From Xestospongia muta (lineage: Eukaryota > Porifera > Demospongiae > Haplosclerida > Petrosiidae): a DNA stretch of 64,000 nucleotides. How positions within the stretch are numbered: the first letter of the stretch is position 1; each line of letters starts with the position of its first letter. The DNA lies in NCBI GenBank assembly GCA_963693285.1, contig OY848920.1:9980182-10044181 (forward strand), given 5' to 3'. The notes under the pieces are model-generated. The model was not told the origin of the DNA. It made no database searches and saw nothing but the letters and a program-made list of their open reading frames with translations. Below are positions 1 through 64,000 of the stretch, in pieces. The position numbers and the translations under genes are program-made.

Positions 1-117
1 CAAAGTGATAGTGTTGTCAGTAATAATATATTGATAATCCTTAAATTATAAATATTAAAATTATAATATATTGAAAAAAAACTTGGTTTATTCTAATATA
101 AATGTCTTTATTAATAG

Positions 118-3100
118 AATCTCCAGATGACATATTGAAAGACTCAGATGATAAAGAGGAGATAAAGGATAAAGAGTCAAATAAAGGTATATATGTTTGA
201 ATAAATATAGGGTCTGGTGAATAAATATAGGGTCTGGTGAAGGCAAAGGCAATTAGTTGTCCCTTATATTTTGTGGTAAAATCTGAATACACAGTGTTAT
301 TATGTAATTTATGGTTTACATAAAAGTAGTATCCTGTAGGTAAAGACAATATTTATTATGTATATGGTTTATTAAACCATTCCTCCTTTTGTGAGATTAG
401 GATCACAGGAACATCCCAGACATCCACTCACTTAATGTAAGAAAGGATATCTAGTGACGTTAGTTCAATTCCTCAGATTTGACTATAATGTTGTCAGTGA
501 AACATGTTATTATAAGAGACAAAAAGATAGCTGGTCATATTACAAGTTGTGTACTAAGGAGCTACAGTCTTTGTTTCAAAGGATATTAGAAAAAATGTCT
601 TAGCATGAAAACAAAACAAAATGTAATTAAGACGTCTCTATCTTCTAAAAATTCGCAAACAGTTTCTCTTGATCAGCAGGTGGTTTACTAATTCTGAGTA
701 CCAAAAATTAATTGCTATGACAATATTTCAATAGGAACTATGCCTTCAAGTCTAGGTATCTAGACTTTGTTCTCCATTTTGAACAGTGACATTTATAACA
801 TCATACCCTAGGAGCATTCTGATTGGTGAGCCAAAAAATTAGCTTAAATACAAGGAATTGGAGTTAAGTCACCAGACGCCCTTTCTCACATTAAGTGAGT
901 TGGTATCTAGGGACAAGACTAAGGAACTACACACTCCATAGACACTTAGAGGAGAATATGAGGGGAAATCCCTAGAATAATTATTTATAAAAATATAAAA
1001 CATACTTATATCAACTATTGACCATGATGTGACAAATAGAGAGAAAATGCTTTTAAGAGAACAAGAACTGAGTAAAGAGGATATACTGAATGTCCTAACC
1101 TGAAGTTGTGATGAAGTTTGTATATGGAGACCACGCCTTTATGAATAATTAATTAGATTTTTTTTCATAAGTCTTTACACACCAACAGCAGACATTTCAC
1201 TATGTGGCTGCTCAAGAAATAGCTAGCAATGCAAGAGTCAATAAAATGGAGGAACATTATTGCATATCACAATAACAAAAACATTATACACTTATATTGT
1301 AATATTAAAATGCATAAATTTAAATTTACATTGACATCACCTATATGTGGTATCTCTATATGTAATAATATCAGCAGATATAGACTGAGGAGATATCTAA
1401 GACTACATGTAATGATCAATGAGGATATACAAATCTCTAGTTTAAGTAATGTATTATAACCACACCCACTTATTTCACATACTGTAAATATTATCGTCAT
1501 TGCTTATACAAACATAGACGTATCTATGGTCATCGGACTACCAGGGCATAATTAAATATTCGTGGCTTATTAAAAATATTAATAATAATTATCAATAGTT
1601 ATTAACTGTTAATTAAGTATAGAGTCATTCTACCTACAATCATAATTAATTACAAAGAAAAGGTGGAGTTTGGTTTTGTTTATAGAAGTATTATCCTGGA
1701 ATTTTGTGCTCCTGTTCAAACTGAAATACCAAATCTTCCAAACAGTTCCATAATGTGGACGAAAGATCTCTCTCTATGTACAAGAGAGCTAGACTGTTGA
1801 GTCTTTGTTGTGTCATGGTCGAGCATAAGTACTTTTTAAGCCGACAAATACTAGAAAAACTACGCTACGCAGAAGCCATTTTCTTTTCCTGGATCAGTTT
1901 ACCAGGGCAATGCCCTGGTATGCCCGGGCCTAGATACGCCTATGTATACAAAGCTTTTTATGTCACAATACAAACTAATAATTGACTTAATTCATACACA
2001 GCCTCTATTACAAACAGTTACTGTCTCTTCACTATATTTGTCAATAGAGGACAATAACTGACATTATTTTGGATAATCTCACAGTGTTAATGTAAACAGA
2101 CAAATAGTTAGTAACAAAATGAATTATTTGTCTTGAAAGTTTCCTGTTATACAATATATGGAATTATATAACATATGTGGGTGGAGCACTATTATGAATG
2201 ATTGTTGGTTATTATAGACAAGATGTTATTTTTCCTTTATTGATTGTCAAAGTAATCTACTTGTCTTCCTTCTATCAGTACCTTAACTAATAAACTACAT
2301 CAGATTGCTTCATTGTTTATAGTCAGACTCAATATATCTAGACTAATCATAGTCTCATGAGCCAGACCCTTTACTTAGAGAGGAAGGATCTGGTCTACCA
2401 CACATAGTGCAGTTGTTGAAAAGGAATTTCATTAACTAGTATCTGTAGTTTGTAATAGTTATGTGTTAATGTAAACATACTGACCACTTGAATCAGTATG
2501 GAGAAAAGGAGACAGCAGGTTGTTTAAGAAGCATTCACTAAGCTAGGATATAACAGAGTTAAGTCAGAGCAGATCGATGGCAGCTATAGAAGCTTTTATT
2601 AATGGTATGGATGTGTTCGTCACTTTACCAACTGCGAATGGTAAAAGCCTTATATATGCCACACTAGTCTCTCCCCAGCTTGCATTGATACAAGACCAGG
2701 TACAAGTCTTGTCTTCTAAGGGAACCTCCTCTGTATCTATTTCTGGTAATACGTGAAGACTTCGTTAGCAGTAACTAACACGTTATGTTATTATGTAACT
2801 ATGTAAACAATTGTGGTTTGCTCAAGTACCTGTTGACCAAATAGTGGTTTCCCCAGGAATGCTGGGGAAGGAGACAACTGTACTATGCGTGGTAGACAAG
2901 ACCCTTCCTCTCTAAGCAAAGATTCTGACTCACGAGACTAGACTAGTCAGTCAGTAAACTCTACAGATCACAAGTCTCCAGTTGATATATGAGTACCTGA
3001 TATCCAGTGATGTGTTCTGTTAATATGATAGTAATGATAGAATTATATCTATTGTTCCACTGTAGCTGTATCAGTACTCGAGACTTTTCCTGTTAGCAAA

Positions 3101-4063
3101 ATTTAATAAGCCCCGCCTCCTATTAGCTCGTTGCCATAGTAACCATATTCAGTAAACAGTAGTGAATGGCTTCCTTTCTTCTTCAGTGTGTTGTCTGTGT
3201 ATTGTAGTGTGTTATAGTATATATTACTATGTGTGTACTATACTATATACTAACTCTGTTTTATAATAGGAGACACTGGAAGTGTTCAGTGGTATGATGA
3301 TTACAATATTGTATGGCTCGATAGACCAAGTGTAGTAGAAAGTGAAGATGTTATAAGTAAATTAATAAAAGAACAACAAACAGGAAAAGAATGGCGTATT
3401 GATCTCTACTCATCATCTCCTGAAAGTACTGCAGTTATTATAAACAATCTTAATAAGTGTACAGTGAGGAGACTTGATATAGAGCACACTTCATTGGACA
3501 GTAAGTGTGTATCGATATTATCAGAGATACTAAAAACTAATAAAACAATAAAGAGACTAGTGCTGTTCTCCTCTTCACTTACTGGTGGTATCAAACAAGT
3601 CAGTGATAGTCTCTTTAATAATGAAACACTTGAACAGTTAGTGTTGTATAATGTTACTGATATCACAGATGAAGATATGACTCACTTATCTACTATATTA
3701 GCAACTAATACAACTTTAAAAGTACTACGTCTCCCCTACTGTAACATCACTGATAATGGAGTCCGATATATCTGTGAAGGACTTACTAAAAACCATACAT
3801 TGACTACGTTGAACATCAGTCATAATCATCAGATCACTTCAGTTAGTACCAGTACAATAGCAGATCTAATACAAACTACTACATCACTGACAAGACTAGA
3901 TCTCGACAATACTTCACTGAACAATGATGATATCAAGACAATATGCACATCACTAACTAAAAATACTACAATAAGGAAACTATACTTATCAAGAGAACAT
4001 AAAGAGTATTGTATAAAGTTAGACAGTTATCAAGTTATTAAAGACAGACTTGTGTTCTGGTAA
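118..4063 (+). CDS. G0: 3' end of Death/CARD-like/coiled-coil/LRR gene (partial)
   Basis: The last two exons of the first array gene are in the window: an acidic linker exon 118-186 and the LRR exon 3270-4063 (stop TAA). Upstream exons lie outside. The linker exon (core SPDDILKDSDDKEE) follows an AG acceptor and ends AAAG|gtatat. The LRR exon begins after ATAATAG with GAGACACTGG, and the junction codon GGA keeps the frame open to the stop. Both are phase-1 exons, as in complete genes G3 and G6. The intron 187-3269 carries two TIR elements. Expected role, by analogy with complete copies, is ligand sensing by the LRR of an intracellular Death-domain adaptor or receptor; no function is proven. 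Confidence 0.8.
406..921. mobile_element. TIR element family A in G0 intron
   Basis: Inverted ends around CCACTCACTTAATGT...AGAAAGG (left) and CTTTCTCACATTAAGTGAG...ACAAGACTA (right). The left end is truncated here. No coding content recognised. Confidence 0.6.
2350..2940. mobile_element. TIR element family B with RecQ-like fragment, G0 intron
   Basis: 591 bp. TIRs of about 70 bp begin TAGTCTCATGAGCCAGACC and, inverted, TAGTCTCGTGAGTCAGA. Flanks GACTAATCA (2341-2349) and GACTAGTCA (2941-2949) form a 9-bp target duplication. Inside, a + strand fragment resembles the helicase-motif I region of RecQ-type DNA helicases (AIEAFI..MDVFVTLPT.NGKSLIYA..LVSPQL.L.QDQV), broken by a TAA near its start and by frameshifts. 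No transposase. Confidence 0.8.
3270..4063 (+). CDS. G0 LRR exon (intact)
   Basis: Single terminal exon of about 264 codons. An N-terminal part (GDTGSVQW..., IDLYSSSPES) precedes about seven RNI-type leucine-rich repeats with framework motifs such as SKCVSILSEILKTNKT and CNITDNGVRYICEGLTK. Exposed strand residues in this copy are RLDIEH, LVLFSS, LVLYNV, LRLPYC, LNISHN, LDLDNT and LYLSRE. Ends KDRLVFW then TAA. RNI-type LRRs form a curved parallel beta surface for protein binding. Confidence 0.85.
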
Positions 4064-5984
4064 TAGTAAGTAGTTTGTTGTTTATTCTTAATCTGTCTTC
4101 TCGCTCACTTTTATTTCTCTTTAAATTACTCTTGACTTTATCTTCTCTTCTTTTATTAACAATTTATTTCCCTAACAAAACTAATAGACAATAAAAATAG
4201 AGCAGTTTTGCTCAACACTTACTTCTCTAACGTCGCACTTTTTTGCTCTCTGACAGCTGGTTATTTGGCGCTTATGAGATTAATTATTTATGGGTGTGGC
4301 CTCATTTTTAACCCCTTTGTGGAGATTAGTTTACTATAGCTTTTTAGTTTCCGAAGAGTTTGAAGAAAAACATACTTTAACAATTTTCTTGACTACTTAG
4401 AGAAATCAACACCTCCTTCCTTATTTTCAGAGGAGGTAGAAGACTACACACTATTAATATAACTAGACTATTGAGGTTAGACTAGTTCAGTTGATCATGT
4501 TATAATGATTTTATATGTCAATTGTTATAGTTCAACAATATATAGATTTTTCTGATATAGAGAAGTTTGCTCACTAACATAATAAATGATGGGATGATGT
4601 TAATTGACCTCAACTTACTCTATATTCTATGAACAATGTACATATCACTATTGTAAAGGAGATTCTATTGAGGACAAGAGAGGAACAATTTGTATATAAA
4701 CCTTTAACCTTAAACTGGATACAGTATATTAAATGTGGAATATTATGTGAAGTGAGTTAAAGTAATTGGAAGCAATTATTACCCTCTCTCTCCCTCCATA
4801 TATCAGTCATTAAGGTAATGACATCATATATTATTATATTGAGGTAATAATGACATCATTAATATCGCAATGTCTCTTAAGATAGAGTGTAGGAATTATC
4901 TCATTTTAATATATCTGTTATATTTTAGAATGTTCTGTTTTATCTGATTTCTTAACATGTAATTTATCTTACCTATAAAGTAGTACCAGCTGTTACTATA
5001 TATTTTAAATTTGAGGTAGAGTAATAAAATATACTACTTGTTTATTAAACAGATAAAGTATGTTTGTATTAATTTACCAATTACTGTAGCTAACATAACT
5101 ATGAATATTATTATTGCTACACAATATACCCAACAGTCAGTATTAAGTTAATGTGGATACTTAGTACAATGTATAACTATAGAGGTTATTCAGTGGGTGT
5201 GGTTGGCATATAATGAAGAAATGTCATAGGTTGAGCTTACAGTTATTTTTGTACAGAATAATTTAAAGCTTTATCTTCATAGTAAAGTATGTTTCTAACT
5301 TGTAAGTATTCTATTACATATTTATATTATCATATATGAGAAGCAATTATAGTTATGTGTTAATTAACAATATATTTCCTTATGTTTTGCCACTCAATGA
5401 TATAGTAGTATTATTATTAATGTAATTACTTTAAAAGGTACACATTTATAAGTTCAAATGAATGTCTCAGAGTACAGAACCATTCTTGTATGTGTGTGAA
5501 CAAATTTAGTACTATTTTACTTAAGAACACAAAGATCTTGCTTTGTTATAAATGACTCATATCTCAGACCAAGAGGTCAGGAGTAACCAGAACAAAGTTT
5601 GGATAACAGGTTAGAAGGAGAAGAGGTGGTATGGACAGCATATTAATAATGATATTGTTAGCTAATAAGATACTCTCCTTGTCCTTTAATATAGTATTGT
5701 TTTATTATTACTTTTATTAGTAACAGAACTTGAAGTGAGAAGAAGGAAATGAAGATCACTAATTGTGTACTAATATTATGTGATGAGTCTTTCTAAGACA
5801 ATAAAGTACTGGACTATTATAGTGCTGTACTGCCTACATGATTTATTTCAATTAACTCTGTACAAAATGGCAGCATGGATTACATCCATTTTAGCTAACA
5901 ACCAATTAAATTACAGTTCAATCAAATTATTGTGTAATAAACATGATGTTTGCAATATTAATATGAAATACAATAAATTTCAAT
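4064..5984. other. Spacer between convergent G0 and Cys-rich gene
   Basis: AT-rich 3'/3' spacer with no supported coding exon. It is largely shared with the spacers after G2, G3 and G6, with block deletions in other units. The forward ORF at 5780-6037 is antisense to the 3' end of the Cys-rich gene and is not taken as a gene. Confidence 0.5.
4190..4195 (+). terminator. Polyadenylation signal AATAAA of G0
   Basis: AATAAA lies about 127 nt after the LRR stop. It is conserved at the equivalent place after G1 (16317), G2 (23561), G3 (34521) and G6 (63214), but the segment is deleted after G4. Confidence 0.5.
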
Positions 5985-6857
5985 TTATATCAAATCTATT
6001 GCAATCATTTTTATCACTATCATTAACACCAGGATAAAGACAAACCTCTTAAGATAAACCACTTGAGATGAAGAGACTGCAACAGTGGAGCTAGTACTGT
6101 TAGCTACAGTAGAACTGACTGTTATAGTAGGACTTACAGTTGTAATGGAACAAACATTGCTATCAGTAATACCACATGATGTTAAGTTAAATGTGAAACC
6201 AAGTATAGGAACACCACAACATCCCATATAGTCTACAAATGTTGTCACATTATCTTGACAAGGACCATCAATACAGTAGGCATTAACAGATCCATTACGA
6301 GTATATGTTGGGCAGTAGAATAGAGTATCAAGAGGTATTATCACACCTGAAGTAATACCACGTAAATAACGTACCATACAATATTCTTGATTGATTTTAT
6401 CACATACACCATTGTTAATATAAGTGATTCCTTTGGTGAAGTTGATACATCTGTAGAATGTAGCTGTTAACTCTTTACATTCACTAGCGCAGTATTCAGT
6501 CAGAGCTCTATCTAGATGACGATATGTATCCATGGTGACATTCACAGGCGCTGTATGTAAGTATGATGTAATAATATGAAATAAAGTTCCCTTATTGGTA
6601 CAAGTGGTACTATGGTTAGAAATCAACTGAGTTATTTTGGTACAATTTAGCTTTTCTTCATGAACATGAATTCCTCTTGTCATCTCATGTGAATCAAGTT
6701 TTAGATTATGTATTGGTATTCTGTTCACAATAGATCTAACACATATACTACATTATCGTGTGATCCTTTAAACAAGTATAATATATAATACATAATACAC
6801 AGTATAGACTGAGAATTACCACAAAACAATACAACCATTCACTATACTAAAAGCCAT
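5985..6857 (-). CDS. Cys-rich, glycosylated, membrane-anchored ectodomain protein, copy 1
   Basis: Proposed two-exon gene: exon 1 6820-6857 (ATG at 6857, MAFSIVNGCIVL) and exon 2 5985-6609, giving 220 codons plus stop. The exon 1 donor GTG|gtaatt and the acceptor ccatag|T match in phase. The protein has many cysteines (including GPC and GCCG motifs), several N-X-S/T sites, a Ser/Thr-rich stalk (about the last 50 residues) and a hydrophobic C-terminus (FVFILVLMIVIKMIAI) that could be a membrane segment or GPI signal. A continuous reading frame runs up to 6728 here, but a 5-bp indel breaks it in copies 2-4; the proposed intron removes that region. The N-terminus is weak as a signal peptide, so exon 1 is tentative. 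I do not recognise the family. An AATAAA on the minus strand sits at 5842-5847. Confidence 0.65.
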
Positions 6858-7084
6858 CTCTATATAATGACTGTATTGCCTGTTGTCCTACAAGGAACAA
6901 CTGTTAGTATCTATGGAATCATACATGGCTATTGCTAATGAAAATTAAATTTAATATGCAGATATTAATGCTACGTGTTACTAATGAATCTCATTGTCTT
7001 CCTACAAAATTAGCCACACCTTAAAAGTCACCAGACAGAAGTGGGTGTGTCTGTTGTGTTAGTTCATAGTTTGGCAAGCAAACA
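6858..7084. promoter_or_regulatory. Putative bidirectional promoter, Cys-rich gene / G1
   Basis: 227 bp separate the proposed start of the - strand Cys-rich gene from the ATG of G1. The interval is conserved in six units (225-228 bp) and contains a shared CACACCTTAAAAGTCACC block. Such head-to-head spacing suggests a shared promoter. This is inferred from layout; no TATA or initiator was proven. Confidence 0.45.
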
Positions 7085-10000
7085 ATGGCTAAAAGAAATC
7101 TTTCATTTGAGAAGATATTGGAAGAGAAACCAACTCTTGATGAATTATGTGAACATATTCACATTGGTGGTAAATGGTATCAGTTTGGAATCCTGCTTAA
7201 ACTTGATTCCAAGAAGTTGGATGATATTCGTAGACAACCTGATGATTCTACTTACAAGACATTAAAAATGTTTGAGTTGTGGTTTAACACCAACCCTAAT
7301 GCTACCAGAAGACAAGTTTTAGATACTTTGAAGAAAGAAGTTATTGAAGAAAACACTGTCGCACACAAGTATGAGCAGATATTGAAAAAGTCTGTCGGTC
7401 AGTGATATATCACACACTTTGATTACTAATTTATGAGTTAAATATCGTCTGTAAATGTCATATTATAGAAATAGACTCCCAGTCCTCAATTATTGAATCA
7501 AGTACTATTCTTCCAAGCCATACTGATACACTATCACAGTCATTGAAAAGTTCCTCTAGCACTGTTGGTGAGTAAAATTATGTATCTAGTGTAGTCAATT
7601 ATAATGATATGTCTGGTATATTGGTATATGTATCAAATAATTATAATACTGAGTAATGAGTTAGTGTCTTTATCATAGGAACTGACTTCCCAGTAACTGA
7701 AGCTAGTACTATTTTTTGCCGCCATATTGATACACTGTCACAATCTTCATTCAATTCTGTAAAAGTGTCCCAGCTCCTATTTAGTGAGAGATGTATCAGT
7801 GAAGCAACACTTGATAGTATGGAGGGACTAAAAGGTTCCTCAGATGAGAAGAAGACAACTCTGTTGTCTGCTATACATACAGCAGTATCTTCAGATCACA
7901 AGAAGTTGAAAGTGGTAGCTACAGTACTGTCCAAGTTTGAGAAGACAAAAAATCTATCTGACATACTTATTAGTGAATACGGTAAGTAACTAAGAACTAG
8001 ATATCAATTTTATAGTGGAAAACTGACATCTCTTTCTATATTAAATAGCTCAAATGTTTCCTGATGACCAGATGATAGCAGATATTGTTCAAGAGTTACC
8101 ACAAACTGTTCATAGTGATCAAATGAGTTATGAAAATTGTGCCAGTGACATTTTACGTTGTCATTATGGTACTCTCTCTCAATCTCTCCAATATCCTGTT
8201 AGAGTAGCACAGTACCTCTATGAAGAGGGAGTCATTTCAAAAGCTATATTTTTTATTGTGAAATATACTGCCGAATCTCACTCTACAGGAAAAGCATTGT
8301 TTGTTTTGTTAAGAGCTGTACGTCATGCTGTACATACCAACTATCATCACTTGATGATCTTTGCTAGTGTGCTGTTAAAATTTAAAAGCAATGTACCATG
8401 TGGTAATGCTATCTTAGAGGATTGTGGTAAGTATAAAGGTTATTGTATAACTTAAAAATTGTTTAATGTAGATAAAGTATTTTTTAAAGACAAGGATTCT
8501 GAAGTACATGTTATTACTGGAGTTAGTGAAGGTATATTTACTGTAGTACATTGAAGATCATGATATCATTGTGTCAATTAGCTAATTCAATGACCACTAC
8601 CCCAGGAGCTTCAGTTGATAGCAGTTTACCTGCAAGTCAAAGTTAGTAATGACAACTAGCATAATAATAATAATGTTTTCTAAATGCAGACGAGACTGAA
8701 AAGGGAGTCACAATTCCAATTTCACGAAAGTTTAGACCTATTTTTGGATCAGTGAAAAGTAAATATGCTATAATGTTTAGTAATATCCGAGAAGTCATCA
8801 ACAAAACACCTCCACCTCTGGATAAGTTAAAGGGATATCTTAGAGATGGTTACTCTCACCTCAAATCTCAAATAGCTCATTCTAACTCCATTGATGATGT
8901 CCTAGATGTTGTTAATGATCACTGCACTGTCATCAATATCAGTTGTCTGGAGGGTATTGTAACACGATTCAAAATCAAAGAAGCTGAGACACATATACAA
9001 ACATACAAGGATTTTGTTCAATCATTTTGTAAAGAAACAAAGGTTTCTCTTTGTCTAAACGAAACCTTCAAAATTACAAACACACCTTCTCATCTTCAAT
9101 GTGAGACAGCAATCTTTGTTTTGAACTGGGATCCTAAAGATTGTACAATAGAAGATATTGAGGATATCCTTTCAGAATCAGTTGAAGGAAATGTACAGAT
9201 TCGTGTCATTAGAGAGGGCAAGTCCATCGTTGTCACTTGCTTTTTTCCACTCGGTCTAACAACTCTACTTATTGCCAGAGCTCAGGAGACGCTTGGATCA
9301 GTGAAGAGGAGAGGATTACTACAACTTACAATTGGTCACTGTACCATTTATGATCATAGAAGAGACAAGGTAAGAGATGAGTAGTATTAGACACCAGTTA
9401 CTACATGTGTTGTTTATTGATATATAGGAGGTTAGAACTATTGTAGAAGAGAACACAAAGGAGTTGAGAAGTCGACTGGAACTAGAACAAACCATGCGGA
9501 AAAAGATGACTATACAAATGTCCTCTATTGTCAGACAAAATGAAGGTATATTGTGTACAACTACTGTTTTATTTAATAGCTGTCTATTATATGATATATC
9601 TGATTAATAACTTAATGTTCCTTTATATAGAAACAAGAGAAATGAAAGAAAAAACAATTAAACATTTAACATCACTTGTGAAAACAAAAGAAGGTAAATT
9701 AATACAACAGCAATCACAAGTCCAATGTTGTCAGTATTTTACATAATATATTAGTGATTAATTTTCTTCTCATTTTACATAAAGCATTTGAGAAGAATAT
9801 ACTGTCAGTGTCTGCTGAGAGACAGAAAGAGCTAGAGACACTACAAGAAATAATAACGTCATTGACTTTCCAACTAAGGGAGAGAGACCAACAGATCGAG
9901 GAGTTAAAGCAGAGCTTGAATGGTAACTGGTATTAGTCACTTCTCATTATATGACATTGTTACTAGATCTAGCATTCATACCAAAGACTAGTAAACCAGT

Positions 10001-13000
10001 AACTGACCAAGGACTTGAGGAGACTCAAACACAGTCCAGTCAGGAAGAGACATCACTTATCACTGAAACTACAGGTAGTACTATTCAATATATATAAATA
10101 GTCTTATAATACTCTTGTAGAATCTCTACCAATATCGGAGTTAAAAGATCAGTTAAAAGGTTCAGTTGATGATAAAGAAGACAGTTCCTTACCTCATCCA
10201 AGTATGTCATATTATAATTTGTATTATCATAACCAAGTAAAAAGAATAGGGTCTGGTCAATAACTATTATATGCAATATAGGGTCTGGTGAAGGCAAGGG
10301 CAATTAGTTGTCCCTTATACATATTGTGGTTGTGGTTGATTCATAAGCATAGGAACCAGATATTAAATTTGAGGGCACAAAATAAGTCTCATTTAGTTGA
10401 TCTTAGTTGGTTCTTCTCTATATAGTGACAAATAAAGGTTATATCAGCTTTAGTAGTAATATCAATGTTAACTCTATAGTCAAATAGAGTAGCTATCATT
10501 AATAGTTATTTCAATTCTCTAGTTCCAGAGAAGCCTTCCCATTTATCATCATTTGATTTAATGGGTTCACCTCATGACCAATTAAAAGCTAAAGTTATGT
10601 TCTCTTATACTGCCAGTCAAGATGATGAGATCACCATCAAAGAAGGTGACATTGTTGATGTCATTACCATGGAAACAGAAGATGATGGATGGTGGTTGGT
10701 ACGATATGGTATTCAAGAAGGTCTAGCACCAAGCAATCATCTTTCCCTCATACCATTATTATCACCATCTTTAACTTCAAATATTAGAGGTATGATGAAA
10801 ATATTTTCTCCGTAATTATAGTAATAGATTATTTAAATATGATTTCAATTGTAGCAGATGTCTGTTAGACAGTGAACACAAGTGTTTAATAACATTGATA
10901 ATGTAAATACATGATAAATATAGATGTTGATAAATAGGAACTGGAAAATTAATAGTGTTAATATTAATAATTTAAAAGGTGTGCAAACAAGGCAATTGAT
11001 CTGATGTCTGCACAGTTCTGATCGACTAGCACAAAGAGATCATGATTTTCTGTAAATTGTCTTTAGACATTAGCACAATAAACACAAAATGACTGGGAGT
11101 TCTTTATATCTCTATAGTATCTTTTCTGTCACCATGCATTTAACATCTATGGAGCCCCAAATACCTAATATATTGCACCATCTTTAGTTTTAAACATTTG
11201 TACACTTCTAACAGTAATTTGTTTTGTCTACTAGTAATGGTTGTATTGAATGATGTCATGATTCAGTCATAAATTACTACCACAAAGTGATAGTGTTGTC
11301 AGTAATAATATATTGATAATCCTTAAATTATAAATATTAAAATTTCAAATAATCTGGTTTATTCTAATATAAATGTCTTTATTAATAGAATCTCCAGATG
11401 ACATATTGAAAGACTCTGATGATAAAGAGGAGATAAAGGATAAAGAGTCAAATAAAGGTATGTATCTTTGAATAAATATAGGGTCTGGTGAAGGCAAAGG
11501 CAATTAGTTTTCCCTTATATTTTGTGGTAAAATCTGAATACACAGTAATTTATGCATGAAAGTAGTATCCTGTAAAGACAATGTTTATTATGTATATGGT
11601 TTATTAAACCCTTCCTCCTTTTGTGAGATTAGGAGTATGTGTCACAGAAACTGTTAGTCTCATCCCCAGACATCTACTCACTTAATGTGAGAAAGGATAT
11701 CTAGTGACTTTAGTTCAATTCCTCAGATTTGACTATGATATTGTCAGTGAAACATGTTATTACAAGAGAAAAAAGGTAGCTGGTTATATTACAAGTTGTG
11801 TACTAAGGAGCTACAGTCTTTGTTTCAAAGAATATTTGAAAAAATGTCTTAGCATGAAAACAAAATAAAATGTAATGAAAGGCACTAAAGTGCCGAACCT
11901 CGCTGTAGTTTCTAAGTTATTTATAAATTCTATGACAGCTTAGGCCCAGCTATGATGTTGTTATTGCAAGAAAATTTATTAACATTCCAGAAGGTGTGGT
12001 TATAAAATGGCAAGCTTTGTCATTCTGTATATGCTCATTAATTGTTGCTTGATTTCTAGCTTTGTCATGTTTGTGAAGCAGTAACTGAATAAGTGATAGT
12101 ATCATTCAATTCCCAAGCAAGATTAAGTGCTACTTTCTTGATGAAAAGTTTCTCTGAGTCTTTACATGACCCTTTAAAATCTATCAATATTTCATATACA
12201 AAATTTATTGTAACTTGAAGATGAAACCTTCTTTGGAAACGTCCCGTGGTACAAATATAGATCGATATATTATCTATTAGTAGCAGTCCTTTCAGTGCTT
12301 GGAGACGTTTCCTGAATGCGTTACTTCGCTCCAAGTCCACAAAATATTTTTCAGAACTTTTCTAAAGATTACTTCGACCAACGGCCTTCTGTCTTGCTGA
12401 TCCGTATTCCTCTGAGATTGTTTACAACATACTAAAAAATCTCCACGTTAAGTTTTTTACTTTTCGAGAAACGGCACTTGACCTCTGCAGCCTGAAAAAA
12501 TCTATCAATATTTCATATACAAAATTTATTGTAACTTGAAGATGAAACCTTCTTTGGAAACGTCCCGTGGTACAAATATAAATCGATATATTATCTATTA
12601 GTAGCAGTCTTTTCAGTGTTTGGAGACGTTTCCTGAATGCGTTACTTCGCTCCAAGTCCACAAAACATTTTTCAGAACTTTTCTAACGATTACTTCGACC
12701 AACGCCCTTCTGTCTTGCTGATCCGTATTCCTCTGAGATTGTTTACAACATATTAAAAAATCTCCACGTTAAGTTTTTTACTTTTCGAGAAACGGCACTT
12801 GACCTCTGCAGCCTGAAAATTCTTTTGCGAGTTTTAAGCTTCTGTTTTCCTTGACGATGTTCTTGACACTACTGTTGTAAAGTCCACATGCTTTTCTATT
12901 CGTTGCTAAACGTTGGTAGCTGCTAATGCTTCGGTTGCCAAGTTATAGCAGTTCAAAAAAAACAACTCTGGTAACAGACACACACACACACACACAAACA

Positions 13001-15630
13001 GACTACAGTACCCTCGCTATGCGCCCACGCACAGCGAGGTTAATTAAGACGTCTCTATCTTCTAAAAATTCACAAACAGCTTTCTCTTGATCAGCAGGTG
13101 GTTTACTAATTCTGAGTACCAAAAATTAATTGCTTTGACAATATTTCAATAGGAACCATACCTTCAAGTCTAGGTATCTAGACTTTGTTCTCCATTTTGA
13201 ACAATGACATTTATAACATCATACCCTAGGAGCATTCTGATTGGTGAGCCAAAAAATTAGCTTAAATAAAAGGAATTGGACTTAAGTCACCAGACACCTT
13301 TTCTCACATTAAGTGAGTTGTATCTAGGGACAAGACTAAGGAACTACACACTCCATAGACACTTAGAGGAGAATATTAGGGGAAATCCCTAGAATAATTA
13401 TTTATAAAAATATAAAACATACTTATATCAACTATTGAGCATGATGTGACAAATAGAGAGAAAATGCTTTTAAGAGAACAAGAACTGAGTAAAGAGGATA
13501 TACTGAATGTCCAAACCTGAAGTTGTGATGAAGTTGTATATGGAGACCACGCCTTTATGAATAATTAATTAGATATTTTTTTCATAAGTCTTTACACACC
13601 AACAACAGACATTTCACTATATGCCTGCTCAATCAAGAAATAGCTAGCAATGCAAAAGTCAATAAAATGGAGGAACATTATTGCATATCACAATAACAAA
13701 AACATCATACACTTATATTGTAATATTAAAATACATAAATTTAAATTTACATTGACATCACCTATATGTGATATCTCTATATGTAATAATATCAGCAGAT
13801 AAAGCCTGAGGAGATATCTAAGACTACATGTAATGATCATTGGGGAAACCATGTAGATCTATGAAGTAGACATTCTTTGAGTCTCAAAACATAACAACAC
13901 AACTAGTACTTCAACACTATTATAATACTTTATGTACAGTGTTTCTATAGTGATGTGTCAGTTTAAACATTATCGTAGTTGTTTCATTTCCTTTTGTGAC
14001 TTCAGTATACAAATCTCTAATGTATTAATAACCACACCCACTTATTTCATACACTGTAAACATTATCGTCATTGCTTTATACAAAGCTTTTTATGTCACA
14101 ATACAAACTAATAATTGACTTAATTCATACACAGCCTCTATTACAAACAGTTACTGTCTCTTCACTATATTTGTCAGTAGAGGACAATAATTGACATTAT
14201 TTTGGATAGTATCACAGTGTTAATGTAAACAGACAAATAGTTAGTGACAAAATGAATTATTTGTCTTGAAAGTTTCCTGTTATACAATATATTGAATTAT
14301 ATAATATATGTGGGTGGAGCACTATTATAAATGATTGTTATTATAGACAAGATGTTATTTTTCCTTTATTGATTATCAAAGTAATCTATTTGTCTTTCTT
14401 CTATCAGTACCTTAACTAATAAACTACATCAGATCACTTCATTGTTTATAGTCAGACTAAATATATCTAGACTAATCATAGTCTCATGAGCCAGACCCTT
14501 TGCTTAGAGAGGAAGGATCTGGTCTACCACACATAGTGCAGTTGTTGAAAAGGAATTTCATTAACTAGTATCTGTGGTTTGTAATAGTTATGTGTTAATG
14601 TAAACATACTGACCACTTGAATCACTATGGAGAAAAGGAGACAGCAGGTTGTTTAAGAAGCGTTCACTAAGCTAGGATATAACAGAGTTAAGTCAGAGCA
14701 GATGACAACTATAGAAGCTTTTATTAGTGGTATGGATGTGATTGTCACTTTACCAACTGGGAATGGTAAAACCCTTATATATGCCACACTAGTCTCTCCC
14801 CTGCTTGGATTGATGCAAGACCAGGTATAAGTCTTCTCTTCTAAGGGAATCTTCTCTGTATCTATTTCTTGTAATACGTGAAGACTTTGTTAGCAGTAAC
14901 TAACACGTTATGTTATTATGTAACTATGTAAACAATTGTGGTTTGCTCAAGTACCTGTTGACCAAATAGTGGTTTCCCCAGGAATCCTGGGGAAGGAGAC
15001 AACTGCACTATGCGCGGTAGACCAGACCCTTCCTCTCTAAGCAAAGGGTCTGACTCACGAGACTAGACTAGTCAGTCAGTAAACTCTACAGATCACAAAT
15101 CTCCAGTTGATATATGAGTACTTGATATCCAGTGATGTGTTCTGTTAATATGATAGCAATGATAGAATTATATCTATTGGTCCTATGTAGCCATATCAGT
15201 ACTCAAGAGATTTTCCTGTTAGCAAAATTTAATAAGCCCCGCCTCCTATTAGCTCGTTGCCATAGTAACCATATTTAGTAAACAGTAATGGCTTCCTTTC
15301 TTCTTCAGTGTGTTGTCTATGTATTGTAGTGTGTTATAGTATATATTACTATGTGTGTACTATACTATATACTAACTCTGTTTTGTAATAGGAGACACTG
15401 GAAGTGTTCAGTGGAGAGATGATGACAATAGTGTATGGCTCACTAGACCAAGTGTAGCACAAAGTGAAGATGTTATAAGTAAATTAATAAAAGAACAACA
15501 AACAGGAAAAGAATGGAGTATTGATCTCTCCTCATCATCTCCTGAAAGTACTGCAGTTATTATAAACAATCTTAATAAGTGTACAGTGTCGAGTCTTAAT
15601 AATTATATTCAACACTTCATTGGACAGTAA
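7085..15630 (+). CDS. G1: Death/CARD-like/coiled-coil gene with SH3 exon; LRR frameshifted
   Basis: Exons: 7085-7397 (Death), 7469-7567 (Ser/Thr linker), 7679-7981 (CARD-like 1), 8049-8426 (CARD-like 2), 8472-8531, 8582-8641, 8690-9369 (exon-7 domain), 9428-9545, 9631-9693, 9785-9922 (coiled coils), 9967-10074, 10121-10201, 10523-10789 (SH3), 11389-11457 (acidic), then the LRR exon from 15392. Donor/acceptor phases all fit. The ATG at 7085 has A at -3 and starts the Death exon in every copy. In the LRR exon a 4-nt insertion relative to G2 shifts the frame and gives TAA at 15628-15630, so the predicted product is 991 aa, with Death, CARD-like, coiled-coil and SH3 parts but no LRR. It may be a truncated adaptor or a decaying gene. 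Confidence 0.75.
10523..10789 (+). CDS. G1 SH3-domain exon (unique in array)
   Basis: An 89-codon phase 1-1 exon between exon 12 and the acidic exon. It encodes one SH3 domain: VMFSYTASQDDEITIKEGD (equivalent of ALYDY...DELSF..GD), the DDGWWLVR tryptophan pair and GLAPSNHL (equivalent of GLFPSNYV). SH3 domains bind proline-rich PxxP peptides. No equivalent is visible in G2, G3, G4 or G6, where the intron is shorter. Being phase-symmetric, it can be gained or lost without breaking the frame. Confidence 0.9.
11655..13338. mobile_element. TIR element family A in G1 intron, split by a nested insertion
   Basis: Left end TAGTCTCATCCCCAGACATC, right end reading inward TAGTCTTGTCCCTAGATAC, followed in both by TCACTTAATGTGAGAAAGG. 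It contains the separate insertion 11877-13040. Confidence 0.7.
11877..13040. mobile_element. Nested 1.16-kb insertion with internal 321-bp duplication
   Basis: Absent from the same place in the other units (aaaatgtaattaagacg). Flanked by TAAT at 11873-11876 and 13041-13044. Near the left end is a hairpin (GGCACTAAAGTGCC); at the right end is a strong hairpin (CCTCGCTATGCG...CGCACAGCGAGG, 13012-13039). A 321-bp segment occurs twice in tandem (about 12176-12496 and 12497-12817). On the minus strand both copies carry a related open frame (ERSNAFRKRLQ...TTGRFQRRFHLQ), without an ATG and without a family I recognise. A (CA)n run lies at about 12978-12995. Confidence 0.7.
14479..15065. mobile_element. 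TIR element family B with RecQ-like fragment, G1 intron
   Basis: Same element. Walker A is kept here as LPTGNGKT; a stop follows MQDQV. Confidence 0.75.
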
Positions 15631-16192
15631 GTGTGTATCGATATTATCAGAGATACTAAAAACTAATAAAACAATAAAGAGACTACAGCTGCGCTCCTCT
15701 TCACTTACTGGTGGTATCAAACAAGTCAGTGATAGTCTCTGTAATAATGAAACACTTGAACAGTTTGTGTTGTTTAATGTTACTGATATCACAGATGAAG
15801 ATATGACTCACTTATCTACTATATTAGCAACTAATACAACTTTAAAAGAACTACATCTCTACAACTGTAACATCACTGATAATGGAGTCCGATATATCTG
15901 TGAAGGACTTACTAAAAACCAAACATTGACTAAGTTGGGCATCAGTCGTAATCGTCAGATCACTTCAGTTAGTACCAGTACAATAGCAGATCTAATACAA
16001 ACTGCTACATCACTGACAGAACTATATCTCTTCAATACTTCACTGAACAATGATGATATCAAGACAATATGCACATCACTAACTAAAAATACTACAATAA
16101 GGAAACTATACTTATCAATTCAACATGAAGAGTATTGTATGAAGTTAGACAGTTATCAAGTTATTAAAGACAGACTTGTGTTCTGGTTCTAG
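15392..16192 (+). pseudogene. G1 LRR exon, frameshifted
   Basis: The exon keeps its acceptor and the whole LRR framework to the TAG at 16192, but 4 extra nt at the first LRR strand (after SSLNN) shift the frame to TAA at 15628. Downstream of the shift the original frame reads on with strands LQLRSS, FVLFNV, LHLYNC, LGISRN and LYLFNT. Either a recent loss or a truncated form. Confidence 0.8.
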
Positions 16193-17029
16193 TAAGTAGT
16201 TTGTTGTTTATTCTTAATCTGTCTTCTCGCTCACTTTTATTTTATCTTTAAATTTCTCTTGACATTATCTTCTCTTCTTTTATTAACAATTTCTTTCCCT
16301 AACAAAACTAATAGACAATAAAAATAGAGCAGTTTTGCTCAACACTTACTTCTCTAACGTCGCACTTTTTTGCTCTCTGACAGCTGGTCATTTGGCGCTT
16401 ATGAGATTAATTATTTATGGGTGTGGTCTCATTTTAACCCCTTTGTGGAGATTTTGTTTATTATAGCTTTCTATAGTTTCATACTTTAACAATTTTCTTA
16501 ACTACTTAGAGAAATTAACACCTCCTTTCTTATTTTCAGATGTGGTAGAAGACTACACATTATTAATATAACTAGACTATTGAGGTTAGTTATAAATGAC
16601 TCATGTCTCAGACCAAGAGGTTAGGAGTAACCAGTACAAAGTTTGGATAACAGGTTAGAAGGAGAAGAGGTGGTATGGACAGCATATTAATAATGATATT
16701 GTTAGCTAATAAGATACTCTCCTTGTCCTTTAATATAGTATTGTTTTATTATTACTTTTATTAGTAATAGAACTTGAAGTGAGAAGAAGGAAATGAAGAT
16801 TACTAATTGTGTACTAATATTATGTGATGAGTCTTTCTAAGACAATAAAGTACTGGACTATTATAGTGCTGTACTGTCTACATGATTTATTTCAATTAAC
16901 TCTGTACAAAATGGCAGCATGGATTACATCCATTTTAGCTAACAACCAATTAAATTACAGTTCAATCAAATTATTGTGTAATAAACATGATGCTTGCAAT
17001 ATTAATATGAAATATAATAAAATTTCAAT
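16193..17029. other. Spacer, convergent G1 / Cys-rich copy 2
   Basis: No coding exon seen. It is shorter than the equivalent 4064-5984 through internal deletion, and holds an AATAAA at 16317-16322. Confidence 0.4.
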
Positions 17030-17897
17030 TTATATCAAATCTATTGCAATCATTTTTATCACTATCATTAACACCAGGATGAAGACAAACCTCTTAAGAT
17101 AAACCACTTGAGATGAAGAGACAGCAACAGTGGAGCTAGTACTGTTAGCTACAGTAGAACTGACTGTTATAGTAGGACTTACAGTTGTAATAGAACAAAC
17201 ATTGCTATCAGTAATACCACATGATGTTAAGTTAAAGGTGAAACCAAGTATAGGAGCACCACAACATCCCATATAGTCTACAAATGTTGTCACATTATCT
17301 TGACAAGGACCATCAATACAGTAGGCATTAACAGATCCATTACGAGTATATGTTGGGCAGTAGAATAGAGTATCAAGAGGTATTATCACACCTGAAGTAA
17401 TACCACGTAAATAACGTACCATACAATATTCTTGATTGATTTTATCACATACACCATTGTTAATATAAGTGATTCCTTTGGTGAAGTTGATGCATCTGTA
17501 GAATGTAGCTGTTAATTCTTTACATTCACTAGCACAGTATTCAGTCAGAGCTCTATCTAGATGACGATATGTATCCACGGTGACATTCACAGGTGCTGTA
17601 TCTAAGTATGATGTAATAATATGAAATAAAGTTCCCTTATTGGTACAAGTAGTACTATGGTTAGAAATCAGTTATTTTGGTACAATTTAGCTTTTCTTCA
17701 TGAACATGAATTCTTCTTGTCATCACATGTGAATCAAGTTTCAGATTATGTATTGGTATTCTGTTCACAATAGATCTAACACATATACTACATTATCATG
17801 TGATCCTTTAAACAAGTATAATATATAATACATAATACACAGTATAGACTGAGAATTACCACAAAACAATACAACCATTCACTATGCTAAAAGGCAT
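17030..17897 (-). CDS. Cys-rich membrane-anchored ectodomain protein, copy 2
   Basis: Exons 17860-17897 (MPFSIVNGCIVL) and 17030-17654, the same 38 + 625 nt as copy 1. The Met of the conserved VTMDTYRH motif is Val here (VTVDTYRH), which argues against that internal Met being the start and for an upstream start exon. The intron carries the 5-bp deletion found in copies 2-4. Confidence 0.65.
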
Positions 17898-18122
17898 CTC
17901 TATATAATGACTGTATGGGCTGTCCTACAAGGAACAACTGTTAGTGTCTATGGAATCATAGATTGCTATTACTAATGATAATAAAATTTAATTTGCAGAT
18001 AATTAGCGCTAGGTGTTACTAATGAATCTTATTGTCTTCCTACAAAATTAGCCACACCTTAAAAGTCACCAGACAGAAGTGGGTGTGTCTGCTGTGTCAG
18101 GTCATAGTTGGGCAAGTAAACA
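17898..18122. promoter_or_regulatory. Putative bidirectional promoter, Cys-rich copy 2 / G2
   Basis: 225-bp divergent interval, closely similar to 6858-7084. Confidence 0.4.
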
Positions 18123-18435
18123 ATGGCTGAAGGAAATCTTTCATTTGAGAAGATATTGGAAGAGAAACCAGCTCTTGATGAATTATGTGAACATATTCAC
18201 ATTGGTGGTAAATGGTACCAGTTTGGAATCCTGCTTAAACTTGATTCCAAGAAATTGGATGATATTCGTAGACAACCTGATGATTCTACTTATAAGACAT
18301 TAAAAATGTTTGAGTTGTGGTTGAACACCAACCCTAATGCTACCAGAAGACAAGTTTTAGATACTTTAAAGAAAGAAGTTATTGAAGAAAACACTGTCGC
18401 CTACAAATATGAGCAGATATTGAAAAAGTCTGTTG
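18123..18435 (+). CDS. G2 exon 1: Death-type domain
   Basis: About 104 codons. The pattern LDELCEHIHIGGKWYQFG, LDSKKLDDIRRQ, KTLKMFELWLNTNPNATR and QVLDTLKKEVIEENTVAYKY matches the six-helix Death domain (LGxxLGL..LdxI, MLxxWxxxxPxAT, LxxALrxxxxxxxA). Death domains form homotypic signalling assemblies. The same exon at 7085, 27281, 37185, 46217 and 56027 is almost identical in amino acids. Confidence 0.85.
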
Positions 18436-21400
18436 GTCAGTGATATGTCACACACTTTGATTACTAATTTATGAGTTAAATATCGTCTGTAAATGTCATA
18501 TTATAGGAATAGACTCCCAGTCCTCAACTATTGAATCAAGTACTATTCTTCCAAGTCATACTGATACACTATCACAGTCATTAAAAAGTTCCTCTAGCAC
18601 TGTTGGTGAGTAAAATCATGTATCTAGTGTAGTCAACTATAATGATATGTCTGGTATATTGATATATGTATCAAATAATTGTAATACTGAGTAATGAGCT
18701 AGTGTCTTTATCATAGGAACTAACTTCCCAGTAACTGAAGCTAGTACCATTTTTTGCCGCCATATTGATACACTGTCACAATCTTCATTCAATCCTGTAA
18801 AAGTGTCCCAGCTCCTATTTAGTGAGAGATGTATCAGTGAAGCAACACTTGATAGTATGGAGGGACTAGGTTCCTCAGATGAGAAGAAGGCAACTCTGTT
18901 ATCTGCTATACATACAGCAGTATCTTCAGATCACAAGAAGTTGAAAGTGGTAGCGACAGTACTGTCCAAGTTTGGAAAGACAAAAAATCTATCTGACATA
19001 CTTATTAGTGAATACGGTAAGTAACTAAGAACTAGAGATCAATTTTATAGTTGAAAACTGACATCTCTTTCTATATTAAATAGTTCAAATGTTTCCTGAT
19101 GATGACCAGATGATAGCAGATATTGTTCAAGAGTTACCACAGACAGTTCATAGTGGTCAAATGAGTCGTGAAGATCATGCCAGTGACATTTTATGTTGTC
19201 ATTATGGCACTCTCTCTCAGTCTCTACGATATCCTGTTAGAGTAGCACAGTACCTCTATGGAGAGGGAGTTATTTCAAAAGCTAGATTTACTATTGTGGA
19301 ATATACTGCAAAGTCTCTGTCAACAAGAAAAGCATTATTTATCCTGTTAAGAACTGTACGTCATGCTGTACATACCAACTATCATCACCTCATGATCTTT
19401 GCTAGTGTACTGTTAAAATTTACTAGCAATGTACCATGTGCTAGTGCTATTTTAAAGGATTGTGGTAAGTATACAGGTTATTGTTTAACTGTTAATAACA
19501 TTGATGTAGAGAAAGCATTTTTTGAAGGCAAATATTTGGAAGTCCAATATGTTATTACTGGAGTTAGTGAAGGTATAATTTGTATAGTACATTGAAATAT
19601 GATATCATTGTGTTAATTAGCTAATTTATTGACCACTACACCAGGAGGTGCTTCAGTTGATAGCAGTTTAACTTCAAGTCAAGGTTAGTAATGAGACTAT
19701 AAGGACCTAGAATATTCTTTTTTTAATTGTAGATGAGACTGTAAAGGAAGTTGCAATTCCAATTCCTCAAAAGTTTAAGTCAGTACTTGCAGAAATGAGA
19801 AAGGAATATGCAATAGCATTCAGTAATATCCGAGAAGCTATCAATGCAACACCTCCACCTCTGGATAAGTTGAAACAGTTTCTTAGAGATGGTTACTCTT
19901 ACCTCAAATCTCAAATAGCTCATTCTGCCTCCATTGATGATGTTCTAGATGTTGTTAATGATCATTGTACATTGATCAATATCAGTTGTCTGGAGGGTAT
20001 TGTAACACGATTCAAAATCAAAGAAGCTGAGACACATATACAAGCATACAAAGGTGTTGTTCAATCATTTTGTAAAGAAACAAAAGCTTCTCTTTGTCTA
20101 AATGAAACCTTCAAAGTTACAAACACACCTTCTCATCTTCAATGTGAGACAGCAATCTTTGTTTTGAACTGGGATCCTAAAGATTGTACCTTAGAAGATA
20201 TTGAGGATATCCTTTCAGAATCAGTTGAAGGAAATGTACAGATTCGTGTCATTAGAGAGGGCAAGTCCATCATTGTCACCTGCTTTTTTCCACTCAGTCT
20301 AACAACTCTACTTATTGCCAGAGCTCAGGAGACTCTTGAATCAGTGAAGAGAAGAGGATTACTACAACTTACAATTGGTCACTGTACCATTTATGATCAT
20401 AGAAGAAACAAGGTAAGAGATGAGTAGTATTAGACAACAGTTACTACATGTGTTATTTATTGATATATAGGAGGTTAGAACTATTGTAGAAGAGAACACA
20501 AAGGAGTTGAGAAGTCGTCTGGAACTAGAACAAACCATGCGGAAAAAGATGACTATACAAATGTCATCTATTGTCAGACAAAATGAAGGTATATTGTGTA
20601 CAACTACTGTTTTATTTAATAGCTGTCTATTATATGATATATCTGATTAATAACTTAATGTTCCTTTATATAGAAACAAGAGAAATGAAAGAAAAAACAA
20701 TTAAACATTTGACGTCACTTGTGAAAACAAAGGAAGGTAAATTAATACAACAGCAATCACAAGTCCAATGTTGTCAGTATTTTACATAATATATTAGTGA
20801 TCAATTTTCTTCTCATTTTATATAAAGCTATTGAGAAGAATATACTGTCAGTGTCTGCTGAGAGACAGAAAGAGCTAGAGACACTACAAGAAATAATAAC
20901 ATCAATGACTTTACAACTAAGGGAGAGAGACCAACAGATTGAGGAGTTAAAGCAGAGCTTGAAAGGTAACTGCATGGTATTAGTCACTTCTCATTATATG
21001 ACATTGTTACTAGATCTAGCATTCATACCAAAGACTAGTAAACCAGTAACTGATCAAGGACTTGAGGAGACTCAAACACAGTCCAGTCAGGAAGAGACAT
21101 CACTTATCACTGAAACTACAGGTAGTACTATTCAATATATATAAATAGTCTTATAATACTCTTGTAGAATCTCTACCAATATCAGAGTTGAATGATCAGT
21201 TAAAGGGTTCAGTTGATGATAAAAAAGACAGTTCATTACCTCATCCAAGTAGGTTATATTATAATTTGTATTATTATAACAAAGTAAAAAGAATGTTTAT
21301 TGATGTAATATACTAATACAATCCATTACATTCTTCAATGTTAGTATCATTACGCTTGATACTAACTTGATTAACTTGATACATTACGCTTCATCATTGC

Positions 21401-23433
21401 TTTATACAAAGCTTTTTATGTCACAATACAAACTAATAATTGACTTACTTCATACATAGTCTCTATTACAAACAGTTGAATTAATGAATTATTAATGAAT
21501 TATTTGTCTTGAAAGTTAACTGTTATACAATATATGGAATTATATAACATATGTGGGTGGAGCACTATTATGAATGATTGTTGATTATTATAGACAAGAT
21601 GTTATTTTTCCTTTTTTGATTATCAAAGCAATCTACTTGTCTTTCTTCTATCAGTACCTTAACTAATAAACTACATCAGATCACTTCATTGTTTATAGTC
21701 AGACTAAATATATCTAGACTAATCATAGTCTCACGAGCCAGACCCTTTGCTTAGAGAGGAAGGGTCTGGTCTACCATGCATAGTGCAGTTGTCGAAAAGG
21801 AATTTCATTAACTAGTATCTGTGGTTTGTAATAGTTATGTGTTAATGTAAACATACTGACCACTTGAATCAGTATGGAAAAAAGGAGATAGCAGGTTGTT
21901 TAAGAAGCATTCACTAAGCTAGGATATAACAGAGTTAAGTCAGAGCAGATGACGGTTATAGAAGCTTTTATTAGTGGTATGGATGTGTTTGTCACTTTAC
22001 CAACTGCGAATGGTAAAACCCTTATATATGCCACACTAGTCTCTCCCCAGCTTGGATTGATGCAAGACCACGTATAAGTCTTCTCTTCTAAGGGAACCTC
22101 CTCTGTATCTATTTCTGGTAATACGTGAAGACTTCGTTAGCAGCACTAACACGTTATGTTATTATGAAACTATGTAAACAATTGTGGTTTGCTCAAGTAC
22201 CTGTTGACCAAATAGTGGTTTCCCCAGGAATGCTGGGGAAAGAGACAACTGCACTATGCGTGGTAGACCAGACCCTTCCTCTCTAAGCAAAGGTCTGACT
22301 CACGAGACTAGGCTAGTCAGTCAGTAAACTCTACAGATCACAAGTCTCCAGTTGATATATGAGTACCTGATATCCAGTGACGTGTTTTGTTAATGTGATA
22401 GCAATGATAGAATTATATCTATTGTTCCTTTGTAACCATATCAGTACTCAAGAGACTCTTCCTGTTAGCAAAATTTAATAATAAGTCCCGCCTCTATTAG
22501 CTCGTTGCCATAGTAACCATATTCAGTAAACAGTAATGGCTTCCTTTCTTCTTCAGTGTGTTGTCTGTGTATTGTAGTGTGTTATAGTATATAATACTAT
22601 GTGTGTACTATACTATATACTAACTCTGTTTTATAACAGGAGACACTGGAAGTGTTCAGTGGAATGATGATATCAATAGTGTATGGCTCACTAGACCAAG
22701 TGTAGTAGAAAGTGAAGATGTTATAAGTAAATTAATAAAAGAAAAACAAACAGGAAAAGAATGGAGTATTCATCTCAACTCATTATCTCCTGAAAGTACT
22801 GCAGTTATTATAAACAATCTTAATAAGTGTACAGTGTGGAGTCTTAATATATACAACACTTCATTGGACAGTAAGTGTGTATCGATATTATCAGAGATAC
22901 TAAAAACTAATAAAACAATAAAGACACTATGGCTGTACTCCTCTTCACTTACTGGTGGTATCAAACAAGTCAGTGATAGTCTCTGTAATAATGAAACACT
23001 TGAACAGTTAGTGTTGTCTGATGTTACTGATATCACAGATGAAGATATGACTCACTTATCTACTATATTAGCAACTAATACAACTTTAAAAGAACTACGT
23101 CTCATCAACTGTAACATCACTGATAATGGAGTCCGATATATCTGTGAAGGACTTACTAAAAACCAAACATTGACTAAGTTGAACATCGGAGGTAATCATC
23201 AGATCACTTCAGTTAGTACCAGTACAATAGCAGATCTAATACAAACTACTACATCACTGACAAGACTATATCTCTACAATACTTTACTGAACAATGATGA
23301 TATCAAGACAATATGCACATCACTAACTAAAAATACTACAATAAGGAAACTATGCTTATCAAGAAAACATAAAGAGTATTGTACGAAGTTAGACAGTTAT
23401 CAAGTTATTAAAGACAGACTTGAGTTCGTGTAA
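18123..23433 (+). CDS. G2: intact Death/CARD-like/coiled-coil/LRR gene
   Basis: The clearest complete copy. Exons: 18123-18435, 18507-18605, 18717-19016, 19084-19464, 19510-19572, 19621-19683, 19733-20412, 20471-20588, 20674-20736, 20828-20965, 21014-21121, 21168-21248 and 22640-23433. The sum is 3201 nt, 1066 aa plus stop, with no internal stop. Order: Death, linker, CARD-like 1, CARD-like 2, linkers, exon-7 domain, coiled coils, acidic Thr/Ser linker, LRR. The SPDDILK acidic exon is missing: a deletion in the last intron removed it, and phase 1-1 symmetry keeps the frame. There is no NTPase domain, so it is not a classical NLR; oligomerisation could come from the coiled coil. The likely role is an intracellular sensor or scaffold feeding Death-fold signalling, which is inference. 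Confidence 0.85.
18717..19016 (+). CDS. G2 exon 3: CARD-like helical domain 1
   Basis: From VSQLLFSERCISEATLD: a helical bundle pattern (LLFSERCISEATLD, KKATLLSAIHTAVSSDH, LKVVATVLSKF, LSDILISEYG) typical of CARD/Death-fold domains. The assignment rests on pattern only. One codon is deleted relative to the other copies (GLGSS against GLKGSS). Confidence 0.6.
19084..19464 (+). CDS. G2 exon 4: CARD-like helical domain 2
   Basis: Starts AQ/SQ-MFPDD and contains YPVRVAQYLYGEGVISK, KALFILLRTVRHAVHT and LMIFASVLLKF, the same helix spacing as CARD-like 1, suggesting an internal duplication. This copy has an extra Asp (FPDDDQ). It belongs to a different sequence class from G1, G3 and G6. Confidence 0.55.
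19733..20412 (+). CDS. G2 exon 7: conserved domain of unknown function
   Basis: About 226 codons. The first half is helical (PPPLDKLKQFLRDGYS, SIDDVLDVVNDHCTLI, LEGIVTRFKIKEAETHI). The second half is alpha/beta (AIFVLNWDPKDCTLEDI, VEGNVQIRVIREGKSI, CFFPLSLTTLLIARAQ, LLQLTIGHCTIYDHR). I associate this combination with lineage-specific sponge proteins carrying Death-fold domains, but know no biochemical role. The exon is exactly 680 nt in all six copies. Confidence 0.6.
20471..20965 (+). CDS. G2 exons 8-10: coiled-coil segment
   Basis: Three exons (20471-20588, 20674-20736, 20828-20965) encode about 106 residues of heptad-rich, charged sequence (EENTKELRSRLELEQ, ERQKELETLQEIIT, LRERDQQIEELKQSL). 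They are interrupted by two small introns with in-frame stops. Likely a dimer or oligomer stalk between the exon-7 domain and the LRR. Confidence 0.75.
21726..22310. mobile_element. TIR element family B with RecQ-like fragment, G2 intron
   Basis: Same element; Walker A altered to LPTANGKT, stop after MQDHV. Confidence 0.75.
22640..23433 (+). CDS. G2 LRR exon (intact)
   Basis: Acceptor ataacag|GAGACACTGG, open to TAA at 23433. Exposed strands: IHLNS, SLNIYN, LWLYSS, LVLSDV, LRLINC, LNIGGN, LYLYNT, LCLSRK. Ends KDRLEFV. Confidence 0.88.
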
Positions 23434-25581
23434 TAGTAAGTAGTTTGTTGTTTATTCTTAATCTGTCTTCTCGCTCACTTTTATTTTCTCTTTAAATTTC
23501 TCTTGACATTATCTTCTCTTCTTTTATTAACAATTTCTTTCCCTAACAAAACTAATAGACAATAAAAATAGAGCAGTTTTGCTCAACACTTACTTCTCTA
23601 ACGTCGCACTTTTTTGCTCTCTGACAGCTGGTCATTTGGCGCTTATGATATTAATTATTTAATGGGCGTGGTCTCATTTTAAACCCTTTTATGAAGATTT
23701 TGTTTACTATAGCTTTTTAGTTTCCGAAGAGTTTGAAGAAAAACATACTTTAACAATTTTCTTAACTACTTAGAGAAATCAACACCTCCTTTCTTATTTT
23801 CAGATGAGGTAGAAGACTACACATTATTAATATAACTAGACTATTGAGGTTAGTTCAGTTGATCAAGTTATATTGATTTTATATGTCAATTGTTACAGTT
23901 CAACACATATATAGATATTTCTGATATAGAGAAGTTTGTTCACTAACATAATAAATGATGGGATGATGTTAATTGACCTCAACTTACTCTATATTCTATG
24001 AACAATGTACATATCACTATTGTAAAGGAGATTCTATTGAGGACAAGAGAGGAACAATTTATATATAAACCTTTAACCTTAAACTGGATACAGTATATTA
24101 AATGTGGAATATTATGTGAAGTGAGTTAAAGTAATTGGAAGCAATTATTACCCTCTCTCTCTCTCCATATATCAGTTATTAAGGTAATGACATCATATAT
24201 TATTATATTGAGGTAATAATGACATCATTAATATCACAATGTCTCTTAAGATAGAGTGTAGGAATTATCTCATTCTAATATATCTGTTATATTTTAGAAT
24301 GTTCTGTTTTATCTGATTTCTTAACATGTAATTTATCTTACCTATAAAGTAGTACCAGCTGTTACTATATATTTTAAATTTAAGGTAGAGTAATAAAATA
24401 TACTACTTGTTTATTAAACAGATAAAGTATATTTGTATTAATTTACCAATTACTATAGCTAACATCACTATGAATATTATTATTGCTACACAATATACCC
24501 AACAGTCAGTATTAAGTTAATGTGGATACTTAGTACAATGTACCGTATACCGGGATTTATTAGCGACAATAAAATTTGGGTGTGGTTGGTGTATAATGAA
24601 GAAATGTCATAGATTGAGCTTACAGTTATTTTTGTACAGAATAATTTAAAGCTTTATCTTCATAGCAAAGTACCGTATATCAGGAAACTTTCATGTTGGG
24701 ATATTTTCGCGAATTGGTGAAATTGTGAGTTTTTTGCAAATTTAAATTTTGCTAATTTTCTGCGTAACCATTTGCCACGCCCATAATTGTAAGAAATTGG
24801 TGAGGGATATTTTTACGATGGAGTTAAATTCGTAAAATTTGCAAAAATTTAGCAACGCGAATGTTTCCCGATATATAGGGTATGTTTCGAACTTGTAAGT
24901 ATTCTATTACATATTTATATTATCATATATGAGAAGCAATTGTAGTTATGTGTTAATTAACAATACATTTCCTTATGTTTTGCCACTCAATGATAGAGTA
25001 GTATTATTATTAATGTAATTACCTTAAAAGGTACACATTTATAAGTTCAAATGAATGTCTCAGAGTACAGACCCATTCTTGTATGTGTGTGAACAAATTT
25101 AGTACTATTTTACTTAAGAACACAAAGATCTTGCTTTGTTATAAATGACTCATGTCTCAGACCAAGAGGTCAGGAGTAACCAGTACAAAGTTTGGATAAC
25201 AGGTTAGAAGGAGAAGAGGTAGTATGGACAGCATATTAATAATGATATTGTTAGCTAATAAGATACTCTCCTTGTCCTTTAATATAGTATTGTTTTATTA
25301 TTACTTTTGTTAGTGACAGAACTTGAAGTGAGAAGAAGAAAATGAAGATCACTAATTGTGTACTAATATTATGTGATGAGTCTTTCTAAGACAATAAAGT
25401 ACTGGACTATTATAGTGCTGTACTGCCTACATGATTTATTTCAATTAACTCTGTACAAAATATCAGCAGCATGGATTACATCCATTTTAGCTAACAACCA
25501 ATTAAATTATAGTTCAATCAAATTATTGTGTAATAAACATGATGTTTGCAATATTAATATGAAATACAATAAAATTTCAAT
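23434..25581. other. Spacer, convergent G2 / Cys-rich copy 3
   Basis: Noncoding. Equivalent to 4064-5984, with a 208-bp MITE at 24673-24880 and a short replaced stretch at 24543-24582 that starts with a similar CCGTATACCGGG end. AATAAA at 23561-23566. Confidence 0.45.
24673..24880. mobile_element. MITE with TA target duplication
   Basis: The ends are inverted copies (CCGTATATCAGGAAAC and CCCTATATATCGGGAAAC read inward), flanked by TA at 24671-24672 and 24881-24882. The equivalent sites in other units (for example around 5288 and 35390) read uninterrupted aaagtatgtttc, so this is a clean insertion. Confidence 0.75.
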
Positions 25582-27052
25582 TTATATCAAATCTATTGCA
25601 ATCATTTTTATCACTATCATTAACACCACGATAAAGACAAACCTCTTAAGATAAACCACTTGAGATGAAGAGACTGCAACAGTGGAGCTAGTACTGTTAG
25701 CTACAGTACAACTGACTGTTATAGTAGGACTTACAGTTGTAATGGAACAAACATTGCTATCAGTAATACCACATGATGTTAAGTTAAAGGTGAAACCAAG
25801 TATAGGAGCACCACAACATCCCATATAGTCTACAAATGTTGTCACATTATCTTGACAAGGACCATCAATACAGTAGGCATTAACAGATCCATTACGAGTA
25901 TATGTTGGGCAGTAGAATAGAGTATCAAGAGGTATTATCACACCTGAAGTAATACCACGTAAATAACGTACCATACAATATTCTTGATTGATTTTATCAC
26001 ATACACCATTGTTAATATAAGTGATTCCTTTGGTAAAGTTAATACATCTGTAGAATGTAGCTGTTAACTCTTTACATTCACTAGCACAGTATTCAGTCAG
26101 AGCTCTATCTAGATGACAATATGTATCCATGGTGACATTCACAGGTGCTGTATGTAAGTATGATGTAATAATATGAAATAAAGTTCCTTTATTGGTACAA
26201 GTGGTACTATGGTTGGTAATCAGTTATTTTGGTACAATTTAGCTTTTCTTCATGAACATGAATTCTTCTTGTCATCTCTTATTATACCAGCTAGTGGTCC
26301 TTCTGATATAATGAGAGGTAATGCAAGCATTATTGCTACCAATGTGGTATCTGGTATATATCTATATGATGTAGATGAAGTCTGAAGCACAGAGAGTGGC
26401 TGGTCAGGCTTTCAGTAATTATGAGGTAGCCTATTACATCAAAGTGGCAATAAATATTGTTTTAGGGTAAGTAAGTAAGTTTGACATCTTTCATTTATTT
26501 ATTGTTTTATGTGTGTGTATCATAGATTTGTGTTGATATTGGTCTTATTGATGTCTCAGGGAAGTATACCTTTGGTAAGGTATCAGAAGTGACTGTGAGG
26601 GGAGTCTCGAGTAGTGACGTAATGACATTGTAAATGCCACAGAATAATACTCTCAGTTGTTGTTTGTTTTTATTTTTATTTTTTTATTTCTTGCATTGAG
26701 TTTATTGTATATTATTACTTTTAGAATGTTATATTAATTTGAATTGTAGTTAATATGTAAGTATGATGTAATAATATGAAATAAAGTTCCCTTATTGGTA
26801 CAAGTAGTACTATGGTTAGAAATCAGTTATTTTGGTACAATTTAGCTTTTCTTCATGAACATGAATTCTTCTTGTCATCTCATGTGAATCAAGTTTTAGA
26901 TTATGTATTGGTATTCTGTTCACAATAGATCTAACACATATACTACATTATCATGTGATCCTTTAAACAAGTATAATATATAATGCATAATACACAGTAT
27001 AGACTGAGAATTACCACAAAACAATACAACCATTCACTATGCTAAAAGACAT
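25582..27052 (-). CDS. Cys-rich membrane-anchored ectodomain protein, copy 3 (intron invaded)
   Basis: Exons 27015-27052 (MSFSIVNGCIVL) and 25582-26206. Phase and lengths match the other copies. The intron is about 600 bp longer because it holds a stefin-like fragment flanked by a 127-bp duplication of the intron/exon boundary, so two acceptor copies exist. The coding exons stay open. Confidence 0.6.
26278..26753 (+). pseudogene. Stefin-like gene fragment inside an intron
   Basis: Exon 2 equivalent 26375-26466 (MKSEAQRVAGQAFSNYEVAYYI, then shifted) is 92 nt instead of 93 (one A missing in the ATCAAAAGTGG run). Exon 3 equivalent 26526-26633 (ICVDIGLIDVSGKYTFGK...) ends in TAA. No start exon. 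It is nearly identical to the stefin exons of G5. Confidence 0.8.
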
Positions 27053-27280
27053 CTCTATATAATGACTGTATGGGCTGTTGTCCTACAAGGAACAACTGTT
27101 AGTGTCTATGGAATCATACATGGCTATTGCTAATGATAATGAAATTTAATATGCAGATAATTAATGCTAGGTGTTACTAATGAATCTTATTGTCTTCCTA
27201 CAAAATTAGCCACACCTTAAAAGTCACCAGACAGAAGTGGGTGTGTCTGTTGTGTTAGTTCATAGTTTGGCAAGCAAACA
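27053..27280. promoter_or_regulatory. Putative bidirectional promoter, Cys-rich copy 3 / G3
   Basis: 228-bp divergent interval, conserved with 6858-7084. Confidence 0.4.
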
Positions 27281-30200
27281 ATGGCTAAAAGAAATCTTTC
27301 ATTTGAGAAGATATTTGAAGAGAAACCGGCTCTTGATGAATTATGTGAACATATTCACATTGGTGGTAAATGGTATCAGTTTGGAATCCTGCTTAAACTT
27401 GATTCTAAGAAGTTGGATGATATTCGTAGACAACCTGATGATTCTACTTACAAGACATTAAAAATGTTTGAGTTGTGGTTGAACACCAACCCTAATGCTA
27501 CCAGAAGACAAGTTTTAGACACTTTAAAGAAAGAAGTTATTGAAGAAAACACTGTCGCCCACAAGTATGAGCAGATATTGAAAAAGTCTGTTGGTCAGTG
27601 ATATATCACACACTTTCATTACTAATTTATGAGTTAAATATCATCTGTAAATGTCATATTATAGGAATAGACTCCCAGTCCTCAACTATTGAATCAAGTA
27701 CTATTCTTCCAAGCCATACTGATACACTATCACAGTCATTGAAAAGTTCCTCTAGCACTGTTGGTGAGTAAAATCATGTATCTAGTGTAGTCAACTATAA
27801 TGATATGTCTTGTATTTTGGTATATGTATCAAATAATTATAATACTGAGTAATGAGCTAGTGTCTTTATCATAGGAACTGACTTCCCAGTAACTGAAGCT
27901 AGTACTATTTTTTGCCGCCATAATGATACACTGTCACAATCTTCATTCAATCCTGTAAAAGTGTCTCAACTCCTATTTAGTGAGAGATGTATCAGTGAAG
28001 CAACACTTGATAGTATGGAGGGACTAAAAGGTTCCTCAGATGAGAAGAAGACAACTCTGTTGTCTGCTATACATACAGCAGTATCTTCAGATCACAAGAA
28101 GTTGAAAGTGGTAGCAACAGTCCTGTCCAAGTTTGGGAAGACAAAAAATCTATCTGACATACTTATTAGTGAATACGGTAAGTAACTAAGAACTAGAGAT
28201 CAATTTTATAGTGGAAAACTGACATCTCTTTCTATATTAAATAGCTCAAATGTTTCCTGATGACCAGATGATAGCAAATATTGTTCAAGAGTTACCACAA
28301 ACTGTTCATAGTGGTCAAATGAGTTATGAAAATTGTGCCAGTGACATTTTACGTTGTCATTATGGTACTCTCTCTCAATCTCTCCAATATCCTGTTAGAG
28401 TAGCACAGTACCTCTATGAAGAGGGAGTCATTTCAAAAGCTATATTTTTTATTGTGAAATATACTTCTGAATCTCACTCTATAGGAAAAGCATTGTTTGT
28501 TTTGTTAAGAGCTGTACGTCATGCTGTACATGCCAACTATCATCACTTGATGATCTTTGCTAGTGTGCTATTAAAATTTACTAGCAATGTACCATGTGGT
28601 AATGCTATCTTAAAGGATTGTGGTAAGTATAAAAGTTATTGTATAACTGTTAAAAATTGTTTAATGTAGATAAAGCATTTTTTGAAGACAAAGATTCAGA
28701 AGTTCATGTTATTACTGGAGTTAGTGAAGGTATATTTACTGTAGTATATGAAGATCATGATATCATTGTGTCAATTAGCTAATTCATTGACTACTACCCC
28801 AGGAGCTTCAGTTGATAGCAGTTTACCAGCAAGTCAAAGTTAGTAATGAAAACTGGCATAATAATAATAATGTTTTCTAATTGCAGATGAGACTGAAAAG
28901 GAAGTGACAATTCCAATTTCACAAAAGTTTAGACCTATTTTTGGATCAATGAAAAGTGAATATGCTATAGCTTTTAGTAATATCCGAAAAGCTATCAAAG
29001 CAACACCTCCACCTCTGGATGAATTAAAGGGATATCTTAGAGATGGTTATTCCCACCTCAAATCTCAAATAGCTCATTCTAACTCCATTGATGATGTTCT
29101 AGATGTTGTTAATGATCACTGTACAGTGATTAATATCAGTTGTTTGGAGGGTATTGTGAAGCGCTTCAAAATCAAAGAAGCTGAGACACATATACAAACG
29201 TATAAAGAAGCCATTCAATCATTTTGCAAGGAAACGAAAGCTTCTCTTTGTCTGAACAAAAATTTTAAAGTTACAAACACGCCTTCTCATCTTCAATGTG
29301 AGACAGCAGTCTTTGTTTTGAACTGGGATCCTAAAGATTGTACAATAGAAGATATTGAGGATATCCTTTCAGAATCAGTTGAAGGAAATGTACAGATTCG
29401 TGTCATTAGAGAGGGCAAGTCCATCATTGTCACCTGCTTTTTTCCACTCAGTCTAACAACTCTACTTATTGCCAGAGCTCAGGAGACTCTTAAATCAGTG
29501 AAAAGGAGAGGATTACTTCAACTTACAGTTGGTCACTGTACCATTTATGATCATAGAAGAGACAAGGTAAGAGATGAGTAGTATTAGACAACAGTTACTA
29601 CATGTGTTGTTTATTGATATATAGGAGGTTAAAACTATTGTAGAAGAGAACACAAAGGAGTTGAGCAGTCGTCTGGAATTAGAACAAACCATGCGGAAAA
29701 AGATGACTATACAAATATCATCTATTGTCAGACAAAATGAAGGTATATTGTGTACAACTACTGTTTTATTTAATAGCTGTCTATTATATGATATATCTGA
29801 TTAATAACTTAATGTTCCTTTATATAGAAACAAGAGAAATGAAAGAAAAAACAATTGAACATTTGACGTCACTTGTGAAAACAAAGGAAGGTAAATTAAT
29901 ACAACAGCAATCACAAGTCCAATGTTGTCAGTATTTTACATAATATATTAGTGATCAATTGTCTTCTCATTTTATATAAAGCTTTTGAGAAGAATATACT
30001 GTCAGTGTCTGCTGAGAGACAGAAAGAGCTAGAGACACTACAAGAAATAATAACGTCATTGACTTTGCAACTAAGGGAGAGAGACCAACAGATTGAGGAG
30101 TTAAAGCAGAGCTTGAAAGGTAACTGGTATTAGTCATTTCTCATTATATGACATTGTTACTAGATCTAGCATTCATACCAAAGGCTCGTAAACCAGTAAC

Positions 30201-33200
30201 TGATCAAGGACTTGAGGAGACTCAAACACAGTCCAGTCAGGAAGAGACATCACTTATCACTGAAACTACAGGTAGTACTATTCAATATATATAAATAGTC
30301 TTATAATACTCTTGTAGAATCTCTACCAATATCAGAGTTAAAAGATCAGTTAAAGGGTTCAGTTGATGATAAAGAAGACAGTTCATTACCTCATCCAAGT
30401 AGGTTATATTGTAATTTGTATTATTATAACAAAGTAAAAAGAATGTTTATTGATGTAATATACTAATACAATCCAATACATATTTCAATGTTAGTATCAT
30501 TACAGTAATTTATTTGTCTACTAGTAATGGTTGTACTGAATGATGTCATAATTCAGTCATAAATTACTACCACAAAGTGATAGTGTTGTCAGTAATAATA
30601 TATTGATAATCCTTAAATTATAAATATTAAAATTATGAATAATCTGGTTTATTCTAATATAAATGTCTTTATTGATCAATAGAGTCTCCAGATGACATAT
30701 TGAAGGTTTCTGATGAAGAAGAGACAGAGAATAAACAGTCAAATGAAGGTATGTTTTTTGAATAAATATAGGGTCTGGTCAATACTCTTTAATGAAGGGT
30801 CTGGTCAATAACCATTATATGCAATATAGGGTCTGGTGAAGGCAAAGGCAATTAGTTGTCCCTTATATTTTGTGGTAAAATCTGAATACACAGTGTTATT
30901 ATGTAATTTGTGGTTTACATAAAAGTAGTATCCTGTAGATAAAGACAACATTTATTATGTATATGGTTTATTAAACCCTTCCTCCTTTTGTGAGACTAGG
31001 AATATGTATCACAGGAACGTTAACTGTTAGTCTCATCCCCAGACATCTACTCACTTAATGTGAGAAAGGATATCTAGTGACTTTAGTTCAATCCCTCAGA
31101 TTTGACTATAATGTTGTCAGTGAAACATATTATAAGAGACAAAAATAGCTGGTCATATTACAAGTTGTGTACTAAGGAGCTACAATCTTTGTTTCAAAGG
31201 ATATTAGAAAAAATGCCTTAGCATAAAAACAAAATAAAATGTAATTAAGACGTCTCTATCTTCTAAAAATTCACAAACAGCTTTCTCTTGATCAGCAGGT
31301 GGTTTACTAATTCTGAGTACCAAAAATTGATTACTTTGACAATATCTCAATAGGAACCATACCTTCAAGTCTAGGTATCTAGACTTTGTTCTCCATTTTG
31401 AACAGTGACATTTGTAACATCATACCCTAGGAGCATTCTGATTGGTGAGCCAAAAAATTAGCTTAAATAAAAGGAATTGGATTTAAGTCACCAAACACCC
31501 TTTCTCACATTAAGTGAGTTGGTATCTAGGGACAAGACTAAGGAACTACACACTCCATAGACACTTAGAGGGGAATATTAGGGGAAATCCCTAGAATAAT
31601 TATTTATAAAAATATAAAACATACTTATATCAACTATTGAGCATGATGTGACAAATAGAGAGAAAATACTTTTAAGAGAACAAGAACTGAGTAAAGAAGA
31701 TATACTGAATGTCCTAACCTGAAGTTGTGATGAAGTTTGTATATGGAGACCACGCCCTAATGAATAATTAATTAGATTTTTTTTTAATGACTTTCACACC
31801 AACAACAGACATTTCACTATATGCCTGCTCAAGAAATAGCTAGCAATGCAAGAGTCAATAAAATGGAGGAACATTATTGCATATCACAATAACAAAAACA
31901 TCATACACTTATATTGTAATATTAAAATACGTAAATTTAAATTTACATTGACATCACCTATATATGATATCTCTATATGTAATAATATCAGCAGATAAAG
32001 CCTGAGGAGATATCTAAGACTACATGTAGTGATCATTGGGGAAACCACTGTAGATCTATGAAGTAGACATTGTTTGAGTCTCAAAACATAACAACACAAC
32101 TAGTACTTCAAAACTATTATAATACTTTATGTACAGTGTTTCTATAGTGATGTGTCAGTTTAAACATTATCTTAGTTGTTTCATTTCCTTTTGTGACTTC
32201 AGTATACAAATCTCTAATGTATTAATAACCACACCCACTTTTTCACACTAAAACATTATCGTCATTGCTTTATACAAAGCTTTTTATGTCACAATACAAA
32301 CTAATAATTGACTTAATTCATACATAGCCTCTATTACAAACAGTTACTGTCTCTTCACTATATTTGTCAATAGAGGACATTATTTTGGATAGTATCACAG
32401 TGTTAATGTAAACAGACAAATAGTTAGTAACAAAATGAATTATTTGTCTTGAAAGTTTCCTGTTATACAATATATGGAATTATATAACATATGTGGGTGG
32501 AGCACTATTATGAATGATTGTTGATTATAATAGACAAGATGTTATTTTTCCTTTATTGATTCTCAAAGTAATCTACTTGTCTTTCTTCTATCAGTACCTT
32601 AACTAATAAACTACATCATATCACTTCATTGTTTATAGTCAGACTCAATATATCTAGACTAATCATAGTCTCGCGAGCCAGACCTTTAGCTTAGAGAGGA
32701 AGGATCTGGTCTACCACACATAGTGCAGTTGTCGAAAAGGAATTTATTAACTAGTGTCTGTGGTTTGTAAAAGTTATGTGTTAATGTAAACATACTGACC
32801 ACTTGAATCAGTATGGAGAAAAGGAGACAGCAGGTTGTTTAAGAAGCATTCACTAAGCTAGGATATAACAGAGTTAAGTCAGAGCAGATGACGGCTATAG
32901 AAGCTTTTATTAGTGGTATGGATGTGTTTGTCACTTTACCAACTGGGAATGGCAATAACCTTATATATGCCACACTAGTCTCTCCCCTGCTTGGATTGAT
33001 GCAAGACCAGGTACAAGTCTTCTCTTCTAAGGGAATCTTCTCTGTATCTATTTCTTGTAATACGTGAAGACTTCGTTAGCAGTAACTAACACGTTACGTT
33101 ATTATGCAACTACGTAAACAATTGTGGTTTGCTTAAGTACCTGTTGACCAAATAGTGGTTTCCCCAGGAATGCTGGGGAAAGAGACAACTGCACTATGCG

Positions 33201-33802
33201 TGGTAGACCAGACCCTTCCTCTCTAAGCAGAGGTTCTGACTCACGAGACTAGACTAGTCAGTCAGTAAACTCTACAGATCACAAATCTCCAGTTGATATA
33301 TGAGTACCTAATATCCAGTGATGTGTTCTGTTAATATGATAGTAATGATAGAATTATATCTATTGTTTCACTGTAGCCGTATCAGTACTCAAGAGACTTT
33401 TCCTGTTAGCAAAATTTAATAAACCCCGCCTCCTATTAGCTCGTTGCCATAGTAACCATATTCAGTAAACAGTAATGGCTTCCTTTCTTCTTCAGTGTGT
33501 TGTCTGTGTATTGTAGTGTGTTATAGTATATATTACTATGTGTGTACTATACTATATACTAACTCTGTTTTATAACAGGAGACACTGGAAGAGTTCAGTG
33601 GATAGATGATATCAATAGTGTATGGCTCACTAGACCAAGTGTAGTAGAAAGTGAAGATGTTATAAGTAAATTAATAAAAAAACAACAAACAGGAAAAGAA
33701 TGTAGTATTGAACTCTGTTTATCATCTCCTGAAAGTACTGCAGTTATTATAAACAATCTTAATAAGTGTACAGTGAGGAGTCTTTATATATATAACATAT
33801 AA
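27281..33802 (+). CDS. G3: Death/CARD-like/coiled-coil gene with stop in LRR exon
   Basis: Exons: 27281-27593, 27665-27763, 27875-28177, 28245-28622, 28670-28729, 28779-28838, 28887-29566, 29625-29742, 29828-29890, 29982-30119, 30164-30271, 30318-30398, 30683-30748 (acidic, SPDDILKVSDEEETENK), then the LRR exon from 33579. An in-frame 18-nt insertion in the first LRR strand brings TAA at 33800-33802, so the predicted product is 896 aa without LRR. Exon 7 is nearly identical to that of G6. Confidence 0.75.
31028..31540. mobile_element. TIR element family A in G3 intron
   Basis: Best preserved copy, 513 bp, with TAGTCTCATCCCC / TAGTCTTGTCCC ends. A 9-bp target duplication is not clear. Confidence 0.7.
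32666..33251. mobile_element. TIR element family B with RecQ-like fragment, G3 intron
   Basis: Same element; Walker A Lys lost (LPTGNGNN). Confidence 0.75.
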
Positions 33803-34393
33803 TATAATATAGAGCATACTTCATTAGACAGTAAGTGTGTATCGATATTATCAGAGATACTAAAAACTAATAAAACAATAAAGAGACTAGTGCTGTACTC
33901 CTCTTCACTTACTGGTGGTATCAAACAAGTCAGTGATAGTCTCTTTAATAATGAAATACTTGAACAGTTAATGTTGACTAATGTTACTGATATCACAGAT
34001 GAAGATATGACTCACTTATCTACTATGTTAGCAACTAATACAACTTTAAAAGGACTATGTCTCTCCAACTGTAACATCACTGATAATGGAGTCCGATATA
34101 TCTGTGAAGGACTTACTAAAAACCAAACATTGACTGAGTTGTACATCAGTGGTAATCATCAGATCACTTCAGTTAGTACCAGTACAATAGCAGATCTAAT
34201 ACAAACTACTACATCACTGACAACACTATATCTCTGCAATACTTCACTGAACAATGATGATATCAAGACAATATGCACATCACTAACTAAAAATACTACA
34301 ATAAGGAAACTATGCTTATCATATCAACACAAAGAGTATTGTATGAAGTTAGACAGTTATCAAGTTATTAAAGACAGACTTGAGTTCTGGTAA
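33579..34393 (+). pseudogene. G3 LRR exon, interrupted by a stop
   Basis: After SLYIYNI a TAA interrupts; the frame then resumes as YNIEHTSLD. It looks like two alternative strand variants (SLYIYN and the IEHTSLD of G0) joined end to end. Remaining strands: LVLYSS, LMLTNV, LCLSNC, LYISGN, LYLCNT, LCLSYQ. Confidence 0.8.
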
Positions 34394-36089
34394 TAGTAAG
34401 TAGTTTGTTGTTTATTCTTAATCTGTCTTCTCGCTCACTTTTATTTTCTTTTTAAATTTCTCTTGACATTATCTTCTCTTCTTTTATTAACAATTTCTTT
34501 CCCTAACAAAACTAATAGACAATAAAAATAGAGCAGTTTTGCTCAACACTTACTTCTCTAACGTCGCACTTTTTTGCTCTCTGACAGCTGGTCATTTGGC
34601 GCTTATGAGATTAATTATTTATGGGTGTGGCCTCATTTTTAACCCCTTTGTGGAGATTTTGTTGACTATAGCTTTTTAGTTTCCGAAGAGTTTGAAGAAA
34701 AACATACTTTAACAATTTTCTTGACTACTTAGAGAAATCAACACCTCCTTCCTTATTTTCAGTGGAGGTATTGAGGACAAGAGAGGAACAATTTGTATAT
34801 AAACCTTTAACCTTAAACTGGATACAGTATATTAAATATGGAATATTATGTAAAGTGAGTTAAAGTAATTGGAAGCAATTATTACCCTCTCTCTCCCTCC
34901 ATATATCAGTCATTAAGGTAATGACATCATATATTATTATATTGAGGTAATAATGACATAATTAATATTGCAATGTCTCTTAAGATAGAGTGTAGGAATT
35001 ATCTCATTTTAATATATCTGTTATATTTTAGAATGTTCTGTTTTATCTGATTTCTTAACATGTAATTTATCTTACCTATAAAGTAGTACCAGCTGTTACT
35101 ATATATTTTAAATTTGAGGTAGAGTAATAAAATATACTACTTGTTTATTAAACAGATAAAGTATGTTTGTATTAATTTACCAATTACTGTAGTTAACATC
35201 ACTATGAATATTATTATTGCTACACAACATACTCAACAGTCAGTATTAAGTTAATGTGGATACTTAGTACAATGTATAACTATAGAGGTTATTCAGTGGG
35301 TGTGGTTGGTGTATAATGAAGAAATGTCATAGATTGAGCTTACAGTTATTTTTGTACAGAATAATTTAAAGCTTTATCTTCATAGCAAAGTATGTTTCTA
35401 ACTTGTAAGTATTCTATTACATATTTATATTATCATATATGAGAAGCAATTGTAGTTATGTGTTAATTAACAATATATTTCCTTATGTTTTGCCACTCAA
35501 TGATAGAGTAGTATTATTATTAATGTAATTACTTTAAAAGGTACACATTTATAAGTTCAAATGAGTGTCTCAGAGTACAGAACCATTCTTGTTATGTGTG
35601 TGAACAAATTTAGTACTATTTTACTTAAGAACACAAAGATCTTGCTTTGTTATAAATGACTCATATCTCAGACCAAGAGGTTAGGAGTAACCAGAACAAA
35701 GTTTGGATAACAGGTTAGAAGGAGAAGAGGTGGTATGGACAGCATATTAATAATGATATTGTTAGCTAATAAGATACTCTCCTTGTCCTTTAATATAGTA
35801 TTGTTTTATTATTACTTTTATTAGTAACAGAACTTGAAGTGAGAAGAAGGAAATGAAGATCACTAATTGTGTACTAATATTATGTGATGAGTCTTTCTAA
35901 GACAATAAAGTACTGGACTATTATAGTGCTGTACTGCCTACATGATTTATTTCAATTAACTCTGTATAAAATGGCAGCATGGATTACATCCATTTTAGCT
36001 AACAACCAATTAAATTACAGTTCAATCAAATTATTGTGTAATAAACATGATGTTTGCAATATTAATATGAAATACAATAAAATTTCAAT
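34394..36089. other. Spacer, convergent G3 / Cys-rich copy 4
   Basis: Noncoding; AATAAA at 34521-34526. A block present at 4440-4670 is deleted near 34768. Confidence 0.4.
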
Positions 36090-36957
36090 TTATATCAAAT
36101 CTATTGCAATCATTTTTATCACTATCATTAACACCAGGATAAAGACAAACCTCTTAAAATAAACCACTTGAGATGAAGAGACTGCAACAGTGGAGCTAGT
36201 ACTGTTAGCTACAGTAGAACTGACTGTTATAGTAGGACTTACAGTTGTAATGGAACAAACATTGCTATCAGTAATACCACATGATGTTAAGTTAAAGGTG
36301 AAACCAAGTATAGGAGCACCACAACATCCCATATAGTCTACAAATGTTGTCACATTATCTTGACAAGGACCATCAACACAGTAGGCATTAACAGATCCAT
36401 TACGAGTATATGTTGGACAGTAGAATAGAGTATCAAGAGGTATTATCACACCTGAAGTAATACCACGTAAACAACGTACCATACAATATTCTTGATTGAT
36501 TTTATCACATACACCATTGTTAATATAAGCGATTCCTTTGGTAAAGTTGATACATCTGTAGAATGTAGCTGTTAACTCTTTACATTCACTAGCACAGTAT
36601 TCAGTCAGAGCTCTATCTAGATGACGATATGTATCCATGGTGACATTCACAGGTGCTGTATGTAAGTATGATGTAATAATATGAAATAAAGTTCCCTTAT
36701 TGGTACAAGTGGTACTATGGTTGGAAATCAGTTATTTTGGTACAATTTAGCTTTTCTTCATGAACATGAATTCCTCTTGTCATCACATGTGAATCATGTT
36801 TCAGATTATGTATTGGTATTCTGTTCACAATAGATCTAACACATATACTACATTATCATGTGATCCTTTAAACAAGTATAATATATAATACATAATACAC
36901 AGTATAGACTGAGAATTACCACAAAACAATACAACCATTCACTATACTAAAAGGCAT
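36090..36957 (-). CDS. Cys-rich membrane-anchored ectodomain protein, copy 4
   Basis: Exons 36920-36957 (MPFSIVNGCIVL) and 36090-36714. Rare replacements: ITYINNG to IAYINNG, MVRYLRG to MVRCLRG (an extra, possibly unpaired Cys), AYCIDG to AYCVDG. Confidence 0.65.
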
Positions 36958-37184
36958 CTCTATATAATGACTGTATGGGCTGTCCTACAAGGAACAACTG
37001 TTATAGTGTCTATGGAATCATACATGGCTATTGCTAATAAAAATGAAATTTAATTTGCAGATAATTAATGCTAGGTGTTACTAAGGAATCTCATTGTCTT
37101 CCTACAAAATTAGCCACACCTTAAAAGTCACCAGACAGAAGTGGGTGTGTCTGTTGTGTTCGTTCATAGTTGGGCAACCAAACA
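36958..37184. promoter_or_regulatory. Putative bidirectional promoter, Cys-rich copy 4 / G4
   Basis: 227-bp divergent interval, conserved with 6858-7084. Confidence 0.4.
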
Positions 37185-40100
37185 ATGGCTAAAAGAAATC
37201 TTTCATTTGAGAAGATATTAGAAGAGAAACCAACTCTTGATGAATTATGTGAACATATTCACATTGGTGGTAAATGGTACCAGTTTGGAATTCTGCTTAA
37301 ACTTGACTCCAAGAAGTTGGATGATATTCGTAGACAACCTGATGATTCTACTTATAAGACATTAAAAATGTTTGAGTTGTGGTTGAACACCAACCCTAAT
37401 GCTACCAGAAGACAAGTTTTAGATACTTTGAAGAAAGAAGTTATTGAAGAAAACACTGTCGCCTACAAATATGAGCAGATATTGAAAAAGTCTGTCGGTC
37501 AGTGATATATCACACACTTTGATTACTAATTTATGAGTTAAATATTGTCTGTAAATGTAATATTATAGGAATAGACTCCCAGTCCTCAACTATTGAATCA
37601 AGTACTATTCTTCCAAGCCATACTGATACACTATCACAGTCATTGAAAAGTTCCTCTAGCACTGTTGGTGAGCAAAATCATGTATCTAGTGTAGTCAATA
37701 ATAATGATATGTCTGGTATATTGGTATATGTATCTAATAATTATAATACTAAGTAATGAGCTAGTTTCTTTATCATAGGAAGTGATTTCCCAATAACTGA
37801 AGCAAGTACTATTTTTTGCCGCCATATTGATACACTGTCACAATCTTCATTCAATCCTGTAAAAGTGTCCCAGCTCCTATTTAGTGAGAGATGTATCAGT
37901 GAAGCAACACTTGATAGAATGGAGGGACTAAAAGGTTCCTCAGATGAGAAGAAGACAACTCTGTTGTCTGCTATACATACAGCAGTATCTTCAGATCACA
38001 AGAAATTGAAAGTGGTAGCTACAGTACTGTCCAAGTTTGAGAAGACAAAAAATCTATCTGACATACTTATTAGTGAATACGGTAAGTAACTAAGAACTAG
38101 AGATCAATTTTATAGTGGAAAACTGACATCTCTTTCTATATTAAATAGCTCAAATGTATCCTGATGACCAGATGATAGCAGATATTGTTCAAGAGTTACC
38201 ACAAACCGTTCATAGTGATCAAATGAGTTATGAAAATTGTGCCAGTGACATTTTACGTTGTCATTATGGTACTCTCTCTCAATCTCTCAAATATCCTGTT
38301 AGAGTAGCACACTACCTCTATGGAGAGGGAGTTATTACAAAAACTAGACTAGCAATTATAAAATATACTGCCAAGTCTTTGTCAGCAAGTAAAGCATTAT
38401 TTATGTTGTTAGGAGCTGTACGTCATGCTATACATACCAACTATCATCACTTGATGATCTTTGCTAGTGTACTGTTAAAATTTACTAGCAATGTACCATG
38501 TGCTAATGCTATCTTAAATGATTGTGGTAAGTGTATTGGTTATCGTATAACTGTTAAAAATTGTTTAATGTAGATAAAGCATTTTTTGAAGACAAAGATT
38601 CAGAAGTACCACATGTTATTACTGGAGTTAGTGAAGGTATATTTACTGTAGTATATAGATCATGATATCATTGTGTCACTTAGCTAATTCATTGACCACT
38701 ACATCAGAAGCTTCAGTTGATAGCAGTTTAACTTCAAGTCAAAGTTAGTAGTGAGACTATATGAGGGCCTACAATGTTTCTTTCAATTCTAGATGAGGCT
38801 GTAAGGAAGGCTGCAATTCCAATTCCTCAAAAGTTTAAGTCAGTACTTGCAGAAATGAGAAAGGAATATGCAATAGCATTCAGTAATATCCGAGAAGCTA
38901 TCAACACAACTCCTCCACCTCTGGATAAGTTGAAACAGTTTCTTAAAGATGGTTACTCTCACCTCAAATCTCAAATAGCTCATTCTGCCTCTATTGATGA
39001 TGTCCTAGATATTGTTAATGATCACTGCACATTGATCGATATCAGTTGTTTAGAGGGTATTGTAACACGATTCAAAATCAAAGAAGCTGAGGCACATATA
39101 CAAGCATACAAAAATATTGTTCAGTCATTTCGTGAAAAAACGAAAGCTTCTCTTTGTCTAAATGAAAATTTTAAAGTGACAAACACGCCTTCTCTTCTTA
39201 TATGTGAGACAGCAGTCTTTGTCTTGAACTGGGATCCTAACAATTGTACCTTAGAAACTATTGAGGATATCCTTTCAGAATCAGTTGAAGGAAATGTACA
39301 GATTCGTGTCATTAGAGAGGGCAAGTCCATCATTGTCACCTGCTTTTTTCCACTCGGTCTAACAACTCTACTTATTGCCAGAGCTCAGGAGACTCTTGAA
39401 TCATTGAAGAGGAGAGGATTACTACAACTTACAATTGGTCACTGTACCATTTATGATCATAGAAGAGACAAGGTAAGAGATAAGTAGTATTAGACAACAG
39501 TTACTACATGTGTTGTTTATTGATATATAGGAGGTTAGAGCTATTGTAGAAGAGAACACAAAGGAGTTGAGAAGTCATCTGGAACTAGAACAAACCATGC
39601 GGAAAAAGATGACTATACAAATGTCATCTATTGTCAGACAAAATGAAGGTATATTGTGTACAACTACTGTTTTATTTAATAGTTGTCTATTATATGATAT
39701 ATCTGATTAATAACTTAATGTTCCTTTACATAGAAACAAGAGAAATGAAAGAAAAAACAATTGAACATTTGACGTCACTTGTGAAAACAAAGGAAGGTAA
39801 ATTAATACAACAGCAATCACAAGTCCAATGTTGTCAGTATTTTACATAATATATTAGTGATCAATTTTCTTCTTATTTTATATAAAGTCTTTGAGAAGAA
39901 TATACAGTCAGTGTCTGCTGAGAGACAGAAAGAGCTAGAGACGCTACAAGAAATAATAACGTCATTGACTTTACAACTAAGGGAGAGAGACCAACAGATT
40001 GAGGAGTTAAAGCAGAGCTTGAAAGGTAACTGGTATTAGTCACTTCTCATTATATGACATTGTTACTAGATCTAGCATTCATACCAAAGACTCGTAAACC

Positions 40101-43100
40101 AGTAACTGATCAAGGACTTGAGAAGACTCAAACACAGTCCAGTCAGGAAGAGACATCACTTATCACTGAAACTACAGGTAATACTATTCAATATATATAA
40201 ATAGTCTTATAATACTCTTGTAGAATCTCTACCAATATCAGAGTTAAAAGATCAGTTAAAGGGTTCAGTTGATGATAAAGAAGACAGTTCCTTACCTCAT
40301 CCAAGTAGGTTATATTGTAATTTGTATTATTATAACAAAGTAAAAAGAATGTTTATTGATGTAATATACTAATACAATCCATTACATTCTTCAATGTTAG
40401 TATCATGATTCAGTCATAAATTACTACCACAAAGTGATAGTGTTGTCAGTAATAATATATTGATAATCCTTAAATTATAAATATTAAAATTATGAATAAT
40501 CTTGGTTTATTCTAATATAAATAATATTTATTAATGACATATTGAAAGATTCTGATGATGAAGAGACAGAGGATGAAGAGTCAAATGAAGGTATGTTTTT
40601 TGAATAAATATAGGGTCTGGTCAATACTCTTTAATGAAGGGTCTGGTCAATAACCATTTATGCAATATAGGGTCTGATGAAGGCAAGGGCAATTAGTTGT
40701 CCCTTATATTTTGTGGTAAAATCTGAATACACAGTGTTATTATGTAATTTGTGGTTTACATAAAAGTAGTATCCTGTAGATAAAGACAATATTTATTATG
40801 TATATGGTTTATTAAACCATTACTCCTTTTGTGAGATTAGGAGTATGTGTCACAGAAACTGTTAGTCTCATCCCCAGACATCTACTCACTTAATGTGAGA
40901 AAGGATATCTAGTGACTTTAGTTCAATTCCTCAGATTTGACTATAATATTGTCAGTGAAACATGTTATTACAAGAGACAAAAAGATAGCTGGTCATATTA
41001 CAAGTTGTGTACTAAGGAGCTACAGTCTTTGTTTCAAAGAATATTAGAAAAAATGCATTAGCATGAAAACAAAATAAAATGTAATTAAGATGTCTCTATC
41101 TTCTAAAAATTCACAAACAGCTTTCTCTTGATCAGCAGGTGGTTTACTAATTCTGAGTACCAAAAATTGATTGCTTTTGACAATATTTCAATAGGAACCA
41201 TACCTTCAAGTCTAGGTATCTAGACTTTGTTCTCCATTTTGAACAGTGTCATTTGTAACATCATACCCTAGGAGCATTCTGATTGGTGAGCCAAAAATTT
41301 GGCTTAAATAAAAGGAATTGGACTTAAGTCACCAGACACCTTTTCTCACATTAAGTGAGTGAGCATTTGGCCATAAGACTGCAAACTCTCCACAGAGAAG
41401 AATATTAGGGGAAATCCCTAGAATAATTATTTATAAAAATATAAAACATACTTATATCAACTATTGAGCATGATGTGACAAATAGAGAGAAAATACTTTT
41501 AAGAGAACAAGAACTGAGTAAAGAGGATATACTGAACGTCCTAACCTGAAGTTGTGATGAAGTTTGTATATGGAGACCACGCTTTTATGAATAATTAAAT
41601 ACATATTTTTTTCATAAGTCTTTACACACCAACAACAGACATTTCACTATATGCCTGCTCAAGAAATAGCTAGCAATGCAAGAGTCAATAAAATGGAGGA
41701 ACATTATTGCATATCACAATAACAAAAACATTATACACTTATATTGTAATATTAAAATGCATAAATTTAAATTTACATTGACATCACCTATGTGTGATAT
41801 CTCTATATGTAATAATATCAGCAGATAAAGCCTGAGGAGATATCTAAGACTATATGTAATGATCATTGGGGAAACCATGTAGATCTATGAAGTAGACATT
41901 CTTTGAGTCTCAAAACATAACAACACAACTAGTACTTCAAAACTATTATAATACTTTATGTACAGTGTTTCTATAGTGATGTGTCAGTTTAAACATTATC
42001 TTAGTTGTTTCATTTCCTTTTGTGACTTCAGTATACAAATCTCTAATGTATTAATAACCACACCCACTTATTTCATACACTGTAAAACATTATCGTCATT
42101 GCTTTATACAAAGTTTTTTTATGTCACAATACAAACTAATAATTGACTTAATTCATACACAGCCTCTATTACAAACAGTTACTGTCTCTTTACTATATTT
42201 GTCAGTAGAGGACAATAACTGACATTATTTTGGATAGTATCACAATGTTAATGTAAACAGACAAATAGTTAGTAACAAAATGAATTATTATTTGTCTTGA
42301 AAGTTTCCTGTTATACAATATATGGAATTATATAACATATGTGGGTGGAGCACTATTATGAATGATTGTTATTATAGACAAGGTGTTATTTTTCCTTTAT
42401 TGATTGTCAAAGTAATCTACTTGTCTTTCTTCTATCAGTACCTTAACTAATAAACTACATCAGATTGCTTCATTGTTTATAGTCAGACTCAATATATCTA
42501 GACTAATCATAGTCTCGTGAGCCACACCCTTTGCTTAGAGAGGAAGGGTCTGGTCTACCAGTCCATGCATAGTGCAGTTGTTGAAAAGGAATTTCATTAA
42601 CTAGTATCTGTGGTTTGTAATAGTTATGTGTTAATCTAAACATACTGACCACTTGAATCAGCAAGGAGAAAAGGAGACAACAGGTTGTTTAAGAAACGTT
42701 CACTAAGCTGAGTTTAAGTCAGAGCAGATGATGGTCATAGAAGCTTTTATTAGTGGTATGGATGTGTTTGTCGCTTTACTGACTGGGAATGGCAATAGCC
42801 TTATATATGCCACACTAGTCTCTCCCCTGTTTGGATTGATGCAAGACCAGGTACAAGTCTTCTCTTCTAAGGGAATCTTCTCTGTATCTAATACGTGAAG
42901 ACTTCGTTAGCAGTAACTAACACGTTACGTTATTATGCAGCTACGTAAACAATTGTGGTTTACTCAAGTACCTGTTGACCAAATAGTGGTTTCCCCAGGA
43001 ATGCTGGGGAAGGAGACAACTGCACTATGCGTGGTAGACAAGACCCTTCCTCTCTAAGCAAAGGTTCTGACTCGCGAGACTAGACTAGTCAGTCAGTAAA

Positions 43101-44205
43101 CTCTACAGATCACAAGTCTCCAGTTGATATATATGAGTACCTGATATCCAGTGATGTGTTCTGTTAATATGATAGCAATGATAGATTTATATCTATTGTT
43201 CCTTTGTAACCCTATCAGTACTCAAGAGATTTTCCTGTTAGGAAAATTTAATAAGCCCCGCCTCCTATTAGCTTGTTCCCATAATAACCATATTCAGTAA
43301 ACAGTAATGGCTTCCTTTCTTCTTCAGTGTGTTGTCTGTGTATTGTAGTGTGTTATAGTATATATTACTATGTGTGTACTATACTATTATACTAACTCTG
43401 TTTTATAATAGGAGACACTGGAAGAGTTGAGTGGAGAGATGATGTCAATAGTGTTAGACTCACTAGACCAAGTGTAGTACAAAGTGAAGATGTTATAAGT
43501 AAATTAATAAAAGAACAACAAACAGGAAAAGAATGGAGTATTAATCTCTACTCATCATCTCCTGAAAGTACTGCAGTTATTATAAACAATCTTAATAAGT
43601 ATACAGTGAGGAGTCTTTATATACGAGACACTTCATTGGACAGTAAGTGTGTATCGATATTATCAGAGATACTAAAAACTAATAAAACAATAAAGAGGCT
43701 AGTGCTGTTCTCCTCTTCACTTACTGGTGGTATCAAACAAGTCAGTGATAGTCTCTGTAATAATGAAACACTTGAACAGTTAGTGTTGTATGATGTTACT
43801 GGTATCACAGATGAGGATATGACTCACTTATCTACGATGTTAGCAACTAATACAACTTTAAAAGTACTACGTCTCCCCTACTGTAACATCACTGATAATG
43901 GAGTCCAATATATCTGTGAAGGACTTACTAAAAACCAAACATTGACTACGTTGAACATCGGAGGTAATCGTCAGATCACTTCAGTTAGTACCAGTACAAT
44001 AGCAGATCTAATACAAACTACTACATCACTGATAACACTATATCTCTACAATACTTCACTGAACAATGATGATATCAAGACAATATGCACATCACTAACT
44101 AAAAATACTACAATAAGGAAACTATACTTATCAAGAGAACATAAAGAGTATTGTATGAAGTTAGGCAGTTATCAAGTTATTAAAGACAGACTTGTGTTCG
44201 TGTAA
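37185..44205 (+). CDS. G4: intact Death/CARD-like/coiled-coil/LRR gene
   Basis: Exons: 37185-37497, 37569-37667, 37779-38081, 38149-38526, 38574-38636, 38684-38743, 38793-39472, 39531-39648, 39734-39796, 39888-40025, 40070-40177, 40224-40304, 43412-44205. The sum is 3198 nt, 1065 aa plus stop, open throughout. The acidic exon is present near 40535-40591, but a 13-bp deletion removed its AG acceptor, so it is left out; skipping keeps the frame. CARD-like 2 and exon 7 are mosaic: exon 4 begins like G1/G3/G6 and ends like G5. The AATAAA region after the stop is deleted in this unit. Confidence 0.8.
40863..41380. mobile_element. TIR element family A in G4 intron
   Basis: The left end is intact; the right end is altered (gagcatttggccataagact). 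Confidence 0.6.
42510..43082. mobile_element. TIR element family B with RecQ-like fragment, G4 intron
   Basis: Same element, more decayed (LLTGNGNSLIYA) with a small deletion in the helicase-like part. Confidence 0.75.
43412..44205 (+). CDS. G4 LRR exon (intact)
   Basis: Open from acceptor to TAA. Strands: INLYS, SLYIRD, LVLFSS, LVLYDV, LRLPYC, LNIGGN, LYLYNT, LYLSRE. It shares LVLFSS and LRLPYC with G0 and SLYIRD with G6, a mosaic pattern. Confidence 0.85.
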
Positions 44206-45118
44206 TAGTAAGTAGTTTGTTGTTTATTCTTAATCTGTCTTCTCGCTCACTTTTATTTTCTTTTTAAATTTCTCTAGACATTATGTGGATACTTAGTACA
44301 ATGGATAACTATAGAGGTTATTCAGTGGGTGTGGTTGGCATATAATGAAGAAATGTCATAGATTGAGCTTACAGTTATTTTTGTACAGAATAATTTAAAG
44401 CTTTATCTTCATAGCAAAGTATGTTTCTAACTTGTAAGTATTCTTTTACATATTTATATTATCATAATATGAGAAGCAATTGTAGTTATGTGTTAATTAA
44501 CAATATATTTCCTTATGTTTTGCCACTCAATGATATAGTAGTATTATTATTAATGTAATTACCTTAAAAGGTACACATTTATAAGTTCAAATGAGTGTCT
44601 CAGAGTACAGAACCATTCTTGTATGTGTGTGAACAAATTTAGTACTATTTTACTTAAGAACACAAAGATCTTGCTTTGTTATAAATGACTCATATCTCAG
44701 ACCAAGAGGTCAGGAGTAACCAGTACAAAGTTTGGATAACAGGTTAGAAGGAGAAGAGGTAGTATGGACAGCATATTAATAATGATATTGTTAGCTAATA
44801 AGATACTCTCCTTGTCCTTTAATATAGTATTGTTTTATTATTACTTTTGTTAGTGACAGAACTTGAAGTGATAAGAAGGAAATGAAGATCACTAATTGTG
44901 TACTAATATTATGTGATGAGTCTTTCTAAGACAATAAAGTACTGGACTATTATAGTGCTGTACTGCCTACATGATTTATTTCAATTAACTCTGTACAAAA
45001 TGGCAGCATGGATTACATCCATTTTAGCTAACAACCAATTAAATTATAGTTCAATCAAATTATTGTGTAATAAACATGATGTTTGCAATATTAATATGAA
45101 ATACAATAAAATTTCAAT
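44206..45118. other. Spacer, convergent G4 / Cys-rich copy 5
   Basis: Noncoding; shortest of the equivalent spacers, with about 900 bp missing after 44280 compared with 4140-5150. Confidence 0.4.
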
Positions 45119-45991
45119 TTATATCAAATCTATTGCAATCATTTTTATCACTATCGTTAACACCAGAATAAAGACAAACCTCTTAAGATAAACCACTTGA
45201 GATGAAGAGACTGCAACAGTGGAGCTAGTACTGTTAGCTACAGTAGAACTGACTGTTATAGTAGGACTTACAGTTGTAATGGAACAAACATTGCTATCAG
45301 TAATACCACATGATGTTAAGTTAAAGGTGAAACCAAGTATAGGACCACCACAACATCCCATATAGTCTACAAATGTTGTCACATTATCTTGACAAGGACC
45401 ATCAATACAGTAGGCATTAACAGATCCATTACAAGTATATGTTGGGCAGTAGAATAGAGTATCAAGAGGTATTATCACACCTGAAGTAATACCACGTAAA
45501 TAACGTACCATACAATATTCTTGATTGATTTTATCACATACACCATTGTTAATATAAGTGATTCCTTTGGTGAAGTTGATACATCTGTAGAATGTAGCTG
45601 TTAACTCTTTACATTCACTAGCACAGTATTCAGTCAGAGCTCTATCTAGATGACGATATGTATCCATGGTGACATTCACAGGCGCTGTATGTAAGTATGA
45701 TGTAATAATATGAAATAAAGTTCCTTTATTAGTACAAGTGGTACTATGGTTGGAAATCAACTGAGTTATTTTGGTACAATTTAGCTTTTCTTCATGAACA
45801 TGAATTCCTCTTGTCATCACATGTGAATCAAGTTTCAGATTATGTATTGGTATTCTGTTCACAGTAGATCTAACACATATAATACATTATCATGTGATCC
45901 TTTAAACAAGTATAATACATAATACATAATACACAGTATAGACTGAGAATTACCACAAAACAATACAACCATTCACTATACTAAAAGACAT
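45119..45991 (-). CDS. Cys-rich membrane-anchored ectodomain protein, copy 5
   Basis: Exons 45954-45991 (MSFSIVNGCIVL) and 45119-45743. Like copy 1 it keeps the 5 bp missing from the intron of copies 2-4. One glycan-neighbour change, TYTRNGS to TYTCNGS, adds a Cys. Confidence 0.65.
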
Positions 45992-46216
45992 CTCTATATA
46001 ATGACTGTATGGGCTGTCCTACAAGGAACAACTGTTAGTGTCTATGGAATCATAGATAGCTATTACTAATGCAAATGAAATTTAATATGCAGATAATTAA
46101 TGCTAGGTGTGACTAATGAATCTTATTGTCTTCCTACAAAATTAGCCACACCTTAAAAGTCACCAGACAGAACTGGGTGTGTCTGCTGTGTTAGTTCATA
46201 GTTGGGCAAACAAATA
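45992..46216. promoter_or_regulatory. Putative bidirectional promoter, Cys-rich copy 5 / G5
   Basis: 225-bp divergent interval, conserved with 6858-7084. Confidence 0.4.
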
Positions 46217-49200
46217 ATGGCTGAAGGAAATCTTTCATTTGAGAAGATATTAGAAGAGAAACCAGCTCTTGATGAATTATGTGAACATATTCACATTGGT
46301 GGTAAATGGTATCAGTTTGGAATCCTGCTTAAACTTGATTCCAAGAAGTTGGATGATATTCGTAGACAACCTGATGATTCTACTTACAAGACATTAAAAA
46401 TGTTTGAGTTGTGGTTGAACACCAACCCTAATGCTACCAGAAGACAAGTTTTAGATACTTTGAAGAAAGAAGTTATTGAAGAAAACACTGTCGCCTACAA
46501 ATATGAGCAGATATTGAAAAATTCTGTTGGTCAGTGATATATCACACACTTTGATTACTAATTTATGGGTTAAATATCGTCTGTAAATGTCATATTATAG
46601 AAATAGACTCCCAGTCCTCAACTATTGAATCAAGTACTATTCTTCCAAGCCATACTGATACACTATCACAGTCATTGAAAAGTTCCTCTAGCACTGTTGG
46701 TGAGTAAAATCATGTATCTAGTGTAGTCAATAATAATGATATGTCTGGTATATTGGTATATGTATTGAATAATTATAATACTGAGTAATGAGCTAGTGTC
46801 TTTATCATAGGAAGTGATTTCCCAGTAACTGAAGCTAGTACTATTTTTTGCCGCCATATTGATACACTGTCACAATCTTCATTCAATCCTGTAAAAGTGT
46901 CTCAGCTCCTATTTAGTAAGAGATGTATCAGTGAAGCAACACTTGATAGTATAGAGGGACTAAAAGGTTCCCCAGATGAGAAGAAGGCAACTCTGTTATC
47001 TGCTATACATACAGCAATATCTTCAGATCACAAGAAGTTGAAAGTGGTAGCTACAGTACTGTCCAAGTTTGGGAAGACAAAAAATCTATCTGACATACTT
47101 ATTAGTGAATACAGTAAGTAACTAAGAACTAGAGATCAATTTTATAGTGGAAAACTGACATCTCTTTCTATATTAAATAGCTCAAATGTATCCTGATGAC
47201 CAGATGATCGCAGATATTGTTCAAGAGTTACCACAGACAGTTCATAGTGATCAAATGAGTCGTGAAGATCATGCCAGTGACATTTTACATTGTCATTATG
47301 GTACTCTCTCTCAGTCTCTCCGATATCCTGTTAGAGTAGCACACTACCTCTATGGAGAGGGAGTTATTACAAAAACTAGACTAGCAATTTTAAAACATAC
47401 TGCCAAGTCTTTGTCAACAAGTAAAGCATTATTTATGCTGTTAAGAGCTGTACGTCATGCTATACATACCAACTATCATCACCTGATGATCTTTGCTAGT
47501 GTGCTGTTAAAATTTACTAGCAATGTACCATGTGGTAATGCTATCTTAAATGATTGTGGTAAATGTATTGGTTATTGTATAACTGTTAAAAATTGTTTAA
47601 TGTAGATAAAGCATTTTTTGAAGACAAAGATTCAGAAGTACCACATGTTATTACTGGAGTTAGTGAAGGTATATTTACTGTAGTATATTAAGATCATGAT
47701 ATCATTGTGTCAATTAGCTAATTCATTGACCACTACATCAGAAGCTTTAGTTGATAGCAGTTTAACTTCAAGTCAAAGTTAGTAGTGAGACTATATGAGG
47801 GCCTACAATGTTTCTTTCAATTCTAGATGAGGCTGTAAGGAAGGCTGCAATTCCAATTCCTCAAAAGTTTAAGTCAGTACTTGCAGAAATGAGAAAGGAA
47901 TATGCTATAGCATTCAGTAATATCCGAGAAGCTATCAACACAACTCCTCCACCTCTGGATAAGTTGAAACAGTTTCTTAAAGATGGTTACTCTCACCTCA
48001 AATCTCAAATAGCTCATTCTGCCTCCATTGATGATGTCCTAGATGTTGTTAATGATCATTGCACACTGATCGATATTAGTTGTTTAGAGGGTATTGTAAC
48101 TCGATTCAAAATCAAAGAAGCTGAGACACATATACAAGCGTACAAAAATATTGTTCAGTCATTTCGTGAAAAAACGAAAGCTTCTCTTTGTCTGAATGAA
48201 AATTTTAAAGTTACAAACACACCTTCTCTTCTTATATGTGAGACAGCAGTCTTTGTTTTGAACTGGGATCCTAACAATTGTACCTTAGAAACTATTGAGG
48301 ATATCCTTTCAGAATCAGTTGAAGGAAATGTACAGATTCGTGTCATTAGAGAGGGCAAGTCTATCAGTGTCACCTGCTTCTTTCCACTCAGTCTAACAAC
48401 TCTACTTATTGCCAGAGCTCAGGAGACTCTTGAATCATTGAAGAGGAGAGGATTACTTCAACTTACAATTGGTCACTGTACCATTTATGATCATAGAAGA
48501 GACAAGGTAAGAGATGAATAGTATTAGACAACAGTTACTACATGTGTTGTTTATTGATATATAGGAGGTTAGAACTATTGTAGAAGAGAACACAAAGGAG
48601 TTGAGAAGTCAACTGGAACTAGAACAAACCATGCGGAAAAAGATGACTATACAAATGTCCTCTATTGTCAGACAAAATGAAGGTAAATTGTGTACAACTA
48701 TTGTTTTATTTAATAGCTGTCTATTATATGATATATCTGATTAATAACTTAATGTTCCTTTATATAGAAACAAGAGAAATGAAAGAAAAAACAATTGAAG
48801 ATTTGACATCACTTGTGAAAACAAAGGAAGGTAAATTAATACAACAGCAATCACAAGTCCAATGTTGTCAGTATTTTACATAATATATTAGTGATCAATT
48901 TTCTTCTCATTTTATATGAAGCTTTTGAGAAGAATATACTGTCAGTGTCTGCTGAGAAACAGAAAGAGCTAGAGACACTACAAGAAATAATAACATCAAT
49001 GACTTTACAACTAAGGGAGAGAGACCAACAGATTGAGGAGTTAAAGCAGAGCTTGAAAGGTAACTGGTATTAGTCACTTCTCATTATATGACATTGTTAC
49101 TAGATCTAGCATTCATAACAAATACTCGTAAAACAGTAACTGATCAACACCATAGACCAGAACATATACTGCCACCTAGAGCAGATGCTTTAACTCCTGT

Positions 49201-49557
49201 TAGACCAACAGCTAAGGAACGAGATATAGCAATGAAGGTGTGTATGTACTGTTAGGAATCTAGTATATATCTATATGATGTAGATGAAGTCTGAAGCACA
49301 GAGAGTGGCTGGTCAGGCTTTCAGTAATTATGAGGTAGCCTATTACATCAAAAGTGGCAATAAATATTGTTTTAGGGTAAGTAAATTTGACATCTTTCAT
49401 TTATTTATTGTTTTATCTATCTTTGTCCTGACGTGTGTGTGTATTATAGATTTGTGTTGATATTGGTCTTATTGATGTCTCAGGGAAGTATGCCTTTGGT
49501 AAGGTATTAGAAGTGACTGTGAGGGGAGTCTCAAGTAGTGACGTAATGACATTGTAA
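46217..49557 (+). CDS. G5: chimeric Death/CARD-like/coiled-coil/stefin-like gene
   Basis: Exons 46217-46529, 46601-46699, 46811-47113, 47181-47558, 47606-47668, 47718-47777, 47827-48506, 48565-48682, 48768-48830 and 48922-49059 match the array gene. Exon 11 (49104-49237) starts as in the other copies (DLAFITNTRKTVTDQ) and at about 49148 passes without a stop into foreign sequence (HHRPEHILPPRADALTPV... RDIAMK). It then splices in phase to stefin-like exons 49284-49376 (MKSEAQRVAGQAFSNYEVAY...CFR) and 49450-49557 (ICVDIGLIDVSGKYAFGK..., TAA). Total 2550 nt, 849 aa plus stop. Stefins are intracellular inhibitors of papain-like cysteine proteases, but this domain lacks the QxVxG loop. The LRR sensor is thus replaced by a stefin-like fold. 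Confidence 0.78.
49284..49557 (+). CDS. Stefin-like domain exons of G5
   Basis: Two exons of 31 and 35 codons, with introns after ...MK and after ...CFR, exactly where the free-standing stefin at 54724 is split. The pattern AxxxxKSEAQ, FSNYEVAYYIKSGNKYCFRICVDIGLIDV follows the stefin helix and central strands. Confidence 0.7.
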
Positions 49558-49817
49558 ATGTCACAGGATAATACTCTCAGTTGTTGTTTGTTTTTATTTT
49601 TATTTTTTTATTTCTTGCATTGAATTTATCGTATATTATTACTTTTAGAATGTTATATTAATTTGAATTGTAGTTATAATCTCACTTGTTGATCTGTGAT
49701 GTCAAAATCATGATAGTCAATTTAACTCAACATAATTTATTGAAATAAAAACAACACTTCAATATGTATGATGTATCAGCATATATAATTAAGTCACTAA
49801 GCAAATTAATGGCAATG

Positions 49818-50243
49818 TTACCAATTTAGCTTCATGGGCTCTTTTGCAGGGTCAGGGTCAGTAATCTTCTTGGCTTTAACATTATCAACATCACCTAACT
49901 CATATTCTCCACAGACATCAATTACTCCATCATCAACACCAACCTGTTAACAGAACATGTATTGAAGTAATTTATAATAATATCTTACTCTGAAACAGTA
50001 TACACTGTCATTATTAATGTACCAGTCAACATTGTAAGCAGTGTATTTTTTTTATTGTTTAATTTCTTCTCTGCTTCACTCCTCATCTAGACAAAGCAAA
50101 GTTTGTTGCATTCAATGTGATTGTTTATCTCTTACCTTCTCGGCTATTTTTTTCTGCGCCTCATCTGGTTTCTCATGAGTTAAAGTACCTGATGGAGGAG
50201 GTGGTATGTAATCCGTAACAGGACGGTCACCGTATCCTGACAT
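49818..50243 (-). pseudogene. Stefin-like gene copy A (1-nt deletion)
   Basis: Three exons: 50136-50243 (MSGYGDRPVTDYIPPPPSG...), 49989-50086 and 49818-49943. Exon 2 is 98 nt where its duplicate at 52070-52168 has 99: one base is lost in an A-run (AACAATAAAAAAAA against AATGGTGGGAAAAAA). The shift brings a stop early in exon 3. Exon 3 itself reads well in the original frame (VGVDDGVIDVCGEYELGD...). Confidence 0.8.
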
Positions 50244-51522
50244 GTCGATAATCACTTGAAGACGACCAATTGATTTCACAACCGAGACTGCTTAAGTAAT
50301 ACTTTACATTGAGCCACGCCCTGTTTTTAATGAACTTTTACTTCCAGTCTTTAATATATGTGACCAGATTTGTAACAAGTGACACAAGTGGTCTCTTTTT
50401 ACAAATCTGGTCACATATTATAACATTTATTACTCAATCTGTAAAGTGTACAGTTTTAAATGCAGTATGGTTTTAAAAACTTTATTTGAATAATCAGTGT
50501 TGTATCTGGATGACATCATGTGATGATCTTTCTACAACTCACTTAATTCCTATAGTCATAATGTACAACTAGAACAATGATATTTGACATGATATATTAA
50601 CAGCAGCAGTCATTAAATAAGAACAAAATGTTATAGTAATATATATATTATTGTATGAGTTCTGTGGAATGATAATTAGATTAACTTAACAGATGTTCCA
50701 CTGATGACATATAGTGTCAACTTTATAGTGTGATATGTTTAGGGAATATTTTGTCTACATAGAGCTAATTAATTATCAGTGACTAAATTTTTTTTTATAT
50801 TACAAAGAGGAAATAAGTATGTTCACTTTATGTATATATAGCCTCATTGAGACTAATTATAATATTCTACTATAGATAGGGTCAGTACCTCCAGACTGTC
50901 AACAATGGACACTAGCTAGTATATTACTAATGGTTAGTAGTAAAATATGAACAACAACAACAACAATTATATGTTCTAATACTTGCAAGTACTTACATTC
51001 TTAGAGTAGTCATTGACAACATAATGAAAATCAAATGATTACAATATACAATGATCATATGTTATTATCATTTATACTATATACGATTATATCCTATACA
51101 TCTGAATATTTAACATTATAAGTGACCAATAACAAGTAAGAGGTTCCAGTGTACTTCTTCATTTACCAGCTTTCTTATTTCCCAATACCATGCCAATCCG
51201 AAAAACATACCAAAAGATGGAGATGTATTAATAGCTGTTATAGACCAACAGCTAAAGAACAAAATATGTATCCAATGAAGGTGTGTATGTACTGTTAGGG
51301 ATGATCTATCTGGTATCTGGTATATATGATGAAGATGAAGTCTGAAGCATGCATATGCAGAGAGTGGTTAGTCAGACTTTCGATAATTATGAGGTAGCCA
51401 GCTATTACATCAAATGTGGCAATATAAAATTTATATTGTTTTAGGGTAAGTAAGTTTGACATCTTTCATTTATTTATTATTTTATCTATCTTTGTCCTGA
51501 CATGTGTGTGTATGTATTATAG
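50244..51522. other. Intergenic part of the stefin duplication, copy A, with decayed stefin exons of copy B
   Basis: No intact gene. A hairpin lies at 50355-50418. About 51230-51430 holds a decayed + strand stefin exon 1/2 copy (DNA tagaccaacagctaaagaac; exon 2 disrupted by an insertion after KSEA). TACATAGAG at 50756-50764 is the empty site of the foldback element found in copy B. Confidence 0.5.
50355..50418. repeat. 64-bp hairpin element
   Basis: Arms atatgtgaccagatttgta (50355-50373) and its inverse (50400-50418) enclose a 26-nt loop. Absent at the matching place in copy B (about 52433), so it is inserted in A or lost from B. Confidence 0.65.
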
Positions 51523-51630
51523 ATTTGTGTTGATATTGGTCTTATTAATGTCTCAGGGAAGTATACCTTTGGTAAGGTATCAGAAGTGACTGTGAGGGGA
51601 GTCTCAAGTAGTGACATAATGACATTGTAA
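51230..51630 (+). pseudogene. Decayed + strand stefin-like exons, copy B
   Basis: Exon 1 remnant near 51240-51285. Exon 2 near 51319-51446 is broken by small insertions, with early stops after MKSEACICREW. Exon 3 is intact at 51523-51630 (ICVDIGLINVSGKYTFGKVSE..., TAA). This is the duplicate of the G5 stefin exons. Confidence 0.7.
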
Positions 51631-51904
51631 ATGACACAGTTGCAGGATAATACTCTCAGTTGTTGTTTGCTTTTATTATTTTTTTTTATTTCTTGCATTG
51701 AATTTATTGTATATTATTACTTTTAGAATGTTATATTAATTTGAATTGTAGTTATAATCTCACTTGTTGATCTGTGAACACTGTGATGTCAAAATCATGA
51801 TAGTCAATTTAACTCAACATAATTTATTGAAATAAAAACAACACTTCAATATATATGATGTATCAGCATATATAATTAAGTCACTAAGTAAATTATTAGC
51901 AATG

Positions 51905-52325
51905 CTACCAATTTAGCTCCATGGTCGCTTTTGCAGGGTCATTAACCTTCTTGGCTTTAACTTTATCAACATTACTAAGGGAATATTCTCCACGGACATC
52001 AATTACTCCATCATCAGCACGAACCTGTTAACACAACATGTAATGAACTAATTCATGATAAGATCTTACTCTGAAACAGTATACATCGCCATTATTAACG
52101 TAGTCGTCCACAATGTAATTAGTGTATTTTTTCCCACCATTTAATTTCTTCTCTGCTTCACTCCTCATCTAGACAAAGCAAAGTTTGTTGCATTTAATGT
52201 GATTGTTTATCTCTTACCTTCTCGGCTATTCCTTTCTGCTCGGCATCTGGTTTCTTTGGAGTCAAAGTAGCTGATGGAGGAGGTGGTATGTAATGCACAA
52301 CAGGACGGTCACCGTATCCTGACAT
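51905..52325 (-). CDS. Stefin-like protein, copy B (intact)
   Basis: Exons 52218-52325, 52070-52168, 51905-52024, all phase 0: 36 + 33 + 39 residues, 108 aa, TAG stop. The sequence runs MSGYGDRPVVHYIPPPPSAT, a helix AEQKGIAEKMRSEAEKK, then strands KKYTNYIVDDYVNNGDVYCF, VRADDGVIDVRGEY. Length, missing signal peptide and cytosolic character fit family-1 cystatins (stefins). The inhibitory QxVxG loop is replaced by a shorter YVNNG turn, so protease inhibition is uncertain. Confidence 0.75.
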
Positions 52326-52788
52326 GTCGATAATCACTTGAAGACGACCAATTGATTTCACAAGCGAGACTGCTTAAGTAATACTTTACATTGAGCCACG
52401 CCCTGTTTTAATGAACTTTTACTTCCGGTCTTTAATAATTATTGTAACATTTATTACTCAAACTGTAAAGTGTACAGTTTTAAATGCAATATGGTTTTAA
52501 AAACTTTATTTGAATAATCAGTGTTGTATCTGGATGACATCATGTGATGATCTTTCTACAACTCACTTAATTCCTATAGTCATAATGTACAACTAGAACA
52601 ATGATATTTGACATGATATATTAACAGCAACAGTCATTACATAAGAACAAAATGTTATAGTAATATATTATATATTGTATGAGTTCTGTGGAATGATAAT
52701 TAGATTAACTCAACAGATGTTCCACTGATGACATATAGTGTTAACTTTATAGTGTGAAATGTTTAGGGAATATTTTGTGTACATAGAG

Positions 52789-53121
52789 TAGTCTCGTCCC
52801 CAGACCTACTCGCAAGGTAAAGTAGGTCTGGTCAGACGGCTTGACTTTTGTGTTTCCAGTAAGGAATGTGGCGCGGGTGTTGGTATGCAATTAGAGGTAG
52901 TGTAAAATATGAATATCATCAAATTGAAGTATGTGTGAAAGCGAATGCATGGCTACTCTTAATGAAATCTGCTTTAACAATTCAATTTGATGATATTCAT
53001 ATTTTACACTACCTCTAATTGCATACCAACACCCGCGCCACAATCCTTACTAGGGACACAAAAGTCAAGCTGTGTGACCAGACCTACTTTAAGCTTGCGA
53101 GTAGGTCTGGTGATGAGACTA
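52789..53121. mobile_element. 333-bp foldback element with 9-bp target duplication
   Basis: Two nearly perfect inverted arms of about 141 bp (52789-52929 and 52981-53121) flank a 51-bp loop. The ends start TAGTCTCGTCCCCAGACC. The direct repeat TACATAGAG occurs at 52780-52788 and 53122-53130; the duplicate locus has a single TACATAGAG at 50756-50764, the preserved empty site. No coding capacity, so non-autonomous. Confidence 0.9.
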
Positions 53122-53130
53122 TACATAGAG

Positions 53131-54723
53131 CTAATTAATTATCAGTGACTAAATCTTACTTTTATATTACAAAGAGGAAATAAGTATGTTCACTTTATGT
53201 ATACAATATAGCCTCATTGAGACTAATTATAATATACTACTATAGATAGGGTCAGTACCCCCAGACTGTCAACAATGGACACTACCTAGTATATTACTAA
53301 TGGTTACTAGTAAAATATGAACAACAACAACAATTATATATTCTAATACTTGCAAGTACTTACATTCTTAGAATAGTTATACATTATTGACAACATAATG
53401 AAGGTATGATAATATACAACCAATGTATAATATCATTTATACTACTATATATACCACAATTAACAATATTATACAAACATCATAGACTAACATAGATTAC
53501 TTGATGAAGACCTGTTACCAGTGATATTGATATAATACATTTAAGAAACATTATCACTAATTACTATAAATACATAATGTCATTATTAACAATAATATGA
53601 GGAAATAAGTGTATATATTTTATAGTACATGTAAATAAGTTAATAAAATAATGTCATAGTAGTGTGTTGTACAGGTGTCCTGTAAAGTACGCCATAAAAG
53701 TTTATAGGGCTTATTTTGTGGTTATAATTATCTAATACTAAATCTCATTATATTACTAGAGGAAATAAGTATGTTCAGTTCATGTGTACAATGTGACCAC
53801 AGACACTAATTAACATAGTGAGAGAATTAATAATAGATATGAATCACAAACCATGTCTAATATTCATATTGACACGTATCATGTGATCATGTGGTCATGT
53901 CTGCAATCAATTCATTGCTTTATTATTTAGATACATGTAATTGAGCCGTGCCCTTTCCAAAGCTGCTATGCTCATTAATTTAGTGATGTTTATTTTTAGA
54001 TACTTAGAATGTCTTTATTTAAAATGTAACAAGGCTCCATTAGCTACTATGATATTGTAATGTAAATCAGTTTACGATATAATTTCATGTGGTCAGACAC
54101 ATGTGAAAATTTCTAACCACACAAGACTATCTTATGCAATATCTGTAGCTATATCTTCCAGTAAATTCCAGTACATAAAGTATACTTGTATATTGGAACT
54201 AAATTATAAGTATATGAGTAAAATATTCTAGTGATTTGTTGATTTCACCAATATATTGTTATACAGGTTATGTGTAGCAAACTAATAATATGATGTGAAA
54301 GTAGACATAACACTGTTTTATTACTAATGTACTACTGTTTATGCAGCTATAGTACATTAGTAATAAAAGTGTTATGTCTACGTTCACATAGTTAAATCAA
54401 CAAATGAAATTTTACAGTGTGCACTATATGTATAAAACCTTTATGTACATATTGATGCTCTCATTACATTTCTTCATTGCCAGTACGAGTGTAACTAGTG
54501 TCAATGCCAAATGTTTTGTTCAATGAATTTAAAGTTTTCAGTTGAAAGGCTAGACTTATTTAATTTCAATAAAACAAATTACAACAGAATAGAATCTACA
54601 GCTACTCATCACATTACACTTCCCCTCCTCCACTATCTAATACAACTGATAATACTACATATTATCATTGTAATGTAGTGCAGACAATGGGGATGACCCT
54701 GTCAATTGTCACTTTCAACAAAC
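53131..54723. other. Intergenic region before the + strand stefin gene
   Basis: No coding exon recognised. Up to about 53400 it repeats 50760-51030 (end of the tandem duplication). A large hairpin lies at 54230-54418. The rest is AT-rich and unexplained. Confidence 0.4.
54230..54418. repeat. Imperfect palindrome, about 190 bp
   Basis: Inner arms 54293-54333 and about 54350-54389 (gtagacataacact... and its inverse) and outer arms near 54233-54250 and 54398-54415 (tttgttgattt). A possible MITE; no target duplication was identified. Confidence 0.6.
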
Positions 54724-55240
54724 ATGGCTAGTCTTAAGAGTGTTCCTGCTGGTCCTCCTCCAGGATCAACTGGTCCTCCTGATGTTGCTACTCCAACTCC
54801 AGCTACTGGTAATGAACAGACAATAGCAAATAAAGTTAGTTTATCATTAATATCATGAAAACACTCTTATTATAGTCTCATACATGGTTCTAGTAAAGAT
54901 GACCAGATATTATTACACACCTCATAATTAGCACACATTATATAGTGTGTAAATGAACTCTGTATTTATGACAGGTCAAGTCTTCAGCTGAAAAACAAAC
55001 AAAGTTAAAGTTTAGTCAGTTCAATGCAGTCTCCTATATCAAACAAGGAAACACTTATTTGATTAGGGTAATTATCACGATAAGTGCATACCTTAACTTG
55101 CTGTGCTTCCTTTCCTTTCTCTTCAGGTGAATGTTGGTGACCAGTTTATTGACATATTGGCTGATTATAAAATGAACAGGGCCTCACTCAAAGCTCCACC
55201 GCAATTAGGCAAGGGAGCTAATGACCCAATGTCATTTTGA
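54724..55240 (+). CDS. Stefin (cystatin B)-like protein, intact
   Basis: Exons 54724-54834 (MASLKSVPAGPPPGSTG..., EQTIANK), 54975-55067 (VKSSAEKQTKLKFSQFNAVS...LIR) and 55127-55240 (VNVGDQFIDILADYKMNRAS..., ending NDPMSF, TGA). All junctions are phase 0; 105 aa in total. The FNAVSY, VNVGDQFIDI strands and the terminal D-x-M-S-F follow vertebrate cystatin B closely. No signal peptide, so cytosolic. The first inhibitory loop QVVAG is absent; Tyr-Ile-Lys-Gln-Gly stands there and is two residues shorter. The N-terminus is Pro/Gly-rich. Confidence 0.82.
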
Positions 55241-55758
55241 TTTGGTTGTTTTGTCATTATTATATATTTGTGTGTGTGTGTTGTATATTAGTCAAAATAG
55301 CTAGCAATTTCGATCTTTGAAATATTCTTATAGACAAGTACAAGAATATAATATATTATATTATTATATAGTACACATTTAGTTCATAAACACTATGTAT
55401 AAACTTATATGGTGTTACAGATTACATACAACTATGGGTCAGTTATTATAAGGACATTACTTTATTACTCTACATAGCAGTAGTAGCTACATTGTTATGA
55501 TAAGAACAAAGGTTTGTAGTGAGTGATATTCAATTCATAAACAGTTGATAAAGGCCTTTACACCAAACCATTATGTTATAAGGTGTGTCTATGTATTATG
55601 TTACAAAAAGTACTCAAAATATGACAAGTTCACAACATTAGTATTATGTAACTGGTATTCTGTTCACAATAGATCTAACACATATACTACATTATCATGT
55701 GATCCTTTAAACAAGTATAATATATAATACATAATACACAGTATAGACTGAGAATTAC
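55241..55758. other. Spacer with breakpoint back into the array
   Basis: Nothing coding seen. From about 55650 the sequence again matches the intron of the Cys-rich gene (ggtattctgttcacaataga), so the stefin block ends here. Confidence 0.5.
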
Positions 55759-55801
55759 CACAAAACAATACAATACAACCATTCACTATACTAAAAGACA
55801 T
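55759..55801 (-). pseudogene. Orphan first exon of the Cys-rich gene
   Basis: Equivalent to 6820-6857 but with 5 extra nt (a repeated aatac), which shift the frame. The rest of the gene was lost to the stefin block. The divergent spacing to the downstream ATG (225 bp) is retained. Confidence 0.55.
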
Positions 55802-56026
55802 CTCTATATAATGACTGTATGGGCTGTCCTACAAGGAATAACTGTTAGTGTCTATGGAATCATAGATAGCTATTGCTAATGACAATGAAATTTAATATGC
55901 AGATAATTAATCCTAGGCGTTACTAATTAATCTTATTGTCTTCCAACAAAATTAGCCACACCTTAAAAGTCACCAGACAGAAGTGGGTGTGTCTGTTGTG
56001 TTAGTTCATAGTTTGGCAAGCAAACA
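55802..56026. promoter_or_regulatory. Putative promoter of G6
   Basis: 225-bp interval conserved with 6858-7084; the divergent partner is broken here. Confidence 0.4.
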
Positions 56027-59000
56027 ATGGCTGAAGGAAATCTTTCATTTGAGAAGATATTAGAAGAGAAACCAACTCTTGATGAATTATGTGAACATAT
56101 TCACATTGGTGGTAAATGGTATCAGTTTGGAATTCTGCTTAAACTTGATTCCAAGAAGTTGGATGATATTCGTAGACAACCTGATGATTCTACTTACAAG
56201 ACATTAAAAATGTTTGAGTTGTGGTTGAACACCAACCCTAATGCTACCAGAAGACAAGTTTTAGATACTTTAAAGAAGAAGGTCATTGAAGAAAACACTG
56301 TCGCTCACAAGTATGAGCAAACATTAAGAAAGTCTGTTGGTCAGTGATATATCACACACTTTGATTACTAATTTATGAGTTAAATATTGTCTGTAAATTT
56401 CATATTATAGGAATAGACTCCCAGTCCTCAACTATTGAATCAAGTACTATTCTTTCAAGCCATACTGATACACTATCACAGTCATTGAAAAGTTCCTCTA
56501 GCACTGTTGGTGAGTAAAATTATGTATCTAGTGTAGTCAATAATAATGATATGTCTGGTATACTGGTATATGTATCTAATAATTATAATACTAAATAATG
56601 AGTTAGTGTCTTTATCATAGGAACTGACTTCCCAGTAACTGAAGCTAGTACTATTTTTTGCCGCCATATTGATACACTTTCACAATCTTCATTCAATCCT
56701 GTAAAAGTGTCCCAGCTCCTATTTAGTGAGAGATGTATCAGTGAAGCAACACTTGATAGTATGGAGGGACTAAAAGGTTCCTCAGATGAGAAGAAGACAA
56801 CTCTGTTATCTGCTATACATACAGCAGTATCTTCAGATCACAAGAAGTTGAAAGTGGTAGCGACAGTCCTGTCCAAGTTTGGGAAGACAAAAAATCTATC
56901 TGACATACTTATTAGTGAATACGGTAAGTAACTAAGAACTAGAGATCAATTTTATAGTGGAAAACTGACATCTCTTTCTATATTAAATAGCTCAAATGTT
57001 TCCTGATGACCAGATGATAGCAGATATTGTTCAAGAGTTACCACAAACTCTTCATAGTGGTCAAATGAGTTATGAAAATTGTGCCAGTGACATTTTACGT
57101 TGTCATTATGGTACTCTCTCTCAATCTCTCCAATATCCTGTTAGAGTAGCACAGTACCTCTATGAAGAGGGAGTCATTTCAAAAGCTATATTTTTTATTG
57201 TGAAATATACTGCAGAATCTCACTCTACAGGAAAAGCATTGTTTGTTTTGTTAAGAGCTGTACGTCATGCTATACATACCAACTATCATCACTTGATGAT
57301 CTTTGCTAGTGTGCTGTTAAAATTTAAAAGCAATGTACCATGTGGTAATGCTATCTTAAAGGATTGTGGTAAGTATAAAGGTTATTGTATAACTGTTAAC
57401 AATTGTTTAATGTAGATAAAGCATTTTTTGAAGACAAAGATTCAGAAGTACATGTTATTAGTGGAGTTAGTGAAGGTATATTTACTGTAGTATATTAAGA
57501 TCATGATATCGTTGTGTCAATTAGCTAATTCATTGACCACTACCCCAGGAGGTGCTTCAGTTGATAGCAGTTTACCTGCAAGTCAAAGTTAGTAATGAAA
57601 ACTGGCATAATAATAATAATGTTTTCTAATTGCAGATGAGACTGAAAAAGAAGTGACAATTCCAATTTCACAAAAGTTTAGACCTATTTTTGGATCAATG
57701 AAAAGTGAATATGCAATAGCTTTTAGTAATATCCGAAAAGCTATCAAAGCAACACCTCCACCTCTGGATGAATTAAAGGGATATCTTAGAGATGGTTACT
57801 CTCACCTCAAATCTCAAATAGCTCATTCTAACTCCATTGATGATGTTCTAGATGTTGTAAATGATCACTGTACAGTGATTAATATCAGTTGTTTGGAGGG
57901 TATTGTGAAGCGCTTCAAAATCAAAGAAGCTGAGACACATATACAAACGTATAAAGAAGCCATTCAATCATTTTGCAAGGAAACGAAAGCTTCTCTTTGT
58001 CTGAACAAAAATTTTAAAGTTACAAACACGCCTTCTCATCTTCAATGTGAGACAGCAGTCTTTGTTTTGAACTGGGATCCTAAAGATTGTACAATAGAAG
58101 ATATTGAGGATATCCTTTCAGAATCAGTTGAAGGAAATGTACAGATTCGTGTCATTAGAGAGGGCAAGTCCATCATTGTCACCTGCTTCTTTCCACTCAG
58201 TCTAACAACTCTACTTATTGCCAGAGCTCAGAAGACTCTTGAATCAGTGAAGAGGAGAGGATTACTCCAACTTACAATTGGTCACTGTACCATTTATGAT
58301 CATAGAAGAGACAAGGTAAGAGATGAGTAGTATTAGACAACAGTTACTACATGTGTTGTTTATTGATATATAGGAGGTTAGAGTTATTGTAGAAGAGAAC
58401 ACAAAGGAGTTGAGAAGTCGACTGGAACTAGAACAAGCCATGCGGAAAAAGATGACTATGCAAATGTCATCTATTGTCAGACAAAATGAAGGTATATTGT
58501 GTACAACTACTGTTTTATTTAATAGCTGTCTATTATATGATATATCTGATTAATAACTTAATATTCCTTTATATAGAAACAAGAGAAATGAAAGAAAAAA
58601 CAATTGAACATTTGACGTCACTTGTGAAAACAAAGGAAGGTAAATTAATACAACAGCAATCACAAGTCCAATGTTGTCAGTATTTTACATAATATATTAG
58701 TGATCAATTTTCTTCTCATTTTATATAAAGTTTTTGAGAAGAATATACTGTCAGTATCTGCTGAGAGACAGAAAGAGCTAGAGACACTACAAGAAATAAT
58801 AACGTCGTTGACTTTACAACTAAGGGAGAGAGACCAACAGATTGAGGAGTTAAAGCAGAGCTTGAAAGGTAACTGGTATTAGTCACTTCTCATTATATGA
58901 CATTGTTACTAGATCTAGCATTCATACCAAAGACTCGTAAACCAGTAATTGATCAAGGACTTGAGGAGACTCAAACACAGTCCAGTCAGGAAGAGACATC

Positions 59001-62000
59001 ACTTATCACTGAAACTACAGGTAGTACTATTCAATATATATAAATAGTCTTATAATACTCTTGTAGAATCTCTACCAATATCAGAGCTAAAAGATCAGTT
59101 AAAGGGTTCAGTTGATGATAAAGAAGACAGTTCATTACCTCATCCAAGTAGGTTGTATTGTAATTTGTATTATTATAACAAAGTAAAAAGAATGTTTATT
59201 GATGTAATATACTAATACAATCCATTACATTCTTCAATGTTAGTATCATTACAGTAATTTATTTGTCTACTAGTAATGGTTGTACTGAATGATGTCATGA
59301 TTCAGTCATAAATTACTACCACAAAGTGATAGTGTTGTCAGTAATAATATATTGATAATCCTTAAATTATAAATATTCAATTTCAAATAATCTTGGTTTA
59401 TTTTAATATAAATGTCTTTATTAATAGAATCTCCAGATGACATATTGAAAGACTCTGATGATAAAGAAGAGATAAAGGATAAAGAGTCAAATAAAGGTAT
59501 ATATGTTTGAATAAATATAGGGTCTGGTGAATAAATATAGGGTCTGGTGAAGGTGAAGGCAATTAGTTGTCCCTTATATTTTGTGGTAAAATCTGAATAC
59601 ACAGTGTTATTATGTAATTTATGGTTTACATAAAAGTAGTATCCTGTAGATAAAGACAATATTTATTATGTATATGGTTTATTAAACCATTCCTCCTTTT
59701 GTGAGATTAGGATCACAGGAACATCCCAGACATCCACTCACTTAATGTGAGAAAGGATATCTAGTGACGTTAGTTCAATTCCTCAGATTTGACTATAATG
59801 TTGTCAGTGAAACATGTTATTACAAGAGACAAAAAGATAGCTAGTCATATTACAAGTTGTGTACTAAGGAGCTACAGTCTTTGTTTCAAAGGATATTAGA
59901 AAAAATGCCTTAGCATGAAAACAAAACAAAATGTAATTAAGACGTCTCTATCTTCTAAAAATTCGCAAACAGATTCTCTTGATCAGCAGGTGGTTTACTA
60001 ATTCTGAGTACCAAAAATTAATTGCTATGACAATATCTCAATAGGAACTATGCCTTCAAGTCTAGGTATCTAGACTTTGTTCTCCATTTTGAACAGTGAC
60101 ATTTATAACATCATACCCTAGGAGCATTCTGATTGGTGAGCCAAAAAATTGGCTTAAATACAAGGAATTGGAGTTAAGTCACCAGACGCCCTTTCTCACA
60201 TTAAGTGAGTTGGTATCTAGGGACAAGACTAAGGAACTACACACTCCATAGACACTTAGAGGAGAATATGAGCGGAAATCACTAGAATAATTATTTATAA
60301 AAATATAAAACATACTTATATCAACTATTGAGCATGATGTGACAAATAGAGAGAAAATGCTTTTAAGAGAACAAGAACTGAGTAAAGAGGATATACTGAA
60401 TGTCCTAACCTGAAGTTGTGATGGAAGTTTGTATATGGAGACCATGCCTTTATGAATAATTAATTAGATATTTTTTTCATAAGTCTTTACACACCAACAA
60501 CAGACATTTCACTATATGCCTGCTCAAGAAATAGCTAGCAATGCAAGAGTCAATAAAATGGAGGAACATTATTGCATATCACAATAACAAAAACATCATA
60601 CACTTATATTGTAATATTAAAATGCATAAATTTAAATTTACATTGACATCACCTATATGTGATATCTCTATATGTAATAATATCAGCAGATAAAGCCTGA
60701 GGAGATATCTAAGACTACATGTAATGATCATTGGGGAAACCATGTAGATCTATGAAGTAGACATTTTGTGAGTCTCAAAACATAACAACACAACTAGTAC
60801 TTCAAAACAATTATAATACTTTATGTACAGTGTTTCTATAGTGATGCGTCAGTTTAAACATTATCTTAGTTGTTTCATTTCCTTTTGTGACTTCAGTATA
60901 CAAATCTCTAATGTATTAATAACCACACCCACTTATTTCATACACTAAAACATTATCGTCATTGCTTTATACAAAGCTTTTTATATCACAATACAAACTA
61001 ATAATTGACTTAATTCATACATAGCCTCTATTACAAACAGTTACTGTCTCTTCACTATATTTGTCAATACAGGACAATAACTGACATTATTTTGGATAGT
61101 ATCACAGTGTTAATGTAAACAGACAAATAGTTAGTAACAAAATGAATTATTTGTCTTGAAAGTTTCCTGTTATACAATATATGGAATTATATAACATATG
61201 TGGGTGGAGCACTATTATGAATGATTGTTGGTTATTATAGACAAGATGTTATTTTTCCTTTATTGATTCTCAAAGCAATCTACTTGTCTTTCTTCTATCA
61301 GTACCTTAACTAATAAACTACATCAGATCACTTCATTGTTTATAGTCAGACTCAATATATCTAGACTAGTCATAGTCTCGTGAGCCAGACCCTTTTCTTA
61401 GAGAGGAAGGATCTGGTCTACCACACATAGTGCAGTTGTTGAAAAGGAATTTCATTAACTAGTATCTGTGGTTTGTAAAAGTTATGTGTTAATGTAAACA
61501 TACTGACCACTTGAATCAGTATGGAGAAAGGAGACAGCAGGTTGTTCAAGAAGCATTCACTAAGCTAGGATATAACAGAGTTAAGTCAGAGCAGATGACA
61601 GCTATAGAAGCTTTTATTAGTGATATGAATGTGTTTGTCACTTTACCAACTGGGAATGGCAATAGCCTTATATATGCCATACTAGTCTCTCCCCAGCTTG
61701 GATTGATGCAAGACCAGGTACAAGTCTTCTCTTCTAAGGGAACCTCCTCTGTATCTATTTCTTGTAATACGTGAAGACTTCGTTAGCAGTAACTAACACG
61801 TTATGTTATTATGAAACTATGTGAACAATTGTGGTTTGCTCAAGTACCTGTTGACCAAATAGTGGTTTCCCCAGGAATGCTGGGAAAGGAGACAAGCTCA
61901 GACAACTGTACTATGCATGGTAGACAAGACCCTTCCTCTCTAAGCAAAGGTTCTGACTCACGAGACTAGATTAGTCAGTCAGTAAACTCTACAGATCACA

Positions 62001-63086
62001 AATCTCCAGTTGATATATGAGTACCTGATATCCAGTGATGTGTTCTGTTAATATGATAGCAATGATAGAATTATATCTATTGTTCCACTGTAGCTGTATC
62101 AGTACTCGAGAGACTTCCTGTTAGCAAAATTTAATAAGCCCCGCCTCCATTAGCTCGTTCCCATAGTAACCATATTCAGTAAACAGTAATGGCTTCCTTT
62201 CTTCTTCAGTGTGTTGTCTGTGTATTGTAGTGTGTTATAGTATATATTACTATGTGTGTACTATACTATATACTAACTCTGTTTTATAACAGGAGACACT
62301 GGAAGTGTTCAGTGGAGAGATGATGTCAATAGTGTATGGCTCACTAGACCAAGTGTAGTAGAAAGTAAAGATGTTATAAGTAAATTAATGAAAGAACAAC
62401 AAACAGGAAAAGAATGGAGTATTCGTCTCTCCTCATCATCTCCTGAAAGTACTGCAGTTATTATAAACAATCTTAATAAGTGTACAGTGTGGAGACTTTA
62501 TATACGGGACACTTCATTGGACAGTAAGTGTGTATCGATATTATCAGAGATACTAAAAACTAATAAAACAATAAAGACACTATGGCTGTTCTCCTCTTCA
62601 CTTACTGGTGGTATCAAACAAGTCAGTGATAGTCTATGTAATAATAGAACGCTTGAAGAGTTTATGTTGTGGGATGTTACTGGTATCACAGATGAAGATA
62701 TGACTCACTTATCTACTATATTAGCAACTAATACAACTTTAAAAGAACTACGTCTCATCAACTGTAACATCACTGATAATGGAGTCCGATATATCTGTGA
62801 AGGACTTACTAAAAACCAAACATTGACTACGTTGAACATCGGAACTAATCATCAGATCACTTCAGTTAGTACCAGTACAATAGCAGATCTAATACAAACT
62901 ACTACATCACTGACAAGACTATATCTCTACAATACTTTACTGAACAATGATGATATCAAGACAATATGCACATCACTAACTAAAAATACTACAATAAGGA
63001 AACTATACTTATCAAGAGAACATGAAGAGTATTGTATGAAGTTAGACAGTTATCAAGTTATTAAAGACAGACTTGAGTTCGTGTAA
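56027..63086 (+). CDS. G6: intact Death/CARD-like/coiled-coil/acidic/LRR gene
   Basis: Exons: 56027-56339, 56411-56509, 56621-56923, 56991-57368, 57416-57475, 57525-57587, 57636-58315, 58374-58491, 58577-58639, 58731-58868, 58913-59020, 59067-59147, 59428-59496 (acidic, SPDDILKDSDDKEEIKDKE), 62293-63086. The sum is 3267 nt, 1088 aa plus stop. It is the only complete intact copy that keeps the acidic exon, so it may show the ancestral exon set without SH3. The last intron (59497-62292) carries both TIR elements. Confidence 0.85.
59715..60231. mobile_element. TIR element family A in G6 intron
   Basis: Same as the G0 copy: left end truncated, right end ACAAGACTA. Confidence 0.6.
61373..61968. 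mobile_element. TIR element family B with RecQ-like fragment, G6 intron
   Basis: Same element with the longest open stretch (to 61774), because the usual TAA is CAA here. The ATG frame is off by one base and Walker A Lys is Asn, so still not functional. Flanks GACTAGTCA / GATTAGTCA. Confidence 0.75.
62293..63086 (+). CDS. G6 LRR exon (intact)
   Basis: Strands: IRLSS, RLYIRD, LWLFSS, FMLWDV, LRLINC, LNIGTN, LYLYNT, LYLSRE. Shares LRLINC and LYLYNTLLNN with G2 and YIRD with G4. Ends KDRLEFV, TAA. Confidence 0.88.
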
Positions 63087-64000
63087 TAGTAAGTAGTTTG
63101 TTGTTTATTCTTAATCTGTCTTCTCGCTCACTTTTATTTTCTTTTTAAATTTCTCTTGACATTATCTTCTCTTCTTTTATTAACAATTTCTTTCCCTAAC
63201 AAAACTAATAGACAATAAAAATAGAGCAGTTTTGCTCAACACTTACTTCTCTAACGTCGCACTTTTTTGCTCCCTGACAGCTGGTCATTTGGCGCTTGTG
63301 AGATTATTATTTATGGGTGTGGCCTCATTTAACCCCTTGGTGGAGATTTGTTTACTGCTTTTTAGTTTCCGAGTTTGAAGAAAAACATACTTTAACAATT
63401 TTTTTGACTACTTAGAGAAATCAACACCTCCTTCCTTATTTTCAGAAGAGGTAGAAGATTACATACTATTAATATAACTAGACTATTGAGGTTAGTTCAG
63501 TTGATCATGTTATAATGATTTTATATGTCAATTGTTATAGTTCAACAAATATATAGATATTTCTGATGTAGAGAAGTTTGTTCACTAACATAATAAATGA
63601 TGGGATGATGTTAATTGACCTCAACTTACTCTATATTCTATGAACAATGTACATATCACTATTGTAAAGGAGATTCTATTGAGGACAAGAGAGGAACAAT
63701 TTGTATATAAACCTTTAACCTTAAACTGGATACAGTATATTAAATGTGGAATATTATGTGAAGTGAGTTAAAGTAATTGGAAGCAATTATTACCCTCTCT
63801 CTCCCTCCATATATCAGTCATTAAGGTAATGACATCATATATTATTATATTGAGGTAATAATGACATCATTAATATCACAATGTCTCTTAAGATAGAGTG
63901 TAGGAATTATCTTCAGTGGGTGTGGTTGGTGTATAATAAAGAAATGTCATAGATTGAGCTTACAGTTATTTTTGTACAGAATAATTTAAAGCTTTATCTT
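63087..64000. other. 3' spacer after G6
   Basis: Noncoding, equivalent to 4064-5290, with AATAAA at 63214-63219 and a deletion near 63912. The window ends before any Cys-rich gene of the next unit. Confidence 0.4.

Follow-up and report, generated by a model that had tools for sequence, protein, structure and literature searches.

A real chimeric gene, joining in frame a Death-domain gene to a stefin-derived one, was found within a tandem array of the sponge Xestospongia muta; its architecture is new and its use is unproven. The gene, named here G5, starts at position 46217 of the window, this being the whole stretch of 64,000 nucleotides that was analyzed (C4:9980182-10044181), and it was compared with the 158 Mb of genome searched. 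That the Death-stefin fusion is real at the DNA level we hold as very nearly certain. An earlier note on this DNA had proposed such an in-frame fusion, and this was borne out by an open frame of 13 exons, by the end of the homology with sibling genes at 49147 and by the behavior of a probe spanning the junction. We favor, as moderately probable, the reading that G5 is a genuine chimeric gene which arose where a segmental duplication, probably head-to-tail, has its boundary, that it is transcribed and that its tail is not inhibitory.

G5 belongs to an array of nine Death-family copies (G0 to G8, shared part at C4:9976887 to 10061224), of which G1 to G6 start inside the window. The model for G5 (46217-49557, plus strand) comprises 13 exons with GT-AG borders, agreeing phases and no internal stop, and it gives a predicted protein of 849 amino acids, the same number as that stated in the earlier note; a variant with 12 exons gives 821 amino acids. 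In this 12-exon version the shared part was open in all nine copies of the array, and its length changes were multiples of three only. Exon 1 (46217..46529) contains the start codon and a Death domain at amino acids 17-84 (PF00531, 30.0 bits vs. a curated cut-off of 22.6, E 6e-7). Helical domains are encoded by exon 3 (46811..47113) and exon 4 (47181..47558), the latter with a weak structural resemblance to the death-fold (CARD/PYD), and exon 7 (47827..48506) encodes a domain of 226 amino acids that is also present in two proteins of Amphimedon queenslandica. No credible match to exons 3, 4, and 7 was obtained among PDB sequences, and Foldseek returned no match at E <= 0.001 with the model of exon 4. 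Exons 2 (46601..46699), 5 (47606..47668), and 9 (48768..48830) complete the exon chain together with exon 6 (47718..47777, 60 nt), which differs among the nine copies by 3-nt length changes only. The charged helical stretch of exons 8 to 10 begins with exon 8 (48565..48682) and ends with exon 10 (48922..49059), the last exon of purely Death-gene origin. Thus, from the Death/CARD-like character claimed before, the Death domain stood, whereas the CARD-like part was weaker than claimed; the same applies to the coiled coils, which correspond to the charged helices of exons 8-10 and were recognized by inspection.

The joint was placed between 49147 and 49148 by comparison with the eight siblings and with a native stefin-like gene, in keeping with the breakpoint at about 49148 suggested previously. 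Exon 11 of G5 (49104..49237) resembles that of the siblings up to 49147 (...GTAACTGATCAA), the point at which the homology stops. Beyond this position the other eight array copies all continue natively (GGACTTGAG), whereas G5 reads CACCATAGACC. The parent of this second part is a native stefin-like gene located at C4:9970591-9971015, with an ATG and an intact frame of three exons, whose start reads ATGGCTGATGATCAACGCCATAGACC; it is the source of the tail of G5 from its fourth codon on. Consequently, the stefin part of G5 lacks a start codon and upstream sequence of its own, and the fusion retains the stefin-like protein except for its first three residues, point changes aside. Both parents share exactly the 7 bp TGATCAA at the joint (49141..49147), with GAT CAA in the same codon phase in the two of them, so that the Death frame is preserved and the stefin introns can still be used. 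Frame retention alone is unremarkable, since a random joint would be in frame one third of the time. The fusion exon is Death-derived through 49147; beyond this point, starting with 49148, it consists of stefin exon 1, almost the whole of which is present. It is followed by exon 12 (49284..49376), equivalent to stefin exon 2, and by exon 13 (49450..49557), equivalent to stefin exon 3 and closed by TAA. The stefin exons are therefore three and not two, as had been counted. An AATAAA lies 3' of the stop (49744..49749), and the 3' flank of the native parent also has one (C4:9971152).

A junction probe of 201 bp had a single full match in the genome, which was the locus itself (40 of 169 candidates scored). 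The remaining 39 candidates scored matched one side only. On the right side, from query base 82 onward, these were three native stefin-like genes; on the left side they were 36 Death-family copies, 33 of which ended at query base 88, corresponding to 49147, and three at base 84. In the reverse experiment, using the native exon 11 of G4 as probe, all 40 candidates scored (out of 206) ran past the break position. Neither the junction probe nor the reverse probe turned up another fusion in the genome (40 of 169 and 40 of 206 candidates scored, respectively), and none of the other eight array copies has it.

The region is a long array of near-identical tandem copies, where mis-assembly is plausible, and the joint might be an artefact that brought two loci together; the earlier note had itself named an assembly join as what would refute the breakpoint. 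This explanation was rejected. An open reading frame of 55 amino acids (P0001), located on another public contig, 118,611 bases long, crosses the same joint with 54 of 55 residues identical; it begins in the final bases of the intron and passes through the Death half and across the joint into the stefin half. The residue that differs is D in P0001, as in the native sequence, and H in the window (EDI/EHI), and both sequences share an R-to-H change beside the joint as well as Death residues specific to G5. Since the same joint occurs on a different contig, it was not created by the assembly of the window; P0001 could come from another individual or from the other haplotype of the same one. In addition, the joint lies in non-homologous sequence sharing only 7 bp and does not fall in a long repeat. 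We regard an assembly artefact as extremely improbable. A further open reading frame, P0008 (45 amino acids, on a contig of 2,129 bases), is a relative of stefin exon 1 that starts with MDTTANDLRHRPED instead of the native MADDQRHRPED, reflecting either another start or another join.

The tail of G5 belongs to a derived stefin-like family, devoid of the hairpin motif, that adjoins a canonical stefin in the same cluster (C4:9967515-9968959), the latter displaying QIVAG and matching Pfam Cystatin (E 1.9e-9) and cystatin A of the PDB (E 6e-17). Pfam Cystatin gave no match on the fused tail or on three derived relatives, so ancestry was taken from a PDB profile search and from hhalign. A profile built from eight derived members, leaving the canonical one out, had cystatin B/stefin B as its top PDB matches (E 9e-4), and hhalign aligned the derived profile to the local canonical stefin with 93% probability (P 2.5e-7). 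When single sequences were compared with the canonical stefin in a shuffle test (n = 8), the outcome was uneven: for six of them no more than one of 500 shuffles attained the score (none for the fused tail), for one it was 6 of 500, and for a minus-strand-type relative 130 of 500, i.e., no signal. The genome-wide Pfam search for Cystatin yielded no matches, but its 14 controls were equally silent, so that it carries no information; the canonical stefin is present in the genome. According to PMC7913475, stefins have two introns at conserved positions; the tail also has two introns, both of phase 0 and at the same positions as in the canonical stefin of the cluster. The tail of G5 shares with the stefins (type 1 cystatins; cystatin A/B) three exons, two phase-0 introns at the positions of its canonical neighbor, and cystatin B as best PDB match of the derived-family profile. 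It differs from them in being part of a Death protein and in lacking the hairpin Q-x-V-x-G, the N-terminal glycine, the LP loop, and the D-x-L-x-Y-F end. What had been described as a cystatin-fold module has, on this evidence, stefin ancestry (profile match and shared phase-0 introns), whereas its standing as a module is weaker than described, most of the stefin contact elements being lost.

These losses bear on the idea that the tail might be an active inhibitor of cysteine proteases coupled to Death signaling, checking for instance cathepsins in a cell-death complex. It is favored by the stefin ancestry, by the canonical stefin of the cluster with its QIVAG and by the tail's own literal QRVAG (49299-49313). 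However, counted from G to G, this QRVAG precedes the hairpin position by 15 residues and falls in a stretch aligned to the helix, and at the aligned hairpin itself the tail reads YIKSG after a deletion of three residues, with no Q-x-V-x-G. A phase-0 intron shared after YFIK/YCFR backs this register, with QRVAG in the helix and the deletion at the hairpin. The pattern also appears in two of the three closest unfused relatives (QRVAG and QRVVG; C4:10075701 and C4:10073643), and the parent reads QRAAG. From the alignment, the upstream QRVAG is read as a coincidence. The glycine preceding the first helix was absent in the fusion and in three of seven unfused derived relatives, the other four having glycines there; the LP of the second loop and the D-x-L-x-Y-F end were absent in the fusion, which ends in SSSDVMTL, and in the derived relatives aligned. 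The survey passage of PMC7913475 describes the N-terminal glycine and Q-x-V-x-G as conserved in all its sequences, sponges included, and of the four stefin contact elements listed in that passage none was found at the aligned place in the fusion. Lacking the hairpin motif, the LP loop, and the C-terminal end of stefins, and with an N-terminus that is not a free trunk with glycine, the tail is most likely no cysteine-protease inhibitor. On sequence grounds protease inhibition seems unlikely, and an inhibitor acting in Death signaling very unlikely.

From 49148 to about 60550 the window was largely collinear with C4:9970608-9981416, in the order stefin-like gene, convergent minus-strand stefin-like gene, a second pair, a third stefin-like gene, and then G6 against G0. 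When this stretch was taken in consecutive pieces of 600 bases, the best match was collinear with 9970608-9981416 in 14 of 19 (up to 99.5%), and in the other five it was another copy outside the collinear segment. Because the joint coincides with the start of a duplicated block formed by the stefin cluster plus G0, a duplication boundary is the likeliest origin. Generation of chimeric genes at duplication breakpoints is a well-known general mechanism. G5 resembles such chimeras in that the end of one unit meets the beginning of the following one, microhomology is present at the joint, and parental genes of both types persist intact nearby; the mechanism being ordinary, the novelty lies in the pair of domains. 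The left side of G5 is a Death-family gene cut in exon 11 and the right side a duplicate of the neighboring block (stefin cluster plus G0), the halves meeting at the shared TGATCAA, whose codon phase is the same in both. One head-to-tail duplication, with microhomology at its joint, would probably be enough to explain G5. The simplest duplication model predicts, to the right of the joint, a sibling that resembles the Death part of G5 as closely as one stefin half resembles the other. In contrast, the nearest copy was G4, which lies to the left of G5 (97%, dS 0.08), and the model therefore requires a subsequent conversion or loss.

The segment homologous to the stefin cluster (49148..55637, strand not assigned; matching C4:9970608 onward) occupies the place of the LRR-containing part of G5. 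In G4 an LRR exon (43396-44205; LRR_6, E 3.4e-8) lies 3.3 kb downstream of the break position; this was the only LRR frame put to Pfam, and similar open reading frames follow G0 to G3 and G6. A short LRR string occurs after seven of the eight siblings, the exception being G7, where the stretch still aligns to that of G4 across the LRR exon. It is likely that the LRR exon belongs to the same transcript as the sibling Death genes, the exons checked being native exons 11 and 12. The replacement of the LRR in G5, as claimed before, was confirmed insofar as the downstream block with the LRR exon of the siblings is missing and the stefin-cluster segment stands in its place. Other ends exist in the family. 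Two of the nine array copies, G1 (10523-10789) and G8 (C4:10061743-10062009), have an SH3 exon of 89 amino acids, phase 1-1, in frame after exon 12 (SH3, E 5.8e-12). In 13 of 40 genome copies scored, similarity to G4 ended at 40183, six bases past the predicted donor of exon 11, and thus other tails may exist. Scoring of the 7991 candidates with the most words in common yielded only two named protein relatives, both from Amphimedon queenslandica; their identity was 33-34%, and the alignments covered 47-52% of the query. These proteins, LOC100636424 (P0010) and A0A1X7UWC... (P0011), have the exon-4-like and exon-7 domains in common with G5 but differ at the C-terminus, which is of the 2OG-Fe(II)-oxygenase type in P0010 (DIOX_N E 2e-21; 2OG-FeII_Oxy just below cut-off) and a Ras-like GTPase in P0011 (E 1.4e-27); Death was just below the cut-off in P0011 (22.2 vs. 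22.6 bits) and unmatched in P0010. As a family, it gives the impression of a hub at which C-termini are exchanged.

Pfam scans of the G5 protein revealed neither NACHT (821-amino acid version) nor LRR, and none of 98 genome matches to NACHT fell in C4:9.97-10.07 Mb (exon-wise, 102 of 155 candidates scored); with no NACHT in G5, nor in the array among the matches scored, G5 is no NLR. Its family resembles the Death-type NLRs of sponges (NLRD) in the N-terminal Death domain, the large expansion, and the downstream LRR exon of the siblings, whereas G5 itself differs from them in lacking both NACHT and LRR. Judging by titles and the beginnings of abstracts, none of the papers listed pairs a cystatin or stefin with a death domain or with sponge NOD-like receptors, nor did the protein set searched (7991 candidates sharing most words scored) contain such a pair. 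The earlier statement that no described Death-cystatin architecture was known agrees with these searches: the architecture is new to the sources searched, although its way of arising is ordinary. One literature passage reports multi-domain cystatins from bilaterians only. Passages of PMC2784779 describe stefin and cystatin genes fused to others in bacteria (a stefin-chagasin in Bacteroides fragilis; a triplicated cystatin plus another gene in Polaribacter). These are comparable to G5 in joining a stefin or cystatin gene to another gene, but they are not animal, and those passages make no mention of a Death domain.

Death exons were under purifying selection, with dN/dS of 0.14-0.48 over 36 pairs and 0.30-0.45 in the eight pairs that include G5. 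The stefin part presented five nonsynonymous and no synonymous differences from its parent over 288 nt, with 2/119 in the introns; no constraint was therefore visible on this part, which changed no more slowly than its introns (288 vs. 119 nt). Without selection, four lineage-specific changes would all be nonsynonymous 35% of the time, so the 5:0 count neither shows nor excludes function. Likewise, the probability that four random changes introduce no stop in the stefin part is 0.82, which makes its open frame uninformative.

These data are compatible with a fusion that is real in the DNA but a transient by-product, i.e., an unselected chimera, open by chance and heading to decay with no role, and we consider this a serious possibility, even if the less probable one. 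In its favor are the lack of any sign of selection on the stefin part, the restriction of the fusion to one of nine array copies, and the condition of the same copied block, where a minus-strand stefin-like gene near 50100 carries a 1-nt deletion absent from five other copies aligned and a recognizable exon 1 is lacking in the second plus-strand copy (near 51200; no match to exon 1, and a stop read there). Nevertheless, the 13 exons and their splice sites are all intact, the Death half evolves like its siblings, and the fusion has been assembled at least twice, in the window and in P0001, which have already had time to diverge; moreover, the left-hand counterpart of the second plus-strand copy has a stop in exon 1, and the decay may predate the copying. 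It is also conceivable, but unlikely, that the stefin exons are unused, the G5 transcript ending or being spliced before them to give a truncated Death protein. Indeed, were intron 11 left unspliced, the frame would stop soon after 49237 (AMKVCMYC in P0001). Against this, the intact native gene has almost the same stefin introns and splice sites (of 119 intron bases, two are changed), and there is an AATAAA beyond the stop.

Having weighed these alternatives, we return to the favored reading of G5 as a transcribed chimera with a non-inhibitory tail. A fused transcript is fairly probable, a functional and selected protein doubtful. The gene would be transcribed from the Death-gene promoter and its product would consist of the Death domain, the helical domains, the exon-7 domain, and the coiled coil, ending in a stefin-derived fold and having no LRR tail. 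This tail might cap the protein or bind something else, and the protein, deprived of the LRR input, would take part in homotypic Death assemblies, either as a regulator or as a receptor with a new recognition end. The presence of other C-terminal modules on the exon 4/exon 7 core in the two Amphimedon proteins, and of SH3 in two array copies, was counted for this explanation. As a quite unlikely extension, the Death/exon 4/exon 7 core may be a sponge immune platform with a C-terminal swap site (LRR, SH3, oxygenase, GTPase, stefin), G5 being a working member in which a non-inhibiting stefin fold serves as recognition end or bait, e.g., for microbial proteases. Integrated decoys are a known design in plant receptors, and if the swap-site reading were true G5 would be their animal counterpart. 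In G5 the birth of a multidomain gene of immune type can be read from the DNA: the two kinds of parental gene, the joint, and the duplicated block have all been preserved. If it is transcribed and kept, a Death-stefin architecture is added, and the C-terminal variation of this large Death family becomes testable.

Several other features were observed around the fusion. The minus-strand stefin-like gene convergent with it (about 49820-50243) has its 1-nt deletion in exon 2, by comparison with five other copies aligned, which represents either a frameshift or a sequencing error. The second plus-strand stefin copy (near 51200) lacks, as mentioned, a recognizable exon 1, and in its left-hand counterpart a stop is already found in exon 1. 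Fragments of the same stefin-like gene, comprising exons 2-3, occur in the spacer between G2 and G3 (26346-26752) and at the far end of the array (C4:10070753-10071164). Past the right end of the array there is a second, inverted stefin-like cluster (C4:10072165-10077155), so that stefin clusters of opposite direction flank the array. A cysteine-rich open reading frame is repeated in the spacers of the Death genes (45119-45886, minus strand, and copies), the one scanned having no Pfam match. Finally, the copied stefin block contains inverted repeats at 52789-53121 and 54232-54389, the second of which matches dozens of sites in the genome and is mobile-element-like.
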